64,000 nucleotides of DNA from contig NZ_CP125947.1 of NCBI RefSeq assembly GCF_030064165.1, positions 310,001-374,000 on the forward strand. Direction: 5' to 3'. The notes under the pieces were generated by a model. The model saw only the letters and a list, made by a program, of their open reading frames with translations. It was not told where the DNA came from and searched no databases. Within the stretch, counting starts at the first letter, position 1. Each line of letters opens with the position of its first letter. Source of the stretch: Comamonas resistens. GTDB lineage: Bacteria; Pseudomonadota; Gammaproteobacteria; Burkholderiales; Burkholderiaceae_C. Position numbers and translations under genes: made by a program. Below are positions 1-64,000 of this stretch, one piece after another.

Positions 1-120
1 GGTGCGAATGGTCTGCCAGCGTTGGGTGGCGCTGAAGCCTGCGGTGTAGTGGATGAAAAAAGGAACGATGGCCAGCGGATTGATGATGGCCACCAGGGTG
101 ATGAGGGGCTTGAGATCCAT
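1..120 (-). CDS. MarC family integral membrane protein, N-terminal fragment cut by window edge
   Basis: Only the first 40 codons lie in the window. They read as a hydrophobic segment beginning MDLKPLITLVAIINPLAIVP, the usual start of the MarC/UPF0056 family, where the first membrane helix carries an INP motif. A Shine-Dalgarno sequence (CCGGAGG) lies about 9 bases upstream of the ATG at 118-120, which supports the start. MarC proteins are multi-helix inner-membrane proteins of uncertain function, and the old link to multiple antibiotic resistance is not generally accepted. The rest of the gene is outside the window, so nothing can be said about its integrity. Confidence 0.75.
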   Translation of the reverse strand, partial: MDLKPLITLVAIINPLAIVPFFIHYTAGFSATQRWQTIRT

Positions 121-362
121 GGCGGATTGCCTCCGGAAAGAGTGATCAGCGGCCTTGGCTGGAGCGGGTGTGGAGGCCTGACGTTGGGCTTGCGTGCATC
201 GGTCTGGTCGGGCGAAGGTTCATGGCTGCATGGCTTGTGAAAGAATGGCTGGATTGCCGGGGCGCCTCAGCCATTACAGCATTCACCTTGTGATTTGCGT
301 ATCAAAGGCTGGTAGCGCCCGTCAGGTGTACGACTTGTGCAACAGAAATAGGAGCTAGAACA

Positions 363-1058
363 ATGGGCAGCTTTGTTGAACTGACCGCCGTGGATGGAGC
401 GAAGATCCCCGCATACGTGGCCAAGCCCGAGGGCGCAGCGCGTGGCGCCATCGTGGTGTTGCAGGAGATCTTTGGCGTGAATTCCCATATCCGCTCGGTG
501 GCAGACCGCTATGCGGCCCAGGGCTATGTGGCGGTGGCCCCCGCCACGTTCCAGCGTGTGCAACCCGATGTGGAGCTGGGCTATACCGACGCTGACATGA
601 AGCAGGGCTTTGCCCTCAAGACGGCCGTGGAGGCTTTGCCCGAGCCCGGCGTGCTGCGCGATGTGGAAGCTGCCGTGGCCCATGCAGCCGAGCTGGTACC
701 CGGTGGCAAGGTGGGCGCGGTGGGCTTTTGCTGGGGCGGCCTGATGACCTGGCGCGCGGCCTGCAATCTGGACACGTTGTCGGCTGCTGTCTGCTATTAC
801 GGCGGCGGCATGACGGGCGAGCTGGAAGCCAGCCGTCAGGCGCTGTGCCCGGTGCTGGCGCACTTCGGTGCCAAGGATCACTACATTTCGCTGGAGTCCG
901 TGGAAGCCTTCAAGCTGGCCCAGCCCAAGGTGGAAGTCCATATCTACGAAGCCGACCATGGCTTCAACTGCGATCAGCGTGGCTCGTACAACGAGGCGGC
1001 TTCAAAGAAGGCCAACGAACGTACGCTGGCCTTCTTTGCAGAACATCTTCAGGCTTGA
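363..1058 (+). CDS. Dienelactone hydrolase family protein
   Basis: This 231-residue cytoplasmic alpha/beta hydrolase matches the dienelactone hydrolase (carboxymethylenebutenolidase) family in length and motifs. The nucleophile elbow GFCWGG places the catalytic Cys at 123. The other triad members are probably Asp172 (GAKDHY) and His199 (ADHGF), and Glu36 in QEIFG matches the conserved glutamate that activates the cysteine. The family hydrolyses dienelactone to maleylacetate in chlorocatechol degradation, but many members sit outside such pathways. No aromatic-degradation gene lies nearby, so the true substrate is unknown. An AGGAGC site precedes the ATG. It stands alone: upstream is the divergent MarC-like gene, downstream a convergent unknown gene. 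Confidence 0.88.
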   Translation: MGSFVELTAVDGAKIPAYVAKPEGAARGAIVVLQEIFGVNSHIRSVADRYAAQGYVAVAPATFQRVQPDVELGYTDADMKQGFALKTAVEALPEPGVLRDVEAAVAHAAELVPGGKVGAVGFCWGGLMTWRAACNLDTLSAAVCYYGGGMTGELEASRQALCPVLAHFGAKDHYISLESVEAFKLAQPKVEVHIYEADHGFNCDQRGSYNEAASKKANERTLAFFAEHLQA

Positions 1059-1138
1059 TTCGGATCAGCAGTAGCTAGCTGCTGCATGAAATGTGCTGCC
1101 GTAGTGGTCAAGCAAGAGGCGAATAACTGAGGCCGTGT

Positions 1139-1642
1139 TCAGATGGGAGAGGGTGCATAGTGAAACCCGACAGTGGCTCGACCCGAAGAGGGGTTGTGTC
1201 CAACCCATAGGCAGCTCTCACCGATTGTTTCCATGAACAAATCCACCTTGCCGCTCAGGACGTCAAACGCGACAGAGCAGGCGCCATCTTTTTTGCTGAA
1301 ATGCACCAGCGAAGCCACGCTACCGCCTGCGAAGCGACCTAACAAAGCCTTGCTGCCCTGTTCATGAAACATGAACTGAGCTTGACCTTGCTTGGGCACC
1401 ATGACACGGTCGCCCAACTGTAGGGTCTGACCTGAATATGCCGAGTGCGCCCGGCCGTTGCGCAGAATCAGAACCCCTTTGCTGCTTTGAAGCAGTCTGG
1501 CATGAGGAGGCTCTTCTTGGTCTGGTGCAGGCGCTGGGCACATTGCAGCACTATCGAGATCGAGAGCCCGGGAGAATCGGCCTGCCATCCATTGACGCAG
1601 AGACTGCTGAAAGCCAGATGCAAAGGCATTGAGTGCGAGCAT
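1139..1642 (-). CDS. Hypothetical protein, possible FecR-like or adhesin-retention-like beta domain
   Basis: I do not recognise this 167-residue protein. The frame is open upstream to a TTG at 1669, but an AGGAGG lying 4 bases before the ATG at 1640-1642 makes that the better start. The N-terminus is moderately hydrophobic without a clear signal peptide. Residues of about 50-100 read as alternating beta strands around VLILRNGRA and LQLGDRVMV, loosely like the FecR domain or the N-terminal module of large surface adhesins. That resemblance is by eye only. An AT-rich stretch upstream (about 1720-1800) contrasts with the GC-rich surroundings and probably holds the promoter. A short inverted repeat TTACCA-GGTG-TGGTAA lies at 1690-1705. 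Confidence 0.5.
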   Translation of the reverse strand: MLALNAFASGFQQSLRQWMAGRFSRALDLDSAAMCPAPAPDQEEPPHARLLQSSKGVLILRNGRAHSAYSGQTLQLGDRVMVPKQGQAQFMFHEQGSKALLGRFAGGSVASLVHFSKKDGACSVAFDVLSGKVDLFMETIGESCLWVGHNPSSGRATVGFHYAPSPI

Positions 1643-1866
1643 AAATCCTCCTGATACAAGCATCACCAAGCATTGATGATGGGGATGTGTTACCAGGTGT
1701 GGTAAGCAAAAAACATGCCATGGATGAAGTATTTGATTTTTTTGTATAAGTAATTGATTTTATTTGATTATTTTTTCAATTTTTAAAAATTGAAGTCCTC
1801 TGTGTTGGCTGTGTTACATTGCGCGTAACGTAACGCTCAGGATCATTCACATGGAGGCCGTAGCGG

Positions 1867-3039
1867 TTACGGTTGGTCGTTATTTTCTAAATAGCGCCTG
1901 CGCCAGAAGTAAGCCACAAGCACCACGGTGATGATGGCCATGGACACCAGCGCCCAGATAAAGCCGTCCTTTTTATGCACAAAGGGGATGAACTCGAAGT
2001 TCATGCCAAAGATGCCGGCAATCAGGTTCAGCGGCAGAAAGATGGCCGTCACCGTGGTCAGCGTGCGCATGATGTCGTTGGCGCGGTTGCTCTGGGCCGA
2101 GAAGTGCATTTGCACGGCGGTTTCGGCGCTTTGTTCCATACGGTGAATGTGGTGGGTCACGCGCTCTATATGTTCGAGTACGTCGCGTGAGCGCACGCGC
2201 AGCAACTCGCGCTCATGCTGGCGCGCAGGCGTGCTCTCGGGTGGCCAGCCTTCCAGTGCCTCGGTCCAGTCCTGCATGGCGGCGCGCTGGTCTTCGCAGA
2301 TCTCGTCGAGCTGGTGCAGCGCCAGGCGCACATCGAGCACGCTGGCCCAGTTGGAAAAGCGCTTGTTGGGCTTGAGCAGCGCCATCTGCCAGTGATCGAT
2401 CTGCCGCGTCAGCGAACGGCGCAGGTCCAGATAGCCGTCCACCATGCCGTTGACCATGCGCAGCATCAGGTCGGCAGGCTCCACCGGCATCTTGCTGCTT
2501 TGCTGACGGCCGTCGCCCTTGCCCGGGCCTGTGATCAGGCGTTGCCAGAAGTTCTCCTGCACAAAGCAGTCGTCGGGGTGCACGGACAGCAGCACATGGT
2601 CATAGAGCGCAAAGCCCACGGGCTGGGTTTCCACGCGCTGCAGCACCGGCGCGTCGCGCTGGGGTTGGGCATGGGCCGGGCGGTGCGAGGGCGGGGCACT
2701 GGGTGTGGGGGGCACAGGGCTGGGGGCAGCGCTGGCAATGGATTCATGGGAGCCGTTGAGTGGCGGCAGATGGGCGTTGGCGAGACGGCGGAACACCAGG
2801 ATGTCGTACACCGAGGTGTAGTCATAGTTGGAGGGCAGGGTCGGGTTCAGCAGGTCGGAGACATGCAGGTCCACCAGCGGCGTGCCGCCGACCTGGCTCA
2901 GCATGGCCTGTATGGCGGGCAGCTGGCTTTCCAGCTCCGAACGCATGCAGGAGACCCAGTAAAAGCCCGTCATGGGCTCCCGCGTGGGCAGGGTGTCGAC
3001 GGGCTGGGCGTAGAGCGGGGAAATGTGCAGAACACGCAT
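1867..3039 (-). CDS. CorA family divalent cation transporter
   Basis: The 390-residue product has the CorA plan: a long cytoplasmic N-terminal part, then two C-terminal membrane helices with the signature Gly-Met-Asn motif between them (IFGMNFEFIP). The second helix ends in basic residues (WRRRYLE). The family forms pentameric channels for Mg2+, Co2+ or Zn2+; which ion is carried here cannot be told. A Pro/Ser/Ala-rich insertion lies at about residues 85-120 in the soluble domain, an unusual low-complexity linker. The ATG at 3037-3039 is chosen because it starts a typical N-terminus (MRVLHISPL). The frame is open to a GTG at 3075, inside the hemB terminator hairpin, which is unlikely to be used. 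No good ribosome-binding site is visible. Confidence 0.82.
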   Translation of the reverse strand: MRVLHISPLYAQPVDTLPTREPMTGFYWVSCMRSELESQLPAIQAMLSQVGGTPLVDLHVSDLLNPTLPSNYDYTSVYDILVFRRLANAHLPPLNGSHESIASAAPSPVPPTPSAPPSHRPAHAQPQRDAPVLQRVETQPVGFALYDHVLLSVHPDDCFVQENFWQRLITGPGKGDGRQQSSKMPVEPADLMLRMVNGMVDGYLDLRRSLTRQIDHWQMALLKPNKRFSNWASVLDVRLALHQLDEICEDQRAAMQDWTEALEGWPPESTPARQHERELLRVRSRDVLEHIERVTHHIHRMEQSAETAVQMHFSAQSNRANDIMRTLTTVTAIFLPLNLIAGIFGMNFEFIPFVHKKDGFIWALVSMAIITVVLVAYFWRRRYLENNDQP

Positions 3040-3056
3040 GACAGGAGTTTCAATGC

Positions 3057-3083
3057 AAAACGGCCCGGAGTGCACCCGGGCCG
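3057..3083 (-). terminator. Intrinsic terminator of hemB
   Basis: A perfect 8-bp stem (CGGCCCGG / CCGGGCCG, loop AGTGCAC) is followed on the minus strand by TTTT. It lies about 70 bases past the hemB stop and just before the CorA-type gene on the same strand, so it should separate the two transcripts. Confidence 0.8.
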
Positions 3084-3099
3084 TGAAATCATGCCTTAA

Positions 3100-3143
3100 T
3101 TGGCCTGAAGCGCAAGCACATCAAGCGCTTGCAGCTATCAAAA
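3100..3143 (-). repeat. Dispersed intergenic repeat, family A (near full-length copy)
   Basis: Read on the minus strand this begins TTTTGATAGCTGCAAGCGCT and ends GCTTCAGGCC. It matches the copy at 42738-42787 at both ends, with an AT-rich middle. It begins 12 bases after the hemB stop codon in the sense orientation of hemB. Confidence 0.7.
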
Positions 3144-3155
3144 CCATTACCGCCT

Positions 3156-4214
<1,059 letters not shown>

Positions 4215-4256
4215 CTAATCCATGCTGGCTCTCACTTTGGCCCGGTTGAAGTAAAG

Positions 4257-4293
4257 AGTCGGCCCCTGTCAGCCAGGGCATGGCGGGCCGACT
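4257..4293. repeat. 9-bp inverted repeat in the hemB-hemJ divergent promoter region
   Basis: AGTCGGCCC (4257-4265) and GGGCCGACT (4285-4293) form perfect arms around a 19-base loop that contains a smaller CCCTG/CAGGG pairing. The right arm ends 12 bases before the hemJ start codon, so in RNA it could affect hemJ translation. Its role is unknown. Confidence 0.55.
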
Positions 4294-4305
4294 TACACTG
4301 ACCGC

Positions 4306-4722
4306 ATGCTCTGGGTCAAAGCCTTTCATATCGTGTTCGTGGCCAGCTGGTTCGCTGGTCTGTTCTATCTGCCGCGCATTTTTGTCAATATCGCCATGGT
4401 CACGCCGGGCTCGGTGGCCGAGCGTGATCGCCTGCTGCTGATGGCGCGCAAGCTGCTGCGCTTTACCACCCTGCTGGCCGTGCCCGCGCTGGGGCTGGGT
4501 CTGTGGCTCTGGCTGGGCTGGGGCTTTTCGGGCGGCTGGCTGCATGCCAAGCTGGCCGTGGTGCTGCTGGTCATTGGCTATCACCACAGCTGTGCCGTGC
4601 TGCTGCGCAAGCTGGCGGACAACAGCTGTCATAAAAGCCATCGCTGGTTCCGCTTCTACAACGAGGTGCCGGTGCTGCTCTTGGTTGCCGCCGTGATCCT
4701 GGTGGTGGTCAAGCCGTTTTGA
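4306..4722 (+). CDS. hemJ: HemJ-type protoporphyrinogen IX oxidase (CopD-like membrane protein)
   Basis: The 138-residue protein is mostly membrane helices. It has the family pattern of an early His in helix 1 (His8 in KAFHIVFVASWFAGLFYLPR), a central WLHAKLAVV segment and a C-terminal RWFRFYNEVPVLLLVAAV. HemJ is the haem-containing inner-membrane oxidase that converts protoporphyrinogen IX to protoporphyrin IX in many Gram-negatives lacking HemG and HemY. The divergent hemB neighbour strengthens the call. The gene may be co-transcribed with the VanZ-like gene that starts 24 bases after its stop. Confidence 0.85.
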   Translation: MLWVKAFHIVFVASWFAGLFYLPRIFVNIAMVTPGSVAERDRLLLMARKLLRFTTLLAVPALGLGLWLWLGWGFSGGWLHAKLAVVLLVIGYHHSCAVLLRKLADNSCHKSHRWFRFYNEVPVLLLVAAVILVVVKPF

Positions 4723-4746
4723 TGATATGTATGGTCGGGAGCTGTC

Positions 4747-5892
4747 GTGACTGAACCTGCGGTATCCGAGACGGTCCGTGCGCCTGTGATTTCCATGCGT
4801 CATACCTCGGCATGGCCGCTGGCGTTGATCTACGCGGTGCTGATCGTGTTCGCCAGCCTGTTTCCGTTCGATGGCTGGCGCGCGCAAGGCATTGATCCGC
4901 GCGTGTTCCTGTTCGCCAAGATCCCGCCGCCGTACTGGACCTGGTTCGACGTCAACATCAATATCGTGGGCTATGCGCCGCTGGGCTTCTTTCTGGCGCT
5001 GGCGTTGATGCGCTCGGGCAAGCCGGTGCTGTCCGTGCCGCTGGCCTTTGCCTGCGGCACGCTGCTGTCGCTGTGCATGGAGTTTCTGCAGATCTATCTG
5101 CCGCGCCGCGTACCGTCCAATCTGGACCTGGTGCTCAATGCGGGGGGCACCTTGGTTGGCGCGCTGCTGGCAGCGTTGTTGGAGAGGCTGGGCGCGCTGT
5201 CGCGCTGGAGCGCATTTCGCAGCAAATGGCTGGGCGACGATAGCGGGGGCGTGCTGGTGCTGCTGGCGCTGTGGCCGTTTGCCCTGTTGTTTCCGGCGGC
5301 CGTGCCCTTCGGCCTGGGGCAGGTGCTGGAGCGCCTCGATGAAACCTTGCAGGACTTGCTGCTGAGCACGCCATTCGAGGACTGGTTGCCGCTGGGCGAC
5401 TTCGCCATGACGCCGCTGTCGCTGGTGACCGAGATGCTGTGCGTGATGCTGGGCCTGTGGATTCCCTGTCTGCTGGCCTACTGCGCCGTGCGCCACATGG
5501 GGCGGCGCGCGTTGGCCGCATTGGTGCTGGTGCTGCTGGGCGTGGGGGTGACGGCATTGTCGGCCGCGCTGAGCTGGGGGCCGGCCCATGCCTGGGAATG
5601 GGTGGACCTGCCGGTGCGCATAGGCGTCTGGGGCGGCCTGGGTCTGGCGGTGATTGCCTTGCCGGCCTCACGCCGCATGTGCGCCGTGCTATTGCTTTTG
5701 GTGCTGGTGCTGCATCTGAGCATCCTCAATCAGGCTCCCACCAATGTGTACTTTGCCCAGACCCTGCAGGCCTGGGAGCAGGGGCGTTTCATCCGCTTCT
5801 ACGGACTGGGTCAATGGCTGGGCTGGCTCTGGCCTTACGTGACGCTGGTCTATGTGGTCGTGCGCGTGTCCCGGCGTCAGCAGCCTGCCTAG
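4747..5892 (+). CDS. VanZ family membrane protein
   Basis: The 381-residue polytopic membrane protein begins with a VanZ-like region: a first helix ending SLFPFDGWR, then a loop, then FDVNINIVGYAPLGFFLALA and a third segment with EFLQIYLPRRVPSNLDLVLNAGG, which carries the conserved Glu, Arg and Asp of the family. The second half adds further helices without a recognised domain. VanZ domains are named after a teicoplanin-resistance protein, but most bacterial members have no proven function. The start is a GTG preceded by GGGAG. It lies 24 bases after hemJ and 12 bases before the ferredoxin-like gene, so these may form one transcript. Confidence 0.8.
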   Translation: MTEPAVSETVRAPVISMRHTSAWPLALIYAVLIVFASLFPFDGWRAQGIDPRVFLFAKIPPPYWTWFDVNINIVGYAPLGFFLALALMRSGKPVLSVPLAFACGTLLSLCMEFLQIYLPRRVPSNLDLVLNAGGTLVGALLAALLERLGALSRWSAFRSKWLGDDSGGVLVLLALWPFALLFPAAVPFGLGQVLERLDETLQDLLLSTPFEDWLPLGDFAMTPLSLVTEMLCVMLGLWIPCLLAYCAVRHMGRRALAALVLVLLGVGVTALSAALSWGPAHAWEWVDLPVRIGVWGGLGLAVIALPASRRMCAVLLLLVLVLHLSILNQAPTNVYFAQTLQAWEQGRFIRFYGLGQWLGWLWPYVTLVYVVVRVSRRQQPA

Positions 5893-5904
5893 AATGGCCT
5901 CACT

Positions 5905-6261
5905 ATGAGCGACACCCAGAACTCCAACCATGCTGCTGGCTACTATCAGCGCCATATCTTTTTCTGCCTCAACGAGCGCCCCAATGGCGAGGACTGCTGT
6001 GCGTTGCATGGCGCCAAGGCAGGCTTTGATCACTGCAAGCGCCGTGTCAAGGAAGAGGGGCTGGCCGGCAAGGGGCAGGTGCGCGTGAACAAGGCGGGCT
6101 GCCTGGACCGCTGCGCCGGCGGCCCGGTGGCCGTGGTCTATCCCGAAGCGGTCTGGTACACCTTTGTCGACGACAGCGATATCGACGAAATCGTCGAGTC
6201 CCACCTCAGGAACGGCAAGGTGGTGGAGCGCCTGGTGCTGCCTGACAGCGTGGGCAGGTGA
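5905..6261 (+). CDS. Thioredoxin-like [2Fe-2S] ferredoxin-domain protein
   Basis: The 118-residue cytosolic protein carries Cys21, Cys31, Cys32, Cys44, Cys66 and Cys70. The pattern FFCLNERPNGEDCC followed by NKAGCLDRCAGGP is typical of the thioredoxin-fold [2Fe-2S] ferredoxins related to NuoE and the Azotobacter Fe-protein FeSII. Four of these cysteines should bind the cluster, most likely Cys21, Cys31 or Cys32, Cys66 and Cys70. Its partner is unknown. It follows the VanZ-like gene closely and is followed by a degenerate family B repeat within a few bases of its stop. Confidence 0.85.
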   Translation: MSDTQNSNHAAGYYQRHIFFCLNERPNGEDCCALHGAKAGFDHCKRRVKEEGLAGKGQVRVNKAGCLDRCAGGPVAVVYPEAVWYTFVDDSDIDEIVESHLRNGKVVERLVLPDSVGR

Positions 6262-6263
6262 TG

Positions 6264-6345
6264 CCCTCCCCCTGAGGGGTGCGACACCTTCGGTGCGCGG
6301 CGGCGCTTCCTTGGTGTCCCTGATATGGAGCATGCCTGCTCGGGA
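6264..6345 (+). repeat. Dispersed GC-rich repeat, family B (degenerate copy)
   Basis: CCCCTGAG (6269-6276) begins 8 bases after the stop of the ferredoxin-like gene. It is followed by a GGTGCGACACCTTCGGTGCG hairpin-like block, resembling the clearer copies at 19281 and 36296. It is shorter and more diverged than those. Confidence 0.5.
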
Positions 6346-6360
6346 ACTTTAAGCGTTTTC

Positions 6361-6401
6361 AAGCGTCAGCCTAATAACAGCAAGCGCTGGCAGCTACAAC
6401 T
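6361..6401 (-). repeat. Dispersed intergenic repeat, family A (partial copy)
   Basis: On the minus strand it reads TTGTAGCTGCCAGCGCTTGC, matching the left part of the family. It lies just upstream of the hydrolase gene at 6413. Unlike most copies here, it is not downstream of a gene on its own strand. Confidence 0.5.
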
Positions 6402-6412
6402 AGGATAGCGTA

Positions 6413-7051
6413 GTGAATTCTCAGACTGAACGACTGACGTTGACCGGCGGTGCCGGTGTGATCGAAGCCCTGCGCGATGCGCCGCAGATGGCCGAGGGGC
6501 AAGCCCCCAAAGGCGTGGCCGTCATCGCCCATCCCCATCCGCTGTTTGGCGGCACCATGGACAACAAGGTGGTGCAGACGCTGGCGCGGGCCTTTGTGCA
6601 ATGCGGCTATACGGCTGTACGCTTCAATTTCCGGGGTGTAGGTGCCAGTGCCGGCGAGCATGATGCAGGCAAGGGCGAGGCCCAGGACCTGCTGGCCGTG
6701 GTGCGTCAGGTCGCGCCGCAAGGTCCCATCGCCCTGGCGGGCTTTTCCTTTGGCGCTTTTGTGACCAGCCATGCTCTGACCGAGCTGTGGCCCGAAGGCC
6801 GGGTGCAAAAGACCGTGCTGGTCGGCACGGCCGCCAGTCGCTTCGAGGTGGCTCCCATCCCCCAGGATGCGCATGAGCAGACCTTGGTCATCCATGGCGA
6901 GGCCGACGACACCGTCGAGCTGTCTGCCGTCATGGACTGGGCACGCCCGCAGATACTGCCTGTTACCGTGATCCCGCAGGTCGGGCATTTCTTTCACGGA
7001 CAATTGCCCTTGCTCAAGAGCCTGGTGGTACGCCACCTGCAGTCACAGTAA
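6413..7051 (+). CDS. Alpha/beta hydrolase family protein
   Basis: The 212-residue cytoplasmic protein has the short alpha/beta hydrolase plan. An HPHPLFGG motif (about 40-47) supplies the oxyanion region, GFSFGAF holds the nucleophile Ser112, GEADD around residue 165 holds the likely acid, and GHFFHG near residue 190 holds the catalytic His. It resembles the family of small bacterial hydrolases with HPHP motifs whose substrates are unknown. The start is GTG with a weak AGGA site 8 bases upstream. A 9-bp hairpin lies about 70 bases downstream. Confidence 0.82.
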   Translation: MNSQTERLTLTGGAGVIEALRDAPQMAEGQAPKGVAVIAHPHPLFGGTMDNKVVQTLARAFVQCGYTAVRFNFRGVGASAGEHDAGKGEAQDLLAVVRQVAPQGPIALAGFSFGAFVTSHALTELWPEGRVQKTVLVGTAASRFEVAPIPQDAHEQTLVIHGEADDTVELSAVMDWARPQILPVTVIPQVGHFFHGQLPLLKSLVVRHLQSQ

Positions 7052-7121
7052 GAGCCTCAGACAGATTGCCGGACGAACGTGAAATTCCACCGCGTCTTGC
7101 TTACCCTCTTTTCATAGCGCC

Positions 7122-7144
7122 AAGCCAAGGTATATCCTTGGCTT
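7122..7144 (+). terminator. Hairpin between the hydrolase gene and the DD-carboxypeptidase gene
   Basis: AAGCCAAGG and CCTTGGCTT form a perfect 9-bp stem around TATAT. The following sequence (TGGCCGTTTTC) is only partly T-rich, so termination is plausible but not certain. Confidence 0.5.
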
Positions 7145-7202
7145 TGGCCGTTTTCGGCGGTAAATAACCGCGCCCATCTTTGCTTTAGCGAGAGTCGTCT
7201 TT

Positions 7203-8375
7203 ATGAAGCCCATCTATTCCACACTGCGTGTTCTGGCCGTCGCTGCTGCAGTGGCTCCCGTGTTTGCCATGGCGCAGGTGGCTGCCCCCGTGCCGCCCGA
7301 AATCGCCGCCCGTAACTACCTGCTGGTGGATGTGACCGCCGGCCAGGTGCTGGGCGCCAAGGACATCGACGCTCCGGTCGAGCAGGCCTCGCTGACCAAG
7401 CTGATGTCGGCCTATGTGGTCTTCGACGCCTTGCGCGCCAAGAAAATCACGCTGGAGCAGACCATGCCCGTGAGCGAGCGCGCCTGGAAGATGCCTGGCT
7501 CGCGCATGTTCATCGACCCCAAGATGCAGGTGCCCGTCAACGACCTGATCAGCGGCATGATCATCCAGTCCGGCAACGATGCCACCATGGCGCTGGCTGA
7601 AGCCGTGGGCGGCACGGCGGAGAACTTCGTCAAGATGATGAATGACCAGGCCAAGGCTCTGGGCATGAAGAACACCGCCTACAAGAACCCCGAAGGTCTG
7701 ACCGAGCCTGGTCACCTGACCACGGCGCGCGACCTCTCCATCCTGGCCCAGCGCCTCATGCATGACTTCCCCGAGTACATGCATTACTACGCGACCAAGC
7801 ATTACGCCTATCCAGGCACGCCTGCCTCCAACGGCAGCAACCGCAACACGCTGCTGTTCCGCGACCCCACCGTGGACGGCCTCAAGACCGGCCACACCAG
7901 TGCCGCCGGCTATTGCCTGGTGGCCACGGCCAAGCGCGACTTGCCTAATGTGGGGCAGCGCCGCTTGCTGTCCATCGTGCTGGGCACCGCCAGCGAAAAG
8001 GCGCGCGCCAACGAAAGCCAGAAGCTGCTGAACTGGGGCTATACCGCCTATGACGCGGTCAAGCTGTTCGATGCCGACCAGCCCGTGGCTACGCCTGTGG
8101 TCTGGAAGGGGGCTGCCAATGCCGTCAAGATCGGTCGCGAAGGCGGCCCCATTGTGGTCAGCGTGCCTTCGGGCAGCGGCGGCAAGCTGACCACGGAAGT
8201 GGTTCGTCAGGACCCGCTGATCGCTCCTATCGCCAAGGGGCAGGCGATGGGCACGCTCAAGGTGAAGATGGGCGCCGACACCGTGGCCGAAGTGCCTCTG
8301 GTGGCGCTGGAGGCGGTGGAGCAGGCCGGCTTCTTTGGCCGTCTGTGGGACACCATCCGTCTTTGGATCAAGTAA
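7203..8375 (+). CDS. dacA: D-alanyl-D-alanine carboxypeptidase (PBP5/PBP6 family)
   Basis: The 390-residue periplasmic enzyme removes the terminal D-Ala from peptidoglycan pentapeptides. All three penicillin-binding motifs are present: SLTK with the nucleophile Ser63 and Lys66, SGN at 123-125 and KTG at 228-230. A signal peptide of about 24 residues ends in AMA. After the catalytic domain comes a beta-rich C-terminal domain and a final amphipathic segment (GFFGRLWDTIRLWIK), which in this family anchors the protein to the outer face of the inner membrane. The choice between dacA and dacC cannot be made from sequence alone. It is a single-gene unit ahead of the ribosomal cluster. Confidence 0.92.
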   Translation: MKPIYSTLRVLAVAAAVAPVFAMAQVAAPVPPEIAARNYLLVDVTAGQVLGAKDIDAPVEQASLTKLMSAYVVFDALRAKKITLEQTMPVSERAWKMPGSRMFIDPKMQVPVNDLISGMIIQSGNDATMALAEAVGGTAENFVKMMNDQAKALGMKNTAYKNPEGLTEPGHLTTARDLSILAQRLMHDFPEYMHYYATKHYAYPGTPASNGSNRNTLLFRDPTVDGLKTGHTSAAGYCLVATAKRDLPNVGQRRLLSIVLGTASEKARANESQKLLNWGYTAYDAVKLFDADQPVATPVVWKGAANAVKIGREGGPIVVSVPSGSGGKLTTEVVRQDPLIAPIAKGQAMGTLKVKMGADTVAEVPLVALEAVEQAGFFGRLWDTIRLWIK

Positions 8376-8383
8376 TTTTTTGA

Positions 8384-8414
8384 GGCCTGGTGCGAGTTCG
8401 CCTCGTGCCGGGCC
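8384..8414 (+). other. GC-rich hairpin after dacA
   Basis: GGCCTGGTGCGAG can pair fully, with a few G-U pairs, with CTCGTGCCGGGCC around a TTCGC loop. There is no T-tract on the 3' side, so this is either a poor terminator or an mRNA 3'-end structure. Confidence 0.45.
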
Positions 8415-8469
8415 ATCTCTGAAGAATCCGCGAAGGTCTGGGCTGGCTAGGGCCATTGAGCGGCTGCAG

Positions 8470-8498
8470 TTGTGCAGTTTTTCGCAAGCTGGTACAGT
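8470..8498 (+). promoter_or_regulatory. Candidate sigma-70 promoter of the rpsL operon
   Basis: TTGTGC (8470-8475) and TACAGT (8493-8498) are separated by exactly 17 bases. A start about 8 bases later would give a leader of roughly 105 bases, containing a TTCGGAA/TTCCGAA inverted repeat near 8508-8522. The -35 box is weak, so this is a candidate only. Confidence 0.4.
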
Positions 8499-8611
8499 CG
8501 AGGGCTTTTCGGAATTTCCGAAGGGATTCACGTTTTCGCATCAAAGTCAGTTTGCTGCGGATAAACCTTTTGCTTTCACGAAGCAAATTCACGTTTAGGG
8601 ACGTTTAATTA

Positions 8612-8989
8612 ATGCCAACCATTAACCAACTCGTGCGTCAGGGCCGCACGGTCGAAGTTGTTAAATCCAAGAGCCCTGCTATGGAAAACTGCCCCCAACG
8701 CCGTGGCGTGTGCACCCGTGTGTACACCACCACTCCTAAGAAGCCTAACTCGGCTCTGCGTAAGGTGGCTAAGGTTCGTCTGACCAACGGTTTCGAAGTG
8801 ATTTCGTACATCGGCGGTGAAGGCCACAACCTGCAAGAGCACAGCGTTGTGCTGGTGCGCGGCGGCCGTGTGAAGGACTTGCCTGGTGTGCGTTACCACA
8901 TCGTGCGCGGCTCTCTTGACCTGCAAGGCGTCAAGGACCGTAAGCAGTCCCGTTCCAAGTACGGTGCCAAGAAGCCTAAGGCTAAGTAA
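8612..8989 (+). CDS. rpsL: 30S ribosomal protein S12
   Basis: The 125-residue protein is a full-length S12, the 30S decoding-centre protein. The two loops that monitor the codon-anticodon helix are intact: [12 protein letters not shown] includes Lys43 (E. coli mature Lys42), and [11 protein letters not shown] includes Lys88. These are the wild-type residues whose changes give streptomycin resistance, so no resistance allele is present. It is the first gene of the str operon (rpsL-rpsG-fusA-tuf). The intercistronic gap to rpsG is long (166 bases) and structured. Confidence 0.98.
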
Positions 8990-9053
8990 TCAGCCCTGGT
9001 TTTTTGAAAACAAACGGTGTTTGATTCGCCTGACTGGCGCGGTCAAACGTAGT

Positions 9054-9082
9054 GACCCGAAGCGCAAATGTTTGCGTGGGTC
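9054..9082 (+). promoter_or_regulatory. Stem-loop between rpsL and rpsG, candidate S7 autoregulatory site
   Basis: GACCC/GGGTC and CGCAAA/TTTGCG form a two-part stem in the rpsL-rpsG gap. In E. coli the equivalent gap holds the site where S7 represses its own translation. I infer a similar role from position and structure; the sequence itself was not matched to the E. coli site. Confidence 0.4.
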
Positions 9083-9155
9083 GAGTAAGTGAGAGTTTTG
9101 AATAGCTCTCGCGGTGTCGAAAAGACGCCAACTGAAGCAAAGATAGAGGTAAAAA

Positions 9156-9629
9156 ATGCCACGTCGTCGCGAAGTCCCCAAGCGTGAAATTCTGCCGGAT
9201 CCCAAGTTCGGCAACGTAGAGCTGTCCAAATTCATGAACGTGATCATGGAAGGCGGCAAGAAGGCAGTTGCCGAGCGCATCATTTATGGCGCTCTGGAAC
9301 TGATCGAAAAGAAGCACCCCGGCAAGGATCCTCTGGAAGCCTTCGTGGTTGCTATTAACAACGTCAAGCCCATGGTGGAAGTGAAGTCCCGCCGTGTGGG
9401 TGGCGCCAACTACCAAGTGCCCGTGGAAGTGCGTCCCGTCCGTCGTCTGGCTCTGGCCATGCGCTGGATCAAGGAAGCTTCGCGCAAGCGCGGTGAGAAG
9501 TCCATGGCTCAACGCCTGGCCAACGAACTGATGGAAGCCACCGAAGGCCGTGGCGGCGCTATGAAGCGCCGTGACGAAGTGCACCGCATGGCCGAAGCCA
9601 ACAAGGCATTCAGCCACTTCCGCTTCTAA
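9156..9629 (+). CDS. rpsG: 30S ribosomal protein S7
   Basis: The 157-residue protein starts [19 protein letters not shown] and matches S7 over its whole length. S7 nucleates assembly of the 30S head by binding the 3' major domain of 16S rRNA, and contacts mRNA and tRNA in the E site. The conserved basic segment [16 protein letters not shown] is present. A GATAGAGG ribosome-binding site precedes the ATG. It is the second gene of the str operon. Confidence 0.98.
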
Positions 9630-9773
9630 TCGGAATCTCCTCAGGGATGCAGGGCCGCATGCAAAAAATTGCTGCGGCCTTGTCTCGATTCTGAGTGCCC
9701 CCATATAGAGCTGCTGCCCGGGTGTAACAAACGCTGCAGGCAGCACTCCCATACGATCAAGCAAGGATCCATC

Positions 9774-11882
9774 ATGGCTCGCAAGACCCCCATCGGCCGC
9801 TACCGCAACATCGGTATCTCGGCTCACATCGACGCAGGTAAGACCACCACGACCGAACGTATCCTGTTCTACACAGGCGTGACCCACAAGCTGGGTGAGG
9901 TGCACGACGGCGCTGCCACGACCGACTGGATGGAACAGGAACAAGAGCGCGGCATCACGATTACGTCTGCTGCCGTGACCTGCTTCTGGAAGGGTATGGA
10001 CCTGTCCTACCCCGAACACCGTTTCAACATCATCGATACCCCCGGCCACGTGGACTTCACGATTGAAGTGGAGCGTTCCATGCGCGTGCTGGACGGCGCT
10101 TGCATGGTGTACTGCGCTGTGGGTGGCGTACAGCCCCAGTCCGAAACCGTGTGGCGTCAGGCCAACAAGTACAAGGTGCCTCGTCTGGCCTTCGTGAACA
10201 AGATGGACCGTACCGGCGCCAACTTCTTCAAGGTCGTGGACCAGATCAAGACTCGCCTGAAGGGCAACCCCGTGCCTGTGGTGGTGCCAATCGGTGCCGA
10301 AGACAACTTCAAGGGTGTTGTGGACCTGCTGAAGATGAAGGCCATCCTGTGGGATGAAGCTTCTCAAGGCATGAAGTTCGATTACGCTGAAATCCCTGCC
10401 GATGTTCAGGAAACCGCTGAGAAGTGGCGCGAGAACATGGTGGAAGCTGCGGCTGAAGCCAGCGAAGACCTGATGAACAAGTACCTGGAAGAAGGTACTC
10501 TGTCCGAAGAGGACATCAAGAATGGTCTGCGTGCTCGTACCCTGGCTGTGGAAATTCAGCCCATGCTGTGCGGTACCGCCTTCAAGAACAAGGGTGTGCA
10601 GCGCATGCTGGACGCCGTGATCGACTATCTGCCTTCTCCTATCGACATTCCCGATGTGGAAGGCACCGATCCCGACGACGAAGAAAAGCGTCTGTCGCGC
10701 AAGGCTGATGACGAAGAGAAGTTCTCGGCCCTGGCTTTCAAGCTGATGACCGACCCCTTCGTGGGCCAGCTGACCTTCGTGCGCGTGTACTCTGGCGTTC
10801 TGTCCAAGGGCGACACCGTGCTGAACTCGGTCAAGGGCAAGAAGGAGCGTATCGGCCGTATCGTGCAGATGATGGCCAACGAGCGTATCGAAATCGAAGA
10901 ACTGCGCGCTGGCGACATCGCTGCTTGCGTGGGTCTGAAGGACGTGACCACCGGTGAAACCCTGTGCGATGTGGCTGCTCCCATCGTGCTGGAGCGCATG
11001 GTCTTCCCCGAGCCCGTGATTGCACAGGCTGTGGAACCCAAGTCCAAGGCCGACCAGGAAAAGATGGGCATCGCCCTGTCGCGTCTGGCTGCTGAAGATC
11101 CTTCCTTCCGCGTGCGCACCGACGAAGAATCGGGTCAGACCATCATCGCCGGTATGGGCGAGCTGCACCTGGAAATCATCGTTGACCGCATGAAGCGTGA
11201 ATTCAACGTGGAAGCCAACGTGGGCAAGCCTCAAGTGGCTTACCGCGAAACCGTGCGCAGCACTGTCAAGGATGTGGACGGCAAGTTCGTTCGTCAGTCC
11301 GGCGGTAAGGGTCAGTACGGTCACGTGGTGTTCACGCTGGAACCCCAGGAAGCCGGCAAGGGCTTCGAGTTCGTCGACGAAATCAAGGGTGGTGTGGTTC
11401 CTCGCGAATACATCCCTGCGGTGGAAAAGGGCGTGATCGAAGCTCTGACTTCTGGTGTGCTGGCTGGTTACCCCGTGGTGGACGTGAAGGTGCGTCTGAC
11501 CTTCGGTTCGTACCACGACGTGGACTCGTCCGAAATGGCGTTCAAGATGGCCGCTATCTTCGGTTTCAAGGAAGCTGCTCGCAAGGCCAACCCCGTCATC
11601 CTGGAGCCCATGATGGCTGTGGAAGTGGAAACGCCTGAAGACTACGCTGGTACCGTGATGGGTGACTTGTCTTCCCGCCGCGGCATGGTGCAGGGCATGG
11701 ACGACATGGTTGGTGGCGGCAAGGCCATCAAGGCTGAAGTGCCTCTGTCCGAAATGTTCGGCTACGCCACTCAGCTGCGTTCCATGACCCAAGGTCGTGC
11801 CAGCTACACCATGGAGTTCAAGCACTACTCTGAAGCTCCTCGCAATGTGGCTGAAGCCATCGTTGCTGCCCGCGCCAAGTAA
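9774..11882 (+). CDS. fusA: Elongation factor G
   Basis: The 702-residue translocation GTPase has the expected domains: a G domain with [10 protein letters not shown] (P-loop), DTPGHVDFT and NKMDR, followed by domains II to V ending in the EF-G C-terminus. It moves tRNA and mRNA through the ribosome after peptide bond formation and helps recycle ribosomes. The frame is open 105 bases further upstream, but the ATG at 9774 follows AAGGATCC at a suitable distance and starts the conserved [12 protein letters not shown], so it is taken as the start. A hairpin in the rpsG-fusA gap (9653-9679, GGCCGCA/TGCGGCC) may be a processing or regulatory structure. Confidence 0.98.
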
Positions 11883-11923
11883 TTAGCGCAGGTTTGACGA
11901 ATCGGTCATAATCCCCGGTTCTG

Positions 11924-11957
11924 ATCGCAACAGCTCCTTGTGAGCTGTTGCGATTTT
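11924..11957 (+). terminator. Strong hairpin between fusA and the first tuf
   Basis: ATCGCAACAGCTC (11924-11936) and GAGCTGTTGCGAT (11942-11954) form a perfect 13-bp stem around CTTGT, followed by a short T-run. It could terminate or attenuate transcription between fusA and tuf, giving tuf its own expression level. Confidence 0.65.
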
Positions 11958-12060
11958 GCCGGTCTGCGATCCCATGCCGTCCTGTTTCCTGTGCGGGGCG
12001 AATCAGCAATGAGGTGCAGACCTTAAACATCACACAGGTTTTTGCTCTTTCGGAGAAATC

Positions 12061-13251
12061 ATGGCAAAAGAAAAATTCGAACGTACCAAGCCCCACGTGA
12101 ACGTGGGCACCATCGGTCACGTTGACCACGGCAAGACCACCCTGACTGCTGCTATCGCCACCGTGCTGTCCAAGCACTTCGGCGGTGAAGCCAAGGACTA
12201 CTCGCAGATCGACAACGCGCCTGAAGAAAAGGCCCGTGGTATCACGATCAACACTTCGCACGTCGAGTACGAAACCGCTGCTCGTCACTACGCTCACGTG
12301 GACTGCCCCGGTCACGCTGACTATGTGAAGAACATGATTACCGGTGCTGCCCAGATGGACGGCGCTATCCTGGTTTGCTCCGCTGCTGACGGCCCCATGC
12401 CCCAGACTCGCGAGCACATCCTGCTGTCGCGCCAGGTGGGCGTGCCCTACATCATCGTGTTCCTGAACAAGGCCGACATGGTGGACGACGAAGAACTGCT
12501 GGAACTGGTCGAAATGGAAGTGCGCGAGCTGCTGTCCAAGTACGACTTCCCCGGTGATGACACTCCCATCATCCGCGGTTCCGCCAAGCTGGCTCTGGAA
12601 GGCGACCAATCCGACAAGGGTGAACCCGCTATCCTGCGCCTGGCCGAAGCTCTGGACACCTACATCCCCACTCCCGAGCGTGCTGTTGACGGCGCCTTCG
12701 TGATGCCTGTGGAAGACGTGTTCTCCATCTCCGGTCGTGGTACCGTGGTGACCGGCCGTATCGAGCGCGGCATCATCAAGGTTGGCGAAGAAATCGAAAT
12801 CGTCGGTATCAAGGACACCGTCAAGACCACCGTGACCGGCGTGGAAATGTTCCGCAAGCTGCTGGACCAAGGTCAAGCTGGTGACAACGTGGGTCTGCTG
12901 CTGCGCGGCACCAAGCGTGAAGACGTGGAACGCGGCCAAGTGCTGTGCAAGCCCGGCTCCATCAAGCCCCACACCCACTTCACCGCTGAGGTGTATGTGC
13001 TGTCGAAGGACGAAGGCGGTCGCCACACTCCTTTCTTCAACAACTACCGTCCTCAGTTCTACTTCCGTACGACCGACGTGACCGGCTCCATCGAGCTGCC
13101 CGAAGGTAAGGAAATGGTGATGCCTGGCGATAACGTGTCGATCACCGTGAAGCTGATCGCTCCTATCGCTATGGAAGAAGGTCTGCGTTTCGCTATCCGC
13201 GAAGGTGGTCGTACTGTTGGTGCCGGTGTGGTTGCCAAGATCATTGCCTAA
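12061..13251 (+). CDS. tufA: Elongation factor Tu (first copy)
   Basis: The 396-residue GTPase delivers aminoacyl-tRNA to the ribosomal A site. The G motifs [16 protein letters not shown] and NKAD are intact, followed by domains II and III. The protein appears identical, residue for residue, to the second copy at 51429-52619, while the DNA differs at roughly a dozen synonymous sites. That pattern fits gene conversion between the two copies. A GGAGAAATC ribosome-binding site precedes the ATG. The gene closes the str operon and is followed 25 bases later by rpsJ. Confidence 0.98.
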
Positions 13252-13276
13252 TTCTTAGAAAAGCTAGGAATTAACA

Positions 13277-13588
13277 ATGTCTAAGCAAAAGATCCGTATC
13301 CGCCTGAAGGCGTTCGACTACAAGCTGATCGACCAGTCTGCAGCCGAAATCGTTGACACCGCCAAGCGCACCGGCGCGATTGTCAAGGGTCCTGTGCCCC
13401 TGCCAACACGCATGAAGCGTTTCGACATCCTGCGTTCGCCTCACGTCAACAAGACCAGCCGCGACCAGTTCGAAATCCGCACTCACCAGCGTCTGATGGA
13501 CATCGTTGACCCCACCGACAAGACGGTTGACGCTCTGATGAAGCTGGACCTGCCCGCAGGTGTGGACGTCGAAATCAAACTGCAATAA
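13277..13588 (+). CDS. rpsJ: 30S ribosomal protein S10
   Basis: The 103-residue protein is a complete S10 (the transcription partner NusE), which both sits in the 30S head and forms the NusB-S10 complex of antitermination on rRNA operons. It starts 25 bases after tuf with a TAGGAA site. In the usual order it opens the S10 operon. Here a terminator-like hairpin begins 9 bases after its stop, and the next ribosomal gene lies 212 bases away, so it seems grouped with the str operon rather than with rplC. Confidence 0.97.
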
Positions 13589-13597
13589 GAGTTTTGG

Positions 13598-13629
13598 AAA
13601 CCCTCCGAGGTACATCCTTGGGGGTTTTT
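13598..13629 (+). terminator. Hairpin 1 in the rpsJ-rplC gap, probable terminator
   Basis: AAACCCTCCGAGG pairs, with one bulge, with CCTTGGGGGTTT and is followed by a run of T. It starts 9 bases after the rpsJ stop codon. Confidence 0.65.
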
Positions 13630-13640
13630 GAGGGTCTTTA

Positions 13641-13679
13641 TTTAACGCGAACTTGCTTGAAAAAGCAGTTCGCGTTAAA
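13641..13679 (+). promoter_or_regulatory. Hairpin 2 in the rpsJ-rplC gap
   Basis: TTTAACGCGAAC (13641-13652) and GTTCGCGTTAAA (13668-13679) are perfect 12-base arms, and TTGCTT/AAGCA extend the stem inside them. There is no following T-run. It may be part of a ribosomal-protein leader, for example a site for L4 control of the rplC operon; this is inference from position. Confidence 0.5.
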
Positions 13680-13687
13680 CTTTGGGG

Positions 13688-13713
13688 CTTCGCTTTTGAT
13701 GCGAAGTTTTATT
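13688..13713 (+). terminator. Hairpin 3 in the rpsJ-rplC gap, terminator or attenuator
   Basis: CTTCGC and GCGAAG flank a TTTTGAT loop and are followed by TTTTATT. A very similar but longer hairpin (GCTTCGCAT/ATGCGAAGC with six T) lies between nusG and rplK at 53785-53819. Confidence 0.55.
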
Positions 13714-13800
13714 AACCTTCTTTTGTGTGCTAGGCCTGAAGGCTGAGGCGCAACGCTGGGCCAATTGCAGTTTCAGCGGCAAAAGTTTTGGAGCAAACAA

Positions 13801-14475
13801 ATGAGTCTGAGCAACTCCCTGGGGTTGCTGGGTCGCAAGGTGGGCATGATGCGTCTGTTCACTGATGATGGGGACGCAGTGCCTGTCACAGTGGTGGATG
13901 TTTCTAACAACCGCGTGACTCAGGTCAAAACCCAAGAGAACGATGGCTATGTGGCCCTGCAGGTCACTTTCGGTGCACGCAAGGCTTCTCGCGTGACCAA
14001 GCCTCAAGCTGGCCACCTCGCCAAGGCGGGTGTTGAAGCCGGTGAAGTGACCCGTGAATTCCGCGTGACTGATGAAACCGCTGGCAAGTACGCCGCTGGT
14101 GCTGTTCTGCCTGTGGCTGAACTGTTCAGCGTTGGCCAGAAGGTGGACGTGCAAGGCACTTCCATCGGTAAGGGTTACGCCGGCACGATCAAGCGTCACA
14201 ACTTCTCGTCGCAGCGCGCTTCGCACGGTAACAGCCGTTCGCACAATGTCCCCGGCTCGATCGGTATGGCACAGGACCCCGGTCGTGTGTTCCCCGGCAA
14301 GCGTATGACCGGCCACATGGGCGACGAAACCGTCACTACTCAAAACCTCGACGTGGTTCGTATCGACGAAGCACGCCAACTGCTGTTGATCAAGGGTGCT
14401 ATTCCTGGCGCCAAGGGTGGCTTCGTTTCCGTGCGCCCCGCGATCAAGGCTAAAGCTTCCAAAGGAGCGAACTAA
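13801..14475 (+). CDS. rplC: 50S ribosomal protein L3
   Basis: The 224-residue protein is full-length L3, an early 23S rRNA binder whose internal loop reaches toward the peptidyl-transferase centre. The loop motif [18 protein letters not shown] is intact, including the Gln that the methyltransferase PrmB modifies in E. coli. The frame is open 36 bases upstream, but the ATG at 13801 follows a GGAGCAAACAA spacing and starts [13 protein letters not shown]. It opens a ten-gene run to rpsQ, preceded by a structured 212-base gap. The stop codon overlaps the rplD start by one base. Confidence 0.97.
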
Positions 14476-15098
14476 TGCAGCTCGAACTCCTGAATGAACA
14501 AGGCCAGGCTGCTTCCAAGGTGGAAGCTCCCGAGACTGTGTTCGGTCGTGAATTCAACGAAGATCTGGTCCACCAGCTGGTGACTGCCTACCGTGCCAAC
14601 GCACGTCAAGGCACTCGCGCTCAGAAGGACCGTGAACAAGTGCGTCACACCACTGCCAAGCCTTTCAAGCAAAAGGGTACAGGCCGTGCACGTGCTGGTA
14701 TGTCCTCCTCGCCTCTGTGGCGTGGCGGCGGTCGCATCTTCCCTAACCTGCCCGAAGAAAACTTCTCGCAGAAGATCAACAAGAAGATGTACCGCGCCGG
14801 TATGGCTTCCATCCTGTCTCAGCTGGCCCGCGAAGGCCGTCTGGCAGTTGTGGAATCCCTGACGCTGGATACCCCCAAGACCAAGGTGCTGGCAGACAAG
14901 TTCAAGGCTATGAACGTGTCTTCGTCGGTGATGGTGATCGCTGAAGAAATCGACGAGAACCTGTACCTGGCATCCCGCAATCTGAAGAACGTGTTCGTGG
15001 TTGAGCCGCGCTATGCAGACCCCGTGTCGCTGGTGCACTACAAGAAAGTGCTCGTCACCAAGGGTGCGATCGACAAACTCAAGGAGATGTTCGCATGA
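14475..15098 (+). CDS. rplD: 50S ribosomal protein L4
   Basis: The 207-residue protein is L4, whose extended loop lines the peptide exit tunnel. The loop signature [11 protein letters not shown] is present. In E. coli, L4 also represses the S10 operon by acting on its leader. If that control exists here, the leader would have to be the structured rpsJ-rplC gap rather than a region ahead of rpsJ. The start overlaps the rplC stop (TAATG) and its stop overlaps the rplW start (ATGA), so translation is coupled on both sides. Confidence 0.97.
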
Positions 15099-15409
15099 GC
15101 ACTACCAAGTTTGACGAAGGTCGTCTGATGCAAGTGCTGGTCGCTCCCATCGTGTCCGAAAAGGCCACTCTGGTTGCTGAAAAGTCCAATGCTGTGACAT
15201 TCAAGGTGCTGCAGAACGCTACCAAGCCCGAAATCAAGGCCGCTGTGGAATTGATGTTCAAGGTTGAAGTGGCTGGCGTGTCTGTGGTGAACACCAAGGG
15301 CAAGACCAAGCGCTTTGGCAAGACCGTGGGCCGTCGCGACAACGTTCGCAAGGCATACGTGATGCTCAAGCCTGGTCAAGAGCTGAACCTGTCCGGGGAG
15401 GCTGCGTAA
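15095..15409 (+). CDS. rplW: 50S ribosomal protein L23
   Basis: The 104-residue protein is L23, located at the exit of the peptide tunnel where trigger factor and SRP dock. It begins with a typical region ([20 protein letters not shown]) and contains the [16 protein letters not shown] segment seen in bacterial L23. Its ATG overlaps the rplD stop by four bases, and rplB follows its stop after two bases, so it is embedded in a tightly packed operon. Confidence 0.97.
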
Positions 15410-15411
15410 TC

Positions 15412-16236
15412 ATGGCTGTTATCAAGCTCAAACCTACGACCCCCGGCCAACGCGGCGCGGTGAAGGTTACTCGCGACCACCTGCACAAGGGTGAGGGCTT
15501 TGCCCCCCTGCTGGAAGCTCAATTCCAGAAGGCCGGTCGTAATAACAACGGTCACATCACGACTCGCCACAAGGGCGGTGGTCACAAGCACCACTACCGT
15601 GTGGTGGACTTCAAGCGCAACAAGGACGGTATCCCCGCCAAGGTTGAGCGCATTGAATACGACCCCAACCGTACTGCTCACATCGCTCTGGTGTGCTATG
15701 CAGACGGCGAGCGTCGCTACGTCATTGCTCCTCGCAACCTGGAAGTGGGCGCCACCATCATCAGCGGCTCCGAAGCTCCTATCCGCGTGGGCAACACCCT
15801 GCCTATCCGCAACATCCCCGTGGGCTCGACCATCCACTGCATCGAACTGAAGATCGGTGCCGGTGCTCAGATCGCTCGCTCGGCTGGTACCTCCGCCACT
15901 CTGCTGGCTCGCGAAGGCATCTACGCTCAAGTGCGTATGCGTTCGGGCGAAGTCCGCAAGGTGCACATCGAGTGCCGCGCCACCATCGGTGAAGTTGCCA
16001 ACGAAGAACACAGCCTGCGCCGTCTGGGCAAGGCCGGTGTGAAGCGTTGGATGGGTATTCGTCCTACCGTCCGCGGTACGGTCATGAACCCTGTCGACCA
16101 CCCGCACGGTGGTGGTGAAGGTAAGACCGGTGAAGGCCGTCACCCAGTTGACCCATGGGGCAATCTGACGAAGGGCTACCGCACCCGTAACAACAAGCGC
16201 ACACAGACCATGATCGTGTCGCGCCGTAAGAAGTAA
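15412..16236 (+). CDS. rplB: 50S ribosomal protein L2
   Basis: The 274-residue protein is a full-length L2, one of the most conserved ribosomal proteins. It is required for subunit association and peptidyl-transferase activity. The C-terminal signature [20 protein letters not shown], with the functionally important histidine, is intact, and the N-terminal part contains [20 protein letters not shown]. It lies two bases after rplW and ten before rpsS. Confidence 0.98.
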
Positions 16237-16246
16237 GGGGTAGCAA

Positions 16247-16522
16247 ATGACTCGTTCTCTTAAAAAGGGTCCGTTTGTTGACCATCACTTGCTGGCCAAG
16301 GTCGAAAAGGCCGTTGCCACCAAGGATAAGAAGCCAGTGAAGACCTGGTCGCGTCGCTCCATGGTTCTGCCCGAGTTCATCGGTCTGACCATCGCCGTGC
16401 ACAACGGCAAGCAACACGTGCCGGTTTATGTGACTGACCAGATGGTCGGCCACAAGCTGGGTGAATTCGCGCTGACTCGTACCTTCAAGGGTCACCCTGC
16501 GGACAAGAAAGCCAAGAAGTAA
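16247..16522 (+). CDS. rpsS: 30S ribosomal protein S19
   Basis: The 91-residue protein matches S19, a 30S head protein that works with S13 near the A-site tRNA. It begins [19 protein letters not shown], and [20 protein letters not shown] is the conserved C-terminal block. A GGGGTAGCAA ribosome-binding region precedes the ATG. It sits between rplB and rplV with ten-base gaps on each side. Confidence 0.97.
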
Positions 16523-16532
16523 GGAATAGAAC

Positions 16533-16865
16533 ATGTCTGAAACACGTGCTGTTCTCCGTGGCGTCCGCCTGTCTGTTGACAAGGGTCGCCTGGTCGCGGA
16601 TCTGATCCGCGGCAAGAAGGTGGATCAAGCTCTGAACATTCTCCAGTTCACGCAGAAAAAAGCTGCCGTGATCGTGAAGAAGGTTCTGGAATCCGCTATC
16701 GCCAACGCTGAGCACAATGACGGCGCCGATATCGACGAACTGAAGGTCAAGACCATCTACGTCGAACAAGGCACCACGCTCAAGCGTTTCACTGCTCGCG
16801 CCAAGGGCCGTGGTAACCGCATCAGCAAGCCTACCTGCCACATCTACGTGACAGTGGGTAACTGA
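16533..16865 (+). CDS. rplV: 50S ribosomal protein L22
   Basis: The 110-residue protein is L22, which lines the exit tunnel with its long beta hairpin. That hairpin, [20 protein letters not shown] (about 83-102), is intact and shows none of the deletions that give macrolide resistance in other species. A GGAATAG site precedes the ATG. It is followed after 16 bases by rpsC. Confidence 0.97.
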
Positions 16866-16881
16866 GGCCTTAAGGAAGAAT

Positions 16882-17742
16882 ATGGGACAGAAAATCCATC
16901 CTACCGGCTTCCGTCTGGCGGTGAGCCGCAACTGGGCAAGCCGCTGGTACGCTAGCAACCGTGACTTCGCCGGCATGCTGGCCGAAGACATCAAGGTGCG
17001 TGAGTACCTGAAGGCCAAGCTGAAGAACGCTGCCGTGGCTCGCGTTCTGATCGAGCGTCCTGCCAAGAACGCCCGCATCACCATCTTCTCGGCTCGTCCG
17101 GGCGTGGTGATCGGCAAGAAGGGTGAAGACATCGAGGCGCTGAAGAAGGAACTCGCTACCCGTCTGGGCGTGCCTGTCGCAGTGAACATCGAAGAAGTGC
17201 GCAAGCCTGAAATCGATGCCAAGCTGATCGCTGACTCCATCTGCCAGCAGCTGGAAAAGCGCATCATGTTCCGCCGCGCCATGAAGCGTGCCATGCAGAA
17301 CGCCATGCGTCTGGGTGCTCAAGGCATCAAGATCATGTCGTCCGGTCGTCTGAACGGTATCGAAATCGCTCGTACCGAGTGGTACCGTGAAGGCCGCGTG
17401 CCTCTTCACACTCTGCGTGCTGACATCGACTATGGCTTCTCCGAAGCCAAGACGACTTACGGCATCATCGGCGTGAAGGTCTGGGTCTACAAGGGTGATA
17501 CCTTGGGCCGCAACGACCTGCCCGCCGTGGAAACGCCCCGTCCTGACGACGAGCGTCGTCCTCGTGGTCCCCGTCGCGACGGTCGTCGTGATGGCGCTGG
17601 CCGCGGTGGTCGCCGTCCCGCTGGTACCAATGCCGCTCCTGCCGATGGCAGCGACAAGCCTGCTGGCGCTGGTGCTGATTCCGTTAAGCGCGTTCGTAAG
17701 GCTGACGCGCCCGCTACAGCAGCGGACGGTAAAGGAGAATAA
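16882..17742 (+). CDS. rpsC: 30S ribosomal protein S3 with long basic C-terminal extension
   Basis: The first 215 or so residues are ordinary S3, including the KH domain with [11 protein letters not shown]3 forms part of the mRNA entry tunnel of the 30S subunit and contributes to helicase activity. At 286 residues it is about 50 longer than E. coli S3 (233). The extra tail from about residue 220 is rich in Arg, Gly, Pro and Ala (for example [19 protein letters not shown]). Such tails occur in other Burkholderiales S3 proteins, to my recollection. The tail is probably disordered and could bind mRNA or rRNA. A GGAAG site precedes the ATG, and rplP starts two bases after the stop. Confidence 0.96.
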
Positions 17743-17744
17743 AC

Positions 17745-18161
17745 ATGCTGCAACCTGCACGCCGCAAGTTCCGTAAGGAGCAAAAAGGCCGCAACACCGG
17801 CATCGCTACCCGTGGCAACTCCGTTGCTTTCGGCGATTTCGGTTTGAAGTCTACTGACCGTGGTCGTCTGACCGCACGCCAGATCGAAGCTGCACGTCGT
17901 GCAATTTCCCGTCACGTCAAGCGTGGTGGTCGTATCTGGATCCGCGTGTTCCCGGACAAGCCCATCTCTACCAAGCCCGCCGAAGTGCGTATGGGTAACG
18001 GTAAGGGCAACCCCGAGTACTACGTGGCCGAAATCCAGCCCGGCAAGGTGATCTACGAAATCGTGGGTGTGCCTGAAGAGCTGGCCCGTGAAGCGTTCCG
18101 CCTGGCTGCTGCGAAGCTGCCTCTGCGCACGACCTTCGTGTCCCGTCACATTGGTGCTTAA
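17745..18161 (+). CDS. rplP: 50S ribosomal protein L16
   Basis: The 138-residue protein is L16, which helps position the A-site tRNA in the 50S subunit. The N-terminus [17 protein letters not shown] and the central basic block [20 protein letters not shown] are typical, and the arginine region hydroxylated in E. coli is present. An AAAGGAGAATAA site overlaps the rpsC stop, so translation is coupled. rpmC follows after ten bases. Confidence 0.97.
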
Positions 18162-18171
18162 GGAGATCAAC

Positions 18172-18369
18172 ATGACGAAATCTGCTGAACTCCGCCAAAA
18201 AGACGTGGCTGGTCTGGAAGCTGAAGTGAAGTCCCTGCAAAAGGCTCACTTCGGTCTGCGCATGCAAAAGGCCACGCAACAACTGGGCAACACTGCGACC
18301 CTCAAGGCCACGCGCCGCGACATCGCTCGTGCCAAGACCATCCTTGCTGAAAAGCAAGCCGCCAAGTAA
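18172..18369 (+). CDS. rpmC: 50S ribosomal protein L29
   Basis: The 65-residue two-helix protein is L29, located near the peptide exit and the SRP docking site. The ATG at 18172 follows AAGGAGATCAAC, a textbook spacing, so the longer open frame that runs back into rplP is not used. The conserved [17 protein letters not shown] segment is present. It is followed nine bases later by rpsQ. Confidence 0.95.
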
Positions 18370-18378
18370 GGAGCCGAC

Positions 18379-18648
18379 ATGACGGAAGCTAAAACATCCC
18401 TCAAGCGCACCTTGATTGGCAAGGTGGTCAGCGACAAGCGTGCCAAGACCGTGACCGTTCTGGTGGAACGCCGCGTCAAGCACCCCATCTACGACAAGAT
18501 CATGATCAAGTCGAGCAAGTACCACGCTCACGACGAGCAAGGTGAGTACAAGCTGGGTGACGTGGTTGAAATCACCGAGAGCCGTCCTCTCTCCAAGACC
18601 AAGAACTGGGTTGCTACCCGCTTGGTGCAAAAGGCTGCTCTGGTGTAA
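18379..18648 (+). CDS. rpsQ: 30S ribosomal protein S17
   Basis: The 89-residue OB-fold protein is S17, an early 16S rRNA binder. It has the typical [20 protein letters not shown] start and a [19 protein letters not shown] block. It is the last gene of this ribosomal run: a strong terminator follows 32 bases after its stop, and the next gene is a peroxiredoxin. In E. coli rpsQ is followed closely by rplN of the spc operon, so the cluster is split here. Confidence 0.96.
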
Positions 18649-18680
18649 GCCTAACTGGCACCACCGGCTGCAACGCCTCT

Positions 18681-18713
18681 AAAAACGACCCACAATGCGT
18701 GGGTCGTTTTTTT
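18681..18713 (+). terminator. Intrinsic terminator of the rplC-rpsQ operon
   Basis: ACGACCCAC and GTGGGTCGT form a perfect 9-bp stem around AATGC, followed by seven T. It is flanked by five A on the 5' side. Confidence 0.9.
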
Positions 18714-18765
18714 ATTTGGGCCGTCAATTCCGGTGGCCCATGCTGATGCAACCAAGGAGAAATTC

Positions 18766-19272
18766 ATGATCAAAGTTGGAGACACACTGCCCACCGTCAC
18801 ACTGACCGAGTATGTGGAAGTGGAAGGTAACGGCTGCAGCATCGGCCCCAACCCCGTCAAGCTGCCTGAAGCCCTGGCCGGCAAGACCATTGCCCTGTTT
18901 GCCGTGCCCGGCGCTTTCACACCCACCTGCTCCGAAAAGCACCTGCCTGGCTACGTGGCTCAGGCCGATGCGCTCAAGGCTGCGGGCGTGGATGAAATCT
19001 GGTGCCTGGCGGTGAATGACGCCTTTGTGATGGGCGCCTGGGGCCGTGACCAGAAGGTTGGCGGCAAGGTGCGCATGATTGCCGACGGCGATGCCGCATT
19101 TGCCAAGGCGACCGGCCTGACGCTGGACCTTAACGGCAAGGGCCTGGGTCTGCGCGCCAACCGCTTCTCCATGCTGGTCAAGGACGGCAAGGTTGCCACG
19201 CTGAACGTGGAAGGCCCGGGCAAGTTCGAAGTCAGCGGCGCCGACACCCTGCTGGCCCAGGCCAAGGCCTGA
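18766..19272 (+). CDS. Peroxiredoxin (Prx5-like, AhpC/TSA superfamily)
   Basis: The 168-residue protein reduces hydroperoxides with a reactive cysteine, Cys55, in PGAFTPTCSEKHLPGY. The Thr three residues before it and an Arg in RFSMLV near residue 136 complete the active site. Length and motifs match the atypical two-cysteine Prx5 group; the partner cysteine could be Cys80 (EIWCLAVND), but this is not certain. The frame is open 33 bases upstream, but the ATG at 18766 follows AAGGAGAAATTC. It has its own unit between the rpsQ terminator and a family B repeat plus a shared terminator. Confidence 0.9.
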   Translation: MIKVGDTLPTVTLTEYVEVEGNGCSIGPNPVKLPEALAGKTIALFAVPGAFTPTCSEKHLPGYVAQADALKAAGVDEIWCLAVNDAFVMGAWGRDQKVGGKVRMIADGDAAFAKATGLTLDLNGKGLGLRANRFSMLVKDGKVATLNVEGPGKFEVSGADTLLAQAKA

Positions 19273-19280
19273 TCAAATGC

Positions 19281-19385
19281 TCCCCTGAGTCGCTAGCGCG
19301 CCTTCCCCCTGAAGGGGGACGAAGGCGCCCCCGCCGCGAGGCGGCTCTTGCTCGGCCTCCCTCTGCTCTGGAGTGCGCCGGCTTT
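19281..19385 (+). repeat. Dispersed GC-rich repeat, family B
   Basis: The block runs from CCCCTGAGTCGCTAGCGCGC through a CCCCCTGAAGGGGG hairpin to GCGGCTCTTGCTCGGCCTCC. It closely follows the order of the 36296-36400 copy. Its CCCCTGAG core starts 10 bases after the peroxiredoxin stop codon, in the sense orientation. Confidence 0.7.
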
Positions 19386-19404
19386 ATGGGGAGTGCTCGA
19401 TATG

Positions 19405-19437
19405 AAAAGGCATTGCCAATTCGGCAATGCCTTTTTT
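19405..19437. terminator. Bidirectional terminator between peroxiredoxin and GNAT genes
   Basis: AAAAGGCATTGCC and GGCAATGCCTTTT flank AATTC, with a T-run on the plus side and A/T on the other. It can end transcripts from both converging genes. Confidence 0.85.
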
Positions 19438-19448
19438 GCATTCAGAGC

Positions 19449-19937
19449 TCAGAACAGATCCGCCTTGAGGTAATGCGCACCAGGAAGCGGGTTGTGATAG
19501 TAGGGGTCGATGGACTCGAAACCCAGGTCCACATACAACGCGCGGGCGGCCTCCATATCGTCCAGGGTGTCGAGCAGCACATGGTCATAGCCGGCCTGAC
19601 GTGCGGCGTCGAGCATGGCTTCGGCCAGTTGACGACCCAGGCCAAAGCCGCGAAAGGCCTTGCGCACATACAGGCGCTTCATTTCGGCAGCGTTGGGGTA
19701 GTCGCAGTCGTCAAGCGGGCGCAGAGCACAGCAGCCTGCCAGTGCGCCGTCCACGCGAGCCAGCAGAATCTGACCGCGAGGTGCGGCATAGTCGCCGGGG
19801 AGGTCAGCGATTTCGGATTCGAATCCTTGAAATTTCAGGTCAATGTTCAGGCTGTCTGCATACTCCTGAAAGATCTGGCGCACTGCATCCATTTCTTCGG
19901 GGGCTGGAGCCAGCAAGTCCACGGCAGGCTTGTCCAC
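19449..19937 (-). CDS. GNAT family N-acetyltransferase
   Basis: The 162-residue cytosolic protein has the GNAT fold. Motif A, which binds the acetyl-CoA pyrophosphate, is visible as YVRKAFRGFGLGRQLAEAML (about 90-109), preceded by the strand AAEMKRLYV and followed by GYDHVLLDTL and AARALYVDLGF. The acceptor substrate cannot be told from sequence; the family acetylates many amines. It converges with the peroxiredoxin gene and shares its terminator. Upstream lies the tail of the cytochrome b561 gene, on the same strand about 95 bases away. Confidence 0.85.
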   Translation of the reverse strand: MDKPAVDLLAPAPEEMDAVRQIFQEYADSLNIDLKFQGFESEIADLPGDYAAPRGQILLARVDGALAGCCALRPLDDCDYPNAAEMKRLYVRKAFRGFGLGRQLAEAMLDAARQAGYDHVLLDTLDDMEAARALYVDLGFESIDPYYHNPLPGAHYLKADLF

Positions 19938-20032
19938 GGCAACTAGGCAATGATGAAAGAAGACTCAGTGTAGCGGCAAGAACGAAACAGGGTGAAAGCG
20001 TTGCCTTGCTCAGCGTCTGTAAAGGTGTTTTA

Positions 20033-20725
20033 TTAAAAGGATGCCACCTGGCCCAGCTGATGCACCCACCAGGCAAGGCCGCTGGAGACCAGGGCCAGCA
20101 CGGCGGCCAGCAGTCGGGTGCCAAGGCTGTCGCGTGCGGAGGTGACCGGGGACTCCAGCTGCTTGTCGCCGCTGATCATGGCAGGCACCAGGCGGTGGCC
20201 GCGCAGGCTGTACCAGGCGATGGCAACGAGGTGCAGGCCGACCAGCGCATAAATCAGATACTGCCCCCAATGCGCGTGGTAATGCGTGGCCGTGGAGATG
20301 GTCTCGCCCGAGACGAAGCGCGTCAGCGGCCCGCTGAAGGCAATTTCATCATCTGCCAGCAACCCGCTTGCGACCTGCGCTATCAGAGCCACGAGCATGG
20401 TCAGCGCGGAAAGCGCGCCCAGCGGGTTATGGCCGGCGCGGTCGCTGACATGGGCTGCACCGCGCAGATAACGCGAGAGTGCGGAGGGCGAGGGCAGCAG
20501 TTGCATCAGCCGCGACCAGTAGCCGCCCACCAGTGCCCAGAGCAGCCGAAAGATCAGCAGGGCCAGCACGACCTGCCCCAGGATCAGATGCCAGTTCATC
20601 GCATTGCCGCCGAGTTTGGCGGTCACCACCAGCGCCACGATGCATAGAGCCAGCAGCCAGTGAAACAGGCGCGTGGGCAGATCCCAGATGCGAATGGTGT
20701 GAGTGGCGGGGCGAGTGGGCGTCAT
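20033..20725 (-). CDS. Cytochrome b561-type membrane protein
   Basis: The 230-residue protein has about four membrane helices with the histidines expected of a di-haem b-type cytochrome: His22 (LPTRLFHWLLA), a second in MNWHLILGQ, and a pair in HYHAHWGQYLIYALVGLHLVAI. It resembles the family that transfers electrons between membrane quinol and periplasmic carriers. The divergent neighbour encodes cytochrome c', and in many proteobacteria such b- and c'-type genes are paired, which supports an electron-transfer partnership. The start at 20725 (MTPTRPATHTIRIWDLPTR) is chosen because it begins the family's N-terminus; the upstream open frame is antisense to the c' gene. No clear ribosome-binding site is visible. 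Confidence 0.85.
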   Translation of the reverse strand: MTPTRPATHTIRIWDLPTRLFHWLLALCIVALVVTAKLGGNAMNWHLILGQVVLALLIFRLLWALVGGYWSRLMQLLPSPSALSRYLRGAAHVSDRAGHNPLGALSALTMLVALIAQVASGLLADDEIAFSGPLTRFVSGETISTATHYHAHWGQYLIYALVGLHLVAIAWYSLRGHRLVPAMISGDKQLESPVTSARDSLGTRLLAAVLALVSSGLAWWVHQLGQVASF

Positions 20726-20863
20726 GTGCTTGTGGAGGGAAGTGGTGCCTGCAGCATTGTGCCTTGCGACGCAGGCCGCAGTGCGTTGTCGACACAAGCG
20801 TCTGCGATACTGCGCGGACTGTCCGCTCGAGGCAGCTTGTCGATACTCAGAAAGGATGACCCG

Positions 20864-21310
20864 ATGAAAGTTTTCTCCACCCTGGCTTTGGCTGCAGTGA
20901 TTGCCACCGTGGCCCTGCCAGCGTCGGCCCAGTTTGCGAAGCCTGAAGATGCCATCAAGTACCGTCAGAGCGCTTTGAGCGTGCTGGGCACGCATTTCGG
21001 CCGCCTGGGCGCCATGGCCAATGGCAAGATGGCTTATGACGCCAAGAGCGCGCAGGAGAGCGCCGAGATCGTGGCCTTCATGTCCAAGCTGCCATGGGCT
21101 GGCTTTGGTGCCGGCACCGAAGGTGGCAAGTCCAAGCCCGAAGTGTGGAAGGAACAGGCCAAGTTCCATGATCTGTCGGACAAGATGCAGGCCGAAGCGG
21201 TCAAGCTCAATGCCGCCGCCAAGGTGGGCAATGTGGACAGTCTCAAGGCCGCTTTTGGCCCCGCTGCCAATAGCTGCAAGAGCTGCCACGACAGCTTCCG
21301 GAACAAGTAA
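20864..21310 (+). CDS. Cytochrome c' (periplasmic)
   Basis: The 148-residue precursor starts with a signal peptide of about 22 residues ending ASA. The mature four-helix protein ends with the haem-binding CKSCH motif a few residues before the C-terminus, the position typical of cytochrome c'. The family binds NO and CO through a five-coordinate haem and is linked to nitric-oxide protection, but a physiological role here is inference. An AAAGGATGACCCG site precedes the ATG. It diverges from the cytochrome b561 gene and is followed by a family B repeat and a terminator. Confidence 0.92.
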   Translation: MKVFSTLALAAVIATVALPASAQFAKPEDAIKYRQSALSVLGTHFGRLGAMANGKMAYDAKSAQESAEIVAFMSKLPWAGFGAGTEGGKSKPEVWKEQAKFHDLSDKMQAEAVKLNAAAKVGNVDSLKAAFGPAANSCKSCHDSFRNK

Positions 21311-21365
21311 CCCCCCTGAGCCGCTGCGCGGCTTCCCCCAGGGGCAGCATCATTCGATGCTCCAG
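21311..21365 (+). repeat. Dispersed GC-rich repeat, family B (short copy)
   Basis: CCCCTGAGCCGCTGCGCGGC followed by TTCCCCC matches the left half of the family. CCCCTGAG begins 3 bases after the cytochrome c' stop codon. The right half is replaced by a small GCATCATTCGATGC hairpin. Confidence 0.7.
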
Positions 21366-21370
21366 GCATG

Positions 21371-21398
21371 AAAAAACCGACCATTGGTCGGTTTTTTT
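21371..21398 (+). terminator. Intrinsic terminator after cytochrome c'
   Basis: AAAAAACCGACC and GGTCGGTTTTTTT form a perfect stem with an ATT loop and a long T-run; the A-run on the other side lets it act on both strands. Confidence 0.9.
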
Positions 21399-21428
21399 GT
21401 GAGCTACTGCCGCTTGCTATTTCTATGT

Positions 21429-21487
21429 TTCAGGTGCTTTTGATATTGAAGTGACCTGCTATCAAGCGCTGCCAGCTATGGTTTTGA
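21429..21487 (-). repeat. Dispersed intergenic repeat, family A
   Basis: On the minus strand the block begins CAAAACCATAGCTGGCAGCG and continues CTTGATAGCAGG before diverging. It begins one base after the stop codon of the TlpA-like gene, in that gene's sense orientation. Confidence 0.6.
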
Positions 21488-21488
21488 A

Positions 21489-22001
21489 TCAAGCTGCAGC
21501 CGGCTCTGCCAGAAGCTTCTCGATCAGCTTGTGCAGCTCTTCGAAGTTGGGTGCTCCCACATAGCTCTTCACGATTTCACCGCGCTTGTTGACGATGAAG
21601 GTCGAGGGCGTGAGCTGCACATCGCCCCAGGCTTTGGCCACGCCGCCAGTGTTGTCCAGCGCTACGTTGAAAGGCAGCTTGCGCGACTCGACAAAGTTCA
21701 CCACATAGCTGGGTGGGTCGTAGCTCATGGCCACGGCCAGGGTGTCGAAGCCCTTGTCCTTGTATTTGTTGTGCGTGCTGATGATCTCGGGCATCTCCGC
21801 CACGCAGGTGGTGCAGCTGGTGGCCCAGAAGTTGACCAGCGTGACCTTGCCCTTGAGGTCGGCCGTCGTCTTCTGGCTGCCGTCCAGCAGCACGAATGTG
21901 GACTGAGGTGCAGCCGACTGACCGGCGCCCGAATACACCCAGGCTCCGACGCCAATGACGGCGGCAGCCACTACGCCTGCGATCCAATGTTTGCTTGCCA
22001 T
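21489..22001 (-). CDS. TlpA-like thiol-disulfide oxidoreductase
   Basis: The 170-residue protein has an N-terminal membrane anchor or uncleaved signal (WIAGVVAAAVIGVGAWVYSG) and a thioredoxin-like domain facing the periplasm. The active site is CTTC in FWATSCTTCVAEMPE (about 65-80), followed by the cis-Pro segment LTPSTFIVNKRG. TlpA/ResA proteins reduce disulfides during cytochrome c maturation or copper-centre assembly. c-type cytochromes encoded nearby fit such a role, but the client is unknown. The ATG at 21999-22001 is preferred over an upstream one because the membrane segment follows it directly. Confidence 0.88.
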   Translation of the reverse strand: MASKHWIAGVVAAAVIGVGAWVYSGAGQSAAPQSTFVLLDGSQKTTADLKGKVTLVNFWATSCTTCVAEMPEIISTHNKYKDKGFDTLAVAMSYDPPSYVVNFVESRKLPFNVALDNTGGVAKAWGDVQLTPSTFIVNKRGEIVKSYVGAPNFEELHKLIEKLLAEPAAA

Positions 22002-22153
22002 GGTGGGATTGTGCACAAATGATCAGCACCTTGCTGGTCTGCAGGTTTGGAGCTCCAGTCTTGCGTAAAAGTTCAATCTGTCCTCTGCCTGCCCCGGGTC
22101 AACCCTAGGGCTTTATGGCGCAAGCCCCTGTGGGGGCTAAAGATAATGCCGAT

Positions 22154-22726
22154 ATGAGAACTTCGGGACTGGCAGCTTCGGCAATGCTGGCCTGCAGCAT
22201 CGTGCTGCTGGCGGCCTGCAGTCCTGCGCTCAATTGGCGTACGGTGCAGCTCAAGGACGCTGCGCTGCAGATCACTCTGCCTTGCGATCCGCAGGCAGCT
22301 ACGCGCCCGGTTCCCATGGGGCCCGCGGTAGTGCAGCTGTCGGTGCTGGGCTGCGAAGCCCAAGGCTCGACCTATGCGGTCTCGCACTTTCAGCTCGCTG
22401 ATCCGGCTGGTGCGGCCAGGGCGCTGGGTTACTGGCAGCAGGCGGTGCTCAATCAGCTGCGCTCCGAGACTGACCCCGGCAGTGCGGCGGTATTGCAAGC
22501 GCAAGGAGATGGTCCCTGGGTGCCCAGGGGCGCACTGAATCTGCCGCAATCCCGGCGCATCACTTTCGAGGGACTAAGCAGCCAGGGTCAGAAAGTGACA
22601 GGGCATGGTCTCTGGTTTGCGCGTATCGAAGGGACGGGTGTGCGGCTTTATCACGCGGTGATCTATGGGCGCAAGGCGCAGCCCGCCGAGGCCGATATGT
22701 TCTTTTCAGGGCTGCAGCTGCAGTAG
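22154..22726 (+). CDS. Hypothetical lipoprotein
   Basis: The 190-residue product begins with a lipoprotein signal whose lipobox LLAAC puts the lipid-modified cysteine at 22. The rest contains two further cysteines (TLPCDP and VLGCEAQ), which could form a disulfide in the periplasm, but no domain that I recognise. The ATG at 22154 is used because the lipobox then lies at the normal distance; the frame is open 39 bases upstream. The ribosome-binding site is weak. It is separated from the downstream PTS genes by 100 bases and probably forms its own unit. Confidence 0.65.
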   Translation: MRTSGLAASAMLACSIVLLAACSPALNWRTVQLKDAALQITLPCDPQAATRPVPMGPAVVQLSVLGCEAQGSTYAVSHFQLADPAGAARALGYWQQAVLNQLRSETDPGSAAVLQAQGDGPWVPRGALNLPQSRRITFEGLSSQGQKVTGHGLWFARIEGTGVRLYHAVIYGRKAQPAEADMFFSGLQLQ

Positions 22727-22826
22727 GGCGCTGGTCCGACGCCATGTCCCCTTGCTTTTACCTACGCCACGAGACCCAGACTTCGGCCTTCAAGCGCCAT
22801 AATTTGCCATCAAGAACTGTGATTAC

Positions 22827-23282
22827 ATGACCACGCGCATTCTTTTGCTCACCCACGCACCGCTGGCTTCCGCTCTGCGCGAGTGTGCCCTGCACGTCTT
22901 TGCCGACAGCGCAGACGATGTGCTGGCGCTGGATGTCCCCGCCAGCGAGGCGCCCGAGGCCACGCTGGAGCGTGCCCAGGCCTTGCTGGCCGCTCACGGC
23001 GGCATGGAGGTCTCCACATTGGTGCTGACCGATTTGTTCGGTGCCACGCCCTGCAATGTGGCTCAGCGCCTGACGGCCCAGTTGCCTGCGCGGCTGGTGG
23101 CCGGGGTGAATCTGCCCATGCTGTTGCGCTCCATCGGCTATCGACATGAGCCGCTGGACGAGCTGGTGTCCCGGGCCATGGTGGGCGGCAGCCAGGGAGT
23201 GATGCAGGTGGCCAGCAGTTCCCGACAAAATCAAAGCGCACGACCCTCTCATGATCAAGACCAACATCACCATCAGCAATAA
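22827..23282 (+). CDS. PTS mannose-family EIIA component
   Basis: The 151-residue protein matches the EIIA domain of the mannose PTS family (PF03610-like). The phospho-acceptor is probably His10 in ILLLTHAPLASALR, and TLVLTDLFGATPCNVAQRL is the second conserved block. It accepts phosphate from HPr encoded just downstream. No EIIB, EIIC or EIID lies in the window, so the system looks like a regulatory phosphorelay rather than a sugar importer, as is known for many beta-proteobacteria. The last 32 bases overlap ptsH. The overlap encodes an unusual His/Gln-rich tail (HDQDQHHHQQ), probably a by-product of the overlap. Confidence 0.9.
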   Translation: MTTRILLLTHAPLASALRECALHVFADSADDVLALDVPASEAPEATLERAQALLAAHGGMEVSTLVLTDLFGATPCNVAQRLTAQLPARLVAGVNLPMLLRSIGYRHEPLDELVSRAMVGGSQGVMQVASSSRQNQSARPSHDQDQHHHQQ

Positions 23283-23520
23283 ATTGGGCCTGCACGCCCG
23301 TGCGTCGGCCAAGCTCACCAAGCTGGCCGGCAGCTTTCCCTGCGAAGTCTGGCTGACCAAGGGCGAGCGCCGCGTCAATGCCAAAAGCATCATGGGAGTG
23401 ATGATGCTGGCCGCGGGCATTGGCTCGGAGCTGGAGCTGGAAACCGATGGCGAGCAGGAGCAGCAGGCCACCGATGCCTTGGTGGCGCTGATCGACGACA
23501 AATTTGGTGAAGGTCAGTAA
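23251..23520 (+). CDS. ptsH: Phosphocarrier protein HPr
   Basis: The 89-residue protein is HPr. His15 in LGLHARASAKL is the residue phosphorylated by EI, and Ser46 in NAKSIMGVMML is the site that HPr kinase/phosphorylase modifies where that enzyme exists. It passes phosphate from EI to the EIIA encoded just upstream. The start lies inside the EIIA gene, with no good ribosome-binding site, so translation is probably coupled to EIIA termination. EI follows 191 bases downstream. Confidence 0.95.
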   Translation: MIKTNITISNKLGLHARASAKLTKLAGSFPCEVWLTKGERRVNAKSIMGVMMLAAGIGSELELETDGEQEQQATDALVALIDDKFGEGQ

Positions 23521-23711
23521 GAACTGGTCTCACAGGGCGTCTGGGGCATGGCCGCCAGATGCAGGATTGACGATAGGCAAGGGTGGAAGCTAGCCCCTGC
23601 CGCTCGTAGCAAAGAGCAGGTTTTCATGCCGGCATGCGGCAGGGATACGTGCTGTCTGCTGCGAAAAAAAGAGCAAAAAGCAATCGCGGTTTTCGCGAAA
23701 GGGCATTCGCT

Positions 23712-25484
23712 ATGACATTTGCCATCCATGGTCTGGCCGTATCCAGGGGCATTGCGATTGGGCGCGCGGTGGTGGTCGCTTCCAGTCGCATGGAGGTGGT
23801 GCACTACTTCATCCGCCCCGATCAGGTGGAGGCGGAGATTGCGCGAGCCAGGGGCGCGCGCAATGCCGTGATCGAAGAGCTGCGCCGCCTGCAGGAGGAA
23901 ATGCCCAAGGATGCACCTGGCGAGCTGGATGCGTTGCTGGACGTGCATCTGATGCTGCTGCAGGACCAGGCGCTGGCCGAGGCCATCCGCAACTGGATTT
24001 CCGAGCGCCTGTACAACGCCGAATGGGCGTTAACCACCCAGCTGGAAATCATCTCGCGCCAGTTTGACGAGATGGACGATGAGTACCTGCGCGAGCGCAA
24101 GGCCGATCTGGAGCAAGTGGTAGAGCGCATCTTGCGGCATATGAAAGGTGCGGCCAGCCCCGTCTCTCCAGCCGTGGAGCCCGCGCCAACGCGCGCGGCA
24201 GACCCGCTGGGGCAGCTGGAGCTTGATGGCACTGCGGACACTCCGCTGGTGCTGGTGGCGCAGGATCTGTCACCGGCCGACATGCTGCAGTTCAAGAGCA
24301 AGGTGTTTGCCGGCTTCATCACGGCCGTGGGCGGTAAGACCAGCCACACGGCGATTGTGGCGCGCAGCATGGACATCCCCGCCGTGGTGGGGGCGCGTGC
24401 CGCCAGCCAGCTGATACGCCAGGATGACTGGGTCATCATCGACGGCAACGAGGGCGTGGTCATCGTCGACCCTACGCCCATCATCCTGGCCGAATATGGC
24501 TTCCGTCAGCGCCAGAACGAGCTGGAGCGAGAGCGTTTGTCGCGCCTGCGCTATACGCCATCGCTGACGATGGATGGACAAAAGGTCGAGCTGCTGGCCA
24601 ATATCGAGCAGCCCAGCGATGGCGTGGCCGCCGTGCGTGCTGGCGCTGTGGGCGTGGGGCTGTTCCGTACCGAGTTTCTTTTCATGGGCCGCAGCGGCAA
24701 TCTGCCCGGCGAGGAAGAGCAGTACCGGGCCTATCGCGAAATCATCGACAGCATGCAGGGCATGCCTGTCACCATCCGCACGCTGGATGTGGGCGCCGAC
24801 AAGCCGCTGGACAAGGCCCAGCCCAAGGACTATTACCTGAACCCCGCGCTGGGGCTGCGCGCCATCCGCTGGAGCCTGGCTGACCCGGTCATGTTCCGCA
24901 CCCAGTTGCGCGCCATCTTGCGGGCGGCGGCCTATGGTCAGGTCAAGCTGCTGTTTCCCATGTTGGCGCATCGCAGCGAAATCGAGCTGACGCTGGCGCA
25001 GTTGCGTCAGGCGCAGGCCGAGCTGGATGCGCGCGGTATTTCCTATGGTCCGGTCAAGCTGGGCGCGATGATCGAGATCCCGGCGGCGGCCCTGACGGTG
25101 CGCAGCTTCCTCAAATATTTCGATTTTCTGTCCATAGGCACGAACGACCTGATCCAGTACACGCTGGCCATCGACCGTGCCGATGAGGCGGTGGCCCATC
25201 TCTACGACCCCATGCACCCCGCAGTGCTGCGGCTGGTGGCCGAGGTCATCGCGGCCTGCAATGCGGCGGGCAAGGAAATCTGCGTCTGCGGCGAAATGGC
25301 CGGTGACCTGAGCATGACGCGGCTGCTGCTGGGCCTGGGCCTGCGCAGCTTTTCCATGCACCCCGCGCAGATTCTGGCCGTCAAGCAGGAGGTGCTGCGC
25401 GCCGATGCGCAAAAGCTGGAGTCCTGGGCGGAGCAGGTCATGGACAGCGAAAGTCCTGCCGAGTTGCTCAACGTCGCGGCCTGA
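23712..25484 (+). CDS. ptsI: PTS phosphoenolpyruvate-protein phosphotransferase (enzyme I)
   Basis: The 590-residue enzyme transfers phosphate from PEP to HPr. The phospho-histidine is His212 in GGKTSHTAIVARSMDIP. The C-terminal PEP-binding barrel includes GVGLFRTEFLFMGR, IGTNDLIQYTLAIDRAD and the catalytic Cys in GKEICVCGEMAGD. Between the HPr-binding helices and the phospho-His domain is an Ala/Pro-rich stretch (about 147-175) not found in E. coli EI, likely a flexible linker. The frame is open 78 bases upstream, but the ATG at 23712 starts the normal EI N-terminus (MTFAIHGLAVSRGIAIG). It completes the EIIA-HPr-EI set. Confidence 0.95.
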   Translation: MTFAIHGLAVSRGIAIGRAVVVASSRMEVVHYFIRPDQVEAEIARARGARNAVIEELRRLQEEMPKDAPGELDALLDVHLMLLQDQALAEAIRNWISERLYNAEWALTTQLEIISRQFDEMDDEYLRERKADLEQVVERILRHMKGAASPVSPAVEPAPTRAADPLGQLELDGTADTPLVLVAQDLSPADMLQFKSKVFAGFITAVGGKTSHTAIVARSMDIPAVVGARAASQLIRQDDWVIIDGNEGVVIVDPTPIILAEYGFRQRQNELERERLSRLRYTPSLTMDGQKVELLANIEQPSDGVAAVRAGAVGVGLFRTEFLFMGRSGNLPGEEEQYRAYREIIDSMQGMPVTIRTLDVGADKPLDKAQPKDYYLNPALGLRAIRWSLADPVMFRTQLRAILRAAAYGQVKLLFPMLAHRSEIELTLAQLRQAQAELDARGISYGPVKLGAMIEIPAAALTVRSFLKYFDFLSIGTNDLIQYTLAIDRADEAVAHLYDPMHPAVLRLVAEVIAACNAAGKEICVCGEMAGDLSMTRLLLGLGLRSFSMHPAQILAVKQEVLRADAQKLESWAEQVMDSESPAELLNVAA

Positions 25485-25567
25485 GGTTCTGGAGCGACGC
25501 GGCACGAGAGTCCGTGTCCTTGCTGGCCGTATGCTTGGCGCGTAGACCCACAGACAAGGACCGTGTG

Positions 25568-26617
25568 ATGAACTATTGCTCCGAGCAGGAAATAGCCCAG
25601 GCCATAGAGCCGGTGCTGGAAGATGCCGAACTGGCGCGCCAGTTGGCGGCTCAGTCCCGCCCTGCGGTCTGGCTACAGACCCAGCTGGCGCAGGGCGAGG
25701 ATGAAATTCCGCTCGGCGCAACCAAGCTGGGAGGCTGCCCTGATTTGCCTGCACAGACGCGCTGGCCGGAGCGTGGCCCTTATCCCGATACGCATCAGCG
25801 CGTGGAGTCTCTCCGCGCAGACAGCGTGGCGCCCAATAGTCGCTGGCGCTGGGCCAAGCCGGAACAGGCGCAAAAATTCCGCGCCGAGGCACTGCAGCAT
25901 GTCGAGCGGCTGCTGAACCCGTTTCCGCTGCATTTTCTGGCCCAGATCAACTTTGCCGATGTCTGGGCTGCCGGGCCTGTCGATGAGGATATGCCGCGCT
26001 CAGGCCTGTTGTCGCTGTTCTATGACCTTGAGGAGCAGCCCTGGGGCTACGACCCGGCGGACGCCTGTTCGCTGAAGGCGCTGTGGCATGAAGCCGGCAG
26101 CCAGCTGCAGCGCCATGAGCAACCGGCGGCGCTGCAGGCCATCAGTGCCGACTGGCAGATCAAGCCTGCGACCTGTGAGTTGCACGCCTGTCGTGCGCCT
26201 TTGTCCATGGAGTCGGCCCAGTGGAACGCGCTGCAGCTGCCACTGACCGAAGAGCAGGAGGATGCTTTTGCCGAGTGGTGGTTTGACGAGGCGCAGAACG
26301 ACGCCAGCAACGACGGCGAAGACGCCTGCTGTCATCGCATCGGAGGCTGGCCCACGCCGGTGCAGGGAGATATGCAGACCGAATGCGCGCTGGTGGCTGC
26401 CGGACAGTACTGCGGCAATGGCCAGGCCTATCAGGATCCTGCGTTGCAGGCCGTACGGGAGACTGCGGGCCAGTGGCTGTTGCTGCTGCAGCTGGGCACC
26501 GATGAAAAACTGGGCATGAACTGGGGCGATAACGGCCAGCTCTATCTGTGGATCCGCCGGGACGATCTGCGTGCCCGCCGTTTTGACAAGGCGTGGCTGG
26601 TGCTGCAATGCCATTGA
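25568..26617 (+). CDS. YwqG-like protein (DUF1963 family)
   Basis: The 349-residue protein resembles the YwqG/DUF1963 family: the early LGGCPDLP and WP segments, HFLAQINFADV in the middle, GLLSLFYD, and a C-terminal LLLQLGTDEKLGMNWGDNGQLYLWI block that is the family's best-known signature. Its function is unknown; members are soluble and widespread without a consistent context. The ATG at 25568 is preferred over the upstream open frame because a GGACCGTGTG site precedes it. It is followed by the gene-poor stretch with the Fur-like promoter. Confidence 0.8.
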   Translation: MNYCSEQEIAQAIEPVLEDAELARQLAAQSRPAVWLQTQLAQGEDEIPLGATKLGGCPDLPAQTRWPERGPYPDTHQRVESLRADSVAPNSRWRWAKPEQAQKFRAEALQHVERLLNPFPLHFLAQINFADVWAAGPVDEDMPRSGLLSLFYDLEEQPWGYDPADACSLKALWHEAGSQLQRHEQPAALQAISADWQIKPATCELHACRAPLSMESAQWNALQLPLTEEQEDAFAEWWFDEAQNDASNDGEDACCHRIGGWPTPVQGDMQTECALVAAGQYCGNGQAYQDPALQAVRETAGQWLLLLQLGTDEKLGMNWGDNGQLYLWIRRDDLRARRFDKAWLVLQCH

Positions 26618-26667
26618 TAAGCCTGCTTGGCTGTCCCGAGGCGGCACAGCATTTTGTGAAAATTTAA

Positions 26668-26697
26668 TTGATATTGATTCTCATTTGGTGTTAAGAT
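26668..26697 (+). promoter_or_regulatory. Candidate Fur-controlled sigma-70 promoter
   Basis: TGATATTGATTCTCA (26669-26683) matches the Fur 7-1-7 consensus TGATAAT-n-ATTATCA at 12 of 14 positions. It overlaps a likely -35 TTGATA (26668-26673), with a -10 TTAAGA or TAAGAT 17-18 bases further on. Iron-bound Fur sitting here would block RNA polymerase. No protein gene follows in the right place. Confidence 0.6.
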
Positions 26698-26859
26698 TCG
26701 AGCCAGCTTGCAGCGCAGAACTCTGGTGGGGTACACACGCTGCGCAGCTCAGTTTCATCGTGGGGCGACTCGTCAGGCCAGTTCAGCCTGCAGTCGTTTT
26801 TGCCAGCCAGCGGTTTGCCGGTTAGCCAGGCTTTTTTTGCGATGCATGCTGGGGTGATA

Positions 26860-26900
26860 TGAAATTCATAGCTGCTTGCGCAAGCGCAGCAGGTATATGA
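26860..26900 (+). repeat. Dispersed intergenic repeat, family A (partial copy)
   Basis: ATTCATAGCTGCTTGCGCAA matches the left end of the canonical copy at 42738. Its middle diverges. It lies about 25 bases after the T-tract that might end a Fur-controlled transcript. Confidence 0.55.
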
Positions 26901-26940
26901 AGTCAAAGGTGCTATGAAATCGTTGGTATGAATGCGCTGG

Positions 26941-26966
26941 AAGCTCCTGATTCGGGAGCTTTTTTA
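26941..26966 (+). terminator. Intrinsic terminator in the gene-poor stretch
   Basis: AAGCTCC and GGAGCTT form a perfect 7-bp stem around TGATTCG, followed by TTTT and further T. No annotated gene ends just before it, which is part of the case for a noncoding transcript. Confidence 0.75.
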
Positions 26967-27147
26967 TTGCCTGTCCCTGCCTTGCATCTTGCTCAATGGT
27001 GCGGACCAAGCCCGCAATTTCTCGAGAGCAAAATCTTTTCATTGATTGGAGATCTCCGAAGAGTCGCCAGATACCGCTGCAGCGCTGCTCATGGCCCTGG
27101 CCATCTGCTTTGACTGAAGACGCTGTTCTGGCCCAGCCTTGAGCATG

Positions 27148-27174
27148 AAAAAAGCAGCCGCGAGGGCTGCTTTT
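27148..27174 (-). terminator. Intrinsic terminator of the ybeD-lipB-lipA operon
   Basis: On the minus strand GCAGCC and GGCTGC pair around a TCGC-containing loop and are followed by six T. It lies about 20 bases past the lipA stop. Confidence 0.85.
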
Positions 27175-27193
27175 GCTTTGAGTGTCCAGGTGC

Positions 27194-28174
27194 TTAGACG
27201 CCGGCGGCATGCGCCTGCTGATCGGCGTGGTAGCTCGAGCGCACCATGGCGCCCACGGCGGCATGGGTGAAGCCCATCTTGTAGGCCTCTTCCTCGAACA
27301 TCTTGAAGGTGTCGGGGTGCACATAGCGGCGCACGGGCAGGTGGCTGTTGGTAGGTGCCAGGTACTGGCCGATGGTCAGCATGTCGATGTTGTGGGCGCG
27401 CATATCGCGCATCACCTGCAGGATTTCCTCGTCGGTCTCGCCCAGACCCACCATGATGCCGCTCTTGGTCGGCACGTCAGGGTGCAGTTCCTTGAACTTC
27501 TTGAGCAGATTCAGGCTGAACTGGTAGTCGGAACCGGGGCGCGCTTCCTTGTACAGGCGCGGTGCGGTTTCCAGGTTGTGGTTCATCACATCGGGCGGAG
27601 CCGACTTGAGGATTTCCAGAGCACGGTCATCGCGGCCGCGGAAGTCGGGCACCAGGATCTCGATCTGCGTCTCGGGTGAGAGTTCGCGGATGTTCTTGAT
27701 GCATTCCACAAAGTGGCCCGAGCCACCGTCACGCAGATCGTCGCGGTCCACACTGGTGATCACCACGTACTTCAGGCGCAGCGCGGCAATGGTGCGTGCC
27801 AGGTTCAGCGGCTCGTTCACATCCAGCGGATCGGGGCGGCCATGGCCCACGTCGCAGAACGGGCAGCGGCGCGTGCACTTGTCGCCCATGATCATGAAGG
27901 TGGCCGTGCCCTTGCCGAAGCATTCGCCGATATTGGGGCAGGAGGCTTCCTCGCAGACCGTGTGCAGATTGTTCTTGCGCAGAATGTCCTTGATTTCGTA
28001 AAAGCGAGTGCTGGGGCTGCCCGCCTTGACGCGGATCCACTCGGGCTTCTTGAGCACTTCGGCCTGCTCGACCTTCACGGGGATGCGCGAGAGCTTGGCG
28101 GCAGCCTTCTGCTTGGCCAGCGGGTTGTAATCGGCTTGGGATTGCGCTTCGCGCACGACTTCATTGGTGCTCAT
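27194..28174 (-). CDS. lipA: Lipoyl synthase
   Basis: The 326-residue radical SAM enzyme inserts two sulfur atoms into octanoyl groups on lipoyl domains. The auxiliary cluster cysteines are Cys74, Cys79 and Cys85 ([12 protein letters not shown]), and the SAM cluster cysteines are Cys100, Cys104 and Cys107 (CTRRCPFC). The C-terminal RSSYHA provides the serine ligand of the auxiliary cluster, whose sulfur is consumed in the reaction. It follows lipB after ten bases on the same strand, so octanoyl transfer and sulfur insertion are expressed together. An intrinsic terminator follows. Confidence 0.97.
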
Positions 28175-28184
28175 GATCTTGCCT

Positions 28185-28928
28185 TCAGGGAGTCAGACGC
28201 GCTTTCAGCTGGCGGCCCAGCACATGCGCGGCCTCGTCCCAGGTTGTCTGTACGCCGATTGTAGAAAGGTCCACGGTTCTCAGTCCTGCGTATCCGCAAG
28301 GGTTGATTCGCAAATAAGGTTCCAAATCCATATCGACATTGAGGGCCACTCCGTGGTAGGTGCTGTGACGGCTCACTTTGATGCCAAGGGCCGCAATCTT
28401 GCCCAGGCCTTCGAAATGCGGCTCGGGCGCCGGGCTGCCGGGCTCGCGCTGCTGGGGGCGCTGCTCCAGCATGGCGTGGCTGCGCGGGTCGTCGAGGCGC
28501 ACATAGATGCCTGGGGCGCCGGCCACGCGGTGACCGGTGACGCCGAAGTGCTCCAGCGTGCGGATCACGGCATCTTCCAGTCGGTATACATACTCTTTGA
28601 CGAAGTAGCCCATGCGCTGCAGGTCGAGCAGCGGATAGGCCACGACCTGTCCGGGGCCGTGATAGGTCACCTGGCCGCCGCGATTGGTGGCTACCACCGG
28701 GATATCACCGGGATGCAGCAAGTGATCACTTTTCCCGGCAAGCCCTTGTGTGAAATGCGGGCTGTGCTCGCAAATCCATAGCTCGTCACGCGTGCCCGCA
28801 TCACGGGTACGTGTGAACTCCTGCATGGCGGCGACCGTCGCCTCATAACCTGTGCGCCCCAGTGTGCGCAAGTCCATCGGCTCGGGGGCAATAGCTGGCT
28901 GCGCGGCGCTGGCTTGTGCCTGGCTCAC
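28185..28928 (-). CDS. lipB: Octanoyl-[acyl-carrier-protein]:protein N-octanoyltransferase
   Basis: The 247-residue enzyme moves octanoate from acyl carrier protein to lipoyl domains. The family motifs are [34 protein letters not shown] with the catalytic Lys, and INPCGYAGL with the catalytic Cys. The GTG start at 28926-28928 overlaps the ybeD stop (GTGA), which argues for coupling. A later ATG at [10 protein letters not shown] would remove 17 low-complexity residues (Ala/Gln/Pro-rich) and is a possible alternative start. It is the middle gene of ybeD-lipB-lipA. Confidence 0.95.
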
Positions 28929-29245
28929 AGAACCACCTTCACCAGAGGGTGAGAGGTCAGGGCGCGATAGGTGTCGTCCAGTTGCTCGCGGCTGGTGGCG
29001 GTGATGGTGATGGTGACGCCCAGGTATTTGCCGCCCGAGCTGGGGCGCAGCTCGATGGTGGTGGCGTCGAAGCTGGGGTCGAACTTCTCTGCAATCTTGG
29101 TGATCTCGTGCACCAGATGATCGTCTTTGATGCCCATGACCTTGATGGGGAACAGGCTTGGATACTCGATCAGCGAATCCTTGCGCGGATCTTCGGGCTG
29201 GGTTGGCTCGTTGACGGCTGGGGGATTGGTGTTGGAGTCGCTCAT
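28925..29245 (-). CDS. ybeD: YbeD family protein (DUF493)
   Basis: The 106-residue protein has a non-conserved N-terminal tail rich in Asn, Pro and Asp, then the DUF493 domain ([19 protein letters not shown], later [28 protein letters not shown]), a small ferredoxin-like fold. Its function is unknown. The gene is next to lipB in many proteobacteria, and that neighbourhood is kept here, with a four-base overlap. An allosteric or regulatory role in lipoate assembly has been suggested only from such context. Confidence 0.88.
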
Positions 29246-29632
29246 GGTTTTATTCCCGTTCTGGCTGAAGTTGGGCAGCGCCTGGGGCAGCGCTGCATTG
29301 GCAAAGATTGTGCGCTACGGCGGCACGGGGGGCTGGTGCGTAGGCTTAATTCACGGCTTCGCGTGGCTTGGCGGTCACTCAAAGCCCCCGGCGGCTGACG
29401 GGCAATTCCGGGTAATCAGGTCTTTCAACTGAGGCACACTTGCGCCGCGCCAGGGGAGCCCGCCATAAGTGTTGGCTCGCGGCGACAGGTAGCAGAAGAC
29501 ATCAAAGACCTTTTACACATAGCAGTATCAACCCCTATCGAACCTCGGGGGTTTTTACTTATAATCAGAGGCTTTGTAAAAAAGTCTTGTCCAGGTTACT
29601 AGATAAGTGCTGAGTCTGATTGGGTCAGTGGC
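29246..29632. other. 387-base divergent intergenic region between ybeD and atpI
   Basis: No gene is visible. The ybeD promoter should lie at the left end. Toward the right a hairpin (29530-29557) and a TATAAT box (29560-29565) precede the ATP synthase operon. The rest shows no clear feature. Confidence 0.6.
29530..29565 (+). promoter_or_regulatory. Hairpin and -10 box upstream of the atp operon
   Basis: AACCCC and GGGGTT pair around a 13-base loop and are followed by TTTTT, like a small terminator. A perfect -10 hexamer TATAAT follows at 29560-29565. The corresponding -35 (about 29537-29543) is poor. Start of transcription near 29572 would leave a leader of about 60 bases before atpI. Confidence 0.4.
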
Positions 29633-30121
29633 GTGAAAGAAAACATGCAGAAAATGCCCGCTGATTTCCAGGATGAGGACGAAGTCGAAGACTTCAAGCC
29701 CCTCACGGCTCAGGAAGCCTCGGCATGGCGCTCGCGCTTCCCCCAGGTCTCGGTCTGGCGCATTGTTGCGGTACAGGCGGTGGTGGGAGTTGTGGTTGCG
29801 GCGCTGGCCTGGCTGGTGACAGGACGCATGGCGGCAGGTTGGTCGGCAGGCTATGGGGCCTTGTCGGTGGTATTGCCAGCAGCCCTGTTTGCAAGAGGTG
29901 TGGTCCGTCAGCGGCAGGGAGGTGCCGGGGCGGCCATGGCAGGAATTTTCGGTTGGGAACTTGTGAAGCTGGTGCTGTGCATCGCCATGTTGGCGGCTGC
30001 ACCCAAACTGGTACCCGACCTGAGCTGGCTGGCGTTGCTGGTCGGCTTGATTGTTGTGATGAAAACGTATTGGGTGGCACTGCTGGTGCGATCCAATGTC
30101 CAAAAACCGATTGATATTTGA
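29633..30121 (+). CDS. atpI: ATP synthase subunit I
   Basis: The 162-residue membrane protein has a hydrophilic N-terminal part followed by four membrane helices, including WSAGYGALSVVLPAALFARGV and a C-terminal LALLVGLIVVMKTYWVALLV, as in proteobacterial AtpI. It is a non-structural helper thought to aid assembly of the c-ring. The first codon is GTG at 29633; an ATG four codons later (MQKMPAD) is equally possible. It opens the atp operon and is followed 13 bases later by atpB. Confidence 0.85.
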   Translation: MKENMQKMPADFQDEDEVEDFKPLTAQEASAWRSRFPQVSVWRIVAVQAVVGVVVAALAWLVTGRMAAGWSAGYGALSVVLPAALFARGVVRQRQGGAGAAMAGIFGWELVKLVLCIAMLAAAPKLVPDLSWLALLVGLIVVMKTYWVALLVRSNVQKPIDI

Positions 30122-30131
30122 GAGAAGTTGA

Positions 30132-30998
<867 letters not shown>

Positions 30999-31028
30999 AA
31001 TCCTTTATTTCACTCAACCTTCCTTTAA

Positions 31029-31295
<267 letters not shown>

Positions 31296-31330
31296 GCTCC
31301 GTTCAACGCCCTAAATAGAAAGGTGTTGCC

Positions 31331-31801
31331 GTGAGTATTAACGCGACCCTGTTCGTTCAGCTTGGTGTTTTCCTGGTTCTGGCGCTGTTCACGATGAAGT
31401 TCGTGTGGCCCCCGATCGCGAAGGCACTGGATGAGCGAGCCCAGAAAATCGCCGATGGCCTCGCTGCTGCCGACAAGGCCAAGTCTGAGTTGACCGCTGT
31501 GAACAAGCGCGTTGAAGCAGAACTGTCCCAGACGCGCAACGAAACAGCTTCGCGGCTTGCGGACGCCGAACGTCGTGCACAGGCCATCATTGAAGAGGCC
31601 AAAGCCCGCGCGACAGAAGAAGGCAACAAGATTGTTGCTGCTGCCCGCGCTGAAGCTGAACAGCAAGCCATTGCTGCCCGTGAAGCCCTGCGCGAGCAAG
31701 TGGCAACGTTGGCTGTCAAGGGTGCCGAGCAGATCCTGAAGAAGGAAGTCAATGCCGGCGTCCACGCTGATCTGCTGAACCGCCTGAAGACAGAGCTGTA
31801 A
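31331..31801 (+). CDS. atpF: ATP synthase Fo subunit b
   Basis: The 156-residue subunit has one N-terminal membrane helix ([20 protein letters not shown]) and a long, highly charged helical stalk with a heptad-like pattern that dimerises and connects Fo to F1. It matches the length of E. coli subunit b (156). The start codon is GTG at 31331. It is followed 12 bases later by atpH. Confidence 0.96.
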
Positions 31802-31813
31802 GGAGCGCAAAAA

Positions 31814-32353
31814 ATGGCAGAACTCGCCACCATTGCCCGCCCTTACGCCGAAGCATTGTTCAAGACCTGCGCCGATCAAGGCGCAGATTTGAACAACAGT
31901 GTCGCTTGGGTGGAGGAATTGGCGGCGATTGCCGCCAATCCGCAATTGCGCCAACTGGCCGGCAATCCGAATGTGAGCGGCACGCAGGTGTTCGATCTCA
32001 TCACGGGTGTGGCCAAGTCGGCATTGCCCGAGTCTGCACGCAATTTTCTGCGTGTGGTCCTCGAAAACGGCCGTCTGGACGCGCTGCCTGAAGTGGCAGC
32101 CCAGTTCCGCAGCCTCGTGAACAGCAAGAGCGGCTCTTCGGATGCCGTGGTGTACAGCGCTTTCCCCATTGAGGATGCAGCGCTGGCCGAGCTTGGCGCC
32201 ACGCTGGAAAAGCGCTTTGGCCGCAAGCTGAATCTCGCCGTGAAGCAGGATGAATCGCTGATCGGTGGCGTTCGCGTCGTGGTGGGCGACGAGGTGCTGG
32301 ACACCTCCGTCAAGGCCCGTCTGGAACAAATGAAAGCGGCCCTCACCGCGTAA
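31814..32353 (+). CDS. atpH: ATP synthase F1 subunit delta
   Basis: The 179-residue subunit attaches the b-stalk to the top of the alpha-beta ring. The N-terminal helical domain begins [12 protein letters not shown], and the C-terminal region contains the conserved [25 protein letters not shown]. Length and motifs match the bacterial family. An AAGGAGCGCAAAAA site precedes the ATG. Confidence 0.96.
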
Positions 32354-32398
32354 TGCGCTTGAGGTCTCGGCTAACACACAAGAAAGAAGGAAAGAGTC

Positions 32399-33958
32399 AT
32401 GCAACTCAATCCCGCAGAAATTTCTGAACTGATCAAGAGCCGCATTGAAGGGCTGGCTGCTAGCACTGACGTCCGTAACCAAGGCACCGTGGTGTCGGTG
32501 ACCGACGGTATCGTGCGCGTGCACGGCCTGTCGGATGTGATGGCTGGCGAAATGCTGGAATTCCCCGCAGGCGCCGACGGTCAACCCACTTACGGTCTGG
32601 CCCTGAACCTGGAGCGCGACTCCGTGGGTGCCGTGATTCTGGGTGCTTACGAGCACATCGCAGAAGGCAACACCGTCAAGTGCACTGGCCGTATTCTGGA
32701 AGTGCCCGTGGGCCCCGAACTGGTCGGCCGCGTGGTGAACGCCCTGGGTCAGCCTATCGACGGCAAGGGCCCCATCAATGCCAAGATGACGGACGTGATC
32801 GAAAAGGTTGCTCCTGGTGTGATCGCACGTCAATCCGTGGATCAGCCTCTGCAGACCGGTATCAAGTCCATCGACTCCATGGTTCCCGTGGGCCGTGGTC
32901 AGCGTGAACTGATTATTGGTGACCGTCAGACCGGCAAGACTGCCGTGGCCATCGACGCCATCATCAACCAAAAGGGCCAAGGCGTTACCTGCGTGTACGT
33001 GGCGATTGGTCAGAAGGCTTCTTCGATCAAGAACGTGGTGCGCGCTCTGGAACAAGCCGGCGCGATGGAATACACCATCGTCGTGGCGGCTACCGCCTCC
33101 GAATCCGCTGCCATGCAGTACGTGTCGGCCTACTCCGGCTGCACGATGGGCGAATACTTCCGCGACCGCGGCGAAGACGCTCTGATCGTTTATGACGATC
33201 TGTCCAAGCAAGCTGTGGCCTACCGTCAAGTTTCGCTGCTGCTGCGTCGTCCTCCCGGACGTGAAGCCTTCCCCGGCGACGTGTTCTATCTCCACAGCCG
33301 TCTGCTGGAGCGTGCCGCTCGCGTGAACGCCGACTACGTCGAAGCTTTCACCAAGGGTGAAGTCAAGGGCAAGACCGGTTCTCTGACCGCTCTGCCTATC
33401 ATCGAAACACAGGCTGGCGACGTGTCCGCTTTCGTTCCCACGAACGTGATTTCGATTACCGACGGCCAGATCTTCCTGGAAACCAGCCTGTTCAACGCTG
33501 GCGTGCGTCCCGCTATCAACGCCGGTATCTCGGTGTCCCGCGTGGGTGGTGCTGCTCAGACCAAGGTTGTCAAGGGCCTGTCCGGCGGTATCCGTACCGA
33601 CCTGGCTCAGTATCGTGAACTGGCTGCCTTCGCGCAGTTCGCTTCCGACCTGGACGATGCCACCCGTAAGCAGCTGGACCGCGGTGCCCGCGTGACCGAA
33701 CTGCTCAAGCAAGCTCAGTACTCTCCTCTGTCGACCGCTCTGATGGCTTCTTCGCTGTTCGCAGTGAACAAGGGCTTCATGGACGACATCGAAGTCAAGC
33801 AAGTGCTGCCCTTCGAATCTGGTCTGCACCAGTTCCTGAAGACCAGCCACGCTGCTTTGCTGGACCGTCTGAACGAAAAGCGTGCTTTCGACAAGGAAGG
33901 CAAGGACGAAGCTGAACTGACTGCAGCCATTACTGCATTCAAGAAGTCCTTCGCTTAA
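32399..33958 (+). CDS. atpA: ATP synthase F1 subunit alpha
   Basis: The 519-residue subunit forms the non-catalytic nucleotide sites of the hexamer. The P-loop GDRQTGKT and the family signature including [20 protein letters not shown] are present, as is the arginine-finger region near [11 protein letters not shown]. The ATG follows GAAAGAAGGAAAGAGTC. It lies between atpH and atpG in the usual order. Confidence 0.98.
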
Positions 33959-33976
33959 TACAGGCGAGGAGTCATC

Positions 33977-34843
33977 ATGGCAGCAGGTAAGGAAATACGC
34001 GGCAAGATCAAATCGGTGGAAAACACCAAGAAGATCACCAAAGCCATGGAAATGGTGGCTGCATCCAAAATGCGCAAGGCGCAGGAACGGATGCTGGCTG
34101 CCCGTCCATACAGCGAAAAAATCCGCAACATTGCAGCCCATCTTGGCGAAGCCAACCCTGAATACGTGCATCCGTTCATGCAAGTGAACGATGCCAAGAA
34201 GGTTGGCGTCATCGTGGTGACAACCGACAAGGGTTTGTGCGGCGGCATGAATACCAACGTGTTGCGTGTCGTCACCAACAAGTTGCGCGAACTGCAAGAT
34301 GCGGGTGTTGCGGCAGATGCAGTGGCTATTGGCGGCAAGGGACTGGGTTTCCTGAACCGTGTCGGTGCCAAGGTGGTCTCCCACGCTACAGGCCTGGGCG
34401 ACACGCCTCATCTCGACAAGCTCATCGGGCCTGTCAAGGTGTTGCTGGACCAATATGCTGAAGGCAAGCTGAGCGCGGTGTACCTCTCGTACACCAAGTT
34501 CATCAACACCATGAAGCAGGAGTCGGTGGTGGAGCAGCTGCTCCCCCTGTCGTCCGAAAAAATGCAAGCCGAGAAGACGGGTGCATCCTGGGAATACATC
34601 TACGAACCTGATGCCCAGAGCGTCATCGACGAACTGCTGGTTCGTTACGTGGAATCCCTTGTGTACCAGGCTGTGGCGGAAAACATGGCGTCCGAGCAAT
34701 CGGCGCGCATGGTGGCCATGAAGGCCGCTACCGACAACGCAGGCAACGTCATCAGCGAGTTGAAGCTGGTCTACAACAAGACGCGTCAGGCAGCGATCAC
34801 GACCGAGTTGTCGGAAATCGTGGCAGGCGCAGCCGCTGTGTAA
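33977..34843 (+). CDS. atpG: ATP synthase F1 subunit gamma
   Basis: The 288-residue subunit is the rotating central shaft. Both ends are the conserved helices: [20 protein letters not shown] at the N-terminus and [20 protein letters not shown] near the C-terminus, with [13 protein letters not shown] in the Rossmann-like domain. Length matches E. coli (287). A GCGAGGAGTCATC site precedes the ATG. Confidence 0.97.
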
Positions 34844-34853
34844 ACGGCTTTAA

Positions 34854-36287
<1,434 letters not shown>

Positions 36288-36295
36288 CTGGCTTG

Positions 36296-36400
36296 CACCC
36301 CCTGAGCGGCTTGCGCCGCTTCCCCCTCTCTTTCGGGAGGGGGACGACGCCCTCGCTGCGGGGCGGCCCTTGCTCGGCGTCTCTGGCTTGGGGTGTGCTT
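36296..36400 (+). repeat. Dispersed GC-rich repeat, family B (clearest copy)
   Basis: It has three nested hairpin-like parts: CCCCTGAGCGGCTTGCGCCG, then CCCCCTCTCTTTCGGGAGGG, then GCTGCGGGGCGGCCCTTGCT followed by CGGCGTCTCTGG. CCCCTGAG begins 12 bases after the atpD stop codon. It lies inside the atp operon, between the genes for beta and epsilon subunits. Confidence 0.75.
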
Positions 36401-36437
36401 GTTTTAGGACCAGTTTTTACCTTTTCTAGGAGCAAAG

Positions 36438-36854
36438 ATGAACACCATCCACGTTGATGTGGTCAGTGCCGAAGAGTCCATCTTCTCCGGTGAAGCGCGC
36501 TTTGTCGCCTTGCCCGGTGAAGCCGGCGAGCTGGGCATTTATCCCCGCCACACACCGCTGATCACCCGCATCAAGCCGGGTTCGGTGCGCATCGAAATGC
36601 CTGATGGCAGCGAAGAGTTCGTCTTCGTGGCCGGTGGCATTTTGGAAGTGCAACCCAACTGCGTGACCGTGCTGTCCGACACCGCCATCCGCGGCAAGGA
36701 TCTGGACGAGCAAAAGGCCAACGAGGCCAAGGCTGCTGCCGAGGAAGCGCTGAAAAACGCCAAGGGCGAGCTGGACATCGCTCGTGCACAGTCCGAGCTG
36801 GCAGTCATGGCAGCTCAGATCGCTGCTCTGCGCAAGTTCCGCCAGAAGCGCTAA
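36438..36854 (+). CDS. atpC: ATP synthase F1 subunit epsilon
   Basis: The 138-residue subunit couples the central shaft to the c-ring and can inhibit ATP hydrolysis through its C-terminal helices. The N-terminal beta sandwich contains [22 protein letters not shown], and two C-terminal helices with Ala/Lys/Glu-rich sequence follow. It is the last gene of the operon, 150 bases after atpD because of the intervening repeat. A strong terminator lies 36 bases past its stop. Confidence 0.96.
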
Positions 36855-36890
36855 TTGTTTCTGCCGCTCCAAGGAGTGGTCTGAAATACC

Positions 36891-36922
36891 AAAAAGCCAC
36901 CCGGGCAACCGGGTGGCTTTTT
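36891..36922 (+). terminator. Intrinsic terminator of the atp operon
   Basis: AAAAAGCCACCCGG and CCGGGTGGCTTTTT form a perfect 14-bp stem around GCAA, ending in T. It can act on both strands. Confidence 0.92.
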
Positions 36923-36967
36923 GTTTGATTGCTATCTAAATCGAAGCTGCTTGCACGGATGTACAAA

Positions 36968-36995
36968 GGGTTTGAGTGCCAAAGCACTCAAACCC
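36968..36995. repeat. 12-bp perfect inverted repeat
   Basis: GGGTTTGAGTGC (36968-36979) and GCACTCAAACCC (36984-36995) flank CAAA. It lies downstream of the small lipoprotein gene on the minus strand and may serve as its transcript end, though the following T-tract is weak. Confidence 0.6.
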
Positions 36996-37021
36996 TGGTC
37001 ATTGCGCGCTCGGTTTGGCGA

Positions 37022-37291
37022 TCAGCTGTTGCAGGCGGCCTGATAGGCGTAGATGACCGAGTCGTCCTTGGGGTCCACATGGCGAGACTTGCGGATCACG
37101 GCCTTGCTGGGGTCATCGCACATGGCGCGAATCTGGGCCTCGCACTTCTTGGGATCATCGACCTTGAGCTTGCAGCTCAGAGCGTAGTCATACTCTTGAG
37201 GGACTTCCGCCCCCTTGGGGCTGATGGAGGAGCAGGCGCTCAGAGCCAGGGCAGAGCCGAGGATGGCAAGAGAGAGCAGGGATTTCTTCAT
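37022..37291 (-). CDS. Small hypothetical lipoprotein
   Basis: The 89-residue precursor has a clear lipoprotein signal with lipobox LSAC (Cys20), so the mature protein is about 70 residues. Three or four further cysteines (LSCKL, KKCEAQ, AMCDD, AACNS) are spaced in a way that could give two disulfides. I do not recognise the family. It lies between the atp operon terminator and the divergently transcribed CSD-DUF1294 gene, alone on its strand. Confidence 0.75.
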   Translation of the reverse strand: MKKSLLSLAILGSALALSACSSISPKGAEVPQEYDYALSCKLKVDDPKKCEAQIRAMCDDPSKAVIRKSRHVDPKDDSVIYAYQAACNS

Positions 37292-37452
37292 GCGATAGTG
37301 CTTTCTTAGGAAAATACGGCTGCCCTGACGCTAACACAGTCATGTGCCAGGCACGCAGATTTTCTGTGCAGGACAGACCTGCATTGTGCCGCTCACGACA
37401 GCGTTCATCCCTAATTTCAGTGACCTAACGCCAAAGAAAGAAGCCAACAGAC

Positions 37453-38121
37453 ATGCGATATCAGGGAAGTCTGATCCAGTGGAATGATGAGCGTGGCTTT
37501 GGCTGGATTGCTGCCGATGAAGGCGGCGAGAAGATCTTTGTGCACATCAGCGCTTTTGTGCCACGTCCGCATGCAGATCAGCGTCCCAGGAACGGGCAGC
37601 GCCTGGAATTTGCCGTGGGCATGGACAAGGGCAAAAAATGCGCGCAGCAGGTTGCCTGGCGCAGCTCCAATATGTGGCTGGAGCAGACTCAGCCAGCACG
37701 GCGATCCGCTCCGGCCGCGCGCCCGCCACAGAGTTCGCGCTCTGCCACGGGCTGGCATGCATCGAGCCGCTTCAGCTATGGTGCATTGATAGTCTGGGGA
37801 GTGTTGATGCAAGCCTGTGCCGTGCTTTGGTCGGTACCGGCCTGGATATGGCTGGCCTATATGGGCCTGAGTGTGCTGACCTTCATGATGTACTGGCAGG
37901 ACAAATGGGCGGCGCAAAAAGGCCAATGGCGCACGCCCGAGAAAACCTTGCAGATGCTTGCGCTTGCTGGTGGCTGGCCGGGTGCGGTGCTGGCCCAGCA
38001 GTGGCTGCGCCACAAATCGAGCAAGACCCGCTTTCAGCTGCAGTTCTGGTGCATGGCACTACTCAATGCCGTGCTCATATTCTGGCTGCTGTCGCCTTAT
38101 GGGCGGCATTTGCTGGTTTGA
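37453..38121 (+). CDS. Cold-shock domain / DUF1294 membrane fusion protein
   Basis: The 222-residue protein joins two parts. Residues 1-70 form a cold-shock-like OB fold: GSLIQWNDERGFGWIAADEG and KIFVHISAF keep the RNP1-like and RNP2-like aromatic motifs that bind single-stranded nucleic acid. After a Pro/Arg-rich linker, residues of about 105-222 form a DUF1294 membrane domain with about four helices. That domain contains YWQDKWAAQKGQWRTPEKTL and the GGWPGAVLAQQWLRHKSSKTRFQ motif typical of DUF1294. The function of the fusion is unknown; it would place a nucleic-acid-binding domain at the membrane. An AAAGAAAGAAG site precedes the ATG. Confidence 0.88.
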   Translation: MRYQGSLIQWNDERGFGWIAADEGGEKIFVHISAFVPRPHADQRPRNGQRLEFAVGMDKGKKCAQQVAWRSSNMWLEQTQPARRSAPAARPPQSSRSATGWHASSRFSYGALIVWGVLMQACAVLWSVPAWIWLAYMGLSVLTFMMYWQDKWAAQKGQWRTPEKTLQMLALAGGWPGAVLAQQWLRHKSSKTRFQLQFWCMALLNAVLIFWLLSPYGRHLLV

Positions 38122-38129
38122 GGCTCTTC

Positions 38130-38175
38130 TGCCTCAAACCATTGAATGACAGGCGCTTGCAGCTATCAATAAAAG
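38130..38175 (-). repeat. Dispersed intergenic repeat, family A
   Basis: On the minus strand it reads TTATTGATAGCTGCAAGCGC followed by CTGTCATTC and ending near GAGGC. It begins 7 bases after the stop of the soluble TPM-domain gene, in that gene's sense orientation. Confidence 0.6.
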
Positions 38176-38182
38176 AGTGGTT

Positions 38183-38725
38183 TCAACGGCCTCGGCCCGG
38201 TAGGTGTTGCTGAACCACGGGGGCATCGGGCAGATTGACCTCATCCGGGGCCGCCTCTTTTTTGCGGGGGAAGTGGTGTTGCAGCTGCTGGCTGACGCGC
38301 TCGAGCGCTGCCACCAGTCCCACGCTGAAATGCCCGCTCTGAAAGGCCGATTGCATATCGCTGATCAGGGTTTGCCACTGCTCGGTGCTCATGGTGCGAT
38401 CCAGAGCGCGGTCGGCCACGATCTCTATCGCATGGTCGGCCAGCAGCAGATAGATGAGGGCACCGTTGTTGTGCTCGGTATCCCAGACACGCAGCTTGCC
38501 GAACAGGGAGATCGCGCGCTGGCGTGCCGTCGCGTCGCGCCAGATATAGCTGAAGGGCAGGCCTGCCTCCACGCAAATGCGTACCTGGCCGGTGTGGCCC
38601 AGCTCGCTTTTGGCGATCAGCTGCTCAAGCTCCTGAAGGGTGGCAGGGGGCAGAGCCTTGCGCAGATGCAGCTCGGCCCAGCGGTGGCGCACCAGGCGTG
38701 CAAAGCGATGAAAAACGTTGCTCAT
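38183..38725 (-). CDS. TPM-domain protein without membrane segment
   Basis: The 180-residue protein shows the TPM fold (named after TLP18.3, Psb32 and MOLO-1): ATLQELEQLIAKSELGHTGQVRICVE, LRVWDTEHNNGALIYLLLADHAIEIVADRALD and SGHFSVGLVAALERVSQQLQ. It lacks a signal peptide and membrane helices, unlike its upstream neighbour. The ATG lies one base after that gene's stop, so the two are coupled and probably work together in one complex. Their role is unknown; TPM proteins have been linked to photosystem repair in plants and to membrane-protein quality control. A family A repeat follows its stop. Confidence 0.82.
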   Translation of the reverse strand: MSNVFHRFARLVRHRWAELHLRKALPPATLQELEQLIAKSELGHTGQVRICVEAGLPFSYIWRDATARQRAISLFGKLRVWDTEHNNGALIYLLLADHAIEIVADRALDRTMSTEQWQTLISDMQSAFQSGHFSVGLVAALERVSQQLQHHFPRKKEAAPDEVNLPDAPVVQQHLPGRGR

Positions 38726-38726
38726 T

Positions 38727-39686
38727 TCACCAGTCTCCCGAGGCGCCGCCGCCACCAAAGCTGCCGCCGCCACCGGAGCTGAAACCACCTCCGCCACCAA
38801 AGCCTCCTCCGCCACCGCTCCAGCCGCCTCCGCCAGTGCTGATGTAGGGGCCGCCGCCGCCACCTCCTCCTCTCCCGCCGCCGGACAGATTGGACAGCAA
38901 GGTAAAGAGCAGGCCCAGAACGGCAGCAATGCCGGCAATGATGAGGCTGGTCGTGACCACATAGACAGCGAAGCCTGCAACACCGGCGACGACCAGGGAG
39001 CCGAGAAAGCGCCCGAAGATGGCGCGTGCGATGGCGATGCCAATGGGAAAGCCGAAGAAGAGCAGGGGCAGCAGAAAGTCCGTGTACTGCGTCCAGGACT
39101 TGCTGGCCCGCTTGGGTTCGGGAGCTGGCAGCTTTTCGCCATGGATCAGCAAGCTCATCTGGTCGATGGCTGCAGACAGACCGCCCGCGTAATCATCGTT
39201 GCGAAAGCGTGGCTTCATGGCTCCATCGATGATGCGGGCGGCCATGATGTCGGGAATCGCACCTTCGAGCTTGCGAGCCACTTCGATGCGCATGCGCCGG
39301 TCATTCTTGGCCACCACGATCAGCGAGCCGTCGCCAATCTCCTGGCGTCCCAGTTTCCAGCTGCTGGCAACGCGCCAAGCATAGGCCGCGATGTCCTCGG
39401 GCGCAGTGCTGGGCACCATCAGCACGACGAGCTGCGCACCGGTCTCGTCTTCCAGTTTTTTGAGCTGAGCGCTGAGCGACTGCACATCGGTGCTGCTGAG
39501 CGTGCCGCTTTGGTCAATGACCCGACCCGTGAGCTGGGGCACGGGCTGCAGCTGCGTGCCGGCGCTGTTCTGGGCGACGGCAGGCAGGCTGCACAGCAAG
39601 CATAAGCATGCAAAAACCATTGCTGCCAGCGCTTGATGAAAAAGCGCTGGCAGTTGTTTTTGCGGATGCAGGCTCACGCGCACCAT
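38727..39686 (-). CDS. TPM-domain membrane protein with glycine-rich tail (YgcG-like)
   Basis: The 319-residue protein has a signal peptide ending LPAVAQ, a periplasmic TPM domain (about 45-175, with TGRVIDQSGTLSS and SLIVVAKNDRRMRIEVARKLEG), two or three membrane helices, and a Gly/Ser-rich C-terminus ending GGGGASGDW. The ATG at 39684-39686 follows the lemA stop by three bases and is taken as the start. The next ATG, at 39618-39620, has no ribosome-binding site but would give a more typical signal peptide. A family A repeat lies between these two ATGs, inside the coding region if the first is used. The lemA neighbour is common for this family. Confidence 0.85.
   Translation of the reverse strand: MVRVSLHPQKQLPALFHQALAAMVFACLCLLCSLPAVAQNSAGTQLQPVPQLTGRVIDQSGTLSSTDVQSLSAQLKKLEDETGAQLVVLMVPSTAPEDIAAYAWRVASSWKLGRQEIGDGSLIVVAKNDRRMRIEVARKLEGAIPDIMAARIIDGAMKPRFRNDDYAGGLSAAIDQMSLLIHGEKLPAPEPKRASKSWTQYTDFLLPLLFFGFPIGIAIARAIFGRFLGSLVVAGVAGFAVYVVTTSLIIAGIAAVLGLLFTLLSNLSGGGRGGGGGGGPYISTGGGGWSGGGGGFGGGGGFSSGGGGSFGGGGASGDW
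39611..39661 (-). repeat. Dispersed intergenic repeat, family A, overlapping a coding start
   Basis: TTGCTGCCAGCGCTTGATGA and AAAGCGCTGGCAGTTG form nearly symmetric halves. It begins about 29 bases past the lemA stop, in lemA's orientation. It covers the signal-peptide region of the TPM membrane protein if that gene starts at 39686. Confidence 0.65.
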
Positions 39687-39689
39687 CAA

Positions 39690-40319
39690 TTATTTGCTGC
39701 CTGCGGGCGAGGCTGGAGCCGCCGGTGTCGCGGAGAAGTCCACCTGCGGGGGCTGGGAGATCTGGGCTTCGTTTTGCACCGTGAAGTTGGGCTTGAGAGG
39801 GTAGCCGAAGATCTTGGCCGTGATATTGGTCGGGAAGCTGCGAGCCAGCACGTTGTAGGCCTGCACGGTGCCTATGTACTCGTTGCGCGCCACGGCAATG
39901 CGGTTTTCCGTGCCATCCAGCGTCACGCGCAGATCGCGGAAGGCCTGGTTGGCCTTGAGGTCCGGGTATTTCTCCGCCACGACCATCAGGCGTGACAGCG
40001 CGCTGGACAGCTCGCCTTGGGCTTGCTGAAACTTGTTGAAGGCTTCGGGGTTGTTGATCAGCTCGGGAGTGGCCTGAATGGAGGTGGCCTTGGAGCGCGC
40101 TTCAATGACCTTGGTCAGCGTGTCCTGCTCGAAGCTGGCTTCGCCCTTGACGGTGGCCACGATATTGGGGACGAGGTCGGCACGGCGCTGGTACTGGTTC
40201 AGCACCTCGCTCCAGGCGGCCTTGGACTTTTCGTCCAGCCGTTGAAAGTCGTTGTAGCCACAACCTGTCAGAGAGAACATCGACGCAGCGGTCGCAAGCA
40301 CGAGGAGCCAACGTTTCAT
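39690..40319 (-). CDS. lemA: LemA family protein
   Basis: The 209-residue protein begins with a lipoprotein-type signal; the lipobox FSLTGC places the modified Cys at 20. The rest is the LemA helical domain: GYNDFQRLDEKSKAAWSEVL, YQRRADLVPNIVATVKGEAS, and a C-terminal RSFPTNITAKIFGYPLKPNF. LemA proteins are membrane-anchored with an outer helical bundle of unknown function, often encoded next to TPM-domain proteins, as here. The ATG at 40317-40319 is used because the lipobox then has normal spacing. Confidence 0.9.
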   Translation of the reverse strand: MKRWLLVLATAASMFSLTGCGYNDFQRLDEKSKAAWSEVLNQYQRRADLVPNIVATVKGEASFEQDTLTKVIEARSKATSIQATPELINNPEAFNKFQQAQGELSSALSRLMVVAEKYPDLKANQAFRDLRVTLDGTENRIAVARNEYIGTVQAYNVLARSFPTNITAKIFGYPLKPNFTVQNEAQISQPPQVDFSATPAAPASPAGSK

Positions 40320-40418
40320 GGGGGTCTTCCATTCGCGAGAATAAGGCTGAAACGATAGCATAAGGTCTCGCCTGCACCTGTGCGTCCTTGGCTGCTCGCC
40401 GTGTACTCTGAGCCATCC

Positions 40419-41183
40419 ATGTCCTCTTTTCCTCCTCTAGATGTTTTGCGGGGCGCGCAGCGCCCGGGGCCTGCTGCCGTGGCCAGGCCGCGCATGCTGC
40501 TGGCAGGAGCCACCGGCCCGCTGGGTAACGAGGTGCTCAATCGTGTAGTGGGCGGGCAGCGATATGCATTGGTACAGGTGCTGGCGCGTGAACGCTATAC
40601 CGAGGGCCTGCGCGACATGCAGTTGCTGCCGCAGACCGGCGATGACGCGTTGCAGTGGCCGCTGCAGGCGGCGGAGGTGGGGCTCATCATGTTCGAGCCT
40701 CCACGGCCCTTTTACCAACGAGAGCGGGCTTTATGGACACCGCAACCAGCGCAGCTGCAGGCAGTTGCACAGTGGATGCGTGCCTGCGGGGTGCAGACTC
40801 TGGCGGTGGTGCTGCCGCACGATATGGGCAGTTTGCCGCAGTCCATACGCCAGGGGCTGGCCAATGTGGATGAACAGCAAGTGGCGGCCCTGGGCTTTGA
40901 GCGATTGATTCTGGTGCGATCGGCCCGCGAGCCCGCCAGGCTTGGCGCTGGCAATGTGCTGCACCGCGTGGCAAGAGCCATGCTGTCGGCGCTCAGCTAT
41001 ATGGTGCCGCAAGGCGACAGGCCGGTGCGTGCCATGCATGTGGCCAGACTGGTGGAGGCGGCTTTGCTGCAAGCGCCTCCCGGCATTCATGTGGCTGCGC
41101 CCGAGCGTGTGTGGCGCGCCGCACAAAAAGATGGCCTGCAGACCGAGCTGCAAGACTGGCTGAGAGTTCATCATGAGCCTTGA
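40419..41183 (+). CDS. NAD(P)-binding epimerase-like protein
   Basis: The 254-residue cytosolic protein has a Rossmann start with RMLLAGATGPLGNEVLNRVV (about 25-44), the glycine motif GATGPLG that binds NAD(P). Later segments (GFERLILVRSARE, MHVARLVEAALL) resemble short-chain epimerase-like proteins related to HTATIP2/NmrA. No catalytic YxxxK is seen, so it may be a non-catalytic or redox-sensing member. The ATG at 40419 is an estimate; the frame is open 39 bases upstream. It overlaps the YheT-like gene by 11 bases, which suggests coupled translation. Confidence 0.7.
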   Translation: MSSFPPLDVLRGAQRPGPAAVARPRMLLAGATGPLGNEVLNRVVGGQRYALVQVLARERYTEGLRDMQLLPQTGDDALQWPLQAAEVGLIMFEPPRPFYQRERALWTPQPAQLQAVAQWMRACGVQTLAVVLPHDMGSLPQSIRQGLANVDEQQVAALGFERLILVRSAREPARLGAGNVLHRVARAMLSALSYMVPQGDRPVRAMHVARLVEAALLQAPPGIHVAAPERVWRAAQKDGLQTELQDWLRVHHEP

Positions 41184-42195
41184 GCGTTTTCGTTCTCCCT
41201 GGTGGCAACCCGGCGGTCATGTGCAGACCATCTGGTCGGCGCTTTGTGCACGCAGCCATTTGCGAGGGCAGCAGGCCCGGCCCTGGCGGCGCGAGCGTTG
41301 GGAAACCGGGGATGCAGATTTCATCGATGTGGATTTTTCCAGCCATGCTGTTGCGGCCGATGCGCCGACCTTGGCCCTGTTTCACGGGCTGGAAGGGTCA
41401 TCGGCCAGCCATTACGCGCGGGCCATGGCCGAGGTGTGCGCCCAGCGAGGCTGGCAATTGGCCGTGCCGCATTTCAGGGGTTGCAGCGGTGAGCCCAATC
41501 GCTTGCTGCGCGCCTATCATTCAGGCGATGCGGCCGAGGTGGACTGGATACTGCGCAGGCTGCAGTCACAAGCAGGTGGTGAATTGCTGGCCATGGGTGT
41601 TTCACTGGGGGGGAATGCGCTGGCGCGTTGGGCGGGGCTGCAGCAGCAGGCTGCACAGCAGGTGGTAAGGGCGGTGGCTGTCGTTTGTGCACCGCTGGAT
41701 CTGGTGGCGGGCGGAGCCCAGTTGGGGCGAGGGGTGAGCCGTTGGCTCTACACACCCATGTTCATGCGGACCCTGGTGCCCAAGGCCTTGGGTAAATGGC
41801 AGCAATCCCCGGGGCTGTTTGACAGGGCCAGATTGCAACGTGCCCGCACGCTGCGCGAGTTTGACGATGTGTTCACCGCCCCTGTGCACGGCTTTGTGGA
41901 TGCCGATGACTATTGGCGCAAGGCATCTGCCAAACCCTTGTTGCGGCAGGTCACGGTGCCGCTGCTGTTGCTCAATGCCCGCAACGATCCTTTTGTTCCC
42001 GCCGGCAGTCTGCCCACAAAGGCGGAGGTCAGCGCATCGGTGCAGCTATGGCAGCCCGAACATGGGGGGCATGTCGGTTTTTCCAGCGGCAGCTGGCCTG
42101 GCCATGTGCAAGCCATGCCGCAGGCGGTGGCGGCGTGGCTGGGCCAATGGCTGCCAGCGCAGAATTGGCAGAATCAGGAGACGAAAAATGGATGA
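41173..42195 (+). CDS. YheT-type alpha/beta hydrolase
   Basis: The 340-residue hydrolase follows the YheT/UPF0017 pattern: RSPWWQPGGHVQTIWSAL near the start, FHGLEGSSASHYARAM, the characteristic HFRGCSGEPNRL, and the nucleophile elbow MGVSLGGNALARW (Ser at about 139). Likely acid and base are Asp in LNARNDPFVP and His in PEHGGHVGF. The family is related to ABHD1/ABHD3-type hydrolases; the substrate is unknown. It overlaps both neighbours, and the three genes form one operon. Confidence 0.87.
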   Translation: MSLERFRSPWWQPGGHVQTIWSALCARSHLRGQQARPWRRERWETGDADFIDVDFSSHAVAADAPTLALFHGLEGSSASHYARAMAEVCAQRGWQLAVPHFRGCSGEPNRLLRAYHSGDAAEVDWILRRLQSQAGGELLAMGVSLGGNALARWAGLQQQAAQQVVRAVAVVCAPLDLVAGGAQLGRGVSRWLYTPMFMRTLVPKALGKWQQSPGLFDRARLQRARTLREFDDVFTAPVHGFVDADDYWRKASAKPLLRQVTVPLLLLNARNDPFVPAGSLPTKAEVSASVQLWQPEHGGHVGFSSGSWPGHVQAMPQAVAAWLGQWLPAQNWQNQETKNG

Positions 42196-42748
42196 CATCG
42201 TGAAGCAGGCCATGGCCAAGTGGCCCAATGTGCCCGCCTGCTATGGCTGGCTGGCTCTGGATGCACGCGGCCAGTGGTGGCTGCGTGATGCCGAGGCGCA
42301 AGCCTGCGGCGCGTTTGGCAGCGGGGCAAAAGGGAGCAAAGGTCATGTGCTGCGCCATGAAAAATTGCTGGAATTCATAGCGCGCAATTACCTGGCCGGG
42401 CAGGATGGCCGCTGGTTTTTTCAGAATGGCCCGCAGCGTGTCTATGTGGAGCTGGAAGTTGCTCCGTGGATATGGCGCCTGCATCGTGCTGACCAGGGCC
42501 TGATATTGCGCAGCCATACCGGCATGCAGCATCCATTGGCCGAGGTGCAGCAAGCCGTAATGGACGAGCAAGGGCGGCTGTATTTGTTGCTGCCGCAAGG
42601 TCTGGGCATGGTGCACAGCCTGGATATGCTGGATGCGGCCGAGGCGCTGGAAAGGGCTGAGCTGCCAGAGGTGCAGGAGCTGGCTTTTGCACAGCTGCCC
42701 GCACAGTTTGGCTATGTGCTCAACCCCGAGGGGGAGCAAAAAACATAG
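42188..42748 (+). CDS. Conserved hypothetical protein of unknown family
   Basis: The 186-residue soluble protein starts MDDIVKQAMAKWPNVPACYG and has a central aromatic-rich block (GRWFFQNGPQRVYVELEVAP). I believe it belongs to a family common in beta-proteobacteria without assigned function, but I cannot name it with confidence. The ATG overlaps the YheT-like stop by eight bases, and a small A-rich ribosome-binding region precedes it. Its stop codon TAG lies within a family A repeat, so the repeat defines the C-terminus (EQKT). Confidence 0.75.
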   Translation: MDDIVKQAMAKWPNVPACYGWLALDARGQWWLRDAEAQACGAFGSGAKGSKGHVLRHEKLLEFIARNYLAGQDGRWFFQNGPQRVYVELEVAPWIWRLHRADQGLILRSHTGMQHPLAEVQQAVMDEQGRLYLLLPQGLGMVHSLDMLDAAEALERAELPEVQELAFAQLPAQFGYVLNPEGEQKT

Positions 42749-42787
42749 CTGCTTGCGCTTTATGTATAAGCGCTGGAGGCCAAAAAC
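42738..42787 (+). repeat. Dispersed intergenic repeat, family A (canonical copy)
   Basis: It reads from ACATAGCTGCTTGCGCTTTA through TGTATAAGCGCTGGAGGCCA to AAAAC. The two GCGCT cores form a partial inverted repeat around an AT-rich middle. The stop codon of the upstream gene is the TAG of CATAGCTGC. Confidence 0.75.
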
Positions 42788-42790
42788 ACA

Positions 42791-42815
42791 AAAACCGGCG
42801 TGAAGCCGGTTTTTT
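42791..42815. terminator. Bidirectional terminator between convergent genes
   Basis: AAAACCGGC and GCCGGTTTTTT flank a short GTGAA loop. T-runs exist on both strands, so it can end both the unknown gene and the cytochrome gene transcripts. Confidence 0.88.
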
Positions 42816-42832
42816 CATGGGCGGGATGGCTC

Positions 42833-43690
42833 TTACTTGGCCGCATCCACCATGTACTGAATGGCTGCCTTGAAGTCTGCATCCGAAGCGGTAGAGCCCC
42901 CCTTGGGAGGCATGGCACCCACGCCTTGCGTGGCTTTTTGCACCATGTCGTCGATGCCCTTGGCAATGAAGGGGGCCCAGGCTGCCTTGTCGCCAAACTT
43001 GGGGGCTCCTGCCACACCGCTGCCGTGGCAAGCCACGCAGGTGGTGCTGTAGATATTCTTGCCCACATCGGCGGCCGCGGAAGCTGCGGGTGCGGCGGCT
43101 GCTGGTGCAGCTACAGGTGCCGGAGCCGGCTCTGCAGCAGGGGCGGGCGCTGCTGCCGGTTCGGCGGCAGGAGCTGCGTCACCAGCCGCGCCGGCCGGAG
43201 CCTTGGGCTCGGGGAAGTTGCCGCCTGCGGCATTGGCCATGAAGACCACGCCGCGTGCAATTTCGGTGTCATTGAACTCGCCGCCGCCCTGGGCCGCCAT
43301 GGCGCCCTTGCCGGCAAGGGCCGAGTGGATCAGGGTTTCCAGGCCTTGCTTGATGCGAGGGCCCCAGGCGGCAGCGTCCTGGAACTTGGGTGCACCGGCG
43401 GCACCGGTGGCGTGGCAGGCCGAGCACTGGGACTTGTAAACCTCTTCACCGCCGCGCAGAGGGCGATTGGCATCGCGGATTTCCACGGAACCCACTTTCT
43501 GAAGGCGCATGGCCTTGGCCATTTCGGCGTTGGCTGTGCCGGCACCACTGGTGTCGGAAGCGGTCACAAACTTCACCAGACCGATGATGACGAAGACAGG
43601 AACGACAAACGAGAAGAAGACGGCAAGCAGCAGATGCTTGGGATTTTTGATGGGGCCGGTATGGGCTTCTTCGTGGTGTTGCTCGCTCAT
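42833..43690 (-). CDS. Di-haem cytochrome c (c5-like, membrane anchored)
   Basis: The 285-residue protein has one N-terminal membrane helix (about 20-42) and two periplasmic class I cytochrome c domains. The first haem site is CSACH at 89-93 and the second CVACH at 218-222. The axial methionines are probably in the GAMAAQGG and GAMPPKGG segments. An Ala/Pro/Glu-rich linker of about 40 residues (165-205) joins the domains. It should carry electrons to a terminal oxidase. A TATAAT box on the minus strand at about 43729-43734 may be its promoter -10. Confidence 0.92.
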   Translation of the reverse strand: MSEQHHEEAHTGPIKNPKHLLLAVFFSFVVPVFVIIGLVKFVTASDTSGAGTANAEMAKAMRLQKVGSVEIRDANRPLRGGEEVYKSQCSACHATGAAGAPKFQDAAAWGPRIKQGLETLIHSALAGKGAMAAQGGGEFNDTEIARGVVFMANAAGGNFPEPKAPAGAAGDAAPAAEPAAAPAPAAEPAPAPVAAPAAAAPAASAAADVGKNIYSTTCVACHGSGVAGAPKFGDKAAWAPFIAKGIDDMVQKATQGVGAMPPKGGSTASDADFKAAIQYMVDAAK

Positions 43691-43997
43691 GAAGTCCTCT
43701 GAGGTCGTGGGAAGGGAATTAACAATCCATTATAGAAGTGGGGGTAAAGAACGCCAGTGCACGACGATACGGGTTGACGGCCGTGGCATAAAGGAGTTGA
43801 GTTGGATCAACCTCTGCTTGGCTTTTACGCCACAGCCTGCTGCGCCCATGAAAAATGGCACCCCACGCTTGCCACACTTCGTGTGGCCGTTGCCCCTCCA
43901 AGAGGGGCGTTTTTCATCTTGGGACGGCCCGGCGATGAAAAAAGGCGTCCGAAGACGCCTTTGGAGTACCAGCTTGTGAAGCTGTAGTGTTCAGTGT
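43691..43997. other. 307-base intergenic region between cytochrome c and efflux genes
   Basis: It holds the cytochrome promoter at the left end, a possible degenerate family B repeat (about 43841-43930, with CCACACTTCGTGTGG and GCCCCTCCAAGAGGGGC hairpins), and the efflux-operon terminator at 43941-43962. No gene is visible. Confidence 0.6.
43941..43962 (-). terminator. Intrinsic terminator of the RND efflux operon
   Basis: AAAGGCGTC and GACGCCTTT form a perfect 9-bp stem around a tetraloop, with a T-run on the minus strand 3' side. It lies about 35 bases past the outer-membrane gene's stop. Confidence 0.88.
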
Positions 43998-45443
43998 TTA
44001 TTGAACGGTGGTCGCGGAGTTGGCTGCCGCCGCATTGCTGCCGGCTGCCGGCTCGGTCCAGCCACCGCCCAGCACCTTGTACAGATTGACCTGGTTTTGT
44101 AGCTGCTGCAGGCGAACCTGCACCACCGATTGCTCCAGGGCAAACAGCGAGCGCTGCGCATCCAGCAGGTCCAGATAGCTGGCCACGCCGTTGGTGTAGC
44201 GCAGGTCCGACAGCTTGTAGCGCACCTGTTCTGCTTCCAGCTGGCGGGCCTGGGCCTGCAACTGTTCCTGCAGTGTCTGGCGGCTGACCAGTGCGTCCGA
44301 GGTTTCGCGGAACGCGGCCTGAATGGCCTGCTCGTACTGCGCCACGGCAATCTTCTGGTTGGCCTCAGCTACCTGCAGATTGGCCCGGTTGCGGCCAGCG
44401 TTGAAGATGGGCAGATACAGCGACGGTGCGACGCTGAAGTACTTGGAGCCCGAACTGAACAGGTCCGAGATTTCAGGATTGGCAAAGCCTGCAGAAGCCG
44501 TCAGCGAGATATTCGGGAAGAAGGCCGCGCGTGCCGCACCAATGCTGGCATTGGCGGCAATCATGCTTTGCTCGGCCTGACGCACATCGGGACGACGCAG
44601 CAGCAGGTCGGAGGGCAGGCCTGCCGGGACATCGGCCAGCGGAGGCAAGTCGGCCAGCTTCTTGCCCTGCATGCCTGACAGCAGCTCGGCTGGCAAGGTC
44701 TGCCCCACCAATTGGGTCAGCGCGTTGGCATCGAGTTCGCGTTGACGCGTTTGCTGGGCCAGCGTGGCGCGGGCGCTTTCGGTCAGCGACTGGGCCTGGC
44801 GGAAGTCCAGCTCGGAGGTCACACCCGCATCCAGGCGCAGCTTGGTCAGCTTGATGGACTGCTCCCGTGTGCCCAGGGTGCGGCGCGAGATGCTCATCAG
44901 CTCTTCATCGGCCTGCAGGTTCAGCCAGGTATTGGCGACGTTGGAGATCAGGCTGATTTGCGCAGCCTTGCGACCTTCCTCGGTGGCCAGATACTGGGCC
45001 AGAGCCTGCTCCTTGAGACTGCTGATGCGTCCCCAGAAGTCAATTTCCCAGCTGGGCATGGTCAACCCGGCCGTGAAGCTGTTGCCGTACTGGCCTGTCA
45101 GCTGGCTGCGTGCCCGCTGGCCGCCTGCGGCTGCAGCCAATTCAGGGAACTGGCTGGCGCGCTGGATCTGGTATTGAGCCTGGGCCTTCTCGATATTGAG
45201 CATGGCCACGCGCAAGTCGCGGTTGTTATCCAGGGCCAGCTGAATGACCTGCTGCAGGCGCGGATCGGTGAAGAACTGCTGCCAGGGAATGTCAGCAGCC
45301 GCGACCTGGCCTGCGGTCTGTGATGCAGCCGCAGGGAACTGGTCGGCCACCGGCAGGGCCGGGCGATCCAGCTGAGGAATGAAAGAGCAGCCGCCGGCCA
45401 GCAGCGCGCTGGCCAAGGCGATAGGAAGCAGAGTCTTATTCAT
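43998..45443 (-). CDS. RND efflux outer-membrane lipoprotein (OprM/TtgC/NodT family)
   Basis: The 481-residue lipoprotein (lipobox LAGGC, Cys19) is the outer-membrane channel of the pump. Two repeated outer-membrane-factor domains are visible: one from about 60-265 with WEIDFWGRISSLKEQAL, and the second with LPSDLLLRRPDVRQAEQSMI and FFPNISLTASAGF. It forms a trimeric channel-tunnel with the adaptor and pump encoded upstream. The ATG overlaps the pump gene's stop by eight bases. The last residues are Ala/Ser-rich. Confidence 0.94.
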   Translation of the reverse strand: MNKTLLPIALASALLAGGCSFIPQLDRPALPVADQFPAAASQTAGQVAAADIPWQQFFTDPRLQQVIQLALDNNRDLRVAMLNIEKAQAQYQIQRASQFPELAAAAGGQRARSQLTGQYGNSFTAGLTMPSWEIDFWGRISSLKEQALAQYLATEEGRKAAQISLISNVANTWLNLQADEELMSISRRTLGTREQSIKLTKLRLDAGVTSELDFRQAQSLTESARATLAQQTRQRELDANALTQLVGQTLPAELLSGMQGKKLADLPPLADVPAGLPSDLLLRRPDVRQAEQSMIAANASIGAARAAFFPNISLTASAGFANPEISDLFSSGSKYFSVAPSLYLPIFNAGRNRANLQVAEANQKIAVAQYEQAIQAAFRETSDALVSRQTLQEQLQAQARQLEAEQVRYKLSDLRYTNGVASYLDLLDAQRSLFALEQSVVQVRLQQLQNQVNLYKVLGGGWTEPAAGSNAAAANSATTVQ

Positions 45444-48400
45444 GTTGCGAGCCTCCCTGCGCTGCAGAGATGGCTGCAGGGGAAGTGGCGTTGTTGTCTT
45501 GCCCAGGCTTTTTGCCGAAGAACTTGAATACGGCGACAAAGAACACAGGCACCAGGAACACGGACAGAGGCGTGCCGATCACCATGCCCCAGAACACGCC
45601 GGTGCCGATGGCCTTTTGACTGGCCGCGCTGGCGCCGGAGGCGATATACAGCGGCACCACACCCAGAATGAAGGCCAGCGAGGTCATCAGAATGGGGCGA
45701 AAGCGCAGATGGCCGGCCTCCAGGGCGGCTTCCAGTGCACTCTTGCCCTGGGCATGCAGATCCTTGGCGAACTCCACGATCAGAATGGCGTTCTTGGCCG
45801 AGAGACCAATCACCGTGATCAGCGCCACCTGGAAGTAGATGTCGTTAGGCATGCTGCGCATCATCACACCAGCCACGGCACCGAACACGCCCAGAGGCAC
45901 GACCAGCAGCACGGACAGCGGGATGCTCCAGCTTTCATACAGAGCAGCCAGGCAGAGGAACACGGCCAGCAAAGAGAAGGCATAGAGCAGCATGGCGGAG
46001 GAGCCTGCTTTCATTTCGTCCAGCGACTGGCCTGTCCACTCATAGCCGAAGCCTTCGGGCAGGTCCTTGGCCAGCTTTTCCATTTCCTTCATCGCGTCAC
46101 CGCTGGTGTAGCCGGGCTTGGCCTGGCCGGTGATGCTCATGGAGGCGTAGCCGTTGTAACGGGACATCTGCATGGGACCGTTGACCCACTTGGTCGTGGC
46201 CAGGGAAGACAGTTCCACCAACTGGCCGTCGGAGTTGGGCACAGTCAGTTTCAGCACATCTTCGGGCTGCATGCGGCGAGCCGCGTCGGCCTGAATCGTC
46301 ACGCGCTGCATATAGCCCTTGTTGGGGAAGTCCGTGGAGTTGGTCGAACCCAGGGCTGCCGACAGCGTGGTGGCGATGTCGGCGATGCTGACCTTCTGTG
46401 CATAGACCGCATCACGGTTGATGTCGATCTGCCATTGGGGCGCATCGTCCACACCGTCAAAGCGCACTCCGGTGAGAACGGGGCTGGCATTGGCCTTCTG
46501 AATCAGGTCGTTGCGGGCCGCGAGCAAAGCAGCATGACCCTTGGCGGAGCGGTCCTGCAGGCGGAAGGTAAAGCCGTCGCTATTGCCCAGTTCAGGAATC
46601 GAGGGTGGCACCAGCGTGTAGATGAAACCATCACGCAGAGCCATCATGGCGCCCATGGCCCGTCCTGCAAACGACTTGGCGTCCGAGCCCTGGGCCTTGC
46701 GCTCCGACCAGTCCTTCAGCGTAGTGAAGGAAAGGCCCACGTTCTGGCCTTGGCCGGCAAAGCTAAAACCGATGATGCTCACGATGTCGGCTGTTTCAGG
46801 CTGGCTCAGTGCAAACTTTTCGAGTTCGCCCATGGTGTTGCTGGTGCGTTCCAGTGTTGCACCAGGAGGCAGCTGGGTCAGCGAAATCACATAACCCTGG
46901 TCTTCCACAGGCAGGAAGGAGGTTGGCAGTTTTAGGAAGATGAAGGCTGCACCTGCGATCACCAGCGCGTAGACGATGATGGCCTGCACGGAGCGCTTGA
47001 CCACGCCCGTCAGAGCGCCGGAGTAGCGGTTGGTGCCAGCTTCGAACTTGCGGTTGAACCAGTTGTAGAAGGGGCCGAGCAGGCCGGTCTTCTTGTCATG
47101 CGCATGACCCTTGGGAATGGGCTTGAGCATGGTTGCGCACAAGGCCGGCGTCAGAGTTAGGGCAAAGAAGCCCGAGAAGAAGATGGAGATGGCCATCACC
47201 AGCGAGAACTGGCGATAGATCGCGCCGGTGGCGCCACCGAACAGGGCCAGCGGAAGGAACACGGTCACCAGAATCACGGTAATGCCCACCACGGCGCCCT
47301 GGATCTGGCCCATGGCCTTGATCGTGGCTTCCTTGGGCGCAAGACCTTCTTCCGCCATGATACGTTCGACGTTTTCCACCACCACGATGGCATCGTCCAC
47401 CACGATACCGATCACCAGCACCATGGCGAACATGGCCAGAATGTTGATGCTCAGGCCCGAAACCAGCATCACGGCAAACGTGCCAAGCAGCGCGATAGGC
47501 ACGACGATGGTGGGAATCAGGGTGTAGCGGATGTTCTGCAGGAAGATCAGCATCACGATGAACACGAGCACGATGGCTTCGAGCAGCGTGTGCACCACCT
47601 TCTCGATGGAGATCTTCACGAACTTGGAGGTGTCATAGGGCGAGGACCATTCCACGCCGGCGGGCAGGAAGGGTGCCAGATCTGCCATCTTGGCGTAAAC
47701 CAGCTTGGCTGTTGCCATGGCGTTTGCGGTAGCGGTCAGCTGCACGGCCATGGCCACGGCGGGCTTGCCATTCAGGCGAGACTCGAAACCATAGCTTTCC
47801 GTGCCCAGTTCCACGCGGCCGATGTCCTTGATGCGAACGGTCGAGCCATCCGAATTGGAGCGCAGCACAACCTCGGCGAATTCTTCAGGTGTGGAGAGCT
47901 GGCCAGGAACCACAATCGTGGCGTTCATGTTGGTGCCGGGAAGGCTGGGTGTGTTGCCCAGGGAGCCGCCCGAGATCTGCAGGTTCTGCGACGCGATGGC
48001 CGAGTTGACCTGTGCGATCGACATGTTGTAGCCCTGTAATTTGGCAGGGTCCACCCAGATGCGCATGGCGCGGCCGGATGCAAAAAGCTGTGCCTTGCCC
48101 ACGCCATCCAGACGCTGGATCTCTGGCAGCACGTTGCGGTTGACGTAGTCGGCGATGTCGTCGCGTGAGGTCTCTCCTGTCTCTGACTTGAAAGCCAGAA
48201 TCATCAGGAAGTTGCTCATGGACTTCTCAACGCGCACGCCCAGCGACTGCACAATTTGCGGCAGCCGGGATTGCACACGGGCCAGGCGGTTTTGCACGTC
48301 CACCTGAGCCAGATCCTGGTTGGTTCCGGGCTCGAAAGTCACGGTCAATGTGCCTTGGCCGGTGGCCGAGGCACTGGTATCCATGTACATCATGCCGGTG

Positions 48401-48615
48401 GCGCCGTTCATTTCACGCTCAATGAGCTGCAGAACGGAGTCCGTCATGGTCTGGGCCGTGGCGCCAGGATAGGTCGCTGTCACCGTGATGGTAGGGGGTG
48501 CAACGGTCGGGAACTGCGACACGGGTAGCCGTGTGATGGATATGACGCCTGCGAGGATCACGAAAATCGCAATCACCCAGGCAAAAATCGGTCGGTGAAT
48601 AAAAAATTTGGACAT
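45436..48615 (-). CDS. RND efflux pump inner-membrane transporter (AcrB/MexB/TtgB-like)
   Basis: The 1059-residue proton-driven pump has the HAE1-family plan of twelve helices and two large periplasmic loops. Proton-relay residues are visible: the Asp pair in VIGIVVDDAIVVVENVER and the Lys in LSAKNAILIVEFAKD. FFIHRPIFAWVIAIFVILAG is the typical N-terminus. It exports lipophilic compounds (antibiotics, solvents, dyes), but the specificity cannot be read from sequence. It lies between adaptor and outer-membrane genes and is probably repressed by the divergent TetR-type protein. Confidence 0.96.
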   Translation of the reverse strand: MSKFFIHRPIFAWVIAIFVILAGVISITRLPVSQFPTVAPPTITVTATYPGATAQTMTDSVLQLIEREMNGATGMMYMDTSASATGQGTLTVTFEPGTNQDLAQVDVQNRLARVQSRLPQIVQSLGVRVEKSMSNFLMILAFKSETGETSRDDIADYVNRNVLPEIQRLDGVGKAQLFASGRAMRIWVDPAKLQGYNMSIAQVNSAIASQNLQISGGSLGNTPSLPGTNMNATIVVPGQLSTPEEFAEVVLRSNSDGSTVRIKDIGRVELGTESYGFESRLNGKPAVAMAVQLTATANAMATAKLVYAKMADLAPFLPAGVEWSSPYDTSKFVKISIEKVVHTLLEAIVLVFIVMLIFLQNIRYTLIPTIVVPIALLGTFAVMLVSGLSINILAMFAMVLVIGIVVDDAIVVVENVERIMAEEGLAPKEATIKAMGQIQGAVVGITVILVTVFLPLALFGGATGAIYRQFSLVMAISIFFSGFFALTLTPALCATMLKPIPKGHAHDKKTGLLGPFYNWFNRKFEAGTNRYSGALTGVVKRSVQAIIVYALVIAGAAFIFLKLPTSFLPVEDQGYVISLTQLPPGATLERTSNTMGELEKFALSQPETADIVSIIGFSFAGQGQNVGLSFTTLKDWSERKAQGSDAKSFAGRAMGAMMALRDGFIYTLVPPSIPELGNSDGFTFRLQDRSAKGHAALLAARNDLIQKANASPVLTGVRFDGVDDAPQWQIDINRDAVYAQKVSIADIATTLSAALGSTNSTDFPNKGYMQRVTIQADAARRMQPEDVLKLTVPNSDGQLVELSSLATTKWVNGPMQMSRYNGYASMSITGQAKPGYTSGDAMKEMEKLAKDLPEGFGYEWTGQSLDEMKAGSSAMLLYAFSLLAVFLCLAALYESWSIPLSVLLVVPLGVFGAVAGVMMRSMPNDIYFQVALITVIGLSAKNAILIVEFAKDLHAQGKSALEAALEAGHLRFRPILMTSLAFILGVVPLYIASGASAASQKAIGTGVFWGMVIGTPLSVFLVPVFFVAVFKFFGKKPGQDNNATSPAAISAAQGGSQHE

Positions 48616-48630
48616 ACAGTGCTGCCTGAT

Positions 48631-49947
48631 TTACTTGCCGGTCTGGGCGCTGTCTGCTTTTTCGGCTTGGGCCGCAGCTGGCTTGCCCTGTGCTTGATCT
48701 GCAGCGGCTGGAGCAGCAGCCGGCGCTGCGGCAGGGGCGTCACCCTTCCATGGCACGGGGGTCACTTTCTTGGCTCCCATGCCAACCTTGATCAGACCGT
48801 CGACCATGACCTTCTCGCCAGCCTTGAGGCCGGAAGTGACGATCCAGTTCGTGCCCTGAGACTGGCTGATCTGCACGGGGCGGGGAGCGACGGTGCCATC
48901 CTCTGCCACAACCATGACAAAGTTGCCCTTTTCATTGCGCGTCACGGCCTGTTGTGGAATCAAGGCTGCGCTATCAATCTGGGCTTGCTCCAGGCTCACG
49001 CGCACATAGGTGCCGGGCAACAGCATGCCTTCGGGGTTGGGTAGCTCTGCGCGCACGCTGACCTGACCCGTGGAGGGATCTACGCTCAGATCAGTGAACA
49101 GCAGCTTGCCGGGGAGCGGGTATTCCTTGCCATCGTCCAAACGGACGTGGACCTTGATACCGTTATTGCCTACCTTTGCTAACTTGCCGGAATTGATTGC
49201 CTCGCGCATGCGCATGATGTCGGAAGCCGACTGAGTCACGTTCACATACAGGGGGTTGATCTGCTGGATGGTAGCCAGCTGGGTGGCGTCACCTTGGCCT
49301 ACGAGAGCACCTTCAGTAACCAGTGCACGCCCAATACGGCCAGAAATGGGCGCGGTGACGCTGGCGTAACCAAGGTTGACGTTGGCATTGGTCACGGCTG
49401 CCTTGCCTGCAGCGACCTGTGCCTGGGCCGCTTTTTCATTGGCGATCGCCGTGTCGTATTCCTGCTTGCTGATGGCATTGGCCTCTACCAGAGGCTTGTA
49501 GCGGCGGGCAGTGGCGGCGGCTTGCGCCAGATTGGCTTCGGCCTGTGCCAGCGTCGCTTGCGCACTTTGCAGATTGGCTCGGTAAGGCGTGTTGTCGATC
49601 TGGAACAGCGTCTGCCCGGCCTTGACGTCCGAACCCTCCTGGAAGAGTCGCTTTTGCACAATGCCTGCAGCGCGAGCGCGCACCTGAGCGATGCGCGAAG
49701 CCTCAAGGCGGCCAGGAAGGTCGGCAACCAGTGGCACGTTCTGTAGCTCGACCGTCACCACCCCCACTTCAGGAGGCTTGCCTTGGGCTGCTGCCTGTGC
49801 TTTTTGTGGATCGTCTCTTTTGTCATTGCAGGCAGCAAGACCCAGAGCCGCAATCAAGGACAGGCCGATGACCGCTGCACGAGTGTGGCTGGGGGTAAAC
49901 AGGAGCTTGTGTTGCTGAGCCTGGTTTTTTTCATACATGTGATGCAT
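48631..49947 (-). CDS. RND efflux periplasmic adaptor lipoprotein (AcrA/MexA-like)
   Basis: The 438-residue lipoprotein (lipobox GLAAC, Cys40) is the membrane fusion protein of the pump. The lipoyl-like domain has VRARAAGIVQKRLFQEGSDV, the alpha-helical hairpin follows (ANLQSAQATLAQAEANLAQA), then the beta-barrel and membrane-proximal parts. The C-terminus is Ala/Gln/Lys-rich. The start at 49945-49947 is preferred because a GGAAGGA site precedes it; a later ATG (MYEKN) is possible. The pump gene follows after 15 bases. Confidence 0.95.
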   Translation of the reverse strand: MHHMYEKNQAQQHKLLFTPSHTRAAVIGLSLIAALGLAACNDKRDDPQKAQAAAQGKPPEVGVVTVELQNVPLVADLPGRLEASRIAQVRARAAGIVQKRLFQEGSDVKAGQTLFQIDNTPYRANLQSAQATLAQAEANLAQAAATARRYKPLVEANAISKQEYDTAIANEKAAQAQVAAGKAAVTNANVNLGYASVTAPISGRIGRALVTEGALVGQGDATQLATIQQINPLYVNVTQSASDIMRMREAINSGKLAKVGNNGIKVHVRLDDGKEYPLPGKLLFTDLSVDPSTGQVSVRAELPNPEGMLLPGTYVRVSLEQAQIDSAALIPQQAVTRNEKGNFVMVVAEDGTVAPRPVQISQSQGTNWIVTSGLKAGEKVMVDGLIKVGMGAKKVTPVPWKGDAPAAAPAAAPAAADQAQGKPAAAQAEKADSAQTGK

Positions 49948-49984
49948 GAAAGTCCTTCCGGTAGACATTTGAAAAACAACAGAA

Positions 49985-50010
49985 GAGCGCAGCCCTCCAG
50001 GGCTGCGCTC
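49985..50010 (-). promoter_or_regulatory. Perfect hairpin in the efflux operon leader
   Basis: GAGCGCAGCCCT and AGGGCTGCGCTC are perfect 12-base arms with only CC between them. On the minus strand it is followed by TTCTGTTGTTTTT. It lies between the operator and the adaptor start, so it may attenuate or stabilise the efflux mRNA. Confidence 0.55.
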
Positions 50011-50059
50011 GAAACTTGGGGAGATGTTGACTGAAAGCTCTCCCTTTCACAATGCGTCG

Positions 50060-50089
50060 AATTATACATACATGCATAAATGTATAATT
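50060..50089. promoter_or_regulatory. Palindromic operator between efflux operon and tetR-type gene
   Basis: AATTATACAT (50060-50069) and ATGTATAATT (50080-50089) are perfect arms around ACATGCATAA. It resembles the AcrR/TtgR type of operator built on TACAT repeats. TATAAT boxes occur in both arms, one for each direction (50083-50088 on plus, 50061-50066 on minus). Binding of the repressor would block both promoters. Confidence 0.78.
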
Positions 50090-50169
50090 AGAAAAATTCA
50101 CACCGGAAGCTTGTAAAGGTGGGTTTTTTTGTGGTTGTGCAGGTGCTCAAGCGGTGAAAAGGAAAAGTG

Positions 50170-50790
50170 ATGGCGCGTAGAACCAAGGCGGAGGCCGATG
50201 AAACCCGGACCAAGCTGTTGGATGCGGCGGAAGAGGTGTTCTTCGAAAAGGGCGTTTCTCGCACCTCTCTGGGGGATATCGCTTTGCGTGCGGGGGCGAC
50301 GCGTGGTGCTGTGTATTGGCACTTCAAGGACAAGGTCGACGTTTTTTCGTCCATGCTGGCGCGCATCTGCATGCCTTTTGATGAAATCTGCGACGACAAG
50401 TATGGTGAGTTGCCGCCGCTGCAGCGCATTCGGCGATCCATGCTTGCAGTTTTCGAGAGTCTGGATGGGGATGAGCGACGTCGGAAGGTCTTTGAAACGG
50501 CCTTGTTCAAGATGGAATATGTCGGCGAGCTGGAGGCGGTGCGGGAGCGCCATGTGGAAAGCGCCAGGCTGTCCCAGGAAAAATTCACCCGTGACCTGAT
50601 CCTGGCAGCGCGGGAGCAGTCCTTGCAGCTGGCCATTTCGCCGCAGGAGGCTGCGCTGGGCTTGCACTCTCTGTTTGTGGGACTCATACATGGCTGGGTT
50701 TTGAATAAGGGTAGTTTCCCGTTGGTTGATGTTGGGATGATGTCGGTCGAGGTCTATTTGTCCGGTTTGGGATTTCGCTTGAGTTCGTAA
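50170..50790 (+). CDS. TetR/AcrR family transcriptional regulator
   Basis: The 206-residue regulator has an N-terminal TetR-type helix-turn-helix (about 28-52: TSLGDIALRAGATRGAVYWHFKDK) and a helical ligand-binding domain. The end of the DNA-binding part (AVYWHFKDKVDVFSSML) is typical of the AcrR/TtgR/SmeT group that represses RND efflux operons. It diverges from the efflux operon, and the palindrome at 50060-50089 is its likely binding site. The ATG at 50170 is chosen; an adjacent GTG gives one extra residue. Confidence 0.93.
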   Translation: MARRTKAEADETRTKLLDAAEEVFFEKGVSRTSLGDIALRAGATRGAVYWHFKDKVDVFSSMLARICMPFDEICDDKYGELPPLQRIRRSMLAVFESLDGDERRRKVFETALFKMEYVGELEAVRERHVESARLSQEKFTRDLILAAREQSLQLAISPQEAALGLHSLFVGLIHGWVLNKGSFPLVDVGMMSVEVYLSGLGFRLSS

Positions 50791-50864
50791 TTCGAGGTCG
50801 AAAGCTGTGCAATAATTGCGAGGTTGAATTGTTGTTGGCCATGCATGGTGTGACTAACGGATTC

Positions 50865-50940
50865 GCGGCTGTAGCTCAGTGGATAGAGTATTGGCCTCCG
50901 AAGCCAAGGGTCGTGGGTTCGATCCCCGCCAGCCGCGCCA
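50865..50940 (+). tRNA. tRNA-Arg (anticodon CCG)
   Basis: The 76-base sequence folds into a full cloverleaf, from GCGGCTGTAGCTCAGTGGAT to AGCCGCGCCA with encoded CCA. The anticodon loop CTCCGAA gives CCG, reading CGG. It is first of a four-tRNA run upstream of the second tuf. Confidence 0.95.
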
Positions 50941-50998
50941 GTAAACGTCGATCGGCAAAACAAAAAAATCCCTGATTTCTTTTGAGCTGAAAAAACGG

Positions 50999-51007
50999 TG
51001 CTACAAT
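50999..51007 (+). promoter_or_regulatory. Extended -10 box upstream of tRNA-Tyr
   Basis: TGC-TACAAT (50999-51007) is an extended -10 element 13 bases before the tRNA-Tyr gene. A -35 is not clear. Confidence 0.4.
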
Positions 51008-51019
51008 TCGAGTCTCTTC

Positions 51020-51105
51020 GGAGGGGTGGCCGAGTGGTTAAAGGCAGCAGACTGTAAATCTGCCCGCTAACGCGTACACAGGTTCGAATCCTGTCCCCTC
51101 CACCA
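51020..51105 (+). tRNA. tRNA-Tyr (anticodon GTA)
   Basis: The 86-base class II tRNA has a long variable arm (CCCGCTAACGCG region), anticodon loop CTGTAAA with GTA, and encoded CCA. It pairs from GGAGGGG to CCCCTCC at the acceptor. Confidence 0.96.
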
Positions 51106-51159
51106 ATTTGGTGAAGAAGAGAGGTTGCTAGAAATAGTGACTGCGTGCAGTAAATCTGT

Positions 51160-51233
51160 GCGGGAGTAGTTCAATGGTAGAACCCTAGCCTTCCAAGCTA
51201 ATGACGCGGGTTCGATTCCCGTCTCCCGCTCCA
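51160..51233 (+). tRNA. tRNA-Gly (anticodon TCC)
   Basis: The 74-base tRNA runs from GCGGGAG to CTCCCGCTCCA. The loop CTTCCAA carries TCC, reading GGA and GGG codons. It lies between tRNA-Tyr and tRNA-Thr, as in E. coli glyT. Confidence 0.95.
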
Positions 51234-51277
51234 GTTTGCGAGCAAAGATTTTTGAGGTTGCATTTTGCAATTTCGAT

Positions 51278-51352
<75 letters not shown>

Positions 51353-51428
51353 TTTTCTGGTGCGCTCGCTTTGATAGGGTTGCGCCGATATCCTCTTGCA
51401 GTAATTTAGTTTTTTCGGAGTCGGAAAA

Positions 51429-52619
51429 ATGGCAAAAGAAAAATTCGAGCGCACCAAGCCCCACGTGAACGTGGGCACCATCGGTCACGTTGACCACGGC
51501 AAGACCACCCTGACTGCTGCTATCGCCACCGTACTGTCCAAGCACTTCGGCGGTGAAGCCAAGGACTACTCGCAGATCGACAACGCGCCTGAAGAAAAGG
51601 CCCGTGGTATCACCATCAACACTTCGCACGTCGAGTACGAAACCGCTGCTCGTCACTACGCTCACGTGGACTGCCCCGGTCACGCTGACTATGTGAAGAA
51701 CATGATTACCGGTGCTGCCCAGATGGACGGCGCTATCCTGGTTTGCTCCGCTGCTGACGGCCCCATGCCCCAGACTCGCGAGCACATCCTGCTGTCGCGT
51801 CAGGTGGGCGTGCCCTACATCATCGTGTTCCTGAACAAGGCCGACATGGTGGACGACGAAGAACTGCTGGAACTGGTCGAAATGGAAGTGCGCGAGCTGC
51901 TGTCCAAGTACGACTTCCCCGGTGATGACACCCCCATCATCCGCGGTTCCGCCAAGCTGGCTCTGGAAGGCGACCAATCCGACAAGGGTGAACCCGCTAT
52001 CCTGCGCCTGGCCGAAGCTCTGGACACCTACATCCCCACTCCCGAGCGTGCTGTTGACGGCGCCTTCGTGATGCCTGTGGAAGACGTGTTCTCCATCTCC
52101 GGTCGTGGTACCGTGGTGACCGGCCGTATCGAGCGCGGCATCATCAAGGTCGGCGAAGAAATCGAAATCGTCGGTATCAAGGACACCGTCAAGACCACCG
52201 TGACCGGCGTGGAAATGTTCCGCAAGCTGCTGGACCAAGGTCAGGCTGGTGACAACGTGGGTCTGCTGCTGCGCGGAACCAAGCGTGAAGACGTGGAACG
52301 CGGCCAAGTGCTGTGCAAGCCCGGCTCCATCAAGCCCCACACCCACTTCACCGCTGAGGTGTATGTGCTGTCGAAGGACGAAGGCGGTCGTCACACTCCT
52401 TTCTTCAACAACTACCGTCCTCAGTTCTACTTCCGTACCACCGACGTGACCGGCTCCATCGAGCTGCCCGAAGGCAAGGAAATGGTGATGCCTGGCGATA
52501 ACGTGTCGATCACCGTGAAGCTGATCGCTCCTATCGCTATGGAAGAAGGTCTGCGTTTCGCTATCCGCGAAGGTGGTCGTACTGTTGGTGCCGGTGTGGT
52601 TGCCAAGATCATTGCTTAA
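51429..52619 (+). CDS. tufB: Elongation factor Tu (second copy)
   Basis: The 396-residue protein appears identical to the copy at 12061-13251, with the same GTPase motifs. The DNA differs at about a dozen third positions (for example GCC versus GCT for the last Ala), so the copies are kept alike by gene conversion or selection. It sits in the tRNA(Tyr-Gly-Thr)-tufB-tRNA(Trp)-secE arrangement. The leader carries a TTTCGGAGTCGGAAAA ribosome-binding region. Confidence 0.98.
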
Positions 52620-52631
52620 TTATTGGTTTGT

Positions 52632-52707
52632 AGGGGTATAGCTCAATTGGCAGAGCGTCGGTCTCCAAAACCGAAGGTTGTAGGTTCGATTCCTACTGCC
52701 CCTGCCA
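52632..52707 (+). tRNA. tRNA-Trp (anticodon CCA)
   Basis: The 76-base tRNA runs from AGGGGTATAGC to CTGCCCCTGCCA. The loop CTCCAAA gives CCA. It follows tufB by 12 bases, so it is probably cut from the tuf mRNA. Confidence 0.96.
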
Positions 52708-52731
52708 CCTCTTAATGGTGGAATCAACAAG

Positions 52732-52752
52732 AGCCCGCCTTTGGCGGGCTTT
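52732..52752 (+). terminator. Intrinsic terminator after tRNA-Trp
   Basis: AGCCCGCC and GGCGGGCT pair around TTT, followed by a short T-run. It should end the tRNA-tuf-tRNA transcript before secE. Confidence 0.75.
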
Positions 52753-52765
52753 AGTGTCTTGAAAT

Positions 52766-52783
52766 TGTGCAAAATTTTGCACA
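52766..52783. promoter_or_regulatory. 18-bp perfect palindrome upstream of secE
   Basis: TGTGCAAAATTTTGCACA is fully self-complementary and ends 13 bases before the secE ATG. It could be an operator for an unidentified regulator or a small mRNA hairpin that blocks the start. I do not recognise the motif. Confidence 0.55.
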
Positions 52784-52796
52784 TTTGAAATGAAAT

Positions 52797-53180
52797 ATGG
52801 CCACTACTCAGGTTGAAACAGTCAGCTCTGGCGCTGACAAAGCAAAGCTTGCCGCAGTCGCGGCTTTAGTCGTTGCTTCTATTGCTGGCTTTTATCTGCT
52901 GAGCAAGCAAGGATCCGTTGCCCAGTGGGCTGCTCTGATCGTGGGGCTGCTCGCTGCTGCTGGAGTATTCCTGATCTCTGAGCCAGGCAAGCGTTTTACT
53001 GGCTTTGCGCGAGATGCTTGGCGTGAAGTGAAGAAGGTCGTTTGGCCTACCCGCAAGGAAACACTGCAAATGACTTTGTACGTGTTCGCTTTTGTGGTGG
53101 TGATGGCCTTGTTCTTGTGGTTCACCGATAAAACTCTGGAATGGGTTTTGTACGACCTGATTTTGGGCTGGAGGAAGTAA
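52797..53180 (+). CDS. secE: Preprotein translocase subunit SecE
   Basis: The 127-residue inner-membrane protein has three membrane helices, as in E. coli, and the conserved cytoplasmic amphipathic stretch [20 protein letters not shown] that holds SecY together. It is part of the SecYEG channel. No good ribosome-binding site precedes the ATG; instead a palindrome and an overlapping eight-codon mini-frame (52790-52816, MKYGHYSG) lie there. Its stop codon overlaps the nusG start by one base (TAATG). Confidence 0.95.
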
Positions 53181-53764
53181 TGGCTGATGCTGTCGATACA
53201 GATGTGAACGATGGAGCAGCATCTGCTAATCCAGATCTGCGTTGGTATATCGTTCACGCCTACTCGGGTATGGAGAAGGCGGTCGAGCGCAATATTACCG
53301 AGCGTATTGCCCGCTCCGGTATGCAATCCAAGTTTGGACGTATCCTGGTACCTTCTGAAGAAGTGGTCGAGATGCGCAATGGTGCACGCCGTACGACCGA
53401 GCGTCGCTTGTTCCCCGGCTATGTGTTTGTCGAGATGGTCATGGAAGATGACACTTGGCACCTGGTCAAGCACACCAGCAAGGTGACGGGCTTTGTGGGT
53501 GGCGCCAAGAATCGCCCAGCGCCGATCTCTGAAGAGGAAATCCGCAAGATCGTCGATCAGATGCAGGAAGGCACCGAGAAGCCGCGTCACAAAGTCGAGT
53601 TCATGGTCGGCGAGATGGTGCGAGTCAAGGAAGGTCCTTTCGCAGATTTCAACGGCTCCGTCGAAGAAGTCAACTACGAAAAGAACCGTCTGCGTGTCTC
53701 GGTCACCATCTTTGGCCGTGCGACTCCTGTGGAATTGGAATTCTCTCAAGTTGAGAAAACTTGA
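53180..53764 (+). CDS. nusG: Transcription termination/antitermination factor NusG
   Basis: The 194-residue factor has the NGN domain ([20 protein letters not shown]), a linker, and the C-terminal KOW domain ([20 protein letters not shown]). It binds RNA polymerase, promotes Rho action and couples ribosomes through S10. Translation is coupled to secE by the one-base overlap. A strong terminator-like hairpin follows within 20 bases of its stop, setting it apart from rplK. Confidence 0.97.
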
Positions 53765-53784
53765 GATTCGCAATAGAATCTAGG

Positions 53785-53819
53785 GCTTCGCATTTTTTGA
53801 CTCGATGCGAAGCTTTTTT
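53785..53819 (+). terminator. Terminator or attenuator between nusG and rplK
   Basis: GCTTCGCAT (53785-53793) and ATGCGAAGC (53805-53813) form a perfect 9-bp stem followed by six T. It shares CTTCGC and GATGCGAAG with the hairpin in front of rplC (13688-13713). Confidence 0.85.
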
Positions 53820-53889
53820 ATAGAGTCAGCAACCTCGGGGAGCTGCCGGCAAAGATTGCAGGTGGCGCTATACCCGTAAGGAGCTCAAC

Positions 53890-54321
53890 ATGGCGAAAAA
53901 AATCGTCGGCTTCATCAAGCTGCAAGTGCCAGCTGGTAAGGCCAATCCTTCCCCTCCCATTGGTCCTGCGCTGGGTCAGCGTGGCCTCAACATCATGGAA
54001 TTCTGCAAGGCGTTCAACGCCCAGACCCAAGGTGTCGAGCCCGGTCTGCCTCTGCCTGTGGTGATCACGGCTTTTGCTGACAAGAGCTTCACGTTCATCA
54101 TCAAGACTCCTCCCGCAACCGTTCTGATCAAGAAGGCTGTGAAGTTGGACAAGGGCTCTTCCAATCCTCTGAAGAACAAGGTTGGCAAGATCACTCGCGC
54201 TCAGCTGGAAGAGATCGCCAACACCAAGCTGAAGGACATGAATGCCGCTGACGTCGACGCCGCCGTGCGTACGCTGGCTGGTTCTGCCCGTTCGATGGGC
54301 GTGATCGTGGAGGGTGTGTAA
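53890..54321 (+). CDS. rplK: 50S ribosomal protein L11
   Basis: The 143-residue protein binds the GTPase-associated region of 23S rRNA with L10 and is needed for RelA activation. The N-terminal [20 protein letters not shown] holds the proline region contacted by thiopeptide antibiotics and is wild type. A TAAGGAGCTCAAC site precedes the ATG. The stop is immediately followed by rplA. The 125-base gap from nusG includes the terminator-like hairpin and could also hold the site for L1 autoregulation. Confidence 0.98.
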
Positions 54322-55017
54322 ATGGCCAAGCTGACCAAGAAGCAAAAAGCTCTCCAGGGCAAGGTTGATTCCAACAAGCTGTACGCTTTCACCGACGCTG
54401 TGGCTCTGGTGAAGGAAGCTGCAACTGCCAAGTTTGATGAGTCCATCGACGTGGCTGTGCAACTGGGCGTGGATGCCAAGAAGTCGGACCAAGTGGTGCG
54501 TGGCGCCGTGGTTCTGCCTCACGGTACCGGCAAGACTGCTCGCGTGGCCGTGTTCGCACAAGGTGCCAAGGCTGAAGAAGCCAAGGCTGCCGGTGCAGAC
54601 GTGGTGGGTATGGACGACTTGGCTGCTCAAGTCAAGGCTGGTGACATGCCTTTCGACGTGGTGATCGCTGCTCCCGACGCTATGCGTGTGGTGGGTCAGC
54701 TGGGCCAGATCCTGGGCCCACGTGGTCTGATGCCTAACCCCAAGGTTGGCACCGTGACTCCTGACGTGGCTACGGCTGTGAAGAACGCCAAGGCTGGTCA
54801 AGTGCAGTTCCGCGTGGACAAGGCCGGTATCATCCACGGCACCATCGGCCGTCGCTCGTTCGACACCGAGAAGCTGCAAGGCAACCTGGCTGCTCTGATC
54901 GATGCCCTGAACAAGGCCAAGCCTGCTACCAGCAAGGGTCTGTACCTGCGCAAGGTTGCGGTTTCGTCGACCATGGGTGTGGGCGTTCGCGTCGACACGC
55001 AAACCATCTCGGCGTAA
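54322..55017 (+). CDS. rplA: 50S ribosomal protein L1
   Basis: The 231-residue protein forms the L1 stalk that guides deacylated tRNA out of the E site. The signature [18 protein letters not shown] is intact. In E. coli, L1 represses translation of its own rplK-rplA mRNA; the same is likely here but was not traced to a specific site. It directly follows rplK with no gap, and a 228-base leader separates it from rplJ. Confidence 0.98.
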
Positions 55018-55245
55018 TTGCTAGAAATCGTCAGGTGAGCCCAGGCTCATCTGGTGTGGTGGGTCACTCGGATGTCAATCCGGGTGGGTCATCCAAGACC
55101 GTTGGTGTGATTCGATCACTTAATCATGATGACCAACGCAGATGGCGATCCCGCTGCAGATGGAAGAATTTCCAAAACAGTTGGTCGCTGCAACAAGAGC
55201 GCGCATGCGGAGTTCGCTCCAAGTGCGCATTTGAAGGAGTAGACC
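55018..55245 (+). promoter_or_regulatory. rplJ leader region, candidate L10 binding site
   Basis: The 228-base gap before rplJ can form several stems, including TGAGCC/GGCTCA near 55035-55050 and GTTGGT/ACCAAC enclosing about 55101-55138. In E. coli the L10-L7/L12 complex represses its operon from this leader. Position and structure fit the same role; no sequence match was made. Confidence 0.45.
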
Positions 55246-55758
55246 TTGAGTCTGAATCGCAGTGAGAAAGAAGCGGTCATCAATGAAGTGACCAGCCTCG
55301 CCGCTAAAGCTCAAACGCTTGTGATCGCGGAATACCGTGGCATCACGGTCGCCGACATGACCAAACTGCGCGCTGATGCACGCAGCAAGGGCGTGAGCCT
55401 CAGCGTGTTGAAGAACACCCTGGCCCGCCGTGCTGTGGCTGGCAGCCAGTTTGACGTGGTGGCTGACCAGATGACTGGCCCGCTGGTCTATGGCTTCTCT
55501 GAAGACGCAGTGGCTGCCGCCAAGGTGGTGGCCGACTTCGCGAAGACCAACGACAAGTTGGTGATTCGCGGTGGCGCGTTTGCAGGCAAGGCCCTGGACG
55601 TCAACGGCGTTAAGCAACTGGCAAACATCCCCTCCAAGGAAGTCCTGCTCGCACAACTGTGCGGCTTGCTCATGTCGCCTATGTCGCGTACAGCCGTTGT
55701 GCTGGGCGCCCTGGCAGCAAAGAAGAGCGAAGGTTCCGCCGAGGCAGCTGCAGCTTAA
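55246..55758 (+). CDS. rplJ: 50S ribosomal protein L10
   Basis: The 170-residue protein anchors the L7/L12 dimers to the ribosome. The N-terminal domain ([20 protein letters not shown]) and the C-terminal helix that binds L12 are present. The start is an unusual TTG at 55246, well supported by a GAAGGAGTAGACC ribosome-binding site and by [12 protein letters not shown], a common L10 N-terminus. The rare start codon may help keep L10 below L12 level. rplL follows after 39 bases. Confidence 0.96.
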
Positions 55759-55797
55759 TTGCGGCAAAACAAACCAACATAGATTTAGGAAATCAAA

Positions 55798-56175
55798 ATG
55801 GCATTCGATAAAGACGCATTCCTGACCGCCCTGGACAGCATGACTGTTCTGGAACTGAACGACCTGGTCAAGGCTATTGAAGAGAAGTTTGGCGTGTCCG
55901 CCGCTGCTATGGCTGCTCCCGCTGCTGGCGGCGCTGCTGGTGGTGCTGCTGCTGCTGAAGAAAAGACCGACTTCGACGTCGTTCTGACTGAAGCTGGCGC
56001 CAACAAGGTGTCCGTGATTAAGGCTGTGCGTGAAATCACCGGCCTGGGTCTGAAGGAAGCCAAGGATCTGGTCGACGGCGCTCCCAAGACCGTGAAGGAA
56101 GCCGCTCCCAAGGCTGACGCTGAAGCCGCTGTGAAGAAGCTGGTGGAAGCCGGTGCTAAGGCTGAACTGAAGTAA
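55798..56175 (+). CDS. rplL: 50S ribosomal protein L7/L12
   Basis: The 125-residue stalk protein recruits translation factors. It has the N-terminal dimerisation helices ([20 protein letters not shown]), an Ala/Gly-rich hinge (about residues 36-55) and the C-terminal factor-binding domain (KISVIK-like block [20 protein letters not shown]). A TTTAGGAAATCAAA site precedes the ATG. Two hairpins lie between it and rpoB, as also found at the attenuator in E. coli. Confidence 0.97.
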
Positions 56176-56190
56176 TTCAGTGAAATCAAG

Positions 56191-56224
56191 GGCTGGAGAC
56201 TCGTAAAAGGGTCTCCAGCCTTTG
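56191..56224 (+). terminator. Hairpin after rplL, probable attenuator
   Basis: GGCTGGAGAC (56191-56200) and GTCTCCAGCC (56211-56220) form a perfect 10-bp stem, followed by TTTGG. The short T-run suggests partial termination, which would set the ratio of ribosomal proteins to RNA polymerase. Confidence 0.65.
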
Positions 56225-56257
56225 GCGCTTGTGGAACGCGCTGAAAGAACACACCAG

Positions 56258-56287
56258 AAAGCAGGTTTCCTAGGGAGTCTGCTTTTT
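56258..56287 (+). terminator. Second hairpin in the rplL-rpoB gap
   Basis: AAAGCAG and CTGCTTT pair around a loop with CCTAGG and are followed by further T. With the previous hairpin it forms a two-step attenuator-like region. Confidence 0.5.
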
Positions 56288-56452
56288 AGTGTCTTCTGAC
56301 AATCCGACAGCAGAAGATGCCTTGGTTCGGGCGATGTGCAACGCATCGTCGTCAGCCATGGTTGGTAGTGGCCAACCGCCAAGCCCGCAGGAAGAACCTC
56401 CTGTGGGGCAGTCGTCGCAGACCCAGGACTCATGTCTTTGCCCGGAGATCTC

Positions 56453-60565
<4,113 letters not shown>

Positions 60566-60588
60566 GCCCTATTAAACAGAGAGCTGCA

Positions 60589-60650
60589 ACCGCTTTAAAA
60601 CAAAGGATTTGCGCTTGGTTCGTTGCTGAAACCAAGGCAAATCCAGCGGT
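60589..60650 (+). promoter_or_regulatory. Long stem-loop in the rpoB-rpoC gap
   Basis: GGATTTGC + CTTGGTT pair with AACCAAG + GCAAATCC (60605-60644), with a one-base bulge, and ACCGCT/AGCGGT extend the stem outside. It has no T-run, so it is more likely an RNase processing or stability element than a terminator. Confidence 0.5.
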
Positions 60651-60686
60651 GGCTGCAATGATTTTTGACGAAAAGGAAAGAGTTAC

Positions 60687-64000
<3,314 letters not shown>

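Follow-up and report, generated by a model that had tools for sequence, protein, structure and literature searches.

The DNA analysed here, a stretch of 64,000 nucleotides referred to below as the window, very probably contains at 26669-26838 a free-standing gene whose product is an iron-sparing small RNA, acting in trans and repressed by Fur. The gene with its promoter, structure, family, synteny and complementarity to mRNAs was established by computation. A preliminary description had proposed a candidate iron-repressed small RNA in this place, and the proposal is now strongly supported by a Fur box and a -10 element that are kept in relatives, by covariation, and by the complementarity of a short seed to the mRNAs of iron enzymes.

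The region 26618-26966 is intergenic, flanked by a DUF1963 gene upstream and by a convergent gene downstream which, from its protein sequence, we take to be lipA (Table 1). As the preliminary description had it, a 15-base Fur match overlaps a -35-like hexamer and its spacer, a strong terminator, i.e. a genuine hairpin with a T-run, follows less than 300 bases downstream, and nothing like a protein gene lies between them; the predicted RNA does not contain any ATG. According to a promoter scan of 25500-28000, the TTGATA/TAAGAT pair is the sole promoter-like site, with 0.5 expected. The Fur box by itself is not beyond chance in 64 kb: shuffled versions of the window contain a mean of 0.49 Fur sites with at most three mismatches, and 39 out of 100 shuffles contain at least one. 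It is the conservation, and not the Fur match alone, that chance would not give.

Table 1. Features of the small RNA locus and its flanking genes (window coordinates).
Feature	Position	Strand	Remarks
DUF1963 gene	25514-26617		Pfam PF09234
-35-like TTGATA	26668-26673	+	overlapped by Fur box
Fur box TGATATTGATTCTCA	26669-26683	+	12 of 14 positions of the 7-1-7 consensus
-10 TAAGAT with extended TG	26692-26697	+	promoter scan
Predicted small RNA, ~135 nt	26704-26838	+	start inferred from -10, end from conserved U-run
5' hairpin	26710-26743	+	stem 26710-26715 with 26738-26743
CUCUGGUGGGG in loop of 5' hairpin	26721-26731	+	
Conserved core, 87 nt	26752-26838	+	ends at U-run
Predicted target-pairing seed GUUUCAUCGUGGGG, 14 nt	26752-26765	+	unpaired 5' stretch of core
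Near-invariant 18-mer GTTTCATCGTGGGGCGAC	26752-26769	+	invariant in 30 aligned cores
Covarying stem-loop 1 (CGAC...GTCG, inner AGGC...GCCT)	26766-26796	+	
3' module GCCAGCCA-hairpin-UAGCCAGGC-U7	26802-26838	+	likely 3' end of RNA
Distal terminator hairpin with T6	26940-26966	+	-13.5 kcal/mol
lipA (presumed)	27194-28174	-	convergent to RNA gene

A nucleotide search with 26618-27000 found matches in 31 of 61 genomes (own genome included), every one of the same genus, to which 37 genomes of the sample belong, again counting the own one. The preliminary description had required that the promoter-terminator pair be kept in close relatives, and the two halves fared differently: in 20 of the 31 genomes the promoter (query positions 1-56) and the core are joined in a single alignment, and the other 11 align in one piece over the core only, but the alignment continues through 26839-26966 in only three relatives (G017, G021 and G030). 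It had also pointed to a covariance search; with a model of the 87-nt core, 47 out of 53 genomes of the genus have matches, one to four copies each, as do 106 out of 399 genomes, from 39 of 141 genera, in a sample of the family. An order-level sample contains matches in 10 of 399 genomes, eight of which belong to the family of the window, and nothing credible outside that family; L168 and L169, two loci from outside (E 7.4e-4 and 0.008), were set aside, as they have neither the C-terminal motif of HemP nor the seed. These genome-sample searches used stricter filters, so that relatives with weak matches could have escaped them. Scanning named genomes for the exact pattern yielded at least 120 stretches. 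The 80 matches listed include Comamonas testosteroni ATCC 11996, Delftia acidovorans NBRC 14950 and many Acidovorax, Variovorax and Hydrogenophaga, all of these genera presumably Comamonadaceae by taxonomy, as well as several unclassified metagenome bins, one Aquabacterium and one record named Pantoea. The latter record (Pantoea sp. 18069, NZ_CACSJA010000012.1) has the core pattern and may be a contaminating contig. Elsewhere in the window, 43911-43999 is the second-best match of the family model R2 (E 0.18); many of its pairs are broken, and it is probably due to chance.

Copies were counted on 136 fetched loci (L031-L166), which do not comprise all genome-sample matches: 144 copies, 143 of them distinct, occur in two genetic settings, namely 64 stand-alone and 79 following hemP. 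Of the stand-alone copies, 58 out of 64 have a Fur box with at least 10 of 14 matching positions at -51 to -99 from the core, and 62 have one with at least 9. The control, 5.2% of stretches taken from the same loci, is if anything high because these include hemP promoters, and it belongs to this stand-alone test and not to the 300-nt hemP window used below. Behind the Fur box a -10-like hexamer is present in 56 of the 58 copies, in 55 of them at 7-9 nt; random stretches pass the same -10 test in 16 out of 290 cases. The hemP-linked copies start at -1 to 229 nt from the stop codon of a gene for a short protein with GKLILTK at its C-terminus, which was confirmed as HemP by Pfam in the own genome only (PF10636, E 8.8e-16) and was recognized elsewhere by this C-terminal motif. 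In the 180 nt that precede the core, a Fur box of at least 10/14 is absent from all 79; in 73 of them such a box lies within a 300-nt window that reaches from 480 to 180 nt ahead of the hemP stop codon. Thus, with Fur boxes before stand-alone cores and before hemP, one and the same core is placed under a Fur-type box in two ways. The second copy of the own genome is of the hemP type; its 18-nt seed is identical to that of the window copy, and the Fur box of its hemP gene is TGAGAATTGTTATCA. The hemP setting appears to be the older one, and the stand-alone gene would have arisen by duplication from the Fur-controlled element in the hemP 3' UTR, as a copy freed from hemP.

The site of the window copy is common to 28 stand-alone copies, whose neighbours are ptsI and/or the DUF1963 gene on the upstream side and/or convergent lipA on the downstream side. 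In all 28 the promoter, the structure and the seed have been retained jointly at this site, which argues against the fallback offered in the preliminary description, an orphan Fur promoter left behind by gene loss; Fur matches of this quality are indeed expected fairly often in 64 kb, but the conserved Fur box, -10 element, structure and seed complementarity contradict that reading, and we regard it as almost certainly wrong. A promoter followed by a structured RNA and a U-run could also be a leader or attenuator that acts in cis on the next gene. This reading is made very improbable by the gene arrangement: lipA is oriented against the RNA gene, both in the window and in 23 of the 28 syntenic copies (the stretches examined for the remaining five do not contain lipA), a terminator on the same strand follows the RNA, and other copies are found in different gene contexts.

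Copy number varies among genomes. Four core matches per genome are present in G018, G014, G032, G007, G068 and G020. In G018, all four copies (L029, L093, L094 and L095) have a Fur box of their own and none is behind hemP; judging from these loci, the hemP-linked copy may have been lost in this genome. Tandem copies, the starts of which are about 118-166 nt apart, are seen at L134, L137, L143, L148 and L150, where the pairs are behind hemP, and in Corticibacter populi (L223) and Lampropedia puyangensis (L235).

The preliminary description let the RNA extend over 26700-26966. The predicted RNA is shorter, because the shared core stops at the U-run 26832-26838 and the RNA most likely ends there; an end at 26966 was rejected on the same grounds. 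The 3' hairpin is imperfect and, together with the U-run, a weak terminator (-8.6 kcal/mol). About 100 nt (26839-26939) separate the U-run from the distal terminator, which a consensus terminator scan of the region does not include among its matches. That terminator would serve as a backup or for transcripts that read through, and would not mark where the conserved RNA ends. A T-run hairpin (at most -9 kcal/mol) is present within 250 nt downstream in 28 of 64 stand-alone copies, and in 5 of 64 after shuffling.

In the alignment of 30 cores, the parts follow each other in a constant order, i.e. the invariant GTTTCATCGTGGGGCGAC, a stem-loop, the GCCAGCCA-hairpin-AGCCA module and the U-run. Among the 143 distinct copies, GTTTCATCGTGGGGCGAC is exact in 112 and TCATCGTGGGG in 136. 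Base pairs of the core covary: 14 pairs, arranged in four helices, have 95.5% of their cells paired in an alignment of 108 copies (103 distinct), 11 of the 14 pairs show changes on both sides, and the observed values were reached by none of 500 shuffles. As this alignment had been fitted to an earlier covariance model, it is somewhat biased toward pairing; sliding the pairing partner by one to three columns lowers the core pairing to 20-47%. Helices 1 and 2, which form stem-loop 1, are paired in 99.5% and 96.5% of cells, with two-sided changes at 2 of 4 and 4 of 4 pairs; helices 3 and 4 of the 3' module are paired in 90.3% and 94.0%. The 5' hairpin can be aligned in 16 copies of the genus, where its helix has 96.9% of cells paired and two-sided changes at 3 of 6 pairs. 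For the whole structure including this hairpin the picture is mixed: no shuffle out of 500 reaches the observed cells paired or the covariation score, while 13 reach the number of pairs with two-sided changes and 248 that of further pair types. In 39 of the 79 hemP-linked copies there is no room for the 5' hairpin, the core beginning at most 4 nt past the stop codon. A fold of the single sequence 26704-26968 is no stabler than its shuffles (z -0.82).

This mode of variation, by compensatory base pairs, also bears on the idea that the transcript serves as a tiny mRNA and encodes a short iron-responsive peptide. Such sequences contain small open frames as a matter of course; an ATG frame of at least 12 codons is found in 10 out of 58 stand-alone RNAs, the window RNA has no ATG to start from, and the lengths of the stand-alone RNAs fall into all three classes modulo 3. 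We therefore give this idea very little credence.

We scored the pairing of the seed with start regions (-40 to +20) by duplex energy and ranked the results on a background of 337 genes taken from a 464-kb portion of the own genome, the background starts being chosen by rule and the target starts by inspection. The test set consists of 10 genomes (8 for aconitase) picked by the author from the 53 of the genus; as these are related, the counts are not independent. Four targets, sdhC, SOD, fumA and aconitase, were set beforehand from the lists for BrrF and RyhB; leuC and acnX, the latter from the aconitase family, were picked up when aconitase was searched for, and acnB, sdhA, sdhB, leuD and lipA were added afterwards. 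The gene names are our presumptive assignments from Pfam family, length and N-terminus. Used were 10 out of 17 SOD matches (one type, one per genome), 10 out of 20 Sdh_cyt matches (sdhC), 10 out of 11 fumarases and 23 aconitase loci.

With the fumA and acnA start regions the 14-nt seed GUUUCAUCGUGGGG shows unusual complementarity; the same holds, less firmly, for one SOD, leuC and sdhA. All 10 fumA genes rank among the strongest 3.9% (own genome 1.2%), all 8 acnA genes among the strongest 5.6% (own 1.2%), all 10 genes of the one SOD type among the strongest 7.1% (own 6.5%) and all 8 leuC genes among the strongest 8.6% (own 8.6%). Against the same 337-gene background, sdhC is weak (own 16.6%) and the acnX group fails as a target (own 51.9%). 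When the seed is extended to 18 nt, only fumA (median 2.5%) and acnA (2.4%) stay strong, the medians of SOD, leuC, acnX and sdhC being 23%, 31%, 17% and 64%. The mean over the six gene groups was bettered or equalled by 0 of 600 shuffled 14-nt seeds, which were normalised on 120 of the 337 background genes, and by 2 of 600 for the own genome alone; per group, the number of shuffled seeds as good was 0 for SOD, fumA and acnA each, 18 for leuC, 34 for sdhC and 57 for acnX. Compared with 101 starts of neighbouring genes from the same 10 genomes, fumA (median 0.025) and acnA (0.020) hold, and SOD (0.173), leuC (0.173), acnX (0.238) and sdhC (0.297) drop out. Complementarity to iron-enzyme mRNAs thus exceeds chance for fumA and acnA on every background and with both seed lengths, which makes them the best candidates for targets; SOD, leuC and sdhA are suggested less firmly, by weaker or post hoc results.

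One of the genes added later is sdhA: CACGATTGAAGG is kept in 9 of 9 leaders found (10 genomes searched), ranking within 1.5% of 273, and is also kept in L369, L371 and L373, the sequence of which differs further upstream. For acnB, two genomes only gave 2.6%; the search for sdhB yielded no leader. The leaders of leuD (n=6, median 0.564) and lipA (n=19, median 0.685) behave like background, yet two of the latter are at 0.011. Of the sequences left out at the beginning, the fumarase L394 scored 0.21, six SODs of another type 0.26-0.59 and L363, of a third type, 0.015. Several genomes of the genus contain two SOD types, and the seed pairs with the leaders L353-L362 and not with L347-L352. The matched type is, from sequence signatures, presumably the iron form, and hitting one type and not the other would fit an RNA that is to lower the iron form alone. 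Compared with the targets named in the preliminary description (sdh, sodB and acnA), acnA stands, one SOD and sdhA stand in part, but sdhC is not convincing; fumA, though absent from that list, is the best-supported target alongside acnA.

Duplex energies took the place of a search for near-perfect seed complements. In the own genome these number 100 and 111 against 42 and 48 in the reversed control, part of the excess being a repeat, and no TCA-cycle gene is among the 20 loci inspected. A single complement with one mismatch is located at the start of a transporter permease-like gene, apparently coding for such a permease. The repeat is dispersed in the own genome (e.g. L320 and L326), with GCCCCAAGATGAAAA beside CATCGCCGGGCC, and produces false seed complements.

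The 3' module of the RNA resembles an element that is found more widely. In a raw count, AGCCAGMC occurs within 300 nt in 18 of 33 distinct hemP 3' regions, often twice around a hairpin; these regions represent 35 parsed from 46 loci, two places occurring twice, and three are from the window's own family. At least 17 dyads of the form AGCCAGCC-N12..40-AGCCAGCC, in 16 genomes, lie downstream of a HemP match, on its strand and at most ~110 nt from it. Many other AGCCAGCC dyads are not near hemP, including all four of the own genome. Examples just downstream of hemP come from many families of the Burkholderiales (among others L178, L450, L456, L458, L465, L470, L473 and L487). Alternatively, the RNA, still under Fur control, might act mainly by titrating a protein or another RNA, through the AGCCA module or through the GGUGGGG loop at its 5' hairpin, instead of base-pairing to enzyme mRNAs. 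In favour of this, the 30 aligned cores in which the seed does not vary also share most of the GCCAGCCA...AGCCA module unchanged, and AGCCAGCC pairs around a hairpin recur after hemP across the order even where the GUGGGG seed is missing. Titration would, however, leave unaccounted for a seed that is nearly invariant and the complementarity of which to fumA, acnA and one SOD beats, in each case, all 600 shuffled seeds; we consider it unlikely.

We return to the iron-sparing, mRNA-pairing RNA, for which we consider the following mechanism the most likely. When iron is sufficient, Fur would cover the promoter of the RNA gene; when iron is short, the RNA of ~135 nt would be produced, and its unpaired 5' stretch would pair with mRNAs of dispensable iron enzymes where the ribosome binds and translation starts, covering the Shine-Dalgarno sequence and the start codon. 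Affected would be most clearly fumA and acnA, and probably sdhA, acnB, the iron-type SOD and leuC. Pairing would lower translation or stability of these mRNAs, and iron would be spared. Transcription, Fur repression, the direction of regulation, the iron response and the use of Hfq or another chaperone are what we infer for this gene, with repression, iron response and chaperone use modelled on BrrF and RyhB. In the boldest reading, the AGCCAGCC element would be a protein-binding site. A more extended scenario, which we put forward tentatively as a less likely one, starts from an ancient hemP 3'-UTR element, two AGCCAGCC flanking a hairpin, as a platform to which the seed for iron-enzyme start codons was added; within the family, the RNA would then have escaped repeatedly from hemP with Fur promoters of its own, up to four copies per genome and divergent 5' hairpins, and the AGCCA module would be a protein-binding site common to both forms, coupling heme-uptake status to iron sparing.

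Our results provide a candidate regulator, with its promoter and a short list of predicted targets, for Comamonas, Delftia, Acidovorax, Variovorax and related bacteria, which are common in the environment. What appears to be one RNA in two settings, behind a coding mRNA and under its own Fur promoter, is furthermore a natural case for 3'-UTR RNAs becoming independent genes. Within the best-matching open-licence PMC literature, we found no paper on such an RNA or on an iron-sparing small RNA in Comamonadaceae; PMC3110155, the accessible text of which concerns a Bordetella repeat, was dropped as a relevant prior.

Among the known iron-responsive RNAs, RyhB of Escherichia coli and PrrF1/PrrF2 of Pseudomonas aeruginosa are short RNAs with iron-enzyme mRNAs as targets. 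A Fur box on the RNA's own promoter is their characteristic layout, as described in the available portion of PMC7377471. The preliminary description had rightly recognized this layout here: the Fur box lies on the RNA's own promoter and is conserved in relatives (58/64, with the -10 element in 56/58), the RNA is short, and the predicted targets are iron enzymes, features which, on sequence criteria, would place it in the RyhB/PrrF class. Tandem copies, known from PrrF1/PrrF2, occur in the present family too. The whole window, searched with Rfam at gathering thresholds, contains five tRNA matches only (five tRNA genes are clustered at 50865-52704) and no match to RyhB, PrrF or NrrF, whose models we take to be present in the library used. 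NrrF is a Fur-controlled RNA acting on iron enzymes in a betaproteobacterium. In Neisseria it acts on sdhCDAB and petABC, according to the part of PMC5586341 available to us, whereas sdhC is a weak candidate for the window RNA.

The preliminary description had anticipated a new member for this lineage. No Rfam model matches the RNA at its gathering threshold. It is not an isolated newcomer; it belongs to a family that is also found in the hemP 3' UTR, as is BrrF in Burkholderia. As reported in the accessible text of PMC7377471, BrrF of Burkholderia cenocepacia is cut from the hemP mRNA and induced by low iron, which lowers acnA, fumA, sodB, sdhA and sdhC in a BrrF-dependent manner; it ends at a U-run ahead of a separate terminator, and BrrF/BTH_s39 are Fur-controlled, hemP-linked RNAs of 126-130 nt. 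The same text states explicitly that BrrF has no Fur promoter of its own of the RyhB/PrrF kind (PMC7377471). Its ortholog BTH_s39 of B. thailandensis starts with GTATTGTGGGGACC (primer) and contains TAGCCAGCCA (probe), as far as given in the consulted part of PMC4035088. Formally, the window RNA is not a member of RF02692, the BTH_s39 family: there is no match in the window at the gathering threshold, nor in 26500-27250 with E up to 5. As a positive control, the Burkholderia-type locus L178 has RF02692 directly after hemP with 118.8 bits against a gathering threshold of 77. In the reverse direction, our model R1 reaches at best E 2.9 and 4.2 in the two hemP 3' regions; the best match of R2 in L178 and L179 (6,034 bases) falls on BTH_s39 of L178 with a non-significant E of 0.32, and R2 has no match in the equivalent region of L179.

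The likeness to BrrF/BTH_s39 lies instead in the predicted Fur control, in the link to hemP, shown by the sister copies of the window RNA, in the predicted targets fumA, acnA, sodB and sdhA, which overlap with those of BrrF, and in the order of parts: GUGGGG close to the 5' end, then a stem-loop, AGCCAG motifs, a U-run at the 3' end and, beyond it, a strong terminator. The window copy differs from BrrF in its location away from hemP and in having a Fur box to itself. By analogy, the best reading is that the window RNA works like BrrF/BTH_s39, with which, judging from these shared parts, it probably also shares ancestry; BrrF would thereby gain a wider context than that of an RNA always found behind hemP.
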